From a virus, in IMG/VR virus record IMGVR_UViG_3300027754_000186, positions 1-42,220 of that record: a stretch of 42,220 nt of DNA. One strand, 5' to 3'. Position 1 is the stretch's first letter; each line of letters starts with the position of its first letter. The notes beneath the pieces are model-generated. The model was given only the letters and a program-made list of their open reading frames with translations. It was not told the DNA's origin and searched no databases. Position numbers and translations under genes: made by a program. This document shows positions 1 to 42,220 of this stretch, piece by piece.

Positions 1-203
1 GCAAATTTGATTTCATCATAAAGAGACAGCCAATGGTCGCGCTCTTCGCGAACCTCTGTCAGATGCTCTTCATTTTCAACCGCTCTCAATTCAAGTGTCT
101 TGCGTAGATCTTCAATCTCCATCAACAAGTCAGCTTGACCATCTCCACCATTTGCAAATCGTTTTAGAGCCTTTATGGAAAGGCTTCTGATGATGTCTTT
201 CAT
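1..203 (-). CDS. Partial coiled-coil protein (C-terminus beyond window)
   Basis: The reading frame starts at an ATG (complement of 201-203) and stays open to the left edge, giving 67 residues beginning MKDIIRSLSIKALKRF. A stretch rich in Glu, Arg and Leu (roughly residues 27-62, including EIEDLRKTLELR and EVREERDHW) looks like an amphipathic coiled coil. It is the last visible gene of the leftward sugar-modification cassette, 13 bases after the GT25-like gene. I do not recognise the family. It could be a small stand-alone coiled-coil protein or the N-terminal stalk of a larger enzyme; only the missing part would tell. Confidence 0.6.
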   Translation of the reverse strand, partial: MKDIIRSLSIKALKRFANGGDGQADLLMEIEDLRKTLELRAVENEEHLTEVREERDHWLSLYDEIKF

Positions 204-216
204 TTTAATGCTCAAA

Positions 217-816
217 TCAATCTGGAATCTCTGTGTCAAACTGGTCTGCGACCCTTGGGATAATTGAATAGGAATTCAGAAGATGACTCGATTTGAAGAA
301 AATCAGCAAATCAATTGGCGCGGAAATTTCAACTACCGTTTCGAGCAACGTCTTCAACGCTTTTCGTCGCACCATGTACGCATGCGTGCAGAGCGGGTGG
401 CATCGATACAGAGCATTGCCAACCTTTTCACCGACACGGCCCTGGGTGCAGCATGACCCGACAAAAATCATGTCCCAATCTTTTGGAACTTCTTCCAGAG
501 CGAGGTTGATGGATTCTTTCCATCCATCCCGAAGCATCACGTCATCTTCAAATATAAGCCAATGATCATTCTCATCTGACAGTTCAAGCGCGCTCCACAG
601 CATGATGTGCGACATCGTGCAGCCGATATGCTTTGGTCCGATATGTTCTGATCCGCTTGGGTCGTCAACTGTATACGGGATGGTTGCTTTAAGACCGGAC
701 TTTGCTCCGTTGAACCCATAGAAAAACTTGAACTCTTGGACACCATATCCCTTGAGCCTTTCCGTGACTGGTCCAATCCTCTCCGACCCCCGCTGCGTTA
801 TGACAATCGGTATCAT
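217..816 (-). CDS. Glycosyltransferase family 25-like protein
   Basis: This 199-residue protein resembles the GT25 family (LPS and collagen galactosyltransferases). It has the N-terminal strand MIPIVITQRGSER, the GCTMSHIMLW segment at 65-74 and the acidic LIFEDDV motif at 87-93, which in this family binds the metal and nucleotide sugar. I chose the ATG at 816-814 because it overlaps the upstream methyltransferase stop in an ATGA; a longer frame to 924 would read deep into that gene. It is cytoplasmic, with no signal or membrane segment. The substrate is unknown: phage structural proteins, phage DNA or host surface glycan are all possible. Confidence 0.75.
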   Translation of the reverse strand: MIPIVITQRGSERIGPVTERLKGYGVQEFKFFYGFNGAKSGLKATIPYTVDDPSGSEHIGPKHIGCTMSHIMLWSALELSDENDHWLIFEDDVMLRDGWKESINLALEEVPKDWDMIFVGSCCTQGRVGEKVGNALYRCHPLCTHAYMVRRKALKTLLETVVEISAPIDLLIFFKSSHLLNSYSIIPRVADQFDTEIPD

Positions 817-1433
817 TTCTTTGTTTTTTGATAGATAGAGAACACGCTTTCTTTCATGTCGAACCGCTCGATCAGCGTGCAGTATTTCTCCGCAAGCCGG
901 ATGGCGGTCTGCGTGGAATCCCAATTCACGTCATCCATGATCAAGTAGCCGCCGACCTTGAGCTTTGGAAGCCAGTTGACGACATCGCTGGTGGACGGCC
1001 ATTCAGCATGGTTCGCGTCGATGTGGACCATGTCCATGTCCGGGAGCGACCTAGAGGCGTCCCAAGATGACATACGACAGAACTGCATCTGACGAACAAC
1101 TTGAGCACGGACACAGTGGCCCACAAAAGCCTCGTAGTGGCCGTCCAGGTCTAGCTTCGACCACCATTCTTGGTTGGGGTTTGTCTCATCATCGATGCAA
1201 TCCTCTTTTTTCCATGAGTCGATTGCATAAACGGTTCCGCTACCGTTGAGCTTGCAGGCATAAGCCAGAGCGAGCGTGGACTTGCCCTCGAACACACCGA
1301 CCTCCGCGATATGTTGAGGCTTGTGGTCGAGAACAAGGCTTCCAATCTGGAACCCCTTTTCAGGGTCGCACCATCCACCCATCTTTGGATAATGGATTGA
1401 TACAAAGTCTTTTAGCAATTCATGCGGAGTCAT
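813..1433 (-). CDS. Class I SAM-dependent methyltransferase (Methyltransf_24-like)
   Basis: 206 residues with a Rossmann methyltransferase core. Motif I is HIAEVGVFEGKST, the acidic end of strand 2 is in VYAIDSW, and a later strand reads MVHIDANHAEW followed by GGYLIMDDVNW. This pattern matches the Methyltransf_24 type found in polysaccharide and sugar-methylation clusters. The start overlaps the stop of a second methyltransferase (ATGA, 1430-1433), and its own stop overlaps the GT25-like gene, so the three are probably translationally coupled. The acceptor is not visible from sequence; a sugar or glycan hydroxyl is the likeliest guess from context. Confidence 0.75.
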   Translation of the reverse strand: MTPHELLKDFVSIHYPKMGGWCDPEKGFQIGSLVLDHKPQHIAEVGVFEGKSTLALAYACKLNGSGTVYAIDSWKKEDCIDDETNPNQEWWSKLDLDGHYEAFVGHCVRAQVVRQMQFCRMSSWDASRSLPDMDMVHIDANHAEWPSTSDVVNWLPKLKVGGYLIMDDVNWDSTQTAIRLAEKYCTLIERFDMKESVFSIYQKTKK

Positions 1434-1996
1434 AATGGATAGATATATGTTACTGATTTTCTAAACGCAGGCTCATTGAACACGCTGATCATTGTTGATC
1501 TATGCCAACAAAGAGGGTCAGAGGCGATACTCAACGGCCTGTAACCACCATCTTGGATGTCGTTTGTGTTTCCTGGATACTCGTTGACGACAAGCGCGGA
1601 TTTATGCCGGGAAGAAATCGTGTCCAGAATCTTTCTGCACCTCGAAAACTCAAGATGTTGCAACACGTCTTTGATATGGACCAAATCAAAAGATTCTCGG
1701 ATGTCGCCGATGTCCCCAACGCTGATATCGGTTCCAATCGGGGCGCGAGTCTTAGCAATATCAACGGCGACTTGACTGACATCAATTCCTTTGTATCGGA
1801 TACCGGACAGGTCAACCATCGACATCAACTGCCAATCTCCGCATCCAACGTCCAATATAGACTTGATTGAGTTCTCGCGGATAAATGAGTTCAGGAACTC
1901 GACGTACTTGGCTGTGTTTTGTGCATGAGATCCGGGTCCAGAGCCTCCGTTCCACTCATCGTTCCGATAGATACGGTCAAAGGTATTTTGAAGCAT
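1430..1996 (-). CDS. Class I SAM-dependent methyltransferase
   Basis: 188 residues. The N-terminus FDRIYRNDEWNGGSGPGS is characteristic of a methyltransferase group common in phage and surface-sugar gene clusters. It is followed by motif I (ILDVGCGDWQ), the strand-2 acidic residue (YKGIDVS) and LVHIKDVLQHL (motif IV region). The start lies 20 bases inside the upstream glycosyltransferase gene, and the stop overlaps the next methyltransferase in an ATGA. It is unrelated at the motif level to its methyltransferase neighbour, so the two probably modify different positions or acceptors. Confidence 0.78.
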   Translation of the reverse strand: MLQNTFDRIYRNDEWNGGSGPGSHAQNTAKYVEFLNSFIRENSIKSILDVGCGDWQLMSMVDLSGIRYKGIDVSQVAVDIAKTRAPIGTDISVGDIGDIRESFDLVHIKDVLQHLEFSRCRKILDTISSRHKSALVVNEYPGNTNDIQDGGYRPLSIASDPLCWHRSTMISVFNEPAFRKSVTYIYPL

Positions 1997-2714
1997 ACTC
2001 GCAGTAAGTATTTTCTCGTTTCAAAATCTTCTCCTCCGTCAACGAGCGCATCGTCTGGTCGTGATAGGTCCGCCACAAATGAGCGATTGAACATCCAGAA
2101 AGAGAATGGATTCCATGCCAATACTTATTTGATTCACAGTGGATGAACCCCAACATCTCGAAGTCAACGACCTTGGCTAGTCCGGGATTTTCTTGATGCA
2201 ACTTCATCGGGTACTGGACCGAGATCTCGTTCCAGCCGCTCCCGTCGAACTCCTGCCATTTCTGGAGCCACTTCCATTGGAACCGGCTGTGCATCTTGGA
2301 GAACATGACCGCATTGCACAGGCCGATGGTCGGGTCCGAACCGCAGAACTCGCGACCGATGACCGTGTCGTGATCAAGCCAATCTTTTGGAAACGGAGCG
2401 ACCGTGATGGTGTCGGTGTCAGCATAGACTCCGCCCATCGTGTACAGGACGGTGTGGCGGATCAGGTCGGCTCGATGCTGATACTTTGGGATGTTGTTGC
2501 CGTTCCACTGTATCGGGTTGTCGATCAGCATCACGCGGACCGGAACCTTGGCCTTGAGCTTTTCCCATTGTTCGCCGGTTGGTTCCTTAGGCGTCCAAAG
2601 AAAAACGCTCCAGTCCGGGTTGTTTACCCAAGCTGAAGCGATTGCAATCCGTTCGCAGATGTGGAATCCGTCGTCGTGAAGGCCGTGTACGAAATGTATA
2701 TTTTTCATTATCAC
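1977..2714 (-). CDS. Glycosyltransferase with DXD motif (Gly_transf_sug / GT32-like)
   Basis: 245 residues. The segment RADLIRHTVLYTMGGVYADT (81-100) followed by DTI carries the DXD motif (DTD 99-101) and the preceding Gly-Gly-hydrophobic-Tyr of the sugar-binding-region GT family (OCH1/toxin-type, GT32). These enzymes are usually Mn-dependent and use nucleotide sugars. The first possible start is a GTG at 2714-2712 that overlaps the portal stop (GTGA); an ATG two codons later (2708) is the alternative. The direct overlap with the portal gene ties sugar modification to the late structural transcript. Confidence 0.75.
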   Translation of the reverse strand: MIMKNIHFVHGLHDDGFHICERIAIASAWVNNPDWSVFLWTPKEPTGEQWEKLKAKVPVRVMLIDNPIQWNGNNIPKYQHRADLIRHTVLYTMGGVYADTDTITVAPFPKDWLDHDTVIGREFCGSDPTIGLCNAVMFSKMHSRFQWKWLQKWQEFDGSGWNEISVQYPMKLHQENPGLAKVVDFEMLGFIHCESNKYWHGIHSLSGCSIAHLWRTYHDQTMRSLTEEKILKRENTYCEYASKYL

Positions 2715-4954
2715 CGCGCCAAGTCAGACTCGGCAGTTGCGTTCGCTCGCTGGATGTCCGCAGTCGTCTTCGCATTCCTGCGGGACAAATCTGCGTTCGT
2801 CTTTGCGTTCTGTCGTTGGATGTTGGCCATCGTCTCCGCATTCTGGCGAGCAATTTTTGCTTGGATATCCGCGTTCATCACAGCGGTGCGAGGGTCAGTA
2901 CCCTGCTGGATGGCCTGCGCCTGCTGCATCTGCGCTTGACCCTGTTGTTGCTGCTGGAGCATCTGCCCAAGCTGCTCGATTGTCTTTCCAAGCTCCTGAA
3001 GGTGCTGCGCGTATCCATCAACCTGTTGCCGGCGAGCGGGGTCAGTGGAAAGACGCTGCAAATGGTCTTGGACGTGTTGCCCGATACCCTGCATGAACAA
3101 CATGATTTCCTGTGGATTGCCACCACTTTGGAGCGATGAAGCAGCTTGGTTTGCCGCAGCCATGTGCGTGTCGATGTGGATCACGTGGTCCTGCGTGTCG
3201 GTGACAATCGGCATATTGCTCTGGTGGATGGACGCATGTTCGAGAACGGCAAGAGCGGCTTGGTCCTGGATGCGCGACGATTGAATTTGAGTTGGCAGAT
3301 ACCTATCCACCATCTGCTGACCAACCTGCGCCGCGATGTAGTCCTTGAGCAGATTGATCTTGCCGCCTTCGGGAAGCGCACCAGAAAGACTGAGCAATGA
3401 ACCAAGCAATTGCTGCTTCGCAAACTGAGAACCTTGGCCAACCGTCCGAGTAGCCTCAACGAAATCAATATCCATCATGGCTTGGACAGGAACTCCGCGC
3501 TCTTTGCATCGACGCTGGAACTCGATGGCGTCCTTGTCAGACTTCGTGATTGGGTTCAGGTTGGGATTTGAAGCGCGGTTGTATCGCTCCTCAAAGAACG
3601 AATCGAGTTGGTTGTAGTACCGGCTCAACTGGGTCTTACCAATCGCAGACTGCTGCGACACCATCACGTTCACCTCGAACGCCGTCTTGGGGTTTCCTTG
3701 GGGCTTGGAGAGCGATTGCCTGTACTGCGACAAGTTCCCTTGGAGCACGTTCTCAAGTTCCGCGTTGACCGCCATAGGCGCATCTAGGACGCCGGCGATG
3801 TTCTGCTGGATGACTTCGTAATCAGGCGGGAGAATCGCGTACGGACCCTGCTGCACCACGCTCGTCTTGCTAAGGGCGTTGGCGTTGAGCGGTCGGAACA
3901 GGATCTGGGTGCGAGCGAATGCGGCATCAACCATCGCGCAACGGAGCCGATTCTTCAACTCCATCGCCTGCAACATCTTGATTCCAAGACCCTTGACGCC
4001 GTGATGCTCGCCGTCGCCACGGTCGTAGTACATCGGATGGATGACCTGCTCCCATCGGCTGAATCGACGCAGCTTCCGGTACATGAACCCCTGGCTGTCG
4101 CGCTCATCGATGATAGCGTGACTGATCTTGCCATCGAATTCTTTGTAGAAGACGTGGCACATCAACACCACCTCGGACCGCGCAGAAAACGTGATATCGT
4201 TTGAACGAAGCTGACGCTGGAAGAACTCCCAATCGTATTGCACACCAGAGCGATACGGTTCAGGCATTGCGGCGCGGATACGCTGGCGAACGTAATCCAC
4301 ATTCCAACCAGTTGCTTTTGCAGCTTCCTCATCTTGGATTTTCTCGAACAAGTCGTCCACGCCCATGCGGGTACGGACAAGAGCAACCTTCCAATCGCTG
4401 ACGTTGGACTTGGTTCCATCAGGAACTAGCAAATCATTCGCCATGATGGCTTTGCATCGCCAATCGGTAGCGTCCTCAAAAATCAATGGACCATCTCCAA
4501 CGAGAACCATCTCTCGTTGCGACAACTGCATGATGTAATCAAAATCTTTGTCGAGCTTCTGAAGGCGGTCGAACTCTTCGGTGATGATCTTCGACCAATC
4601 CTCCCGCTTATCCATGTCGTTGCCGTAACCGGTGCGGATGTTTGCATAGGTCGGAACTTCGGCAAACACGTCGTAGAACGACGCCATCGCAAGCGACAAG
4701 AACGCTTCCGACTCGCGGAAATTGACGTTGGTGCGGAACGCTTGGTTATTGCGACGAAGTTCCGATGGATTGTATGGCGGATTTCCATCGACAAGACCGC
4801 GCAATTTAGAGCGCGTTGCATTACGCAACTGATCGGCCATGATCAGCTTCTGGAAGATTTCGCGGGCGGAAGCCGCATCAGCAAGGCGCGTCTCAGGAGC
4901 CTTACCGTCTTCATCGATGGTTTCGAGCGGGAGTTGGACTAGGTTGCCGTACAT
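2711..4954 (-). CDS. Portal protein
   Basis: 747 residues, the size of podovirus portals. The body has the mixed alpha/beta character of portals, with a long central region around residues 100-480 and a Gln-rich C-terminal arm (QQQQQGQAQMQQAQAIQQG). Position supports the call: it sits two genes after the large terminase, which is the classic neighbour. The last 54 residues (694-747) are an 11-residue repeat (NADIQAKIARQ, NAETMANIQRQ, NAKTNADLSRR, NAKTTADIQRA), suggesting a right-handed coiled-coil barrel extension. The start at 4954 lies 16 bases inside the preceding Cys-rich gene. No direct family signature motif exists, so the call rests on size, composition and context. Confidence 0.75.
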   Translation of the reverse strand: MYGNLVQLPLETIDEDGKAPETRLADAASAREIFQKLIMADQLRNATRSKLRGLVDGNPPYNPSELRRNNQAFRTNVNFRESEAFLSLAMASFYDVFAEVPTYANIRTGYGNDMDKREDWSKIITEEFDRLQKLDKDFDYIMQLSQREMVLVGDGPLIFEDATDWRCKAIMANDLLVPDGTKSNVSDWKVALVRTRMGVDDLFEKIQDEEAAKATGWNVDYVRQRIRAAMPEPYRSGVQYDWEFFQRQLRSNDITFSARSEVVLMCHVFYKEFDGKISHAIIDERDSQGFMYRKLRRFSRWEQVIHPMYYDRGDGEHHGVKGLGIKMLQAMELKNRLRCAMVDAAFARTQILFRPLNANALSKTSVVQQGPYAILPPDYEVIQQNIAGVLDAPMAVNAELENVLQGNLSQYRQSLSKPQGNPKTAFEVNVMVSQQSAIGKTQLSRYYNQLDSFFEERYNRASNPNLNPITKSDKDAIEFQRRCKERGVPVQAMMDIDFVEATRTVGQGSQFAKQQLLGSLLSLSGALPEGGKINLLKDYIAAQVGQQMVDRYLPTQIQSSRIQDQAALAVLEHASIHQSNMPIVTDTQDHVIHIDTHMAAANQAASSLQSGGNPQEIMLFMQGIGQHVQDHLQRLSTDPARRQQVDGYAQHLQELGKTIEQLGQMLQQQQQGQAQMQQAQAIQQGTDPRTAVMNADIQAKIARQNAETMANIQRQNAKTNADLSRRNAKTTADIQRANATAESDLAR

Positions 4955-5568
4955 GGTCGTTTTTTCCAGCAGTGATCCGGAAGGTTTTCGTTCTCTGTAC
5001 TGTCTGCAAATTTATAGAGCGTTTCAATAGGAAACCATACCAGGCTCCTGATAAAGCAGCCGCAAAACTCACAACTTTGTAGCTGTTCGTCAACAGGGGT
5101 GCTTCCGTGTTGAGAAAATGTTTTGACAGCATCTTTCAATACTCGCGCATTACATCCTGTGCATCCAAGCGGCTTTCTATTGAATCGACAGCCAGCGCAG
5201 ATGCTGGCGCGACGATTCGCCTCTTCTTGGCCCACTTTCCCTCCACCGATGGTCAATCCGTGGAGAAGACTCATGCTGAAACGGATAACGTCACCAATCT
5301 CCAATGATTTACGTCCAGCCGGCTTAGATAGCTCGACCTCGTCGTACGTGCAATCAGCCCCATTTCGGCACGCATATTCAACAATCAGGTCATCAAGGTT
5401 TCCCGGTATTTGGATGGCGTTCGCATTATAATGATTTTTTATGAACTCATGGAGTTGTGGCCATGAACCGCCAGCAATCTCGATACCTGTCTCTGGAACA
5501 CGATAATGCCATCCACCTGGGATGACCATGTGTTCGTTCAAGATTTTGTATCCAGTTCTTTTGTTCAT
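4939..5568 (-). CDS. Cys-rich putative zinc-binding protein between terminase and portal
   Basis: 209 residues, not assigned to a family. The C-terminal half contains closely spaced cysteines in CAGCRFN, GCTGCNARV and CEFCGCF plus a later Cys, consistent with one or two zinc ribbons. The N-terminal half (IPGGWHYRVPETG onward) looks globular. The start overlaps the terminase stop in an ATGA, and the 3' end overlaps the portal start by 16 bases, so it is part of the packaging operon. A role in DNA packaging or in a terminase-portal accessory function is an inference from position only. Confidence 0.6.
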   Translation of the reverse strand: MNKRTGYKILNEHMVIPGGWHYRVPETGIEIAGGSWPQLHEFIKNHYNANAIQIPGNLDDLIVEYACRNGADCTYDEVELSKPAGRKSLEIGDVIRFSMSLLHGLTIGGGKVGQEEANRRASICAGCRFNRKPLGCTGCNARVLKDAVKTFSQHGSTPVDEQLQSCEFCGCFIRSLVWFPIETLYKFADSTENENLPDHCWKKRPCTAT

Positions 5569-7250
5569 CCTTCGATTTGTTCGTCGTGATAGATTGAATC
5601 TGCTTCACGGACCAGCTTTTCCCAAACTTTGTCAACTTTAGTTGCTCTGGGTTCAAGGACAGCAGTTTTGCGAACCAAATCAAGCAAGACAACAGCTGCA
5701 TCCGCCAAGTCAGGCGATTTGCCGGTGCGTTGCTTCATCACGGTCTTGGTTTCTACCGATATCTTGCGCTTGGAATCGTCAAACATACGAGCGCAGAACT
5801 CCTGAAGCGTCTCGATGTCCATTCCTCCGACACGTTCTTCGACGACCCATTTACGCATCGAAAACCACAACTCTGTCACTTTTCGGTCGTATGCTTCGTT
5901 ACATGGCCTTGAATCCTCATCGCTGACCGGGATGGTCGAAGCGGATCCGCCGAACTCAACTCGATGAACAACGCCCCATTCTCGGGTCAATATGTCGGCC
6001 AATCCTCCTCCTTCGCCGCTTGAATCCAGAGCAAACTTGTCCGGTGGGACGCCCCGCTGAGAACACTCTTCTTTTACCCGGTTAGCAATCTGGTAATGGA
6101 CCGGCTCGGTTAGCTGTGCATTTGGAGAAATGTGGATCACGTCTCCAAAAAGGATGCTTACTTTATCGTTAGCGGTACCAACTTTTGCAAAACGAAGAAC
6201 GCATCGATCACCACCAAAACCGGGGTCCAAGCCGGCGACAACTTGGACGTTGGTAGTAAACACCAATTTTCTTGTAGGTGTGTACGTCTCGATGATTGAT
6301 TCCGACAGAACTGTCTTCACCATTCCGTCCGGCGACCAGAACCCGCGTGTGTACTTCCAGAACGTAGGAGACTGCTCGCCCTCATGGCGCATGGCCGACA
6401 GAACTTGGTCGTGCGTGATCAGATAGGGATACTTCGTGCGTCCCTCGCTGATGTTTGGAGACTTCATGCCGTCAAACCGTCGGCACATACCGCGTTCTGT
6501 CAGCCAATGCTGGTCCTCGATGGTGACGCTGCGCCATCCCTTTGCCGGCGTGCAGAACCGTCCATGAGGGTCGTACTTTGACGCAGGGTTTCCGATGACG
6601 AGCATCTTGAACTCGCGACAGCCTTTGCTCAGGTTGGTACAAGCCTCGAAAGCTGCTTCGGGAGTGTCCGTAGCTTCGTCGATGATGACCATCACCCGCT
6701 CTGCATGGATACCCTGGATGTTGGCCACCGCCTTGGACGTGTTGCCCTCTGCGACAGCAATCGCGGATATCGAGTGTCGATCATCGCCCTTGATTGCCTG
6801 CAAAGACATCTTGGAATCGACCATGTTGCCAGGGAATCCGCGAGATTTACGAACCAATTCCTGAAGATTGGCCCACATACGCTTCCGGATCATCTTCGCC
6901 GTGGTGGAAGTAAGCACAACGGTTGTCTTTGATGGATTAGCAAGCCACCAGACAGTTGCGAAAAGCGTTGCGCCAAAGGTCTTTCCGCTTGCTCCGCATC
7001 CTGCCCATCCAACGTAATCATGTTCGCAAAGGCTTTCCACTTGAGCTTCTAGCCAAGGATTCCAACTCATCTTTGGCCATACCATTTTGCTGACGTTAAC
7101 GAAATGGTTGAATGTTCCAAGTCCGCCTTCATTTGGCTGAAGACGATTGCGAAATGCGTACAGTTCTAGTTCAAGATCTGGAATCTTTACCGGTGAACGA
7201 ATCCCGTACTTGTGATTGATCAATGGATGCTCAGACACTGGTTCAGACAT
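5565..7250 (-). CDS. terL: Terminase large subunit (ATPase and nuclease)
   Basis: 561 residues with both terminase domains. The Walker A-like loop GCGASGKT is at 84-91, and Walker B with its catalytic glutamate, VMVIIDE, at 186-192. The RNase H-like nuclease has candidate metal-binding acids at D342 (GLDPGFGGD), D409 (ALDSSGEGG) and D514/D517 (SPDLADAA). It drives DNA translocation into the prohead and cuts the concatemer. I start at the ATG at 7250; a longer frame to 7316 would overlap the divergent fibre gene. It heads the leftward packaging operon. Confidence 0.93.
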   Translation of the reverse strand: MSEPVSEHPLINHKYGIRSPVKIPDLELELYAFRNRLQPNEGGLGTFNHFVNVSKMVWPKMSWNPWLEAQVESLCEHDYVGWAGCGASGKTFGATLFATVWWLANPSKTTVVLTSTTAKMIRKRMWANLQELVRKSRGFPGNMVDSKMSLQAIKGDDRHSISAIAVAEGNTSKAVANIQGIHAERVMVIIDEATDTPEAAFEACTNLSKGCREFKMLVIGNPASKYDPHGRFCTPAKGWRSVTIEDQHWLTERGMCRRFDGMKSPNISEGRTKYPYLITHDQVLSAMRHEGEQSPTFWKYTRGFWSPDGMVKTVLSESIIETYTPTRKLVFTTNVQVVAGLDPGFGGDRCVLRFAKVGTANDKVSILFGDVIHISPNAQLTEPVHYQIANRVKEECSQRGVPPDKFALDSSGEGGGLADILTREWGVVHRVEFGGSASTIPVSDEDSRPCNEAYDRKVTELWFSMRKWVVEERVGGMDIETLQEFCARMFDDSKRKISVETKTVMKQRTGKSPDLADAAVVLLDLVRKTAVLEPRATKVDKVWEKLVREADSIYHDEQIEG

Positions 7251-7304
7251 AGTTTGGCCTTGCAATAGTTCTCGCTGCCATTGAGGTTCTGCGAAAGGAA
7301 AATT
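7251..7304. promoter_or_regulatory. Divergent gap between terminase and fibre gene
   Basis: Only 54 bases separate the leftward terminase and the rightward fibre gene, so any promoters for the two late operons must be packed here or overlap coding sequence. A Shine-Dalgarno-like AAAGGA precedes the fibre ATG. I see no convincing bacterial -35/-10 pair. Confidence 0.35.
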
Positions 7305-8498
7305 ATGTCGTCGCAACTTGTTTCTTCATCCGGTTGTTGCACCCCTTGCGACACGACTCCGATTGTCGTCAACATCCCTGGACCTCAGGGCGCGACTGGT
7401 GCTGCTGGCGCGAACGGCACGAACGGAATCAATTCGTTTTGTACGACCACGGCATCGTTTATCACTCCCGCTCTTGCGTCTAGCGTTTTGGTCTATGTAA
7501 ACGCGACCGACTTTCTTCCTGAATCGGTTGCCGGTCAGTTCTTTGTATCCGTGCAGGGTCTAGGATACATGCAGGTCACGTCGGTTGATGGGCTTCAATT
7601 GACCCTTCAGAATCCAGCCTCTGGACTGTTGAGCATCCCGAACGCGATTCCGACCACGGTTATTCCTATTGGTTCGCTCATCAGCCTCGCTGGCGCAATC
7701 GGTCCGCAAGGAACTCCTGGACTCGCCGGTGGAGCTTCTTCGGCTGGAACATACATAGTTCGTGTTCCTGATGCTTCGATTCCTAGCGCGACCGCCCTTA
7801 ACTCTCTTTCTGCTGGATATGTAAAAACCCTTGGAAGCTCAGGGTCTGGAGCGATTAACACCTCTACCACTGTTCCGGTTGCAGATATCAGCGGTGTCTT
7901 GACTGTCGCAAAAGGTGGAACCGGTGTCGCAACTGTTCCGACCAATGGACAGATTCAGATTGGAAATGGTTCTGGATACACGGTCGCAAGCCTTACCGCT
8001 GGCGCGAACATCACAATCACTCCCGGCGCTGGCACAATCACCATTGCTTCAGGGACCGCGACGTTCAATTACGTTACGTTTACCCGAAGAGTGACTGGAA
8101 GCGCGTTAGGCCCGTTTTACACAAATAACCCATTTAGCCTTACAGCTTTTCCATCAGGAACGTGGGCTACGCTTGATACATCTTCTGGATTTGTAGCGGC
8201 AACTGGTCGATATGTTGTTCCTTATACTGGATATTATCGCATTGATGCATTATTTAATATACTCTCCAGTGCCCCTCCGTCGAGCGGAACCGTGACATTG
8301 AATAAAAACGGTTCTGCTATTTTTACAAGTGCTTCATTCAACATAGATACAGTGGGCCAGCCTTCTGCTGTAATTGCGTTTTCATACATAGACCTGGCAT
8401 CAAATGTCGGTGATTATTATGATGTCTCAATTACTAATTCTGTTCTATCTTCCGCACAAGCCGGTTCTTCATTCTCCGTTCAACGAATCCAAGCCTAA
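7305..8498 (+). CDS. Collagen-like tail fibre protein with C1q-like C-terminus
   Basis: 397 residues. A Cys-containing N-terminus is followed by Gly-X-Y triplets (GPQGATGAAGANGTNG, about residues 28-43, and a second short run GPQGTPGLAGG near 140). A phage fibre repeat (VAKGGTGVATVPTNGQIQIG) follows. The C-terminal ~140 residues form a beta-rich globular segment resembling C1q/TNF-like trimer heads (GYYRIDALFN, VTLNKNG). This is the architecture of a trimeric receptor-binding fibre. The ATG at 7305 follows AAAGGA; an in-frame ATG at 7281 lacks such a signal. It is the first gene of the rightward virion operon. Confidence 0.8.
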   Translation: MSSQLVSSSGCCTPCDTTPIVVNIPGPQGATGAAGANGTNGINSFCTTTASFITPALASSVLVYVNATDFLPESVAGQFFVSVQGLGYMQVTSVDGLQLTLQNPASGLLSIPNAIPTTVIPIGSLISLAGAIGPQGTPGLAGGASSAGTYIVRVPDASIPSATALNSLSAGYVKTLGSSGSGAINTSTTVPVADISGVLTVAKGGTGVATVPTNGQIQIGNGSGYTVASLTAGANITITPGAGTITIASGTATFNYVTFTRRVTGSALGPFYTNNPFSLTAFPSGTWATLDTSSGFVAATGRYVVPYTGYYRIDALFNILSSAPPSSGTVTLNKNGSAIFTSASFNIDTVGQPSAVIAFSYIDLASNVGDYYDVSITNSVLSSAQAGSSFSVQRIQA

Positions 8499-8501
8499 CC
8501 A

Positions 8502-10349
8502 ATGAGCGAACGCGCACCGAAAAGGTACACCGATGGATCTGTCACCTTTGAGGGTGGCGTTGATTCTGGCGTGATGCCGTCAGAGGTGGACAGGAACCAG
8601 GTCGCGTTCGCGGTCAATGCCAGCTTCCGTCAGGGATTCGTGTCTCCTCGTCCCGGATTCATCCAGAAAGACATGGTGATATGCGACTCAATCACCGCAG
8701 ACAATGCGACGATTACTGCGGACATCACCAACATCACGGCTGATGGATATTCGGAGGAGTGCTACAATCCAAGCGGATTGACGGGTATCCTTCAATGCGC
8801 TCTCCCGTACATCGCGGACAACGGCAGGACGTTCATCCTGATGTTGATCAGTGGCAAAGTTTGGCTGTACGACATCGACCAGAACAGCGTCCAAAACATA
8901 TCCACATCCTCAAGTCTTTATAACCCTTCCAATATACTTGATGGATGGATGGTGCAGGCAGAAAACTTTGTCATCATCCAAGATGGTGTCAGTGGTCCGT
9001 TGATTTTTGATGGTGTTGCAATCCGAAGAGCAAACATTGATGAAATCAAGTGCGGGAGGATGATGGCCTACGTAAACGGTCGCATCTGGTACGCTCTTGA
9101 AAATGGGTTCTCATTCAGAGCAACCGATATCGTCTATGGTGACGGAACGCGCGCGAGCGTTCTAAAGGAAACGGAGAACACGTTCCTCAACAGTGGCGGA
9201 GATTTCGCCGTTCCTTCTGATTCTGGCGGTATCACGGCGATGTGCATTCCCGGAAATCCGGACACATCTCTCGGCCAAGGCCCGCTCTTGATCTTCACTC
9301 CTAGATATGTTTTCAGCATCAATGCTCCGGTTGACCGCGATATCTGGAAGAACCTGAACTATCCGATCCAAGCAATCAGCTTGTTGACCAATGGTGCTCT
9401 TGGTTCCAGGTCTGCGATAACGGTCAACGGTGACGTTTTCTATCGGTCGGTTGATGGCGTGCGTTCGTTCATCATCGCAAGGAGGTCGTTCAACGATTGG
9501 GGCAATACTCCTATCAGCAACGAGGTTCTTAACATCACCGACAACGATCAGACCAATCTTCTTTGGGCAAGCTCTGCGGTCGTGTTCGATAACCGGCTGT
9601 TGATGACGGCACAGCCGAGGTACAACTCTGAAGGCGTCATCCACAAGGCGTTGCTTGTCCTTGATTTTGATTTGATCACGTCGATGCGGAAAAAGTTTCC
9701 GCCTGCTTGGGCAGGAATCTGGACCGGACTCGACGTGTTGCAGGTCTTGAAGTCAGAGAATGCTTACGGTGACCGATGCTTTGTCCTTGCTCGCGGAGCG
9801 GACGGGTCGATTCAATTCTGGGAAATCAGCAAGTCAGAGAAGGCCGACAACAGCGTTGCGAACGGACCAAGTCCTATTGAGTGGTTGGTGCAGACGCGCT
9901 CCTACAACTTTGAGATACCGTTCGGACTGAAGCGGCTTGATTCAGGTGACATCTTCATCGATGCGCTTGATGGAACCGCTGCGTTCAACGTGCAATATCG
10001 ACCGGACCAATATCCGGGATGGATTGATTGGGCGAACTGGTCGGAGTGCTCCACCACGAACCAGTGCAGCAACCTTTGTCCGATTGCTAACTTCAAGCCT
10101 CAGTACAGGCCGAAGATGCGTCTTCCGACTCCGGAAGATACATCGTGCAATTCAACCATCAGCACACCGACCCGTAACTTGTACGAAGTGCAGATGGCTT
10201 TGACCATCACAGGATTTTGTCGCATCAAGAGCATCCGTGTCCATGCTTACGATGTCCAAGAGTCCGTGGTCGGAGAGTGCAGGACTTTTCAAGGATGCAA
10301 GACACTTGAAGGATGCGACGTGAACCCGTTTAATTACACATCGGAATAA
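8502..10349 (+). CDS. Beta-propeller-like tail protein (nozzle/stabilisation type)
   Basis: 615 residues, beta-rich, with repeated short Gly/Asp-turn strands such as GKVWLYDIDQNSVQ, GPLIFDGVAIRRA and YVNGRIWYALENG, consistent with a propeller fold. Podovirus tail nozzle or head-closure proteins of this size and character are common next to fibre and adaptor genes. A short Thr/Asp motif repeats near residues 60-80 (ITADNATITADITNITAD). The C-terminus is unusually Cys-rich (ECSTTNQCSNLC, ECRTFQGCKTLEGC). It starts 3 bases after the fibre gene. The exact tail position is not proven by sequence. Confidence 0.5.
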   Translation: MSERAPKRYTDGSVTFEGGVDSGVMPSEVDRNQVAFAVNASFRQGFVSPRPGFIQKDMVICDSITADNATITADITNITADGYSEECYNPSGLTGILQCALPYIADNGRTFILMLISGKVWLYDIDQNSVQNISTSSSLYNPSNILDGWMVQAENFVIIQDGVSGPLIFDGVAIRRANIDEIKCGRMMAYVNGRIWYALENGFSFRATDIVYGDGTRASVLKETENTFLNSGGDFAVPSDSGGITAMCIPGNPDTSLGQGPLLIFTPRYVFSINAPVDRDIWKNLNYPIQAISLLTNGALGSRSAITVNGDVFYRSVDGVRSFIIARRSFNDWGNTPISNEVLNITDNDQTNLLWASSAVVFDNRLLMTAQPRYNSEGVIHKALLVLDFDLITSMRKKFPPAWAGIWTGLDVLQVLKSENAYGDRCFVLARGADGSIQFWEISKSEKADNSVANGPSPIEWLVQTRSYNFEIPFGLKRLDSGDIFIDALDGTAAFNVQYRPDQYPGWIDWANWSECSTTNQCSNLCPIANFKPQYRPKMRLPTPEDTSCNSTISTPTRNLYEVQMALTITGFCRIKSIRVHAYDVQESVVGECRTFQGCKTLEGCDVNPFNYTSE

Positions 10350-10350
10350 T

Positions 10351-11109
10351 ATGGCAAATCTAACACTGATCAACCTTGTTCCTCCAAGCCTTCCTGTAAA
10401 TTATTGCCCGACCAACTACCAGACGTTGGCCAACGACATCATCAGCGGGACGCAGGCGATTTTCAACAGTACCATCGGAAACTCGTTCTTCAACTTTGGA
10501 GCATCGTTCCCTGCAATCAACAACCGTATTTATCCTTGGCTCGATGACCAAGGGCTTTGGTGGATCTTCACCCAGGGGTTCTGGATCCGAAAGAACACGG
10601 TTGAAGCGGCTGGTCAAGAGCGGCGGATGTTCGTTGGTTCGACGATTGATCTTGGGCTGTACGACGGTGGCGATGGTGCAGTCACGGTCACAAGCGTCAC
10701 AGGCCCGATGTGGGAGATTGATGCAGCGTTCGCGGCACGATTCCCGGTCGGTGTCGGATCTTTTGCGGCGAGCGGAGCTGTTGCTGTAAACGGAACTGCA
10801 ACGGCCACGGCTGTTGTCGGAGAAGACCAACACAAGCTGACCACTCCAGAATTAGCAGCTCACACGCACGACATAGCGATACAGGTGTTTGGTCATGGAG
10901 GAGAAGATGGAACAAGGGATTCTGCGGATGGCGGAACCTATTCCAACCCTGTGACAAACAATACGACTGTGTTCCCAGCCGCAACACTTGATACGAGCTT
11001 GGACGCGGAAGCGGTTAGCGTAGGTGGCGACATTGCTCACAACAACCTTCCTCCGTTCTATGGTGTTTACTTCATCAAGCGGACCGCGCGAGTCTATTAC
11101 ACCAAATGA
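10351..11109 (+). CDS. Tail collar-domain / short tail fibre-like protein
   Basis: 252 residues. The C-terminal half has the hallmark of phage collar-type fibres: GEDQHKLTTPELAAHTHDI, then a loop region and HNNLPPFYGVYFIKR at the end. In this family (T4 gp12-like and microcystin-dependent-protein-like) the histidines often bind metal inside a trimeric head. The N-terminal part (residues 1-70, LDDQGLWWIFTQGFW) is not recognised and probably anchors to the particle. It starts one base after the previous stop and overlaps the next start in an ATGA. Confidence 0.78.
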   Translation: MANLTLINLVPPSLPVNYCPTNYQTLANDIISGTQAIFNSTIGNSFFNFGASFPAINNRIYPWLDDQGLWWIFTQGFWIRKNTVEAAGQERRMFVGSTIDLGLYDGGDGAVTVTSVTGPMWEIDAAFAARFPVGVGSFAASGAVAVNGTATATAVVGEDQHKLTTPELAAHTHDIAIQVFGHGGEDGTRDSADGGTYSNPVTNNTTVFPAATLDTSLDAEAVSVGGDIAHNNLPPFYGVYFIKRTARVYYTK

Positions 11110-12077
11110 AACTGATTGTTCAGGACATCCAATCTACGATTGCCCGCGTTGTCGGCGTGTGTATCGATGATCCGCGCGTCTATGACTACATCAATCAGGC
11201 GTGTCGCCGGTTGCTGCACAAGGGTCTTTGGGCGGGAGCGTACGGTCGGTTCACAATAAACACAGTTGGTGGGTGTATTACTTGGCCTAGACAGATTGAG
11301 ACGATTGAAGCGGTGGCAGATTGCTGCGGCGTCGGTACTGTTCGCAACCAATGGTTCGAGTTCCAGGAGAGCGGATATGGATTGCTCGGTGAAAACTCGG
11401 CGTGCGCCGGCAAACAGCTTGTCGATCGAGGAACGGTTGTTTCTTACCGAGACATGTCCGGTGGCTTGAACAGCTATATTCGAGTCTATCCAGGCGATGC
11501 GTCGGATGTCGGCAAAACCATCACGCTTCAGGGGGTGGACCAGAATGGTCAATGGATCAGAACGCTATCTGGAAGCGTTTGGATTGATGGCGAGAAGCTG
11601 ATTCTGGCTCTTCCGTACGTTCAATCCACCAAGAAGTTCACCAGCCTTACCGGGGTCATCCGCGAGGCGACCAACACGGCGAGCCGATTGTACGAGTACA
11701 ATGCTACAACTCTTTTGGAGCTTGATCTGGCTGTGTACGACCCCGATGAGATGCTTCCTCAGTATCGTCGCAGCTATCTCGCGGACCGTTGCAGCAGCGA
11801 CGACAGCAAGCCGGTGACGGTCATGGCGAAGATGCGTCACGTCAATGCTACCGGAGTGAACGACTATCTGATTCCTCCTTCTCCTGACGCCATCAAGTTG
11901 ATGGTGATGGCTATCCGAAAAGAGGAGAACGACTTGATACAGGAAGCAGTGGCCTACGAAGCGAAAGCGGTACAGGCTGTACAGGAACAGACGATGCAAT
12001 ATCTTGGCGACGCAGTACACACCATCAGGATGGTCGGTGTCGGATTGAACGGTGGAGGTTTTTCCCAATGGTTCTGA
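11106..12077 (+). CDS. Putative tail adaptor / tubular protein
   Basis: 323 residues. The N-terminus (MKLIVQDIQSTIARVVG, with VYDYINQACRRLLHKG) resembles the helical start of adaptor proteins that sit below the portal. The middle is beta-rich and the C-terminus strongly helical (AIRKEENDLIQEAVAYEAKA). Size and position between collar and internal proteins fit a gp11/gp4-type head-to-tail connector, but the similarity is only of pattern. It overlaps the genes on both sides (4 and 10 bases), implying coupled expression. Confidence 0.45.
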   Translation: MKLIVQDIQSTIARVVGVCIDDPRVYDYINQACRRLLHKGLWAGAYGRFTINTVGGCITWPRQIETIEAVADCCGVGTVRNQWFEFQESGYGLLGENSACAGKQLVDRGTVVSYRDMSGGLNSYIRVYPGDASDVGKTITLQGVDQNGQWIRTLSGSVWIDGEKLILALPYVQSTKKFTSLTGVIREATNTASRLYEYNATTLLELDLAVYDPDEMLPQYRRSYLADRCSSDDSKPVTVMAKMRHVNATGVNDYLIPPSPDAIKLMVMAIRKEENDLIQEAVAYEAKAVQAVQEQTMQYLGDAVHTIRMVGVGLNGGGFSQWF

Positions 12078-12634
12078 ATCTAAACATCGATTTCGCTCTT
12101 GCTGAAGCTACTCCAAAAAAGCTGGAGCTTCTTCAGGCTGTATTCAATGCACACGATACAGCGGCAAGGAACAACCAGAACTCAAGCTCTGGAGCCGCCG
12201 TCAACTCGTTCTTTGGAAGTGGCAATCTTACCAATGGAATCGCATCTGCAATCCTGACTCTTGGTGATGCACATGGACCAATTGGACCCGCTCGATTTGT
12301 TTACGAGCGATTTGACGAGCGAGCGTTGAAGTCGGCCATCGAGTCCGGGATGAAAATCCCTGGGTTTGGAAACTCGTTCTTCAAAGACAAGATTGATCCC
12401 GCATGGAGCAATGTATCTGGACTTATCGCATCTGATTTTCCTCATGCAAATGATAGGATCAACCAGCTTCATGTTTGGATAAAAGAGTCCGGGAAAAATG
12501 TGCATCCAAACGCTGCTCTCTATTCTGCCGTTGTTTGCAACGAGTTTGGGGTGATTGTTGGCGCTGAGTCGGCCATCTTCATCTTGGCAAGGACTGCCGC
12601 TTGGACATCTTTGTGCGTTAAAAATGAAAGGTAA
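12068..12634 (+). CDS. Citrate-synthase-fold protein, catalytically degenerate
   Basis: 188 residues matching the C-terminal catalytic region of citrate synthase/citryl-CoA lyase. Visible landmarks in order are TLGDAHGPIGPA (family G-x-x-H-G-G), IPGFGNSFFKDKIDPAW (family G-F-G-H-x-x-x-K-x-x-D-P-R), HPNAALYSAV (family P-N-V-D-x-x-S) and FILARTAAWTS (family F-x-x-x-R-x-x-G-W-x-A-H). Of the three catalytic residues only the first His (H69) is kept. The second His is Asn (N102) and the Asp is Ala (A150), so citrate chemistry is unlikely. It lies inside the virion operon between adaptor and ejection-type genes, overlapping both neighbours. A structural or acyl-CoA-binding role is speculative. Confidence 0.7.
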   Translation: MVLNLNIDFALAEATPKKLELLQAVFNAHDTAARNNQNSSSGAAVNSFFGSGNLTNGIASAILTLGDAHGPIGPARFVYERFDERALKSAIESGMKIPGFGNSFFKDKIDPAWSNVSGLIASDFPHANDRINQLHVWIKESGKNVHPNAALYSAVVCNEFGVIVGAESAIFILARTAAWTSLCVKNER

Positions 12635-13169
12635 ACTTTTCCAGATCTGCGGACTTCCAAGGTTTGGATCGGCATTCATGTCGGTCCTTTTCTCGTTGGA
12701 GAACGATTGTCTTGGAATCCATGAGCAGGGAGCTACCGACCCCAACTGGAAACAGTCAATCGAGGGTTATCGCCTCATTCACAAGTACGTGGCCGACTGT
12801 TCCACCTATGGATATCTGCCCAAAGCCGTGGTTGATGATTCAATCAAGGTGTATGTAAAAAAAGACGCCAAATCCTCATCCAAAGAATGCACCGAGCGAT
12901 TTGGTTATGAGGTTCATCTTCAGTCCTTCGAGTCTATCAGGGAGTATGCAGATCAGTGGGCATGCTCCAATGATGTCATGGTGATTGAAGAGGGTGAACT
13001 TTTTAAGTTGGATACTTTGCGTCGGATATGGATTCATTGCTTCAAGGACGAGCGACCGTTTCCAGAAGAAAAGGCAACTCGATTGTTAACTATGAATATC
13101 CAGCGCCACGAACCTGAAAAAGTGTTCTCAGTAGAAAACGGTAATCGTTTTGTGAAGGAGGTATTTTAA
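12624..13169 (+). CDS. Sulfotransferase-like P-loop protein (degenerate)
   Basis: 181 residues. The N-terminus QICGLPRFGSAFMSVLFSLE strongly recalls the first PAPS-binding loop of sulfotransferases (G-L-P-R-S-G-S/T-x-x-hydrophobic), with the central Ser replaced by Phe at residue 14. The rest is a mixed alpha/beta protein without an obvious second nucleotide-binding motif. I chose the ATG at 12624, which overlaps the preceding stop by 11 bases; an upstream ATG at 12555 would encode a Ser/Pro-rich leader read out of frame from the citrate-synthase-like gene. Function is uncertain; it may be a remnant enzyme recruited to the particle or a host-surface modifier. Confidence 0.5.
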   Translation: MKGKLFQICGLPRFGSAFMSVLFSLENDCLGIHEQGATDPNWKQSIEGYRLIHKYVADCSTYGYLPKAVVDDSIKVYVKKDAKSSSKECTERFGYEVHLQSFESIREYADQWACSNDVMVIEEGELFKLDTLRRIWIHCFKDERPFPEEKATRLLTMNIQRHEPEKVFSVENGNRFVKEVF

Positions 13170-13172
13170 CTT

Positions 13173-14003
13173 ATGGGACTCCTAGCATCAGCGGCAATCG
13201 TTGGTGGATCCAGCCTTATTGGTGGACTCTTGAGCAAAGGGAGCAAGCCAAAGGTTCCAGAATTTAAGCCAATTGATTTTGCCTCCGAGCAGAAAGCTGC
13301 TATCAAGCAGAATCTTGAATCTTTGCCAGCTGCTTCTGATCTTGCTCAAAAAACCACGTCAGCTGATCAGAACGTTCTGGAGCAACAGCTTCGGCGCGCC
13401 ATCCCTGGTTACGACCAGTTGATTGCACAGGCGGGATCAAACATCGGTGCGTCTTTGCGAGGAGAGATTTCTCCTGAGATATCTTCACAGGTTCAACGGT
13501 CAACCGCTGGGCGAGCTTTGTCGGGTGGTTTTGGTGGTGCAAGTGGGATGGGACGATCATTGACCGCTCGCGACCTTGGGCTTACCGGGATGCAGATTCA
13601 GAACCAAGGATTGCAGCAAGCCCAGAGCTTTATCCAGCAGCAGCGTATGTTTGGAATGGTTCAGCCGTTCTCGACCAGCAGCATGTTCATCACGCCGGCA
13701 CAGCGCGTCGGAGTTATGCAGCAACAGCAACAGGCTCAATACAGTCGAGATTTACAAGCTGCACAGGTAGCTGCGATGCCTGATCCCACGATGTCTGCAT
13801 TTGGAAGTGCTATTTCAAGTGCTGGTGGTTTTTATGGTGGCGCGATGATGCAGCAGTCTTTGGGTGGAGGAAGACAATCCGCTCCGTACAACTACGGGAA
13901 TGTTGACACCATGATGAACGGCCCTTCTCAGTCTCAAAACCTGTATAGTCAGCCGATGAACTTTGGTTCTTCGGGTTACGGCAATTATGGAATGAATTAC
14001 TAA
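13173..14003 (+). CDS. Putative internal (ejection) virion protein, small
   Basis: 276 residues. A hydrophobic Gly-rich N-terminus (LLASAAIVGGSSLIGGLLSK) is followed by a Gln/Ala-rich helical body (GLQQAQSFIQQQ, QQQQQAQYSRDLQAAQ) and a Gly/Tyr/Asn/Met-rich tail ending YGNYGMNY. This pattern resembles podovirus internal core or ejection proteins of the T7 gp14 kind, which enter the host envelope during infection. It is the first of three consecutive large genes of this type. No catalytic motif is present. Confidence 0.55.
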   Translation: MGLLASAAIVGGSSLIGGLLSKGSKPKVPEFKPIDFASEQKAAIKQNLESLPAASDLAQKTTSADQNVLEQQLRRAIPGYDQLIAQAGSNIGASLRGEISPEISSQVQRSTAGRALSGGFGGASGMGRSLTARDLGLTGMQIQNQGLQQAQSFIQQQRMFGMVQPFSTSSMFITPAQRVGVMQQQQQAQYSRDLQAAQVAAMPDPTMSAFGSAISSAGGFYGGAMMQQSLGGGRQSAPYNYGNVDTMMNGPSQSQNLYSQPMNFGSSGYGNYGMNY

Positions 14004-14015
14004 CATTCAAAATTT

Positions 14016-15290
14016 ATGGCCGACAATACTCTTGAAGCATTTCAGATTGGCGCATCGTTGTACGACCGCGCACAGACACAGAAGCGGATGACTGAACAGC
14101 TTCAGTTGCAGACTGCGGATCAAGTGATGCGGCAACGTCAGTCGGATCTTCAGAACAAGATTCAACAGAATGCTCTTGGCGAGGCGATGAAAGAGCAAGA
14201 AGCGCAGGTTAATGAGTTTGATTCATTTTCATCTGTATCAAAGCAGGTTTCTGATTATCTAGATAATCCAAAACCAGATGCAAAATATCCTATTATTCCG
14301 GCGTTTAAATCCAAACAATTTAGGATTGAAGCCGACAGAATGCTAAACAATATTGAGAAGTATTCCGCTAGAGCTGCTTTGCTTAAAGCTCAAGACAGAG
14401 CCGTGACCACATCTAATGTATTAAGGGCATCTACAATAAATAAAGCAATTGATGCTGGCGCATGGATTGGATTCAATGAAGATGGAAGTCCAAACATTGA
14501 CGTTCCAAAAATGAACGCTTACTTTGCAAGAGCAGGCATGTCAAAGATTGGGCAAACCGAAGCTAAGACAACTTCTCTTATTGGTAATCTTGAAGTTGCA
14601 AAAAACAATTTGATTCGACTCCAGCAGGAGGGACAAGACAAGAATGAGATTGAAAACGCCAAGATGGCTTATAGAAAGGCGTTAGACAGGGAGAGGCTGG
14701 ATCTTGAAGGTGAAAAAGTTGATATCCTCAGGGAGAAGGCCAATAAAAAAGTCGAACTTAAACCGACTAAGCTAGACCTTGATGAGCTTGAGTTCTCGGA
14801 GGCTGTATTAAACGGAATCAAGCCGCTTGAGCCGTATCTTAATCAAGACCTTTATGGACCAACTTTCAATGTAAGGGTTAAGGCTGGCGAGATGTCTGGA
14901 GCATTTGGAACAGAGCGAGAGGCTAATCAGGTTTATAGCAACTTGAGAAGCGGAGCGTTGTTTAAGCGAGGCGGTAAAGCTCTAACAAAATCTGAAATTG
15001 GCGTAATCACATCAAACATTGGAAACCCAACTGACAAAAATTTTCCTGATCGTGTTAACACCTACAAGTTGCTTCAGGCCAGAACATTGAAAGACCGAAT
15101 CGATAAACTTAGGACTCAGGGGATTTCAAACAATCCTCAATATTCTGGCTATATTGCCGATCTGGAAAAAAAGGCAAACGAAGTTCTTGGCGTTGAAGAT
15201 GAAGCTGCTCCGGCAACTGTTGCTCAACCTTCAGCTGTTCAGGGTGGCACTAGGATTCGTTTTGACTCTCAGGGAAACATGATTCAATAA
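14016..15290 (+). CDS. Putative internal virion protein, coiled-coil rich
   Basis: 424 residues, predominantly charged helix (EAFQIGASLYDRAQTQKR at the start, a long coiled segment about 190-250 including RKALDRERLDLEGEK, and DLEKKANEVLG near the end). No enzyme motif is visible. The tail reads FDSQGNMIQ, typical of flexible termini. Its place between the small hydrophobic and the 1123-residue proteins matches the three-gene ejection modules of short-tailed phages. The leader before the ATG is AT-rich (AAAATTT) without a Shine-Dalgarno. Confidence 0.5.
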   Translation: MADNTLEAFQIGASLYDRAQTQKRMTEQLQLQTADQVMRQRQSDLQNKIQQNALGEAMKEQEAQVNEFDSFSSVSKQVSDYLDNPKPDAKYPIIPAFKSKQFRIEADRMLNNIEKYSARAALLKAQDRAVTTSNVLRASTINKAIDAGAWIGFNEDGSPNIDVPKMNAYFARAGMSKIGQTEAKTTSLIGNLEVAKNNLIRLQQEGQDKNEIENAKMAYRKALDRERLDLEGEKVDILREKANKKVELKPTKLDLDELEFSEAVLNGIKPLEPYLNQDLYGPTFNVRVKAGEMSGAFGTEREANQVYSNLRSGALFKRGGKALTKSEIGVITSNIGNPTDKNFPDRVNTYKLLQARTLKDRIDKLRTQGISNNPQYSGYIADLEKKANEVLGVEDEAAPATVAQPSAVQGGTRIRFDSQGNMIQ

Positions 15291-15293
15291 ATT

Positions 15294-18200
15294 ATGCCAA
15301 TCGAAGCTGAAATTGAAGGTATCGGAATCCTTGAGTTTCCAGATGGAACTCCAAACGACGTTGTTCAGTCTGCTGTAAAGCAGACGATTTCCGAAAGAGC
15401 CGCTGCTAAACCTTCTATTCCTCAAGTTGCACCAAAGCCTGAAACACTTGAAACCGCTGGTTCTCCAATGGCTTTGAATCAGGCTGTTCAACAGTCTGCC
15501 AAAGTCGGCCAACAGCAACGATTCGCCTCTCAAGACCAATTGGTTCAACAGGCTGATTTTTATCTCGGAAAAGATAGTGCGCGCAAGTTCCAGAAATTTG
15601 TAGCTGGCAACTACGAGCCGCTTGCAGACGAGGACTTTACCGACAAAGAACGTCAGTTCCTGGTCGACTACGATAGTAAAAGAGCAAGAAAAATTGCAGC
15701 AAGCGCGGTTCGATATGGTGGGCCTCTTGTTGCTGGTTTAGTTCCTGGAGGTCAAGGCGTCGCAGCTACGACTATTGCCGGTATTGGATCTGAACTTTTG
15801 GCTCAAACACTTGAGCCTGAAAAAATGCGCGGTTACCAGATTCTTGCATCTGGTATCCCGATTCCAGCTGTTGCAAAAGCTGGAACTGGAACCGGGTTAA
15901 GGCGTTTAGCGACAACCGAACTTGGAATTGCACAGCAGGCGACTCAAAGGGGGCAATTGGCGCGAGAAGCCCTTGCTGGAGGAATTCAATCTGGATTGCA
16001 AGCAGGCGTTGAATCTCTTGGAGAGGACGTGAGCGGCAGTGAAATAGCATTGAGAACAGCAATCGGAACCACTTTATTTCCTGCTATTTCAACGGCAGTT
16101 CGCGGGGTAGGTGCTGGAGTAAGAACCGTTTCAGGAAAAACTTCATTTTCAAATCTTGCGTCCACATTTGCTGGAGAAATGCAGCGTCCATTTGCACAAC
16201 GCGGATTGGAAATTAGAGCGCAAGAAATTGCTAAAGAACTCGGAAATGCAGCAGGAATTGATCCTGCCCTTTCGCGCCAAGTTGCTGATACGTTCTATAA
16301 TCCTGCTCTTTCAGGTTCAACCCCTGAAGAAGTTGCTGATTTTAGAAATTCAATCCAGTCCATGCTAGAACAGTCAGTCATTACTGGCCGACGCTCCGGG
16401 CTTTCTGGCGATGACCTTACCCAAGCAATTGTTGGCGAATTTGAGAAAGTTTCAGGGAAGACAGGAATCAATCCATCTACTGTTGAAGCAGTTGTTCGAC
16501 AAGCAGATTCACTGACCGAGCAAGCAACTCGAAAAGTTGACGAAAATCTTAAAAAAAGCGACTGGTTCAAAGACGAAAGAAATCGTCGAGTTCTTGCTTT
16601 TGCTCGACGCGCAGAGGGGCGACTTCAGATTGAGTCACAAGATCTTCAGGACGAAATCGTTAAGTTGAGGAATCAAAGAACGCAGATTGGTTCTGAAGAC
16701 CTTGGAAACAGAACCCGAATAGAGGGACAGATTGCATTGCTGCAAGAGCAACAAAAGAAAATCGAGCAGGGTTTTGATAGTCGATTCGCACAAGGGAAAG
16801 AAGCGTCTGCGTTTGAGACTGGACTTGTTGTTGGAGCCGAAGGTAATAAGCAGGTCAAAAAATTTGAAGCTGACCAAGAAGCAGGATATGGGAAAATCAG
16901 GCCAGACCTGCAAGCAACAACTGTTGAAATTGATACGGGAAAAATTGATAAAAATGGGAATCCGGCACTTGAAACAAAGAGCCTGGAAGACCTTCGCAAA
17001 ATACGCTCCCAAATTTACAGGCTTTTTGATTTCAACGCTCCTGTTCAACAGGGGTTTTTCGAGAGTTGGGAAAGGCTGAACAAAATCAATGACCAGATTA
17101 CGACTGCGTTTAATGCCAATCCGGAACTTCGTGATGCGCTTGCTGCACAGAACAAATCGTATTCTGAAGGAATCAAGCGATTCAAAGGAGCTTATGCCGA
17201 TCGAATCCTGAGGGGAATCGGTGAAGGTGGTGGATCACCCGAAGCCGTCTCGTCCCTGCTTGGCGCTCGCGGCGGAAGCGCGCTTGCTGCATTGAAAGAC
17301 ATGTCTGGCGAAACATGGGAAACCGATGTTAAACCTGTTCTTTCTGATTACATCTACAACCAAATTCGAGGAAAGAATCCAGTAGAGTTCCTTAACAACT
17401 TGACCGAAGCAAAAGCCGCTCGCGGAAAACAACTATCAAAAGAAGTTGCAAACGAATTCTTTCCTGCAATCGGAGAGATTCAAGAAGTTGCGTCAAAATA
17501 CAGTTCTTTGATAAACGAAGAGGCAACTCTTAAGTCTGGATTGGCAGAGCTTGCATCAAAATCAAAAGAACTCGAAACGGATGTTGAAAAAAACATAACC
17601 GGAGCCAATCAACTCTTAAAAGAAAATCAGTCCGCAATCTCAAAGGCAAAAGAGAAGCTGTTTGCTTTTCAAAAAAGCAACAAGGAGCGTGAGTTGAAAG
17701 GAATACTTGGTCAGCCAGAAAAAGACACCGAGTATCAACAGCAACTTATATCACTGCTTGCAGGCATCAAATCAAATGTAAAAAAGGGATCAGGAATAGA
17801 TGATGATGTTTTGAAGCAAATAGCTTTAAGCCCGGACGCATCAAAAATGCTAAGGGATTTGAATGACTATGCTTTAAGCCAAGCCAACCAAGCCACTGAT
17901 TTTGAGAAGATTGCTTATGCATCAACCAAGAGCGGAGAGCTTTATGGAAACATTCCGCCTGGAAACATTGTTAATTTTTTAAAGTCTAGTGGCGATAACG
18001 TTTCCACCATTAAGAGGGCCGAAGAGTTTACTAAACTTCTAAGAAGCAACAGGCCGGACCTTTTGGTAGATTCTCAGAACATCGTTCTTGGCAGAATTGT
18101 AAAAGAGTCTTTGATTGATGGTAAAAAATCCATCGACACAAATAAGATGAAAGCGTTGATTGCTGGCGGTGAAAAACCGGGCGAATACAACGCTTTGGTA

Positions 18201-18665
18201 AATCAGTTGTTTGGACCTGGTGGAGTGGAAAAAATCAACACCATTGCAGACCAATTGACAGTTGCCTCGCAAGACAAAAGTAGCCTTGTTTCAAAATCAA
18301 TAATTCCTGCAATAGCATTGGGATCGGCTTATTTGCTCTCTGGAACCTTGGGAGCGGGAGGCGGCGCGGTGACAGGATTGGGTATTGGCGCTGCTGGTTT
18401 TGCTGCAAAACAAGTTTTGTCTAAAGCAATTGGAGATTCTGGAGAATCTGCTCTTGGTCGATTGCTCAGATCCCCAAACTACGTCAAAACTATCACTACC
18501 CCTATGGACCAGCTTTCAAAAGAGCAGATTGCTTTGTTTGATAGAAACTGGTCAAAGATTCTGAAACTGGAAACTGATAGAACAATGATGCAGATGGAAG
18601 AAAATCAGTCTGAAGAAAAACAGCTTAAAGAAATGAGTCGCAAGACCGGCAAGGAGATTTACTAA
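15294..18665 (+). CDS. Large ejection-type internal virion protein
   Basis: 1123 residues, the largest protein here. It opens with a small domain (EGIGILEFPDGTPNDVVQ) that is common at the start of phage ejection and internal proteins. Two long hydrophobic Gly/Ala stretches follow: about residues 140-200 (GGPLVAGLVPGGQGVAATT) and 1005-1045 (SAYLLSGTLGAGGGAV). Between them are very long charged helices (for example ELASKSKELETDVEKNI). I see no lytic transglycosylase motif, unlike T7 gp16. It probably forms part of the DNA-ejection channel; the two hydrophobic stretches are candidate membrane-inserting segments. Confidence 0.6.
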   Translation: MPIEAEIEGIGILEFPDGTPNDVVQSAVKQTISERAAAKPSIPQVAPKPETLETAGSPMALNQAVQQSAKVGQQQRFASQDQLVQQADFYLGKDSARKFQKFVAGNYEPLADEDFTDKERQFLVDYDSKRARKIAASAVRYGGPLVAGLVPGGQGVAATTIAGIGSELLAQTLEPEKMRGYQILASGIPIPAVAKAGTGTGLRRLATTELGIAQQATQRGQLAREALAGGIQSGLQAGVESLGEDVSGSEIALRTAIGTTLFPAISTAVRGVGAGVRTVSGKTSFSNLASTFAGEMQRPFAQRGLEIRAQEIAKELGNAAGIDPALSRQVADTFYNPALSGSTPEEVADFRNSIQSMLEQSVITGRRSGLSGDDLTQAIVGEFEKVSGKTGINPSTVEAVVRQADSLTEQATRKVDENLKKSDWFKDERNRRVLAFARRAEGRLQIESQDLQDEIVKLRNQRTQIGSEDLGNRTRIEGQIALLQEQQKKIEQGFDSRFAQGKEASAFETGLVVGAEGNKQVKKFEADQEAGYGKIRPDLQATTVEIDTGKIDKNGNPALETKSLEDLRKIRSQIYRLFDFNAPVQQGFFESWERLNKINDQITTAFNANPELRDALAAQNKSYSEGIKRFKGAYADRILRGIGEGGGSPEAVSSLLGARGGSALAALKDMSGETWETDVKPVLSDYIYNQIRGKNPVEFLNNLTEAKAARGKQLSKEVANEFFPAIGEIQEVASKYSSLINEEATLKSGLAELASKSKELETDVEKNITGANQLLKENQSAISKAKEKLFAFQKSNKERELKGILGQPEKDTEYQQQLISLLAGIKSNVKKGSGIDDDVLKQIALSPDASKMLRDLNDYALSQANQATDFEKIAYASTKSGELYGNIPPGNIVNFLKSSGDNVSTIKRAEEFTKLLRSNRPDLLVDSQNIVLGRIVKESLIDGKKSIDTNKMKALIAGGEKPGEYNALVNQLFGPGGVEKINTIADQLTVASQDKSSLVSKSIIPAIALGSAYLLSGTLGAGGGAVTGLGIGAAGFAAKQVLSKAIGDSGESALGRLLRSPNYVKTITTPMDQLSKEQIALFDRNWSKILKLETDRTMMQMEENQSEEKQLKEMSRKTGKEIY

Positions 18666-18668
18666 CCT

Positions 18669-18821
18669 ATGAGCGACTTCGTTGCAGATCCATTCGTTGC
18701 TCCGATACAATCTTTTGATGCAAATCGTAAGATGAAGCAGTCGCTCATTTCTCGTCGCAACAGAGTGAAGAAGAAAATCTCGGTCTATTCAGCTAAAGGA
18801 TTTCCGAAGATCAAGCCATGA
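18669..18821 (+). CDS. Small basic protein, 50 residues
   Basis: A short gene recognised by its exact fit: it starts 3 bases after the large ejection protein, and its TGA overlaps the next ATG (ATGA, 18818-18821). The sequence begins MSDFVADPFVAPIQSF and has a basic middle (SRRNRVKKKISVY). The acidic/hydrophobic N-terminus and Lys/Arg-rich C-terminus suggest a small virion or assembly protein. I do not recognise a family. Confidence 0.6.
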   Translation: MSDFVADPFVAPIQSFDANRKMKQSLISRRNRVKKKISVYSAKGFPKIKP

Positions 18822-19084
18822 CATCTCTCTCAAAAAAAGGTAACACCTATCAAGGAAAGAAGGTGTCGCTCAACAAACCGTTCTACACTCCTGGCGAGCG
18901 CAAGAAGAGCGCGGTGTACGTGAAGAACGATAATGGCAATGTTGTGAAGGTAAGGTTCGGTGACCCGGATATGACAATCAAAAAGAACAATCCCGGTCGT
19001 AGAAAGAATTTTCGAGCGCGACACAACTGCGATACTGCGAATGATAAAACAACTCCTCGTCACTGGAGTTGCAAAGCCTGGTAA
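18818..19084 (+). CDS. Conserved small phage protein (DUF5872-like C-terminus)
   Basis: 88 residues, very basic. The C-terminal part VRFGDPDMTIKKNNPGRRKN followed by FRARHNCD and HWSCKAW matches a motif I know from many phage proteins, either free-standing or fused to the end of prohead proteases. The conserved Cys and His could bind metal. The N-terminal half (GNTYQGKKVSLNKPFYTPGE) is typical of the stand-alone version. It belongs to the late rightward operon, overlapping the previous gene by 4 bases. The biochemical role is unknown; a capsid-associated function is plausible. Confidence 0.65.
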   Translation: MTSLSKKGNTYQGKKVSLNKPFYTPGERKKSAVYVKNDNGNVVKVRFGDPDMTIKKNNPGRRKNFRARHNCDTANDKTTPRHWSCKAW

Positions 19085-19088
19085 TTTT

Positions 19089-19280
19089 ATGGATAAAATG
19101 AAACTTGGTGGTGGAGGCCGTTACGAGAAACTTATCGGCTCTCTTGAGAAGAAAGGTGTCAAAGACCCTGCTGCTCTCGCGGCATCAATCGGTCGCAAAA
19201 AAATCGGCAAGGAAAAGTTCCAATCGCTTGCCGCTAAAGGTCGGCGTCGAGCGATGAGAGAAAAGAAGGCTGGTGCTTAG
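19089..19280 (+). CDS. Small basic Gly/Lys-rich protein, 63 residues
   Basis: Starts MDKMKLGGGGRYEKLIGS and continues DPAALAASIGRKKIGKEKFQ, ending in a Lys/Arg-rich tail. The pattern GGGGR, then DPxALAAxIGRKKxGKxKF, is one I recognise from small phage and plasmid proteins of unknown role. I use the ATG at 19089, 4 bases after the previous stop; an ATG at 19041 would overlap it by 44 bases. It is the last gene of the rightward block and meets the leftward operon tail to tail with only 4 bases between, so transcription from both sides converges here. Confidence 0.6.
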   Translation: MDKMKLGGGGRYEKLIGSLEKKGVKDPAALAASIGRKKIGKEKFQSLAAKGRRRAMREKKAGA

Positions 19281-19284
19281 TGCC

Positions 19285-20028
19285 TTATGACTTCTTAAAG
19301 ACAGAAAGTGTCTCGTGAACTTTCACTGTGTAACCAAGTCTCTTGGCTTGTGGGATCATGATTTTTACCTTACTGATTGTTAATCTTGAAATGATAACTT
19401 TGTCGTGAGGAATGAACCCGAGTTCTTTCAAGATGTTTTCAGTTTGAAATGTGAGGTCGTAATAGATTCCTTTGTCCCTCCAATCTCCAGAGGCTATGCA
19501 ATAGGTGGAACCACGTTCTGCCTTATCTGCAAAGCGGGTTAAAACGTCACGGTATTCGTTCAAGAAAGCCTTCCAGCTTTTAGCCTTGTCTAGACCGTTT
19601 CCTTGATAGACCTCAACATCCCAGTAAGGAGGACAGGTCAATAGTCCGTCATGAGCCGGCACATCAACAGTCCTTGAATCTGCTTTGATGTTGTCCACAT
19701 TGTAACGCTCTTTTGCGCTTTTGATTGCCTCGTCAGAAATATCATAGCCAGAGTATTTCAGACCATTTCTTTTCATTGCATCACCTCGTTCGCCCCATCC
19801 AGAGAAAGGGTCAACAACATGTTTGCAATCACGAAGAAATAACTGCGCGCATGTTTCCGCTATCTCATGTGGAAATTGACTGAATCCGTTTCTGCTGGAC
19901 TCATTATCGTGTCCAGACTCTTCACGTATTCCATTTGTAGATGCACTAATTTCAATGACTGAGACAGGTAGCACGGTCAAATAATCACGAGGCTTAAGCG
20001 ATATTGGAAAGTTGAACAACTCATTCAT
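19285..20028 (-). CDS. DNA adenine-N6 or cytosine-N4 methyltransferase
   Basis: 247 residues. Motif IV is TCPPYW (131-136), equivalent to the S/D/N-PPY catalytic motif of amino-methyltransferases, and motif I is VVDPFSGWGERG (71-82). The next acidic position reads GYDISDEAI. Because motif IV follows motif I at a typical distance, this looks like a phage-type orphan methylase. No restriction partner is nearby. It is the last gene of the leftward replication operon, just 2 bases after the primase-helicase. It may protect phage DNA from host restriction. Confidence 0.85.
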   Translation of the reverse strand: MNELFNFPISLKPRDYLTVLPVSVIEISASTNGIREESGHDNESSRNGFSQFPHEIAETCAQLFLRDCKHVVDPFSGWGERGDAMKRNGLKYSGYDISDEAIKSAKERYNVDNIKADSRTVDVPAHDGLLTCPPYWDVEVYQGNGLDKAKSWKAFLNEYRDVLTRFADKAERGSTYCIASGDWRDKGIYYDLTFQTENILKELGFIPHDKVIISRLTISKVKIMIPQAKRLGYTVKVHETLSVFKKS

Positions 20029-20030
20029 AA

Positions 20031-21851
20031 TTAGTATTTACTAGACTTTCCTTTCCAAGATTTCTTGCCAGCAGCTTTATCCACCTTGAAGACCTCAGGT
20101 GGAGCATAGTTCCAGGACACTGTTCCAACTCCTCGCTGGATGATGATTGATCCGCACTTGTTCCCTTCACCATCCTTCATCCCGGACCGCTCCGACCTCT
20201 TGGCCATCCCAAGAACGAATCGCCGAGGATGATTGAACCCGATCTCCTTCATCACGATGACCTCTCTCGCCCAATTTGTCAGGTCGGATGAACCAAAGCC
20301 AGAGTAGGCCATGTCTGCCACGCTCTCGGGTTTCTCGTCCTTGCCCTTTGGCTTGGGGAAGTGATGCACCAGGACGATGATGACTCCAGTCTCGATCATG
20401 ATTGGCTGAAGCAAGTGGCGAGTGAAGTTGGCGCATACCTCTATGTCCGCAGGATTCCCACCCATGTACGACAACAACGGATCGACGTACACGATGTCCA
20501 CCTTTGTCTTCCGGATCATCCTGCGGAGCATTGTTGCGAAGTCTGCGCCTGTCCGTACCGTCTCGCGAAAGAACAGCATGTCGGCGCTCTTCAATCCATT
20601 GACCCAGTTCTGGGTGCCAAACACCGACTGCGCCGCTCCCTTGAGGCTGTCATGCTGGTCAGCGATGTCATTCTCAGCCTGCACGAATGCGACCTTCAAC
20701 CGCCGCACAGGTTGCACGCCGAACCAATCCGAACCAATGGCCCACTTCAGTCCTTGGTAGAACACCATCGAGCTTTTGCCGCAACCGCTCTGTCCGACGA
20801 ACAGGAGCGATGAACCACGCCTAAGCCATCGATCTCCTATGAGATTGTCAGGGTCGTTCTCCGGGTCGTAATCGAGGATGCTCTGGAGCGTGAACTCCTG
20901 GGGCATGTCCTGAGACTCCAAGTAGTCGGTGAACGCTTCCCAAGTGATTGACCCGACATTGATGGCCAACAACTTCTGCTCCTTGCCATCACGCATCGCG
21001 CCGGCAAGACGAGAGAACCGACTCGCGTTCTTGTTCTTCGGGTCGATGCCAATGGCTTCAAGGTGTCGATAAACGATGTCTCGACGCTCTGTCCATTCCG
21101 CTTTGTCCGCTGCATCGACCCGTACCCATCCATGCAGGCTCTTTCCGCCTGAATCGATGACCACGGACATCGGCAACTTGGATTCACTGAGGACGGTCCA
21201 TTGTTCGTCCTTGGACTTCTCGTCCATCTCAACGAGGACATGTCGATACGCTGAGACGCCAGAATCGGATCCGCTCTCGTCTCTGCACGGATTGACGCGG
21301 ACATAAGAGCCACGGCTCTCTTGGCTCGTCCACATCGAGCTGATGGGATCCGTGAAGTGCTTGGATATCCAGTTGTCGCGGGTCAGGAACGTGCCCTTCG
21401 ACCCCGGCCTTCCGTTGCCAGCCTCGTCGCAGATGATGTCGTTGCAGATGCAGACCACTTCATCCGGTTCAAAGCACGCCTTGAGAAAGTCAGCGATGGA
21501 GAATCGCGTTGCAGGAACCGGAACCGGCTGGGTCGGTCTTTTGACAATGAACTTGCCGGTGGTCGATACGGGCGTTCCGCTCTGCGCGGACAAGAGCCAT
21601 CCTCTCGGCTTATCGTGTGCCACCTTCGACGCTTCGACCAGCTTGTGGGCCAGTTCATGCGGTTTCCACGGTGGAACGCATTTCGAGTTGTACTCGTTGA
21701 ACAACGCTTCCGCGTCTCCATGCGATAGCTCAAAGCCATGCACCAGCGAAGTTGCGACAGCGAAGGTCGCTCCATGTCCGTTCTGCCCGGTGACGGCTCC
21801 AGGGGTGTTCCTCAACCACGCTCTCGCGCGGTCCACATTTGATTGATTCAT
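20031..21851 (-). CDS. Primase-helicase (primase-polymerase domain plus RepA-like ATPase)
   Basis: 606 residues. The N-terminal half has an archaeo-eukaryotic-type primase pattern: HVLVEMDEKS (about 204-213), SGGKSLHGWV (234-243, catalytic His) and ASRFSRLAGAMR (276-287). The C-terminal half is a RecA/RepA-like hexameric helicase: Walker A GQSGCGKSS (353-361), Walker B-like VDIVYVDPLL (451-460) and VLVHHFPK (493-500). Together they would prime and unwind DNA at the fork. The ATG at 21851 overlaps the upstream stop (ATGA), which is why I prefer it over an upstream ATG at 21992. No DNA polymerase gene is visible in the window, so the host enzyme may be used. Confidence 0.85.
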   Translation of the reverse strand: MNQSNVDRARAWLRNTPGAVTGQNGHGATFAVATSLVHGFELSHGDAEALFNEYNSKCVPPWKPHELAHKLVEASKVAHDKPRGWLLSAQSGTPVSTTGKFIVKRPTQPVPVPATRFSIADFLKACFEPDEVVCICNDIICDEAGNGRPGSKGTFLTRDNWISKHFTDPISSMWTSQESRGSYVRVNPCRDESGSDSGVSAYRHVLVEMDEKSKDEQWTVLSESKLPMSVVIDSGGKSLHGWVRVDAADKAEWTERRDIVYRHLEAIGIDPKNKNASRFSRLAGAMRDGKEQKLLAINVGSITWEAFTDYLESQDMPQEFTLQSILDYDPENDPDNLIGDRWLRRGSSLLFVGQSGCGKSSMVFYQGLKWAIGSDWFGVQPVRRLKVAFVQAENDIADQHDSLKGAAQSVFGTQNWVNGLKSADMLFFRETVRTGADFATMLRRMIRKTKVDIVYVDPLLSYMGGNPADIEVCANFTRHLLQPIMIETGVIIVLVHHFPKPKGKDEKPESVADMAYSGFGSSDLTNWAREVIVMKEIGFNHPRRFVLGMAKRSERSGMKDGEGNKCGSIIIQRGVGTVSWNYAPPEVFKVDKAAGKKSWKGKSSKY

Positions 21852-22072
21852 TCGATTCCAAGTTGTTTGCGCGCTAGTTCTCCGCTTTTGCCAAGATCGG
21901 TCTTGGCTATCTCTCGAAGAACAGAATTTGATTTCTCCAGCTTTCCGAAAAGGAGAGCAAGCTCTTTGGGTGTCATCAGGTACTTGCTCCAATGATGTAT
22001 GCGTATGGAGCGCGTCTGAAACTTCGCAAAGAGCTTGCTCTGTGCATCTATGTATAGATCAGGGTGTCGCAT
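21848..22072 (-). CDS. Small hypothetical protein
   Basis: 74 residues with this start (MRHPDLYIDAQSKL), or 42 if translation begins at the internal ATG at 21976 (MTPKELALLFGKLEKSN), which has GGAG about ten bases upstream. The C-terminal part is helical and charged and ends ARKQLGIE. Its TGA overlaps the primase-helicase ATG. The family is unknown; it may be a small replication accessory factor by position. Confidence 0.5.
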   Translation of the reverse strand: MRHPDLYIDAQSKLFAKFQTRSIRIHHWSKYLMTPKELALLFGKLEKSNSVLREIAKTDLGKSGELARKQLGIE

Positions 22073-22250
22073 CTATCGGCACGAACCTTGATTTGAACCT
22101 GGCTCTAGTGGTGACGTGTATCTTTCGTTTTCCATCTTGGATATAAGCCACGCCGGGCCACTTAGTCTCGCCTATCAGTATCTCCACATCATCTGATATT
22201 AGTTCAACTTCTACTGCGCTGTTTGCTATGTTCCTGAATTTCATCGTCAT
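22059..22250 (-). CDS. Small hypothetical protein, beta-rich
   Basis: 63 residues from MTMKFRNIANSAVEVELISD to FVPIDATP. Alternating hydrophobic strands (VEILIGETKWPGVAYIQDG, KIHVTTRAR) suggest a small beta barrel or SH3-like fold. It overlaps the gene before it by 47 bases and the gene after it by 14, in a densely packed stretch. Starts at 22250 and 22244 are equally possible. Not recognised. Confidence 0.45.
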   Translation of the reverse strand: MTMKFRNIANSAVEVELISDDVEILIGETKWPGVAYIQDGKRKIHVTTRARFKSRFVPIDATP

Positions 22251-22395
22251 CGAGATGGGAAATCGCGTCCGTAGAACAGGTGCCATCAGCGTCTTGCTTT
22301 GGCTTCGGCCTGCTCATCCAGCCGCGAATGATCGCATAGTCGATAAGCTTGGGTGCATCTTTCAAGAACTGTCGATGGGAGATATCGTTTTTCAT
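22204..22395 (-). CDS. Small hypothetical protein
   Basis: 63 residues starting MKNDISHRQFLKDAPKLIDY. The first 30 residues look like a compact helical domain (LIDYAIIRGWMSRPKP), followed by an acidic and then Ser/Arg/Gln-rich tail. The ATG at 22395 sits 10 bases after the RuvC-like stop. It overlaps the next gene by 47 bases. No family is recognised. Confidence 0.45.
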   Translation of the reverse strand: MKNDISHRQFLKDAPKLIDYAIIRGWMSRPKPKQDADGTCSTDAISHLDDDEIQEHSKQRSRS

Positions 22396-22405
22396 TTTGT
22401 TGTTT

Positions 22406-22861
22406 TTAGCGACCACCGCCGAGAGCGTGGTGAAGGATGAGCAATGCGTCTGAATTCTTGAGCGTCACGTCGAGATGTGGATACAGTTCTTGGGCCTTGG
22501 CACGCAGCTTTCGCTTCCACTCTGCACTGGTCGCACACGATTTCCGTCCGCCAAGACCAAGTGGATCCTGCCAGATCTTGGGTTCGACCCGATGCAGTCC
22601 GTATCCTTGTGAGTACGCTAGTCCCTGGACGATGCCGTAGTTCTCATGCAGCGTTGCAACGCTCGCAGCAGGCGTTAGCTTGCAAACGAACTTTGGAACC
22701 TTCTCCACCCAGAACTGAGATTCCGCCATCTTGAACCCGATGAGGATCTGATGGATGTCGGGCAACGACTCAGGCATCGCCATCAGGATGATTCCGTCCG
22801 GGGTGTTGATGGCAAATCCGCCACCGACACCTGGATCACACGCTACGATTTGTTTTTTCAT
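22406..22861 (-). CDS. RuvC-like Holliday junction resolvase
   Basis: 151 residues with an RNase H-like nuclease pattern: first strand IVACDPGVGGGFA with D9, then VEKVP with E53, WQDPLGLGGRK in the middle, and KNSDALLILHHAL with D138 at the end. This order of acids (D, E, D) is that of RuvC-type resolvases, including phage and poxvirus versions. It would resolve recombination or replication junctions before packaging. It lies 9 bases after the SSB gene in the recombination operon. Confidence 0.8.
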   Translation of the reverse strand: MKKQIVACDPGVGGGFAINTPDGIILMAMPESLPDIHQILIGFKMAESQFWVEKVPKFVCKLTPAASVATLHENYGIVQGLAYSQGYGLHRVEPKIWQDPLGLGGRKSCATSAEWKRKLRAKAQELYPHLDVTLKNSDALLILHHALGGGR

Positions 22862-22870
22862 TCGCTCCTT

Positions 22871-23227
22871 TTAGAAACACAGCACCGTGACGTTTTCCGC
22901 CGCGATACGTACCGCACTTTTTGTATCTCCACCTTCGCTCCACTTCTCAACTTTGACCCGGCCTTTGACGCGCACCAACGCGCCATTACCGATATCTAGA
23001 ATCTTTTCTGCGACCTGACCCCATGACGACAACTCGAACTCATCATAGTCTTCATGGAACCTTCCATCAGTGTCCGTCCAATGACGAGCAATCGAGATGG
23101 CTCGACGAACCATCAATGCTCCTGTCTTCGTTTCAGTTTTACGACTGATTGCTCGCATCTCGCCAATCAAGTAAACCACGTTCTCGGTTGGTGTCGCGGT
23201 TGTTTCGCTGGTCTTTGATTCGCTCAT
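22871..23227 (-). CDS. ssb: Single-stranded DNA-binding protein
   Basis: 118 residues with an OB-fold SSB pattern: NVVYLIGEMRAISRKTETKT, then VRRAISIARHWTDTDG, FELSSWGQVAEKI and ALVRVKGRVKVEKWSE. These match the strands of bacterial-type SSBs (the W/G-QxAE segment is typical). The acidic C-terminal tip for protein recruitment is absent; it ends AAENVTVLCF. The N-terminal ~14 residues are Ser/Thr-rich and probably disordered. The ATG overlaps the helicase stop in an ATGA. Confidence 0.85.
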   Translation of the reverse strand: MSESKTSETTATPTENVVYLIGEMRAISRKTETKTGALMVRRAISIARHWTDTDGRFHEDYDEFELSSWGQVAEKILDIGNGALVRVKGRVKVEKWSEGGDTKSAVRIAAENVTVLCF

Positions 23228-25347
23228 TTTGTAATAAATATACAGCCAAGTTCACGGTAGCTCGTCATCCGCTTTCTAGCATGGAACGCTCCGATAGGAT
23301 GGAACTTGTCCGAAAAGTCCACGATTGTCGCACAGTTTTTTGTTTCTGTTTTACGAAGCGCGCGGCTCGCCCGCTGGATGGTCTTCTGCGATGACCGACC
23401 GCCGCTCACCATGATGAGCAGTTCGACGTTGGGCAGATCCAATCCTTCGTCGGCCAATGAGGTGGCGATCATGGTCCTGAGATTGCCGGCCTTGAACTCT
23501 TCCATGTACGAGCGCCTGTCCTTCTTCCCAATCTTGGAATGCACCAAGCGAGAGCTTGGGATGCTTTCCTCGTACTGCTCTCCAAGCGTGATACGCGGGA
23601 TCAGGATGAGCGTCTGCATGTCCAGATGGTCCAGAGCATACTGCACCGCATACCGGTTCCTCTGATTGTTCTGGCAGATACCGATGTCCACCAGCGATTC
23701 CCAAGCGCACATCTTCTTCAGGTCTTCATCGCTGATCCGCATGTACCTGCGGCGAGCCTGGAACAGCCGGTCGATGTTGTCGTCAATCTTGGTCTGGATG
23801 TTCAGGTCGGTGGCGTCGCTGATCTCCAGGTAGGCGTCGGCCAATGAATCTCCGATGTCGCTTCGAGAGATCTCGTAGATTGAATCCCGGAACAACGACC
23901 GGGTGACCTTGTTCCGATCATCATCATCGCTCCAAGGGGTCGCATCGAATCCGTAGCGAAGTCCGTTGCACGACTCGATGATGCGCTTCCAACTGACGGC
24001 GGGGCTGTGCTTGCAGTTATGAACTAAGACTCCATTTGCAAAGTAGTTTTCATTTCCTTCAACCGAGAAATTGTAGACATGATCTTGTCCACGCATTGCT
24101 GAGTTCCATGAATCACTTCCGCGTTCGTGAACCTCAACACGCACCACCCTAGAAGATTGAGTGTGTATGTTTTCTTTTTGTCCGCAGCCTTCCTGATTGC
24201 AGAATTGTGAGAAGGTCCGTCCACCTCTACCGCCAGCTTCACGCCGAGTTGAGCTAAATCTACTTTGTAGCAGTTTGGAACATCCATCATCCCACTTGGT
24301 TTTGTTGGAATTGAATGCTCCATTTGAAGCCCACAAATAGACGCCAGCATTGATTGAGGAATGGTTGCTCCCCTTCCGTTTCCGCCTTGAATTTTCGGCC
24401 TGTGTCCTATCCGCCTCAATGTATTCGATACCTTCTCTCTCGTTTCGAGTGAAACAGTACGAGCCTTCATCCATTTTGATATTTTGTCCCCGCTCTTCTT
24501 GTTTGTTGTAGACATTGTTTCTGAACTCATCTTGGAAACCATTAAGTCCCGGCACGCAATTGAACAGTAGGCTCTCCCCCTTTTTATTGCTTCCAGACTC
24601 TTGTATGCAGGCTTTTTTCCCATGCAGATAACTGGAACTTTGCACCACGCACAATTTGTATGCACTCTCTTCCTTCTCTGGAATCTTGAAACCGATTTGC
24701 ATTGGTCGCAAACGGGTTTTCTTGTTTCCGAAAAATGTCCTTTTCTGTCCGTTGTTAATCCGCACATCTTGCATTCCACGTTCATAAGGTGGAATGGTAG
24801 ACACGACATCTGCGCTCGTCAAGGATGCCGCTGGAACATATTTTTCACCATCCCAGAACGGATGGCCTGAAGTGCAAGTGACTGGTCCGTTTTCGGTCCA
24901 AACTGTCACCATTGTGTTGGGAGCGGGAGTCTTGAAAACATCTAAAACACGGCATTTTTCAATGGTTTTTGAGTTGTGGTTATAGGAGTCAACCATGTCT
25001 CCAGCCCTGATTTCGCTGATATCTTTGCTTCCTATTTTAACCCAAGCTGGAAAGCATTCGTCAACGATGAGCAGGTTCTTTTTGCTGAAGTCCACCGACT
25101 CATGTGGACACCGGATATCCACAACTCCATCAGGAATCCCCGCAACGCTTAGTGATACACGTCCCTGCTGACACGTCTCGATCGTTGGAGCGGTCCAGCC
25201 AAACAGCCAATCGGGATTCAGCTTGTGATAATGCTTGATGATTGATGCCGCTATCCAGGTTTTTCCGCTACCGGCAGGAGCTATGATCAAACCATCGGAC
25301 TTGGTGGCCCACTCAACTGCTTTCTTTTGGTACTCTCTCAGATTCAT
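23224..25347 (-). CDS. DEAD/DEAH-type (superfamily 2) helicase precursor containing an intein
   Basis: 707 residues before splicing, 360 after. Host-protein motifs: Q-motif-like NLREYQKKAVEW, Walker A APAGSGKTW (23-31), motif II DE-CKH split by the intein, GFDATPW (motif III region), IATSLADEGLDLP (motif V region) and QRASRALRK (motif VI). It resembles phage SF2 helicases that remodel forks or recombination intermediates. I start at the ATG at 25347; an in-frame ATG at 25377 is also open. The stop overlaps the SSB start. If the intein is removed, the rejoined sequence reads VDECKHSPA, restoring motif II exactly. Confidence 0.88.
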   Translation of the reverse strand: MNLREYQKKAVEWATKSDGLIIAPAGSGKTWIAASIIKHYHKLNPDWLFGWTAPTIETCQQGRVSLSVAGIPDGVVDIRCPHESVDFSKKNLLIVDECFPAWVKIGSKDISEIRAGDMVDSYNHNSKTIEKCRVLDVFKTPAPNTMVTVWTENGPVTCTSGHPFWDGEKYVPAASLTSADVVSTIPPYERGMQDVRINNGQKRTFFGNKKTRLRPMQIGFKIPEKEESAYKLCVVQSSSYLHGKKACIQESGSNKKGESLLFNCVPGLNGFQDEFRNNVYNKQEERGQNIKMDEGSYCFTRNEREGIEYIEADRTQAENSRRKRKGSNHSSINAGVYLWASNGAFNSNKTKWDDGCSKLLQSRFSSTRREAGGRGGRTFSQFCNQEGCGQKENIHTQSSRVVRVEVHERGSDSWNSAMRGQDHVYNFSVEGNENYFANGVLVHNCKHSPAVSWKRIIESCNGLRYGFDATPWSDDDDRNKVTRSLFRDSIYEISRSDIGDSLADAYLEISDATDLNIQTKIDDNIDRLFQARRRYMRISDEDLKKMCAWESLVDIGICQNNQRNRYAVQYALDHLDMQTLILIPRITLGEQYEESIPSSRLVHSKIGKKDRRSYMEEFKAGNLRTMIATSLADEGLDLPNVELLIMVSGGRSSQKTIQRASRALRKTETKNCATIVDFSDKFHPIGAFHARKRMTSYRELGCIFITK
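24016..25056 (-). mobile_element. Intein (347 residues) inside helicase motif II
   Basis: The intein starts at a Cys (CFPAWVKIGSKDI, block A) directly after the helicase DE and ends VHN before the next Cys (block G), with GNENYFANGVLVHN as the block F/G region and GPVTCTSGHPFWD as block B (Thr, His). All splicing residues are present: Cys1, block B TxxH-like, terminal His-Asn and Cys+1. The splicing segments lie in about the first 85 and last 45 residues. The middle (about 215 residues) is hydrophilic and low in hydrophobic content because it is an alternate-frame reading of the nuclease gene. Splicing looks feasible by sequence but is unproven. Confidence 0.88.
24024..24809 (-). CDS. Homing endonuclease gene nested in the intein in another frame
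   Basis: 261 residues, same strand as the helicase but shifted by one base relative to it. Features in order: two pairs of zinc-binding cysteines (ECKMC, CDQC), a second cysteine cluster (CAWC, YCSIAC), a NUMOD3-like helix-turn (SLETREKVSNTLRRIGHRPK), and a Vsr-like/EDxHD nuclease core (VKLAVEVDGPSHNS with E, D, H, then a later D and LLGWCVLRFTNAEV). This resembles the EDxHD homing nucleases. A TGA lies four codons before the ATG at 24809, so translation must start here or at 24785 by internal initiation; no strong Shine-Dalgarno is visible. The stop (TAG) is 8 bases before the intein end. Confidence 0.82.
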   Translation of the reverse strand: MSCLPFHLMNVECKMCGLTTDRKGHFSETRKPVCDQCKSVSRFQRRKRVHTNCAWCKVPVICMGKKPAYKSLEAIKRGRAYCSIACRDLMVSKMSSETMSTTNKKSGDKISKWMKARTVSLETREKVSNTLRRIGHRPKIQGGNGRGATIPQSMLASICGLQMEHSIPTKPSGMMDVPNCYKVDLAQLGVKLAVEVDGPSHNSAIRKAADKKKTYTLNLLGWCVLRFTNAEVIHGTQQCVDKIMSTISRLKEMKTTLQMES

Positions 25348-25400
25348 AATTTTATGATATTGAATCCCGGTCGCCATTCGAGACGACCGGGATGTTTATA

Positions 25401-25571
25401 CTACTCGCCTGACTCGACCTTGACCTCTGGAGTCTTTCCGATCATTGCCACCCGCAACGCTTGGCTGGCAAAGAACCCAATCTTAATGCCGTTCTCGACA
25501 CAATACTTTCGCATCTCTTCATGGATGGTCGCGTCGATTGTGATCACTGTGCTTTTGGTTTTTTCTTTCAT
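25401..25571 (-). CDS. Ribbon-helix-helix-like small protein
   Basis: 56 residues. STVITIDATIHEEMRKYC gives a short strand followed by a helix, then GIKIGFFASQALRVAM forms a second helix, the layout of MetJ/Arc-type repressors. The ATG at 25571 follows an A/T-rich leader; a longer frame to 25631 would overlap the next gene. It could regulate the replication operon, or be a small antitoxin-like protein without an obvious partner. Confidence 0.5.
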   Translation of the reverse strand: MKEKTKSTVITIDATIHEEMRKYCVENGIKIGFFASQALRVAMIGKTPEVKVESGE

Positions 25572-25576
25572 GTGTA

Positions 25577-25798
25577 TTATTTCCTGCAAAGTTTCACCGC
25601 ACAATTGATTGCTTCCCTGATTGCCGGCCACTCTCCCGGGTCAATCTGGATTTTTCCGTTTCCTTCGAGGTGCTGTTTGACTTCAACAAATTCACCAGCC
25701 GCTTCGTCCGTGATCTCGATGTCCGTTGCAAGTTCATCGAACAGTGGTTCTTTCTCTCTTACAATGGTCCACTTGATAGTTCGTTTAATGTATTTCAT
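25577..25798 (-). CDS. Small hypothetical protein
   Basis: 73 residues beginning MKYIKRTIKWTIVREKEPLF. An N-terminal beta strand is followed by acidic residues and a Gly/Pro-containing turn (EGNGKIQIDPGEWPAIREA), ending with a basic CVKLCRK-type tail (AINCAVKLCRK). The start overlaps the upstream stop in an ATGA (25795-25798). No family is recognised. Confidence 0.5.
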   Translation of the reverse strand: MKYIKRTIKWTIVREKEPLFDELATDIEITDEAAGEFVEVKQHLEGNGKIQIDPGEWPAIREAINCAVKLCRK

Positions 25799-26088
25799 GC
25801 TTTTGGTTTGTACTCTTGACCTGGGTTTTTCTGTGCGTGTTCCGCGAAATCTGCGTATGCCCGGAGGTCCACATAGTTGTCGGGGTGGAACACACGGACG
25901 CTGCGATTGATTTTGAAAGCAACCATCATCAACTCGACCAGATGCGATGGCATCGGCCCTGGCAGTTTGATTCCGTAATACTGTTGGATGAGTCCTGACC
26001 AAGCCAACCCGATGTTGGAATGGCTCAGGTGCGGTTCACCGTATATCTTGCCGCGCTCATTGATTGTGTCTGCAACGATGTCTTCCAT
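25795..26088 (-). CDS. Conserved phage protein (DUF6378-like)
   Basis: 97 residues. INERGKIYGEPHLSHSNIG near the start and HPDNYVDLRAYADFAEH near the end match a phage protein type often annotated DUF6378, with ERGxxYGxP and DNxxDxxxY landmarks. The helical body (HLVELMMVAFKINRSVRV) recalls the all-alpha NTP-pyrophosphohydrolase-like fold, but I cannot confirm the metal ligands. It sits 8 bases after the preceding gene and is coupled to the next by an ATGA overlap. Confidence 0.55.
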   Translation of the reverse strand: MEDIVADTINERGKIYGEPHLSHSNIGLAWSGLIQQYYGIKLPGPMPSHLVELMMVAFKINRSVRVFHPDNYVDLRAYADFAEHAQKNPGQEYKPKA

Positions 26089-26096
26089 GATGTTGT

Positions 26097-26393
26097 TCAG
26101 TTACGGATGATAGCTCCTGTTCCTCCGGGCCAGTTGATCTCGACAGCCTTGACGCCCTTGAGCTTGGCCAACTGACAGATCATGTCCAGGTCGTCGCCAG
26201 AGTTAGCGATGCAACTCATCACGATGTCCTCGTCGTCGTACCCGGCCTTGATCGGGTCGGCTGTCCTATCGCGCCATACTGTGACCGCTCGACCACCGGA
26301 TAGCGGAACTCGACGCACCGATTCAACACAAGGGAACGTATGCCGGACGGTCTTGATTTTGTTCATGGTCGATTCTTTCGGGTTCTCGGTCAT
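26097..26393 (-). CDS. Small hypothetical protein
   Basis: 98 residues from MTENPKESTMNKIKTVRHTF, or 89 from the internal ATG at 26366 (MNKIKTVRH), which has GAAAG a few bases upstream. The middle reads VPLSGGRAVTVWRDRTADP and the end VEINWPGGTGAIIRN, alternating strands and helices. I do not recognise it. It lies 8 bases after the gene upstream in the same leftward operon. Confidence 0.45.
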   Translation of the reverse strand: MTENPKESTMNKIKTVRHTFPCVESVRRVPLSGGRAVTVWRDRTADPIKAGYDDEDIVMSCIANSGDDLDMICQLAKLKGVKAVEINWPGGTGAIIRN

Positions 26394-26401
26394 ACTGCTA
26401 T

Positions 26402-26908
26402 CTACGCAAGCCTAAGCATGGTATCAGCCACGGTATCAAGGAAGCCTGACTCTTTCAACGCTTTCAGCCGTTCGCACAGATCAACGAACTCCTTCAACCT
26501 AGCAACTTCCGATGCATGGTCTTTGTCGATAAAGAATTCGCGCACCTCGCGTAGCGATGCCATCAACTGCCGAATCTCTGAATCCATCGCCATCCTTGTC
26601 ATCCTCAACTGTTTTAGTCTCTCGCCGCTGGTAGCTTGGAAATCGTCATGCGATATTTTCCACGACTCCGCCATAACGTCCATAGCAGAACGCGCATCCA
26701 TAGCCTTCGCCAGCAAATCGACTGAATCTGTCAGTGACTTTTCAGATTTGTTAATGAACGCGCGATGAAGCTCGCACGAAACCTCTAAGCTATCTTTATC
26801 TCGCGTTCCTTTTCCTCCGTTTTGCCAAGAAGGATTCGCGTCGATGGAGTTGCTGAATACTGTTTTTTCGGACATGGTTTTGTCAGTTGTTTTGCTGCTT
26901 TTGTTCAT
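26402..26908 (-). CDS. Helical hypothetical protein with strong ribosome binding site
   Basis: 168 residues starting MNKSSKTTDKTMSEKTVFSN. The first ~50 residues are polar and probably disordered; the rest is long helix (SLTDSVDLLAKAMDARSAMD, RMAMDSEIRQLMASLREV). The ATG at 26908 has GGGAGG eight bases upstream, one of the few clear Shine-Dalgarno signals in this operon. That decides it over the internal ATG at 26875 and means it overlaps the previous gene by 26 bases. No family is recognised. Confidence 0.5.
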   Translation of the reverse strand: MNKSSKTTDKTMSEKTVFSNSIDANPSWQNGGKGTRDKDSLEVSCELHRAFINKSEKSLTDSVDLLAKAMDARSAMDVMAESWKISHDDFQATSGERLKQLRMTRMAMDSEIRQLMASLREVREFFIDKDHASEVARLKEFVDLCERLKALKESGFLDTVADTMLRLA

Positions 26909-27092
26909 AGGGAAATCCTCCCGGCGGGTTCAATTTATTGAGCGCCATTTTGATCAATCCGTTCTCAAGCAATTTGATGCGCTCGGTTGCTGTGTCCAAC
27001 TCATTCTCCAGAGTTCGAGCGAATGCGGCACTGACCCACGGTCCCTCTTCGTTGGTGACAATGGCCTCATTGGTTCTAGGTGTGTGATTCAT
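26883..27092 (-). CDS. Small coiled-coil protein
   Basis: 69 residues: MNHTPRTNEAIVTNEEGPWV, then SAAFARTLENELDTATERIK, a continuous heptad-like helix, and a Pro/Gly-rich end. The pattern of a short polar N-terminus with WVSAxFAR-LE-EL is frequent among small phage proteins. The ATG overlaps the upstream stop (ATGA), and the tail carries, in the DNA, the Shine-Dalgarno of the next gene. Confidence 0.5.
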   Translation of the reverse strand: MNHTPRTNEAIVTNEEGPWVSAAFARTLENELDTATERIKLLENGLIKMALNKLNPPGGFPYEQKQQNN

Positions 27093-27379
27093 GGCTTGTA
27101 TTCCTTATTCCTTAACTTATTCCATGATTTAATTGCTCTTTCGCGAGACAAAATCCAGTTGTTTGTATATCCGTAATTGCTTGAAAAAACACAAAGCCTA
27201 TCCCCGATAATTACCATCTTTTTTATTCTGAGAAGAGCATCATCCCGCTTCTTTGCGATGCGATCCACGTCACTATTGGCAGACTCAAGAAGTTCAATGC
27301 GATGCTTCAACCTGACGTTTTCATCACGCAGTTCATCTCGCTCGTCAGCAATCTGGTCGATGATGTTTGGCGGGATCAT
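27089..27379 (-). CDS. Coiled-coil protein, paralogue of the preceding gene
   Basis: 96 residues starting MIPPNIIDQIADERDELRDE. A long heptad helix (ENVRLKHRIELLESANSDVD) is followed by a C-terminal motif, WILSRERAIKSWNKLRN, also found in slightly different form at the end of the 27376-27600 protein. The ATG at 27379 overlaps that gene's stop (ATGA), which favours it over an ATG at 27406. Confidence 0.5.
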   Translation of the reverse strand: MIPPNIIDQIADERDELRDENVRLKHRIELLESANSDVDRIAKKRDDALLRIKKMVIIGDRLCVFSSNYGYTNNWILSRERAIKSWNKLRNKEYKP

Positions 27380-27600
27380 GGTTTGGATTCCTTGAGTTTG
27401 TTCCATGCCTTTTGTGCGTCTTGTTCGCGAAGCATCCAGTAGTCGCCCTCATTCTCCAGCCGCTTGATATAATCATCCTGCTCCTGAAGCCTTTGTCCCG
27501 CCTCAGCAATCGCTGCGTTGGCCACTCCATCCTCGCTCTGTATCCCTTCGGACAGAATCCGCATCGCCTCGATCAATATCTTGATATCAGTTCTTTTCAT
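27376..27600 (-). CDS. Small helical protein with WNKL C-terminal motif
   Basis: 74 residues. MKRTDIKILIEAMRILSEGI begins a helical body; QEQDDYIKRLENEGDYWMLR leads into AQKAWNKLKESKP. The end matches the neighbouring coiled-coil protein (RERAIKSWNKL), so the pair probably arose by duplication of a C-terminal segment. The gene starts 18 bases after the thyX stop. Function unknown. Confidence 0.5.
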   Translation of the reverse strand: MKRTDIKILIEAMRILSEGIQSEDGVANAAIAEAGQRLQEQDDYIKRLENEGDYWMLREQDAQKAWNKLKESKP

Positions 27601-27618
27601 AATTCAATGCTTCGCACG

Positions 27619-28578
27619 TCACGCAGACGCCTTCCTGTTCTCATTGAGCGTTTGAAGCCCACCATTTCTACTCAGAGAGTTTAGTTCCTTGTCCATTTTG
27701 GAGTTGAACTTAGAGCGGTACTGAGCCCATCCAGTGAAGTTTCCGCATCTTGCGTTCTGAAAAATTTTAACTCCTTCGTCCCTGTTGTAAGTGGCCCACA
27801 AAAACTCACTCCCCCGCGCCGTTCTTTCCATCGCCTGCGCGCAATGCTCGAACGGACTCATGTGCAGCGAGTTGAGAAGCTTGTCATGGGTGGCGATGTC
27901 CTTAGAGTGGTCAGGGGATTTCCCGTCTTCTCCAAAGTTGAAGTACGTAACACGGGCGCATCGAGCGGTGCAGACCTTTGCTTTATCGGAAGTTGACAGT
28001 TTTTTGTCGTGCTTCATAAAGAACGGAAAATGCCACTCACCAGGCTTCAAAAGCTTTGGGAAGGATTCAATGTACGCTTCCAGCATTGCGTCTGCTGTCA
28101 TCTGCATTGCCGGATCTGCCTGCGGGCTGCATCGGAGATAGAAGAAGTTCAACCACTCGGTCGCGCTGACTAGGATTTCCGTGTACATGAACGGTTCCAA
28201 GTAACGGTTTATCTGCTCCTTTGCGGGTGCAAAAGCAGCCTCGCATCCACTATGCCAATCCAGTGCATTATCAATCAAGTCTTTCAATTCCTCCCGCATC
28301 CTAATGGCCGAGAATTCGTTCATTGGACCAGCGGCTGTCATTCCAACTCCGGCGACGTTCCACTGCTGCGGAAAATAGGGATTCTCTTTAACCCGATTGC
28401 GAAACTTAGATGTTGGTATAGCCCTGCTTGACGCGCTGTTGCGGCTGAACGCCCGATGGGTATTGAACTCAGAGAGAATGATGCGTGGACAGCGCACCTT
28501 CATCGTGGTCAACCGGTGGCCATTGCATATGCTGTCTAGCAGGACTTCTGCGGTGATGTTGGGATCTTTGAGTTTCAT
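27619..28578 (-). CDS. thyX: Flavin-dependent thymidylate synthase
   Basis: 319 residues. The ThyX signature lies at 41-54 as HRAFSRNSASSRAIP, a variant of the R-H-R-x7-S family motif typical of phage enzymes. Further support: EILVSATEWLNFFYLRC and the C-terminal MSPFEHCAQAME region with conserved Ser/His/Glu. It makes dTMP from dUMP with FAD and methylene-tetrahydrofolate in the cytoplasm, supplying DNA synthesis. It begins with ATG after an AT-rich leader and has a 54-base gap upstream. Confidence 0.88.
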   Translation of the reverse strand: MKLKDPNITAEVLLDSICNGHRLTTMKVRCPRIILSEFNTHRAFSRNSASSRAIPTSKFRNRVKENPYFPQQWNVAGVGMTAAGPMNEFSAIRMREELKDLIDNALDWHSGCEAAFAPAKEQINRYLEPFMYTEILVSATEWLNFFYLRCSPQADPAMQMTADAMLEAYIESFPKLLKPGEWHFPFFMKHDKKLSTSDKAKVCTARCARVTYFNFGEDGKSPDHSKDIATHDKLLNSLHMSPFEHCAQAMERTARGSEFLWATYNRDEGVKIFQNARCGNFTGWAQYRSKFNSKMDKELNSLSRNGGLQTLNENRKASA

Positions 28579-28632
28579 AGATACAAAATTTATTGAGCGT
28601 TGTAAAGGAATGCGCTCCCCTCCTGTATCACT

Positions 28633-29061
28633 TCAGTACGGCAGGTTATCCTCAGCAGCGACCGGAGCGACAGCCTTCATGTTCTTCACCCGGATGATCT
28701 TCTTCTTCTCGCCAGCCTGGTCAACGTACTCCTCAAAACGAGCGACGATGATGAGCTTCAGGCCGACCATCGATTTCACGAACTCGCCGAAACTCCCCTT
28801 CTTGCCGAGGAAATCCACCTCGGTTCCGTCAGGTACATTGTGGTTGGTCGCAGCAACCAACTGGTTCACCCTGAACCAGGTGTTCTCTTGGTTGATGAAC
28901 CGGTCGCTGGTCGATGATCCGTCATCGGTCTTGAACGTCACCTTGCACACTTCGCGACCCTTGTTGTCCAGCGCCTCCTCCACCTTACTGACCGTGACAA
29001 CGAAATCGCCCTCGGTGTTGATGAATTGCGCCGCACCATCCTGTCGATTGACTTTGAACAT
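28633..29061 (-). CDS. DUF669-like single-strand DNA-binding-type protein
   Basis: 142 residues. GDFVVTVSKVEEALDNKGRE, then TWFRVNQLVAATN and VGLKLIIVARFEEYVDQAGE, ending EDNLPY. This is the layout of phage DUF669 proteins, OB-like proteins that occur beside exonuclease and annealing genes. It sits directly downstream of the RecE-like gene (18 bases), which supports a recombination role distinct from the SSB at 22871. Confidence 0.65.
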   Translation of the reverse strand: MFKVNRQDGAAQFINTEGDFVVTVSKVEEALDNKGREVCKVTFKTDDGSSTSDRFINQENTWFRVNQLVAATNHNVPDGTEVDFLGKKGSFGEFVKSMVGLKLIIVARFEEYVDQAGEKKKIIRVKNMKAVAPVAAEDNLPY

Positions 29062-29078
29062 AATACTTATTTATTGAT

Positions 29079-29882
29079 TTAGTTTTCCGACTTGTTTAAC
29101 ACCCACTTTGGGCATGAAAGAGTTTGCAATGATGTTGGATACGCAGGCCACTTGTCCAGTGCCTGGCATTCGTGCAACAATGTGATCGCCTTGCGCCGCA
29201 TGTTCTCGCCGGCTTGCAACCATTCTGAATCGAGACGATAGATTCCGACAGCGTATGGAGCGGTGCGTTCGACAGCGACGAAAAAAAAACCAGCGGCACC
29301 AGTCATCGCCAGATAATGCGCCGCTTGGATGTGGTATCCAAAGTTCAGGACAGTACGAGTGAACGCTTCTGGTGATGCGTCATCGGTTGTCTTGATATCC
29401 ACTATGGTATGGTCCTCGACCCACAGATCAGGACGAGCTTTGATGGCGATATCGGTATCCGCGTCCAGCCCGAACACGCTCGCCTCGATGCGATGAGGAG
29501 CTTGGTAGATGGACCAGAATGGATGACTGCGGATTGAACGAGCGACACCCTGCACATCGCGATTCTCTGAATTGTTGAGGCAAATCCGGCTCTTGTTCTC
29601 TTCCTTCCACGCAATGCCCTCCTTGGTGCGCCCATTGATACCCTCGGGAGTCACGGCCACAACATCGGTGTAAAGGTCAGGCTCCAGGACAGCGGTGTGG
29701 ATGGCAGTACCAAGCTGCATAGCCTTCGACGGCTCTTGGCGCTCCTCCTGTGCGGCTCGATAATGCGCCGGTGATTTCAGCAGCTTGGCCATCATCGACT
29801 TCGATAGAGCCTGGACCGCGTGATACTTCTCTGCCGGCATCGTTTCATTGATGATCCGACCGACGACTGTGTGATGGTTCAT
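29079..29882 (-). CDS. RecE-like PD-(D/E)XK exonuclease
   Basis: 267 residues. LSKSMMAKLLKSPAHYRAAQ opens the domain; AMQLGTAIHTAVLEP carries the conserved Gly-His motif; AIKARPDLWVEDHTIVDIKT supplies the catalytic Asp and the D-x-K pair; NFGYHIQAAHYLAM contains the Gln/Tyr motif that follows in RecE/YqaJ/Cas4-like nucleases. It would resect DNA ends 5' to 3' for the annealing protein encoded just upstream, whose stop overlaps this ATG. Confidence 0.85.
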   Translation of the reverse strand: MNHHTVVGRIINETMPAEKYHAVQALSKSMMAKLLKSPAHYRAAQEERQEPSKAMQLGTAIHTAVLEPDLYTDVVAVTPEGINGRTKEGIAWKEENKSRICLNNSENRDVQGVARSIRSHPFWSIYQAPHRIEASVFGLDADTDIAIKARPDLWVEDHTIVDIKTTDDASPEAFTRTVLNFGYHIQAAHYLAMTGAAGFFFVAVERTAPYAVGIYRLDSEWLQAGENMRRKAITLLHECQALDKWPAYPTSLQTLSCPKWVLNKSEN

Positions 29883-30712
29883 TGTGCTCCTTTCGATTCC
29901 GCAGCAAACGAATACGCTTTCTTGATGAATCCATCTGCGTCACCGACAATCATCGATGCAACCTTTGAAGATACGTCCCTGAAGTTCTGGCCCTCGTTGA
30001 TGAGGTTCTTGTAGATCAAGAATCTGTTCGCTATTTCCGCATGTTCTTCGAGGATGATTTCCAGCTTATCGACCAGTGTGTACTGGTTGACGGTGGCGGA
30101 TGGAGCGACCGGCTGAACCGTGACCGCAGGAATCGATTGTGCCGGCAATGGACTGTTCGAGAAGTCGGCCACCTCCTCTGGCGTGTAACGGCCCTGAGTG
30201 ATGCGCGGATCCAGCATGCGTGTCGCTTTGCTGATGACGCGCGCACGCAGCATCTCAGCCGGGAACTTGGCCCACCCGCTACCAGGCTTCGCCGGCAACA
30301 TCCCGGCGAGCTTCGCATCAGCCGCAGTGAACTCGACCCGGACCTTCTTGGCTCCTTTAGAGAGGTCGGCAATCGCTGCGGTCGCATCGAACTGAATCCA
30401 GTCGATGTCCCATCCCGCGTTCATCATCCCAGCGAGCATTGCCTCGCTCTTCATCGTGATGTTCCCGTTGATGAGGTGGTTCTGCGTCTTCCAAGCAAGC
30501 GGAGTCTGCCTGTTCGCCAAGCATTCCAAGGCCAGGACATACCCCTGTTCCGGTTTGACGCATCCGAACATGCCGGAATGCGCTATCCAATCGCCCATCG
30601 TTTTGACCGCATCGAGCGGGCTGTTAATCCTGTCGTAGAACGTCGTCGAGTCAGGCGGGCTGACCGTCAACGGTTGCTGAACTGTCACTGTGTAGTCTGG
30701 GTTTGTGCTCAT
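29879..30712 (-). CDS. RecT/Bet-like single-strand annealing protein
   Basis: 277 residues. The central portion ALECLANRQTPLAWKTQNHL and the block FPAEMLRARVISKATRMLDP then ITQGRYTPEEVADF follow the arrangement of RecT-type annealing proteins (Ala/Arg-rich helix, then a G-x-Y-x-x-E-E segment). Its direct coupling to the RecE-like nuclease (ATGA) makes the pair a classic two-component phage recombination system. The Ser/Thr/Pro-rich termini are probably flexible. Confidence 0.78.
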   Translation of the reverse strand: MSTNPDYTVTVQQPLTVSPPDSTTFYDRINSPLDAVKTMGDWIAHSGMFGCVKPEQGYVLALECLANRQTPLAWKTQNHLINGNITMKSEAMLAGMMNAGWDIDWIQFDATAAIADLSKGAKKVRVEFTAADAKLAGMLPAKPGSGWAKFPAEMLRARVISKATRMLDPRITQGRYTPEEVADFSNSPLPAQSIPAVTVQPVAPSATVNQYTLVDKLEIILEEHAEIANRFLIYKNLINEGQNFRDVSSKVASMIVGDADGFIKKAYSFAAESKGAQ

Positions 30713-30932
30713 TTTCTGTACTTTTGTTCTCTTGTTTTACTTTTCGTGCGTATGGGTTCACCGCTCCGGTCATCAGCCGACTCTCAAGAATCGCTGCGAT
30801 GTCGGAGTCGGTGAACAAAATCCGTCGGCCAATCCTCCTGTGCTGGATCCCGTCATGCCGGACAATCCTGCGAAGAGTCTCAGTGCAGATGCACATCATT
30901 TTCGCTGCATCCTTGGCCGTGTAAATTTTCAT
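30651..30932 (-). CDS. Helix-turn-helix DNA-binding protein (excisionase/HTH_17 type)
   Basis: 93 residues starting MKIYTAKDAAKMMCICTETL. The segment TAKDAAKMMCICTETLRRIV followed by RRIGRRILFTDSDIAAIL is the winged-helix pattern of excisionase/MerR-like small regulators. The tail is charged and disordered. I chose the ATG at 30932; the frame is also open from 30971. It overlaps the annealing-protein gene by 62 bases. With no integrase in the window, a transcriptional regulator is likelier than an excisionase. Confidence 0.7.
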   Translation of the reverse strand: MKIYTAKDAAKMMCICTETLRRIVRHDGIQHRRIGRRILFTDSDIAAILESRLMTGAVNPYARKVKQENKSTENEHKPRLHSDSSATVDGQPA

Positions 30933-31047
30933 TAAAATTTGCTGCAACCGGGTGTTCATCAAGGGAAACATGCCTCACCCTGTCGGACGCTCTCCATCCG
31001 CTCTAGTCCCGATTGCTCAAACAGTGTCGCAGTTGCCGAGAATCGCG

Positions 31048-31743
31048 TCAAGCCTCTTGCCAATGTTTTTTTATCGTCTCGGCGTACCCGTCGCCAGAAT
31101 CCTCTCGCTCATCTCCTGAATCCTCGCGCCAGACACGTTTTGCGCCTGAATCGGTGGCTTTTGGGCCTGAAGAGAACGTCTTTGGGCGAACGTATTCTGG
31201 GGCAGGAGGCTGGTTCTTCCAATCCATGCTCAACGCTTTTGCCAAACTCGCCGCCTGTTGCTCTTCACGGGTCGGCTGTTTTTGCTTTTTCGGCAATCGG
31301 TCCTGGTGCTCATCGCCGGAATCGTTGGCCTCGGATTGGTTGGCCATCTCCATCAACTCCCTTTTCTCCTTCCGTTCCAGCTTCTCGACCCGGCGTAAGA
31401 GCTTTTCAAGGTTCGATTCTAGCTCCTTGAAAGCCCCTGCCATAGCAATCTGCTTGCGCTCGAAAGCCCGATGCTCGGACACAATCATCTGTTCGGTGGT
31501 AACGGTATCTGCGGGCGTCCAGTCGCACCCTTTCCATTGCCGATGGATATGGTCAAACACCAAGACACGACTCTTGGGATGTCGCATTGAGTTGAACGCG
31601 GCAACTGCTCTGCCCAAGTCTCCGTTCAGGTTCTCGGCGATATGCCCCAAGACCTGTGACCTCTCTGGATTCGCGTCGTGCGCCAAAGGCGGCATCAACC
31701 GAAACATGCTTCTGTGGGTACTTCCGTTTGCTAGATAACTCAT
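31048..31743 (-). CDS. Hypothetical protein with charged coiled-coil C-terminus
   Basis: 231 residues starting MSYLANGSTHRSMFRLMPPL. The N-terminal half (ANPERSQVLGHIAENLNGDL and SRVLVFDHIHRQWKG) looks globular. From about residue 104 it becomes a strongly charged helix (ELESNLEKLLRRVEKLERKE), and the last 60 residues are Glu/Asp/Ser/Lys-rich. It is the first gene after the promoter-like duplication at 31743-31831, and its ATG sits about 3 bases from the predicted start of transcription, so it may be read from a near-leaderless message. A downstream ATG (31707, MFRLM) is an alternative start. Family unknown. Confidence 0.6.
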   Translation of the reverse strand: MSYLANGSTHRSMFRLMPPLAHDANPERSQVLGHIAENLNGDLGRAVAAFNSMRHPKSRVLVFDHIHRQWKGCDWTPADTVTTEQMIVSEHRAFERKQIAMAGAFKELESNLEKLLRRVEKLERKEKRELMEMANQSEANDSGDEHQDRLPKKQKQPTREEQQAASLAKALSMDWKNQPPAPEYVRPKTFSSGPKATDSGAKRVWREDSGDEREDSGDGYAETIKKHWQEA

Positions 31744-31831
31744 GAGATAAAGAAATTACGCTTCACTTCTGCTCGCGTCAACTATCCATTGAGAGAAATA
31801 AATTCCCTTTCACTTCTGCTCGCGTCAACTA
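31743..31831 (-). promoter_or_regulatory. Duplicated sigma-70-like promoter for the leftward operon
   Basis: Two 42-base copies (31743-31784 and 31790-31831, 47-base period, 37 of 42 identical). Read leftward, each contains TTGACG, a 17-base spacer and TAATTT (copy 1: -35 at 31776-31781, -10 at 31753-31758) or GAATTT (copy 2: -35 at 31823-31828, -10 at 31800-31805). The identical 23-base core spans the -35 and most of the spacer, so the repeat may double as a regulator binding site. Confidence 0.6.
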
Positions 31832-32106
31832 GCTTTCTGAGTCTACCATTTTCTGCTAACCAGAAGCTAGCATAGCCACTTGCTAATATGTCTAAAGAAC
31901 ATACAATACCTCCCCTTAACAGGGAGAGGTAATATCTCCACCCTCACTACGCTACCCCGGCTTTGAGGCCGGGCGCTCGGAGGTGGAGAGGTGGAGACTG
32001 AAGAAAGAGGATGCATCGCTCGCATATGGATACCTTGTAATCGCTCAGAAATGCCGTGTGGAGCGATTTGAATGCGGATTTGGTGTGTCGATAGCGGAGA
32101 GCGGGT
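31832..32106. promoter_or_regulatory. Gene-free region with nested inverted repeats
   Basis: Hairpin 1: ACCTCCCC (31908-31915) pairs with GGGAGAGGT (31922-31930) with one bulge. Outer stem: TCTCCACC (31935-31942) with GGTGGAGA (31982-31989; a second copy of the same 8-mer follows at 31990-31997). Inner stem: CCCGGC (31956-31961) with GCCGGG (31968-31973). A short open frame across it (64 codons, leftward) has no support. The rest (32000-32106) shows nothing recognisable. It could be a bidirectional terminator, a structured leader RNA or a replication-related site. Confidence 0.45.
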
Positions 32107-32346
32107 TTAGAGGCTCTTGGGGGAAGGGGCTGGATGGCCAACCTCCTGGAGCTTGTCCCCGCTCTCCCGCTCGATGATCAGTTCCAGAATCTGCTCGCCG
32201 CTTTTCCCGATCAGGGAACAGATATGCTTGTCCTCGTCGTAGATGGACAACGGGGTCGCACCCTCAGCCTCGTTTCCGGTGATGATCGCGTTGAACAAAT
32301 CAACAATAGTCTGCGCGTTCTGTGTGGATTGAATAGTTAATTTCAT
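32107..32346 (-). CDS. Small hypothetical protein
   Basis: 79 residues starting MKLTIQSTQNAQTIVDLFNA. An alpha/beta body (TPLSIYDEDKHICSLIGKSG, EQILELIIERESGDK) with a Pro/Ser-rich end. The ATG is preceded by an A/T-rich leader. It lies just upstream of the structured region and 65 bases after the gene before it. No family is recognised. Confidence 0.5.
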   Translation of the reverse strand: MKLTIQSTQNAQTIVDLFNAIITGNEAEGATPLSIYDEDKHICSLIGKSGEQILELIIERESGDKLQEVGHPAPSPKSL

Positions 32347-32411
32347 TTTTGTTTATGGATTATGGTTCTGCGCTGAAAAGAAATGCGTTTCAACTTTATC
32401 CGACGGTTGAT

Positions 32412-32618
32412 TCATTCGTCGAAAGAAAGTGTCGGCCTGTTTCGTAGATAGCTTTTATCGTATTCTGGAGCGCGCTCTATCGAAAGGGGTGGCCAACCTT
32501 CCGAGTCCAAAACCTTCCACGCTTTGAATTTTGCTTTTGATTCTGTCACCGCAAAAACAATGAGCTTGATCCCATACACAGATTTGACGCGCCACGCAAT
32601 CGGCTCGGGGGTGTTCAT
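32412..32618 (-). CDS. Small conserved-type hypothetical protein
   Basis: 68 residues: MNTPEPIAWRVKSVYGIKLI, then VFAVTESKAKFKAWKVLDSE. The strand pattern and AVTESKAKFKAW are reminiscent of small phage proteins (AVTxSKAxx-x-W/Y) of unknown function. The ATG overlaps the cytosine methyltransferase stop (ATGA, 32615-32618). Confidence 0.55.
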   Translation of the reverse strand: MNTPEPIAWRVKSVYGIKLIVFAVTESKAKFKAWKVLDSEGWPPLSIERAPEYDKSYLRNRPTLSFDE

Positions 32619-33259
32619 AGAGATTGTTCCATCGAGTAGATCACGTCAGCCCATAATTGCCAGGGGACGACAGCACGCTCCGCCGCTCCTCCCTTCCCTT
32701 GCGTACCAGTCCGCGCCCCACGCGGCGCTGCATCGTGATCAGGATGTCCGTTGCAACACATCGGCCTAGGAATCCATCCCGGAACATTACCCCACAGGTC
32801 CGTCGGTTTCATCGATGTATCGCCATACCGGCAATAACTGACCGTCTGGAGCGGGATTCCTTGCACACAGGGTAACTTCCTCAGCACACCCCGAGGGTTC
32901 TCCATGATCCAGCCACGCGGATTCATCCACGCGATGAAGCTCAAGGCCGCGACAACAAGCTCCTGACTCAACCGAGCTTCTGTCGTCTTCGGAACATACG
33001 CCCCTTTTCCACCGGTCCAGTGATGTCCAATCGATGCGACAGAGAACGCCTCGCATGGCGGTGACGCCCAGATGAAATCAAAATATCCGTTGTGATACAT
33101 GAACTCAGACGGAACGAGGGCAATGGCCAACATGTCCGCTGTAAGATTACAATTGAACCTCGGGTCCAGGTCCAGCGTGACATACGTATGTCCACGCGCT
33201 TCGATTCGCGCTCGCCGGCGCTCTCCACCCGCACCCGCGTACAAATCAAGTATCCTCAC
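32615..33259 (-). CDS. DNA (cytosine-5) methyltransferase
   Basis: 214 residues. Motif I is ILDLYAGAGGERRR, motif IV with the catalytic Cys is ASPPCEAFSVAS (about 66-76), and MENPRG plus KPTDLWGNVPGW follow as in phage C5-methylases. It lacks an obvious large target-recognition region, consistent with a short orphan enzyme. I start at the GTG at 33259 because GGGGAGGG lies 6 bases upstream and the GTG overlaps the preceding gene's TGA (GTGA); an upstream GTG at 33322 has neither. It probably methylates phage DNA against host restriction. Confidence 0.82.
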   Translation of the reverse strand: MRILDLYAGAGGERRRARIEARGHTYVTLDLDPRFNCNLTADMLAIALVPSEFMYHNGYFDFIWASPPCEAFSVASIGHHWTGGKGAYVPKTTEARLSQELVVAALSFIAWMNPRGWIMENPRGVLRKLPCVQGIPLQTVSYCRYGDTSMKPTDLWGNVPGWIPRPMCCNGHPDHDAAPRGARTGTQGKGGAAERAVVPWQLWADVIYSMEQSL

Positions 33260-33414
33260 AACACGCCCTCCCCATCGCACACCCGACAATATCGGCTCGC
33301 GATACCACGACACGAAGGGCACGGTCGCTTAGAACATCCTCTCAAAAACATTGTTATCGCGACAACGCTCAACAACCAACAGATACCAATTATAATATAT
33401 GTGTATGCGCTCAT
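33256..33414 (-). CDS. Tiny membrane-anchored zinc-finger protein (DnaJ-type CXXCXG repeats)
   Basis: 52 residues. An N-terminal hydrophobic helix (YTYIIIGICWLLSVVAITMF, residues 4-23) is a probable membrane anchor, followed by Arg/Gly/Lys and two cysteine pairs: CPSCRG (32-37) and CRVCDGEG (43-50). The second is a full CXXCXGXG unit of the DnaJ zinc domain. It ends TGA overlapping the cytosine methyltransferase GTG start. Orientation would place the zinc part in the cytoplasm by the positive-inside rule. Function unknown. Confidence 0.6.
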   Translation of the reverse strand: MSAYTYIIIGICWLLSVVAITMFLRGCSKRPCPSCRGIASRYCRVCDGEGVL

Positions 33415-33616
33415 TATGTTAACAGGCCACCACCAACGCAGGTTGCCCAGTCTCGATTTTGTTTATGTCATGCCGACCCCAACTTCGACCTCGACCACGA
33501 CCACGACCCCGACTTCGACCTCGACCCCGACGCCGACCTCGACCCCAACCTCGACCACGACCACGACCCCGACTTCGACCTCGACCCCGACCATCCGGCG
33601 CGCAGCATTGTGGCGT
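33415..33616. repeat. Gene-free tract with CGACCN tandem repeats
   Basis: Positions about 33474-33595 consist of degenerate 6-base units (CGACCN, with TCGACC and CCGACC variants). A higher-order 60-base period is exact over 33491-33530 and 33551-33590. In one frame rightward it would encode Thr/Pro/Ser repeats and in another Arg/Pro repeats, so no protein reading is compelling. The left part (33415-33473) holds nothing recognisable. It lies between the stop of the 125-residue gene and the tiny zinc protein. Confidence 0.7.
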
Positions 33617-33994
33617 TCATTTCTGTTTCATCGGCAGGTTGGAGATTTCAACCGCATCGATAATCGATCCTCGACCGATGATGACACGGCCGGCAGGGAA
33701 CGGCTCCACCTCGCAGAACTCCGATTTTTTCAGCGCATCCGAAAAACGACCGGTATCCGCAACCCACGCCGCATCCTCAAGGACCAGTTCCATCGGCGTC
33801 ACCTCCACCAACCGGCCCGTGTCAATCATCGTCACAGTCCGGATCAGATAATTCGCCCCGATGTTCCAAGGACTAGAAATCCCGGACGATTTCCGGACCG
33901 GATTGGTCGCCTTGTCAAACAATTCATTGACCAACTTCTGAGTATCAGCGTGCGTCAACAAACTGATGTCGGGATATTTAGATTTAGTGCTCAT
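33617..33994 (-). CDS. Conserved hypothetical phage protein
   Basis: 125 residues. The core NIGANYLIRTVTMIDTGRLV, then VLEDAAWVADTGRFSDAL and GRVIIGRGSIIDAVEI, is a pattern I recognise from proteins of unknown role in unrelated phages. It is beta-rich with a short helical N-terminus. The ATG overlaps the preceding small gene's TGA (ATGA). Downstream, leftward, is the tandem-repeat tract. Confidence 0.65.
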   Translation of the reverse strand: MSTKSKYPDISLLTHADTQKLVNELFDKATNPVRKSSGISSPWNIGANYLIRTVTMIDTGRLVEVTPMELVLEDAAWVADTGRFSDALKKSEFCEVEPFPAGRVIIGRGSIIDAVEISNLPMKQK

Positions 33995-34119
33995 ATTTTT
34001 GTTTCATTGTTTACCGTCACCGAATTAAACCCCGCCCGGCGCTTTTCGACCCTCATTTTCCACATTGAGAGAACACCGGACGGGAACCGATGCACATTGG
34101 GTGCAGCGGCAAAAATCAT
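33991..34119 (-). CDS. Very small basic protein, 42 residues
   Basis: Recognised by two exact overlaps: TGATG with the preceding gene's stop at its 5' end and ATGA with the next start at its 3' end. The sequence runs MIFAAAPNVHRFPSGVLSMW, then a basic segment KMRVEKRRAGFNSVTV. No family is recognised; a short DNA- or RNA-binding tail is possible but unproven. Confidence 0.55.
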   Translation of the reverse strand: MIFAAAPNVHRFPSGVLSMWKMRVEKRRAGFNSVTVNNETKI

Positions 34120-34400
34120 CAGTGCATATCGCAATGCACAGAATATGTCGCCATCGCGCCAGCTATATTGTCGCCGCGACGATTAGAGCCGGCGAATTCC
34201 TTCGCGTAGCTGCGGCTCAAGCGAGCCTCGATACCGTCGCACCTCGCACACACAGGACCACTGCTGCTCAACCGATGCGCCGGCAACGAGCACAAGCAGG
34301 ACAGTTTGCCAACGGTAGCGAGCTTGCGCCGCTTGGCGACGCTCAGGACATACGCCGCGCGCCGGCGCTCGCGGAGAGAGGATGGATAGATAACCTTCAC
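34119..34400 (-). CDS. Small Cys/Arg-rich hypothetical protein
   Basis: 93 residues starting MKVIYPSSLRERRRAAYVLS. It is basic, with cysteines in LSCLCSL and CARCDG that could bind zinc. Support comes mainly from tight coupling: ATGA overlap upstream and TGATG overlap downstream. Composition is less typical than for its neighbours, so a non-coding alternative cannot be excluded. Confidence 0.45.
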   Translation of the reverse strand: MKVIYPSSLRERRRAAYVLSVAKRRKLATVGKLSCLCSLPAHRLSSSGPVCARCDGIEARLSRSYAKEFAGSNRRGDNIAGAMATYSVHCDMH

Positions 34401-34579
34401 AGCACACCCTCCAAGTCAAGAGCGTCGTTGCACGCTTCCACACGCTCAAGAGCCGCATCCTCATCCCGGAACACCAGGACGCGGTCCACACCGTAAGGCG
34501 CGTTGTCGGTGATCGGATTCCCATCCACCGGATTGATGACGTGCCAGTTACCCGGCGAGAATTGTTTCGCGTAATACAT
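34397..34579 (-). CDS. Small hypothetical protein
   Basis: 60 residues starting MYYAKQFSPGNWHVINPVDG, continuing with GVDRVLVFRDEDAALERVEA and ending DALDLEGVL. The strand-turn-helix order with an Asp/Glu-rich helix is typical of small phage accessory proteins. An ATG at 34642 would overlap the gene before it; I prefer 34579. Its TGA overlaps the next ATG. Confidence 0.5.
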   Translation of the reverse strand: MYYAKQFSPGNWHVINPVDGNPITDNAPYGVDRVLVFRDEDAALERVEACNDALDLEGVL

Positions 34580-34605
34580 AAGCCTAAATCCGCTATTTTT
34601 GTTTT

Positions 34606-34935
34606 TCACTCTTTGACCAGTCTCTTGATGTTTGCTTTCCAATTTTTATTACCGACAGGATCCGCAGAGAGCGGACAGTATTTGTCGGCCAAGTAGTCCA
34701 GATAGCTTCCAGGTTGTCCAGCTTTTATCCAACGAGCACGGTTATTTTTGATGGTGTTCAAGCAAATACGGCGAGCGTGCGCGGCGTCGCGGACCGGGAT
34801 GGACAAGACCCCATAGGGAACACGAGCGCGAGCACCGCCCTCAATCCGATAGACCGCATCCGCTATCTGGTCGTCGGTCGCGGCAAGCGCGGAACAAGAT
34901 AGAAGGAGGAAGGTGGCCAACTTTAATGCGTTCAT
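34606..34935 (-). CDS. Probable secreted muramidase / endolysin
   Basis: 109 residues. The N-terminus MNALKLATFLLLSCSALA is a clear signal peptide, with cleavage expected near residue 18. The mature part begins DDQIADAVYRIEGGARARVP followed by YGVLSI, where the Glu in RIEGG and the PYGVLSI segment mimic the catalytic region of lysozyme-like and transglycosylase folds; DYLADKYCPLSADPVGNKNW and two Cys follow. The likely role is cell-wall cleavage for lysis, exported through the host Sec system. It sits among small leftward accessory genes, not beside a recognised holin. The ATG overlap with the previous gene (34932-34935) supports the start. Confidence 0.6.
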   Translation of the reverse strand: MNALKLATFLLLSCSALAATDDQIADAVYRIEGGARARVPYGVLSIPVRDAAHARRICLNTIKNNRARWIKAGQPGSYLDYLADKYCPLSADPVGNKNWKANIKRLVKE

Positions 34936-35147
34936 GGTTGGTTTGTTTGAGAATTAAAAGCGAACCTGGCAGGGATAGGCAGGCCAGCCTCGCGCTCGTT
35001 TTCCTCTGCCCATGCGAGCAAGTTCTCGCGAGTGATCCCTCGATCAGGATAATACGGGCCGACCTCAGCTTGTTCACGATTGCACATTGCGTCGTTCATC
35101 AGGTCCGCGCGCCAAGCCTCCGCCAATTGTTCAGGGGTGTATTGCAT
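34932..35147 (-). CDS. Small acidic hypothetical protein
   Basis: 71 residues: MQYTPEQLAEAWRADLMNDA, then QAEVGPYYPDRGITRENLLA and WAEENEREAGLPIPARF. Mainly helical. The start is followed upstream by three ATG/CAT triplets, part of a small repeat seen before several genes here. The stop overlaps the muramidase-like start. Confidence 0.5.
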   Translation of the reverse strand: MQYTPEQLAEAWRADLMNDAMCNREQAEVGPYYPDRGITRENLLAWAEENEREAGLPIPARFAFNSQTNQP

Positions 35148-35162
35148 GATGATGATGTAAAT

Positions 35163-35300
35163 TTATTCTCCGCGATAGGTCCAAAGAGCAGCTTGTTCCT
35201 CGCCCCCAACATAATATATCAACGTATCCAAAGCCTGTTCATAATTATAAGCCTCGACATTAAATGTTTCGTCGTCGCGTGCGAATGTATATATTTTCAT
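35163..35300 (-). CDS. Very small protein, 45 residues
   Basis: Starts MKIYTFARDDETFNVEAYNY and ends AALWTYRGE. It has a beta-strand start and a helix containing YEQALDTLIYYVGGEE. The ATG is preceded (leftward) by CATCATCAT repeats. It fills the gap between two longer genes without overlap, and its codon pattern is coherent. Function unknown. Confidence 0.55.
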   Translation of the reverse strand: MKIYTFARDDETFNVEAYNYEQALDTLIYYVGGEEQAALWTYRGE

Positions 35301-35332
35301 GATGATGATGTTGTTGATGTATCCGCAGATGG

Positions 35333-35539
35333 TCAGGGCTTTGATTGTTCCAGATTAAAAGCAGCATCGAATTTCGCGTCGGCCAGCTTCATCTCTTCGC
35401 ACGACGCAATAAACTCAGCGTCTCCAATCATCAAAGAACGATAAGCAATTGTCACCAGCCTATGTTTGGAACACGCTTCAGCGTGATCGCGAGAGGCCCG
35501 CTTGTATTCTTCAGATGGTTCTTTGTAATCTTCGATCAT
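35333..35539 (-). CDS. Small helical hypothetical protein
   Basis: 68 residues: MIEDYKEPSEEYKRASRDHA, then EACSKHRLVTIAYRSLMIGD and helices rich in Glu/Ala. It ends FNLEQSKP. No family is recognised. It starts 25 bases past the intercistronic hairpin at 35565-35598. Confidence 0.5.
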   Translation of the reverse strand: MIEDYKEPSEEYKRASRDHAEACSKHRLVTIAYRSLMIGDAEFIASCEEMKLADAKFDAAFNLEQSKP

Positions 35540-35564
35540 ATATTGTTTATTGTTTTGTATCCGC

Positions 35565-35598
35565 AGAATGCGCGCCGGCCTCGGTCGGCGCGCATTCT
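35565..35598. terminator. Strong intercistronic hairpin (13-base perfect stem)
   Basis: AGAATGCGCGCCG (35565-35577) and its exact complement CGGCGCGCATTCT (35586-35598) flank an 8-base loop. The stem is GC-rich but no U-run follows on either strand, so it may act as an mRNA stabiliser or attenuator more than a classic terminator. Confidence 0.55.
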
Positions 35599-35604
35599 AG
35601 GGAT

Positions 35605-35766
35605 TCAAGTTGTCACCTCGGTTTCCTGACACAGCTCGTGGAAGCGCGCGTCCTGTTTCCGTCGATGCTCGTCGCGCTCGTCGTAGGATGCGAATCCATG
35701 AGGAGGCGCCGGAAGTTCAAGGTCGACCTGCGCGGCAATACGGTCTGCAATGGATATGGATTTCAT
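35605..35766 (-). CDS. Small hypothetical protein
   Basis: 53 residues: MKSISIADRIAAQVDLELPA, then PPHGFASYDERDEHRRKQDA and a helical end. The ATG at 35766 is preferred over the one at 35805, which would overlap the next gene. It ends 6 bases before the hairpin at 35565-35598. Function unknown. Confidence 0.45.
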   Translation of the reverse strand: MKSISIADRIAAQVDLELPAPPHGFASYDERDEHRRKQDARFHELCQETEVTT

Positions 35767-35779
35767 GATGTTTAGTTGT

Positions 35780-36190
35780 TCACTCAAATGATGCGCGCCG
35801 TGCATTGTCCAGGTCGTTAAGCTCTACCAGCATTTCTATTTCGATTCGCTTCCCGATTTCTTCCAGGTGCGACCAGATTCCATCAACGTCGTCGCCGAGA
35901 AGGTCCACAAGCGTGAAGTATTCGGGTCGGTCCGATAATGGGATCGCATCGATGACGGCGGAACGATATGCGCGGAACTCACGCGAAAGAGTCGCGTCTT
36001 TTGCCTTGATCTTGAGCCAATACGCTTCTGGCGTGACGCTGGCCAGAAGCACGACCCGCTTCCATCCGTCGCCACGGTCGCGGAAAATAGAACCGTCTGC
36101 GCGCATGGAATACGTAGCTTTCAAAAGCTCCAGGCGCTCCGTTTCGCGCGCAAGGAAACCGTCATTTTTGGGATGTGTTTTAGTAGGCAT
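35780..36190 (-). CDS. Hypothetical protein
   Basis: 136 residues starting MPTKTHPKNDGFLARETERL. The N-terminal 25 residues are polar; then GSIFRDRGDGWKRVVLLASV, a strand-rich section, and a long charged helix (EFRAYRSAVIDAIPLSDRPE, HLEEIGKRIEIEMLVELND). The start follows eight CAT repeats (36189-36212), so slippage there could alter the 5' end; an upstream ATG at 36241 would add an Ile run and is unlikely. Not recognised. Confidence 0.5.
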   Translation of the reverse strand: MPTKTHPKNDGFLARETERLELLKATYSMRADGSIFRDRGDGWKRVVLLASVTPEAYWLKIKAKDATLSREFRAYRSAVIDAIPLSDRPEYFTLVDLLGDDVDGIWSHLEEIGKRIEIEMLVELNDLDNARRASFE

Positions 36191-36212
36191 GATGATGATG
36201 ATGATGATGATG
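36189..36212. repeat. ATG/CAT trinucleotide repeat, 8 copies
   Basis: Eight consecutive ATG triplets on the + strand (CAT on the - strand) directly abut the start codon of the 136-residue gene. Shorter runs precede the genes starting at 35147, 35300 and 35766. Such runs are prone to slipped-strand changes. Confidence 0.85.
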
Positions 36213-36265
36213 TTTGAACCGACACCGCAACCGACCGACAAGCGCCGATCGGTTGACGTGTGGGA

Positions 36266-36541
36266 TCAAGGAATGAAGACGTGAGCCATGCCGGCCTGAC
36301 CCGGAAGTCCGCCGCTGGCGAACGGGCGCAACCAAGGATTGCCGTCCTTCGGCTCGCCACGGGACGCGAGGTCTTCGTCGGCGAACGCGGCAACCAGCGC
36401 GAACACCGCCGTGATGTGGACCGCATCCCCGCTGAGTTCGTGCGGATAGGGGATGGTAATGGACCCACGGTCGCAGGTCGCTTTGATGCGGGAGCCTCGG
36501 TTGTTGGTTGCGGAAAGATATTTTGTCGTGATCGCTTGCAT
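36266..36541 (-). CDS. Conserved small phage protein
   Basis: 91 residues. MQAITTKYLSATNNRGSRIK followed by GSITIPYPHELSGDAVHITA and GGLPGQAGMAHVFIP is a pattern I recognise from small proteins encoded by many unrelated phages; role unknown. It is beta-rich at the start and helical in the middle. The stop is followed, leftward, by a 75-base gap with the CAT repeat. Confidence 0.65.
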   Translation of the reverse strand: MQAITTKYLSATNNRGSRIKATCDRGSITIPYPHELSGDAVHITAVFALVAAFADEDLASRGEPKDGNPWLRPFASGGLPGQAGMAHVFIP

Positions 36542-36614
36542 ATGTTTTGTGGTTTTGATCGGGCATGATTACCCGCCAGGGTCCCAAGCGTGAACCGGGG
36601 ACCCGCGCGGATGA

Positions 36615-37283
36615 TCAGACGGCGCTCGTGATCGCTTCGACTTTCCTCGCTCCCGTTCCATGCGGCTTGAATCCGATGATGAAGCCTCGGTCACCTTTGG
36701 CGCACAAGCGACACTTGTCGCACGACAGTCCAGCGACACGCTGCGCGGGACAAATCACAACTTTGTTTCCGGCCGGCGTAGTGAACCGATCGGGCGAAGA
36801 TTGCGGAACGACCGCCGCGACGGGAAGGCCGAGCGTCGCAAGCTCATCGGCGTGCTGAATTGAATTGGCGGAAAGGTTCACGACGAAACCTGCACGGTTG
36901 GCGGAGCGGATCGCACGAAGGTTCCCTTTGGCGTGCTGACCGGTCAGCACCGGCTTGTGGGTATACGTGAACCCACGTTTTCCCTCGTTTGCGGTAGCAA
37001 GATCGGCGAGCATTGAAGGCTCGATCTTGTCGTTTTCGCCGGGCAAATCGCCCGCTTGGTCGTGCCTCCAAAACGTGTTCTGCTTGAAATTCCGCACAGC
37101 GCCAAGGAATTCGGACCAAGGCATGCCGCGCACGCCAGCGTCAACCTTCTTCCAATGCATCCGGAGATACATGCCCGCAATAGCGTAACAGGATCCATCT
37201 TTGAACGGACAGGCATCCGGGCAAGTGACGGACGGCGAAGTGGAAACGGGAATCGGGCCTGTCTTGGTGTTTTTGGACACCAT
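36615..37283 (-). CDS. Cys-rich conserved phage protein (DUF7227-like)
   Basis: 222 residues starting MVSKNTKTGPIPVSTSPSVT. Conserved landmarks: TCPDACPFKDGSCYAIAG (three Cys early), HWKKVDAGVRGMPWSEF, GFTYTHKPVLTGQHAKGNL and a C-terminal four-Cys cluster (ICPAQR, CDKCRLCAKG). Two metal sites or an iron-sulfur centre are plausible; the early Cys spacing differs from canonical radical-SAM CX3CX2C. It is the most upstream leftward gene, facing the terS region divergently. A 36579-36604 inverted repeat (GGGTCCC/GGGACCC) follows its stop. Function unknown. Confidence 0.65.
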   Translation of the reverse strand: MVSKNTKTGPIPVSTSPSVTCPDACPFKDGSCYAIAGMYLRMHWKKVDAGVRGMPWSEFLGAVRNFKQNTFWRHDQAGDLPGENDKIEPSMLADLATANEGKRGFTYTHKPVLTGQHAKGNLRAIRSANRAGFVVNLSANSIQHADELATLGLPVAAVVPQSSPDRFTTPAGNKVVICPAQRVAGLSCDKCRLCAKGDRGFIIGFKPHGTGARKVEAITSAV

Positions 37284-37548
37284 CGTCAAGTGGACGATGA
37301 AGGACGACGCGAAATCCGGTCGTGCCGCGCGTGCCGCTGTCCACGGTGTGTTTTTGTTCACTGGCAATTTTTTGTTCACGGACCAAGGAAACCACAGGCG
37401 GAAGCGGGTTGGAAGAAATTTCTGCAAAAACTTTTAAGAGGGAGGGAATCGATGACCAGGGCGATGACCAGGGCAGGGACCAGAGCGATGACCAGGGCGA
37501 GGGAAACAGGCATTGCAGAGCCTCAGGGCGTGAACCATGCTGCGCGGC
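37284..37548. promoter_or_regulatory. Divergent intergenic region with two kinds of repeats
   Basis: Two exact TTTTTGTTCAC copies (37351-37361 and 37369-37379, 18-base period) sit in the leftward promoter half. Four 12-base units follow at 37451-37498 (GATGACCAGGGC twice, a variant AGGGACCAGAGC, then GATGACCAGGGC). A weak pair TTGGAA, 17 bases, TTTTAA precedes them on the + strand. It probably holds promoters for both directions and perhaps a packaging or regulator site. Confidence 0.45.
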
Positions 37549-38010
37549 ATGGCGTCACTAGCGGGACATTGGAACGAGATCCGGGCGAGATATCTGGCAG
37601 GGGAGGAACTGTCGGCGATCGCTGACGATTTGAAGCTTGTGCGGATGAGCGTAGCAGCACGCGCATCTCGTGCTGGACTGCCAGAAATTAGGAGACAAAT
37701 GCAAAGCGTTTGCAAAGAAAAGAAGATTGAATCGCTAGAAAGCCTCTCCGCATTGGTTCGTTCTAAGCTCGCCGCTGACGCTATATCAACCATTAAACGA
37801 GTCGACACCTACGACCTGGATGGAATCAAAGATGAATCCACCAGGGAGCAAATACTAGGATCAGTAGCAAAGCGGAGCGCGCTAGTGTTTGGATGGTCAG
37901 ATCAAAGCGAGGCATCGTCCATCTCGATTAATCTCCTAGGTTCAATGCCGGATCGAATGGATAATATCACACTGTCGAATAAAACAATTGAAGCGGACAC
38001 AATAGAATAA
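37549..38010 (+). CDS. terS: Putative terminase small subunit
   Basis: 153 residues from the ATG at 37549 (or 157 from 37537). The N-terminus ASLAGHWNEIRARYLAGEEL then SAIADDLKLVRMSVAARASR forms a helix-turn-helix as in small terminases and related packaging DNA-binding proteins. The rest is helical (SLESLSALVRSKLAADAIST) with a polar tail ending ADTIE; ALVFGWSDQSEASSI is a segment seen in some small terminases. It would bind the packaging site, possibly the 12-base repeats just upstream. The call rests on domain pattern and position before the capsid gene. Confidence 0.5.
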   Translation: MASLAGHWNEIRARYLAGEELSAIADDLKLVRMSVAARASRAGLPEIRRQMQSVCKEKKIESLESLSALVRSKLAADAISTIKRVDTYDLDGIKDESTREQILGSVAKRSALVFGWSDQSEASSISINLLGSMPDRMDNITLSNKTIEADTIE

Positions 38011-38360
38011 GAATTCTTTTCTATGGGATGGAATGAACGGGGATGGAACTGGCACGCCCCCCCTTTGGGGGTGGGGTCGTTTACATAGCCCCCCTCAAAA
38101 ATTTTCCACCCTTTTCGACTCTCTAAACATTTATCATTATTCTTCAATAATGCAGTAGGTGATATTTTTATTGACAGGATAATGGATTCTAATCATCCAT
38201 CCATCCATCGACCTTAATGATTGCATACGATTGGTCATCGGATGCGAATGTCTAAGCGGAAATGACAGCCCGCGTTTGGTGGTGGTGGGAAATATCGGTC
38301 CATTGGATGATGGATGGATGGCCCACTAAAAAACGGTAAACGCAGGAAACAGTTTTCATT
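38011..38360. promoter_or_regulatory. 350-base gene-free leader before the capsid gene
   Basis: A C7-TTT-G5 hairpin (38057-38071) follows the terS stop and may terminate. At 38169-38180 is TATTGACAGGAT, a -35-like motif without a good -10. ATCC runs at 38192-38211 and their complement at 38305-38321 can pair over 13 bases. An AG-rich AGGAAAC precedes the capsid ATG. The rest shows nothing recognisable. Confidence 0.45.
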
Positions 38361-39599
38361 ATGGCTTGTCCCAATGTGTTTAATGCCTTTGCGGTGGCTA
38401 CGGAGTCGCTTGCACAGGATGTCTATAAGCGCGCGTCGTATCGTTCGATGTGGCTCAACCTCATCGAGCGCGGCGAGTATCCGCAGGGCACTGGTTTGAT
38501 CCAGACCTCGTTCACCACGACCAGCATCGAGCCGACTGCGGCTGAGACTTGGGCGGCAATCACGCTTGCTGATGGTGCTGGTACCAATGCTTGCGATGTC
38601 ACGTACAACGACGTTCCAGTTGGTTACAACGCGGTCACCTGGGGGCCTGAGCGTTTCGCGCTCAAGGGTCCGTTGCTGTGTAAGGACGACCTGACTTTCG
38701 ACCATCGTGTCGAGGCGTTCCTGCGTGTGTATCTTGAGAAGCTGTCCATCCGCGCGCAGCGTTCTTGGGAGACTCGGTATCAGAATATCTTCGCGAAGTA
38801 TGCCATCAAGGCGATTGCGGATTCGAGCTTCACGCAGACTGAAACGATTCCTGCCGGCGTGAACGAGTTCCCGTGGATTGATGGTGTTAGCTCGGGTCAG
38901 GCATTGAATCAGTCCACGTCGGAGTTGACCCAGGAGATGCTGGATGTGGCGGCGGCGACGCTCATCCGCAATGGCGCGACGAATCCTGATAGTTCTGGGT
39001 TCATCTCGTACAGCAGCGATGGTCCTGTGTTCCCGTTGTACATCGGGTTGGAGGCGTCGCAGCGCATCGCGCAGAACAATCCTGCGTTCCGTTCCGACCT
39101 CAACATCGCGGATACCGGATCTGGCGAAGGATCGACGTTGCTGAAGCGCATCGGTGCGAACCGGGTCATCAAGAACTTCCGGCATGTGCCGAATCTGTTC
39201 CCGCCCCGGTTCAGCTATTCCGGTGGCAAGTACACGCTCGTCCAGCCGTTCACTAGTGCGAGCGGCACGAAGGGTACTGTGTTCAGTGTCAATCCGACCT
39301 GGACGACTGCTGCGTACGAAGGTGCGTTCATCGTCACTCCGTACGTGTTCAAGAGTCACATCGTGCGGCCTGTGAACCGAGTCGGTGACTTGGCTTGGAT
39401 GCCGACCAACTACATGGGCGAGTGGCAGTGGGTGACCGGTGCGTACAAGCTCAGTGTTGATTGCGCTGACCCGCTCGACAAGAAGGGCCAGCATTACGCG
39501 GAGTTCATGCACGCTCCTGAGCCGATCTTCACGAACCAGGGCATGACGATCATCTTCCGTCGTTGCACAGGCGCGCTGACCCAGATCATCTGCTCGTAA
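38361..39599 (+). CDS. Major capsid protein (probable)
   Basis: 412 residues, the size of a HK97-type major capsid protein. It starts MACPNVFNAFAVATESLAQD; a long helix follows (VEAFLRVYLEKLSIRAQRSW, the likely spine helix), then beta-rich segments including YIGLEASQRIAQNNPAFRSD. Many Gly/Thr/Val strands and a compact C-terminus ending LTQIICS fit a coat protein. Supporting context: it stands alone after the small terminase with its own leader and a strong terminator, implying high expression. No scaffold or protease is recognised next to it. Confidence 0.7.
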   Translation: MACPNVFNAFAVATESLAQDVYKRASYRSMWLNLIERGEYPQGTGLIQTSFTTTSIEPTAAETWAAITLADGAGTNACDVTYNDVPVGYNAVTWGPERFALKGPLLCKDDLTFDHRVEAFLRVYLEKLSIRAQRSWETRYQNIFAKYAIKAIADSSFTQTETIPAGVNEFPWIDGVSSGQALNQSTSELTQEMLDVAAATLIRNGATNPDSSGFISYSSDGPVFPLYIGLEASQRIAQNNPAFRSDLNIADTGSGEGSTLLKRIGANRVIKNFRHVPNLFPPRFSYSGGKYTLVQPFTSASGTKGTVFSVNPTWTTAAYEGAFIVTPYVFKSHIVRPVNRVGDLAWMPTNYMGEWQWVTGAYKLSVDCADPLDKKGQHYAEFMHAPEPIFTNQGMTIIFRRCTGALTQIICS

Positions 39600-39624
39600 T
39601 CGGAACGGTATTGTTTGACACAGC

Positions 39625-39658
39625 CCATCATTGGCCGAAAGGCTGGTGGTGGGTTTTT
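39625..39658 (+). terminator. Rho-independent terminator after the capsid gene
   Basis: CCATCATTGGCC pairs over 12 positions (four of them G-U) with GGCTGGTGGTGG around a GAAA tetraloop, followed by GTTTTT. It lies 26 bases after the capsid stop and before the next gene, so it probably trims readthrough and sets the capsid:fibre ratio. Confidence 0.85.
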
Positions 39659-39696
39659 CGTATTGACAAGATATTGCATGAAGCAATGCTTCGTTC

Positions 39697-39978
39697 ATGC
39701 CGAATTTTATTCTTCCGAAGGGTGTCGAGGTTCCCGAGAACCTGAAGGAGGGCGAGAAGTTTCAGACGATGGCGACCATCGTGTTGAAGAAGAACGGCAA
39801 GGCGATGTTGGTGGAGGTGGATGGCCAACCTCTTGCCGGTTACGAATCCAATGAGAGCGAAGCTGAAGGTGAAGGCAAGATGAAGGCGCATGGAGCGGAG
39901 GAGGGTGGTGAAGCGGCTCATGGAAAACAGGGATTCATTGCCGAGGTGATGCAGCGTGGTCGTGGTCCGATGGCCTGA
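39697..39978 (+). CDS. Small acidic virion-operon protein
   Basis: 93 residues: MPNFILPKGVEVPENLKEGE, then KFQTMATIVLKKNGKAMLVE and a Glu/Gly/Ala-rich region ending RGRGPMA. A short beta domain and a disordered acidic tail could be a head decoration, head-completion or assembly protein. Not recognised. It begins after the terminator and a second TATTGACA-like motif (39661-39672). Confidence 0.5.
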   Translation: MPNFILPKGVEVPENLKEGEKFQTMATIVLKKNGKAMLVEVDGQPLAGYESNESEAEGEGKMKAHGAEEGGEAAHGKQGFIAEVMQRGRGPMA

Positions 39979-39987
39979 TAAATCGAT

Positions 39988-40422
39988 ATGGCAAACATCA
40001 CATGCGACGAGGCGGAGACGCTGATCAACGAGATGGCGGCACTTGGATGCCGTTCTCCGCGTGAGCTTGAGTTGGCCAGGCTTGCTCTTGAGAATCGCAT
40101 CGCTGTTTATTTGCAGGGTGGTGGCGCGACGCGAGGAGCGTTCAGGAGCGTCACTACCACGGGCACGGTTGTCAGCGGCGATTATCTGCTCATCTGCGAC
40201 GCCACTGGAGGAGCAATCACGATGGTTCTTCCTCCTGCCGCTCTTGTTCCGGGTCGTATCTATGCTTTCAAGCGCATCAATGCCGGCGCGAACACGGTGA
40301 CGGTCGATGGATACGGGGCAGAAACCATCGATGGAGCGGCAACTCATGTTTTGACTCCGCAATGGAACGGAGCGGTGGTGATGTCGAACGGAGTCGCTTG
40401 GTTCAAGATCATCGCGAACTGA
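39988..40422 (+). CDS. Fibre/decoration protein with a shared N-terminal module
   Basis: 144 residues. The first ~38 residues (MANITCDEAETLINEMAALG then CRSPRELELARLALENR) form a helical module also present in the next gene. The C-terminal ~95 residues are beta-rich: VTTTGTVVSGDYLLICDATG and RIYAFKRINAGANTVTVDG, a pattern of repetitive phage fibre or spike decoration domains. It starts 9 bases after the previous stop. Likely a particle surface protein, with the helical part as attachment. Confidence 0.6.
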   Translation: MANITCDEAETLINEMAALGCRSPRELELARLALENRIAVYLQGGGATRGAFRSVTTTGTVVSGDYLLICDATGGAITMVLPPAALVPGRIYAFKRINAGANTVTVDGYGAETIDGAATHVLTPQWNGAVVMSNGVAWFKIIAN

Positions 40423-40423
40423 T

Positions 40424-40633
40424 ATGGCTAATCTTTCTTGCGCGGATGCTTTGACTTTGATCAACGAGGCTTATGGAGCTTCGTGCAAGAGTCCGCGTGA
40501 AAGGGTTCTGTTGGAGCTTGGCCTACTTTGGGAGGCATCGACTCTTGGTGGAACGGCGGACATCACTGCTGACAACACGGTTATCGATTCATCTTCGACA
40601 ATGATCACTGCGGACATGACGGAATTCATCTAA
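40424..40633 (+). CDS. Small protein sharing its N-terminal module with the preceding gene
   Basis: 69 residues. MANLSCADALTLINEAYGAS then CKSPRERVLLELGLLWEAS aligns with the start of the 144-residue gene, but the beta domain is replaced by a short Thr/Asp-rich tail (ADITADNTVIDSSSTMITAD). It starts 1 base after the previous stop. It may be a truncated duplicate that still occupies the same binding site on the particle. Confidence 0.6.
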   Translation: MANLSCADALTLINEAYGASCKSPRERVLLELGLLWEASTLGGTADITADNTVIDSSSTMITADMTEFI

Positions 40634-40637
40634 TTTT

Positions 40638-41798
40638 ATGGCAAAACAGACCATCAATATCGGTGCGGCTCCGAACGACGGGACGGGTACACCGTTGCGG
40701 ACGTCGTTTGATTACACCAACCAGAACTTCACCGAGTTGTACACGGCTCTTGGAGGGGGTGTCGGTCTTCCTGGTTCCACGACGCAGGTCATCTTCAATG
40801 ATGGCGGAACGAATCTGGCTGGTGACGCTGGGTTGACGTACAACAAAACTACCGATGCGTTGACTCTTTCCGGGCCGATGACGATGGCTAGTTCCAACGT
40901 CACGGGTGGCACTATTCCGGCAAATGGAACGTGGCTTCCTGCTGCGAACACGTTGGAATTTGCCGCCAATTCGCTCGCTCAGTATCGGATTGCGCCTCTT
41001 GGCGTGTTCAGTTGGTACGACGGCGCAGGCGGTACGCGGATGACGCTCAATTCAACTGGATTGGGTGTTGGAGTGAGTCCTGACTTCAAGTTGGTCGTAA
41101 ATGGGACACAAGCTATTCCCGCAACAAGCGGGTCAGCAACTGACAATGGTTCATTTCGCATTGGAGCGCTAGGGACTGGACTAGTCATAGATTCTGGAAC
41201 CTATGCGGTAGGGCCCTATTACGCATGGATACAGTCTCGTAATAGGTCAAATTACGCAACTAATCAGGACCTTGCATTGCAACCAAACGGAGGAAATTTA
41301 CTGGTTGGTACTCTTACAAACAACGCAAACGGTGGTGTTCTCCAGCTTAAATCGGGCATCACGTTCCCCGCTACCCAGGTTGCTGCGACCGACGTGAACA
41401 CTCTTGATGATTACGAAGAGGGTACGTTCACGCCGACCATTGTTGGAACAACGGCTGCTGGTGTTGGAGTTTATACGTCGCGATCTGGAGTCTATACTAA
41501 AATTGGGAACCGTGTTTTCTGCGAAATGTTCTTGTCCTGGACTGCTCATACTGGGACCGGGAATATGCAGATAGGTAATCTTCCGTTCACTAGCTCCGCT
41601 TCTGTTTTTTGTTCGTCGGCAAGCATCGGAGACACAAGCGGAATTACACTGACCGCAAGCAACACTTTGGGAGCAGTTATTGTTGCGAATAGCACAACAA
41701 TTGGATTCAGGCAGATTCCGGTTGGCGGCGGGAATAGCAATCCAGTCCCGATTGATGTCTCTGCCGATGTTACGTTGAGCATTTGTTACACCGTTTAA
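40638..41798 (+). CDS. Tail fibre protein
   Basis: 386 residues. The N-terminus INIGAAPNDGTGTPLRTSFD then YTNQNFTELYTALG is a well-known attachment motif of phage tail fibres. The middle is beta-rich with Thr/Gly/Asn repeats (NKTTDALTLSGPMTMASSNV), and the C-terminus (VNTLDDYEEGTFTPTIVGTT then GNRVFCEMFLSWTAH) is a typical fibre tip domain. It should bind host receptors or hold the tip. It begins 4 bases after the previous gene. The C-terminal part, about residues 255-386, may be exchangeable between phages. Confidence 0.8.
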   Translation: MAKQTINIGAAPNDGTGTPLRTSFDYTNQNFTELYTALGGGVGLPGSTTQVIFNDGGTNLAGDAGLTYNKTTDALTLSGPMTMASSNVTGGTIPANGTWLPAANTLEFAANSLAQYRIAPLGVFSWYDGAGGTRMTLNSTGLGVGVSPDFKLVVNGTQAIPATSGSATDNGSFRIGALGTGLVIDSGTYAVGPYYAWIQSRNRSNYATNQDLALQPNGGNLLVGTLTNNANGGVLQLKSGITFPATQVAATDVNTLDDYEEGTFTPTIVGTTAAGVGVYTSRSGVYTKIGNRVFCEMFLSWTAHTGTGNMQIGNLPFTSSASVFCSSASIGDTSGITLTASNTLGAVIVANSTTIGFRQIPVGGGNSNPVPIDVSADVTLSICYTV

Positions 41799-41804
41799 TC
41801 TTCT

Positions 41805-42182
41805 ATGACCACCACTATTTCAATCAACTGGATCATCAAACAGCTTTTGGTCCAAAAGACCGAGGCATCGTTGTCTGATGTTGTCATCACGGCGAACTGG
41901 AGTTGCCGTGGATCTGATGGTGCATTTAGTGCTGCTTTGACCGGATGCGTCTCGTTCGCTCCTCCGAGCGGCGATTTCACTCCGTACGACCAATTGACCG
42001 AGGCTCAAGTTCTTGGTTGGTGTTGGGACAACGGTGTTGATAAGGCGTCTGTCGAGGCGAGCGTGGAGAAAGAGATTGTTGACCAGGCCAATGCTCCGGT
42101 CGTGTCGCTTCCGCTTCCTTGGACGCCGGTTCCGGTTGTCATTGACGAGCCAATCATTGTTTCCGAAGCTCCTGTCGCATGA
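41805..42182 (+). CDS. Conserved phage protein (DUF7936-like)
   Basis: 125 residues: MTTTISINWIIKQLLVQKTE, then DVVITANWSCRGSDGAFSAA and PYDQLTEAQVLGWCWDNGVD. The W-x-C and ITAxW...G landmarks match a family found in fibre regions of many phages, often labelled DUF7936. It has a Pro/Val-rich C-terminus and is probably a virion-associated protein. Its TGA overlaps the next ATG (42179-42182). Confidence 0.65.
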   Translation: MTTTISINWIIKQLLVQKTEASLSDVVITANWSCRGSDGAFSAALTGCVSFAPPSGDFTPYDQLTEAQVLGWCWDNGVDKASVEASVEKEIVDQANAPVVSLPLPWTPVPVVIDEPIIVSEAPVA

Positions 42183-42220
42183 TCAAAATTGAACTGACGA
42201 CTGAACAAGCGAACGCACTG
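42179..42220 (+). CDS. Partial gene at right edge
   Basis: Fourteen codons remain: MIKIELTTEQANAL. The ATG overlaps the previous gene's TGA (ATGA). The LTTEQANAL segment resembles the start of small phage helical proteins, but too little is present to assign a family. Confidence 0.5.
   Translation, partial: MIKIELTTEQANAL

What the first reader, a model, noticed from the sequence alone, without database searches (positions are those of the whole stretch)
24016..25056. Homing endonuclease gene written inside an intein, same strand, different frame
Seen in sequence: the helicase frame stays open for 262 codons through a region that simultaneously encodes a complete 261-residue nuclease in another frame. 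The nuclease ends with its own TAG 8 bases before the intein end, so its last ~20 codons use the same DNA as intein block F/G (the coding for VYNFSVEGNENYFANGVLVHN overlaps that for the nuclease end TISRLKEMKTTLQMES). Normally the nuclease is fused in frame inside the intein or lies outside it. Here intein splicing residues and nuclease catalytic residues both appear intact, so two proteins seem to share one stretch of DNA. Inference: the nuclease is made by internal initiation, and the intein carries a ~215-residue filler that is just the other frame read through.
Basis: partly seen in the sequence, partly recalled or inferred. Interest (0 to 1): 0.9.

Follow-up and report, generated by a model that had tools for sequence, protein, structure and literature searches.

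The report
Nuclease gene hidden inside an intein
In many phages and bacteria, a self-excising protein segment (an intein) carries the gene for its own DNA-cutting "homing" enzyme in a second, shifted reading frame of the same DNA; evolution has kept both frames free of stop codons, and the enzyme is not annotated in the public phage records I opened.

Summary
In this phage contig a helicase ORF (23224-25377, minus strand) contains a 347-residue class 1 intein (24016-25056). In the +1 frame the same DNA encodes an intact 261-codon DUF559/Vsr-like nuclease (24024-24809; family-conserved ATG at 24785). Sequencing error is excluded by recurrence: 99 of 114 distinct nuclease loci from IMG/VR and GTDB genomes are nested out of frame, always +1, including 41 of 41 in a second, unconditioned scan.

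Intein-frame stops: 0 observed against 546 expected, and 0 against 379 in the second scan; ordinary DUF559 genes show no depletion (539 against 564). Nuclease omega is about 0.03-0.09. The linker drifts freely in the intein frame except for stops. AlphaFold folds both intein ends and leaves 203 residues disordered; the nuclease model's best PDB match is homing endonuclease I-Bth0305I. Nested ATGs are enriched for Shine-Dalgarno sites, though the window's own is weak. Of 65 related intein-less helicases, 63 show a recognisable empty site.

One sub-clade is split ("fractured"); a few relatives are free-standing beside intein-less helicases. Splicing, nuclease expression and homing are inferred, not shown. 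Prior art may exist in a 2025 preprint I could not read.

The parts
23224..25377 (-). Host ORF: SF2 helicase (ResIII/Helicase_C) interrupted by the intein, 717 codons
25057..25377 (-). N-extein of the helicase, ending LLIVDE (motif II / Walker B)
24016..25056 (-). Intein, 347 residues, Cys1 to Asn347, inserted between DE and CKH
   Evidence: empty site in intein-less relatives
24784..25056 (-). Folded N-terminal splicing half of the intein (residues 1-91, pLDDT block means 92-98)
24175..24783 (-). Intein linker (residues 92-294), predicted disordered; same DNA carries most of the nuclease in the +1 frame
   Evidence: pLDDT below 50; codon-position signature of the nuclease frame
24016..24174 (-). 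Folded C-terminal splicing half of the intein (residues 295-347), overlapping the last ~49 nuclease codons
   Evidence: both frames constrained
24024..24809 (-). Nested out-of-frame nuclease ORF, 261 codons, zinc-finger-like CxxC/CxxxC pair plus DUF559 (Vsr-like) domain
24024..24785 (-). Nuclease from the start codon conserved in all nine members of the window group (253 codons); it begins within intein residue 91
24069..24272 (-). DUF559 nuclease domain (residues 180-247) with D184, E195, D197, H201, D210
23224..24015 (-). C-extein of the helicase, beginning CKHSP; Cys is the +1 nucleophile

Best explanation
This is a mobile intein whose homing endonuclease gene is nested inside it out of frame. 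The helicase mRNA is read in two frames. Frame 0 gives helicase-N, intein-N, a roughly 200-residue disordered linker, intein-C and helicase-C; the intein folds from its two ends, excises itself and restores the helicase. Frame +1, started at an internal ATG at the end of the folded N-terminal half, gives a separate zinc-finger/Vsr-like nuclease, which would cut the motif II (Walker B) coding sequence of intein-less helicase genes so that repair copies the whole intein in. Shown here: both frames are intact, conserved and under selection in about 100 distinct loci; the linker frame is selected mainly to avoid stops; both folds are predicted; empty sites exist. Inferred: splicing, internal initiation (statistically supported in the family, weak in the window), DNA cleavage and homing.
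For: Recurrence in named phages and environmental contigs, always +1. Host-frame stops 0 against 546 expected, and 0 against 379 in the unconditioned second scan. Controls without depletion: chromosomal DUF559 genes 539 against 564, split and free-standing relatives, and the third frame. Codon-position switch and nuclease omega 0.03-0.09. Intein ends fold as HINT with a 203-residue disordered middle. Nuclease folds and best matches I-Bth0305I, then 3hrl. Shine-Dalgarno enrichment at nested starts, p = 8e-6. Empty sites in 63 of 65 intein-less relatives, 2-3 mismatches of 30 in the closest.
Against: No experiment shows splicing, nuclease protein, cleavage or homing. The window's own nuclease start has a weak Shine-Dalgarno match (-2.2 kcal/mol at 24809) and none is obvious before 24785. 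Foldseek E-values for the nuclease are modest (3e-3). The sister pairs used for omega are few and pooled pairs are not independent.
Confidence: 0.85

Rival explanations
1. Assembly or sequencing error: the nuclease is really in frame with the intein and a pair of indels makes it look out of frame.
For: None beyond general caution about metagenome contigs.
Against: The same +1 relation in isolate phages sequenced by different groups and in 99 of 114 distinct loci, with no in-frame case. No stop in either frame, and each frame's ends are conserved.
Confidence: 0.01
2. The nuclease is made by programmed +1 ribosomal frameshifting, as a fusion to helicase-N and intein-N, instead of by internal initiation.
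For: The nuclease frame is always +1. The window's internal start has a weak Shine-Dalgarno site.
Against: Nuclease-frame stops lie within 5 codons upstream of the first ATG in 18 of 41 loci of the second scan, so a shift would have to fall in a tiny window. An ATG just before the first CxxC is invariant in the window group. Shine-Dalgarno enrichment is as strong as for the host genes' own starts.
Confidence: 0.07
3. The nuclease frame is a relic: a past endonuclease no longer expressed, with the intein frame alone selected now.
For: Expression is not shown; many inteins carry decayed endonucleases (general knowledge).
Against: Nuclease omega 0.03-0.09 between close relatives and nuclease-type codon-position pattern in the linker; catalytic residues invariant in 57 sequences.
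Confidence: 0.03
4. The insertion is not a splicing intein now; the element stays in the helicase as a tolerated insertion, as proposed for the ShiLan element.
For: Splicing is untested. Out-of-frame endonuclease insertions without splicing domains exist in phages (PMC11855218).
Against: C1, H65 and N347 invariant and H346 nearly invariant in 51 inteins; both halves under purifying selection and folding as HINT; the insertion lies inside helicase motif II, where retention should abolish ATPase activity.
Confidence: 0.03
5. The linker peptide itself has a selected function, so the overlap joins two functional sequences along its whole length.
For: Omega for the host frame among nuclease-synonymous changes is 0.58 in pooled pairs and 0.29 in the V. 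lentus group.
Against: It is above 1 in three disjoint sister pairs; the class of changes silent in both frames is tiny, so the estimate is unstable. The linker is predicted disordered, and host-frame amino-acid identity falls far below nuclease identity (0.41 against 0.71 for window-L078).
Confidence: 0.08

Closest known systems
ShiLan domain and Pacc40 insertion: out-of-frame HNH endonuclease inside phage methylase genes (Arsenault, Gosselin, Gogarten 2025, PMC11855218)
   Same: Homing-type endonuclease gene inserted in a phage gene, in another frame of the same strand, with the host frame kept open; patchy distribution.
   Different: ShiLan has no splicing domain, an HNH nuclease and no detectable ribosome-binding site. 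Here there is a complete HINT intein, a Vsr-like nuclease and Shine-Dalgarno enrichment, in host genes and hosts far beyond actinophages.
Fractured genes: split inteins with an intervening Vsr-like EDxHD homing endonuclease gene (Dassa et al. 2009; known to me from memory and cited in PMC12350094)
   Same: Intein halves flanking a separate Vsr-like homing endonuclease gene; some relatives of this nuclease have that layout (L117, L118, L122, L140).
   Different: In the window and 99 loci the intein is not split: one ORF runs through the nuclease gene out of frame, and stops are avoided only there. By sequence profile the nuclease does not match I-Bth0305I in the PDB; the link is by fold.
Canonical intein with in-frame endonuclease domain
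   Same: HINT splicing halves with a homing endonuclease at the usual insertion point between them; mobile and patchy.
   Different: The endonuclease is neither in frame nor part of the intein protein.
[quoted passage not shown] not readable here), and Gorbalenya 1998, Non-canonical inteins
   Same: PMC11855218 cites both for overlapping reading frames, so they may describe a similar layout.
   Different: Cannot be judged from here; this is the main risk to the novelty claim.

Membership tests
Class 1 intein | Cys/Ser at position 1, TxxH in block B, C-terminal His-Asn, Cys/Ser/Thr at +1 | tested here: met
   Sequence C1, TSGH65, H346-N347, C+1; C1, H65, N347 invariant in 51 relatives
Class 1 intein | HINT fold | tested here: met
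   AF2 ends confident, Foldseek matches inteins and BIL domains, probability 1.0
Class 1 intein | Host protein is contiguous without it | tested here: met
   63 of 65 intein-less helicases show the empty site
Class 1 intein | Protein splicing | not testable with these tools
   Needs expression
Canonical (in-frame) endonuclease-bearing intein | Endonuclease in frame with the splicing halves | tested here: not met
   Always +1; no in-frame case in 114 distinct loci
Vsr-like / EDxHD homing endonuclease | Vsr-like catalytic fold | tested here: met
   Top PDB match I-Bth0305I catalytic domain 3r3p (E 3e-3, probability 1.0), then 3hrl; DUF559
Vsr-like / EDxHD homing endonuclease | Detectable sequence relation to I-Bth0305I | tested here: not met
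   Profile search of PDB chains finds 3hrl but not 3r3p
Vsr-like / EDxHD homing endonuclease | Cuts intein-less alleles and drives homing | not testable with these tools
   Only patchy distribution and empty sites shown
Fractured gene (split intein) | Host gene broken into two ORFs at the intein | tested here: not met
   Window ORF is unbroken; met by relatives L118, L122, L140
ShiLan-type insertion | Out-of-frame endonuclease with the host frame kept open | tested here: met
ShiLan-type insertion | HNH nuclease and no splicing domain | tested here: not met
   DUF559 nuclease and intact HINT domain

The most novel reading that the evidence does not exclude
Out-of-frame nesting is the standard architecture of a large, ancient intein family that homes into the Walker B / motif II codons of many P-loop ATPases (SF2 and SNF2 helicases, a RecQ-like helicase, clamp-loader subunits) in phages and in genomes from many bacterial phyla; it is also the intermediate from which split inteins with intervening endonuclease genes (fractured genes) arise, once trans-splicing frees the linker frame from the ban on stops.
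Probability: 0.4. Interest if true: 0.9.

Novelty: new variant of a known kind. Interest (0 to 1): 0.8.

Why it matters
It is a natural, deeply conserved overlapping gene pair with clean internal controls (nested, split and free-standing relatives of one nuclease), so it can calibrate methods for detecting dual coding. It shows a third way for an intein to carry its homing enzyme, besides in-frame fusion and a split gene, and offers a concrete route to the origin of split inteins, which are widely used in biotechnology. It also shows that a group of homing endonucleases is missed by one-frame annotation: in the isolate records opened here, the nuclease is not annotated.

Tried and rejected
Close-relative scans with the nuclease alone found nothing in viral or genome contigs; profile-based scans were needed. 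A DNA-level search of phages found nothing. No relative in plasmids. A sequencing frameshift was rejected by recurrence. Programmed frameshifting was considered and ranked low. A function for the linker was considered; the omega test is unstable there. Ten literature searches found only the ShiLan papers as near precedents; the 2025 preprint and Gorbalenya 1998 are not held.

Full report
WHAT IS THERE. The window is a 42,220-base virus record with a terminase large subunit, a primase, a Holliday junction resolvase and a baseplate gene. On the minus strand, 23224-25377 is one 717-codon ORF with SF2 helicase and intein-splicing matches. Within it, 24016-25056 is a 347-residue intein lying between LLIVDE and CKHSP, that is, in helicase motif II. 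In the +1 frame of the same strand, 24024-24809 encodes a complete 261-residue protein with a DUF559 domain (Pfam 7.6e-12). Its stop codon ends 8 bases before the intein end.

IT RECURS. tblastn with the nuclease, and separately with the intein frame, hits the same set of isolate phages: 37 Vibrio, 2 Corynebacterium and 1 Pseudomonas record (the intein frame also hits 4 Campylobacter phages). In each of the 11 records fetched, the host helicase ORF runs unbroken through the element and the nuclease sits in +1. Those records annotate one long helicase, hypothetical or "coil containing" protein; the nuclease is not annotated.

Profile-based scans of IMG/VR and GTDB genomes gave loci in many phyla, among them Chloroflexota, Elusimicrobiota, Cyanobacteriota, Myxococcota, Bacillota and Verrucomicrobiota. 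An automatic classification found 99 of 114 distinct loci nested, all +1, none +2 and none in frame. A second scan, not conditioned on the host frame, gave 41 distinct new loci, all 41 nested +1. Nearly all identified intein starts follow the residues DE of a Walker B / motif II. Hosts include ResIII/DEAD helicases, SNF2 proteins, a RecQ-like protein and DNA polymerase III clamp-loader subunits.

BOTH FRAMES ARE SELECTED. Shuffling synonymous codons of the nuclease predicts 546 stops in the host frame over 58 clusters; none is observed (this set was chosen for having an open host frame). In the second scan, not so chosen, 379 are expected and none observed, while the third frame has 673 against 624. 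Controls behave as they should: 47 ordinary chromosomal DUF559 genes have 539 stops against 564 expected, and split or free-standing relatives of this nuclease show no depletion. The avoidance of stops is thus tied to lying inside an unsplit intein.

Nine ungapped elements of the window group show the codon-position signature switching along the element. Differences per site at host codon positions 1/2/3 are 0.151/0.091/0.318 in the intein-only part, 0.317/0.104/0.086 in the linker (where host position 1 is nuclease position 3), and 0.109/0.042/0.119 where the nuclease end overlaps the last intein blocks. Crude omega for the nuclease is 0.08 in this group, 0.09 in three disjoint sister pairs, 0.03 in the V. 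lentus group and 0.07 in the V. crassostreae pair. In the linker, changes that would create host-frame stops are absent (about 31 expected), while host-frame amino-acid changes are common. A residual constraint on the linker cannot be excluded.

WHAT THE PROTEINS ARE. AlphaFold2 gives the intein two confident ends, residues 1-91 (block means 92-98) and 295-347 (about 95), with a 203-residue stretch below 50 between them. Foldseek matches are inteins and bacterial intein-like domains. The nuclease model has mean pLDDT 87. Its top structural match is the catalytic domain of the homing endonuclease I-Bth0305I (3r3p, E 3e-3); 3hrl, a DUF559-type protein, is third and is also found by sequence. Cysteine pairs C53/C56 and C82/C86 precede the catalytic domain, and D184, E195, D197, G198, H201 and D210 are invariant.

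The conserved start in the window group is the ATG at 24785, which falls in intein residue 91, exactly at the end of the folded N-terminal half. The nuclease gene is thus placed at the usual endonuclease insertion point. Only its last ~49 codons overlap folded intein.

HOW IT IS PROBABLY MADE AND MOVES. First ATGs of nested nucleases have stronger Shine-Dalgarno pairing than out-of-frame ATGs elsewhere in the same host genes (median -3.85 against -1.9 kcal/mol, p = 8e-6; 47% against 18% at or below -4), similar to the host genes' own starts at 42%. Nuclease-frame stops often lie within 5 codons upstream (18 of 41), which argues against frameshifting. The window's own start is weak (-2.2 at 24809). 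Of 65 related helicase loci in IMG/VR, none carries the intein over the matched gene and 63 show the empty site, with 2-3 mismatches in 30 bases for the closest. Homing by cutting this site is an inference.

EVOLUTIONARY SETTING. Some loci have a split layout: extein-N plus intein-N, an overlapping nuclease gene, then intein-C plus extein-C in a new ORF (L118, L122, L140 read by eye; L117 by script; L116 shows the C part). They form one clade (support 100) in the nuclease tree. Four free-standing nucleases beside intein-less helicases fall within the nested diversity. This fits nested as the main state with split and free-standing forms derived, but the root is uncertain and many deep forks are weak.

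COMPARISON WITH THE KNOWN. The nearest precedent found is the ShiLan element, an out-of-frame HNH nuclease without splicing domains (PMC11855218). Fractured genes with a Vsr-like nuclease are the nearest relative in parts (Dassa et al. 2009, cited in PMC12350094). I found no description of a complete intein with an out-of-frame nested endonuclease, but a 2025 preprint with "Non-Canonical Architecture" in its title and Gorbalenya's 1998 "Non-canonical inteins" could not be read. For that reason I call it a new variant of a known kind and hold the interest at 0.8.

Noticed in passing
L118 (3235-5454), L122, L140, L117, probably L116: Relatives with a split layout: intein-N ORF, overlapping nuclease, separate intein-C ORF. 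The host-equivalent frame has stops from nuclease codon 33 or 34 onward in each.
   Followed up: partly
L104, L107, L113, L134: Free-standing relatives of the nuclease sit immediately upstream of an SF2 helicase without the intein, slightly overlapping its start.
   Followed up: partly
L096 (2314-6825), L108, L133, L147: Host ORFs seem to carry a second intein in the Walker A region (e.g. GDFTVTHN|CGKT), so one helicase may hold two inteins.
   Followed up: no
all nested loci: The nuclease stop falls at a few fixed distances from the intein end (8, 11, 20, 23, 44, 50 bases), as if supplied by +1 stops within the conserved intein C-terminal codons.
   Followed up: no
nested loci, third reading frame: The third frame has slightly more stops than the synonymous shuffles (895 against 817; 673 against 624).
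   Followed up: no
L155 (2476-5757): A much longer intein (about 500 residues) with a 475-codon nuclease-frame segment, ending VVSN instead of VHN.
   Followed up: no
window 38235-39698 (-) and 38361-39599 (+): Two long ORFs (487 and 412 aa) on opposite strands overlap almost completely.
   Followed up: no
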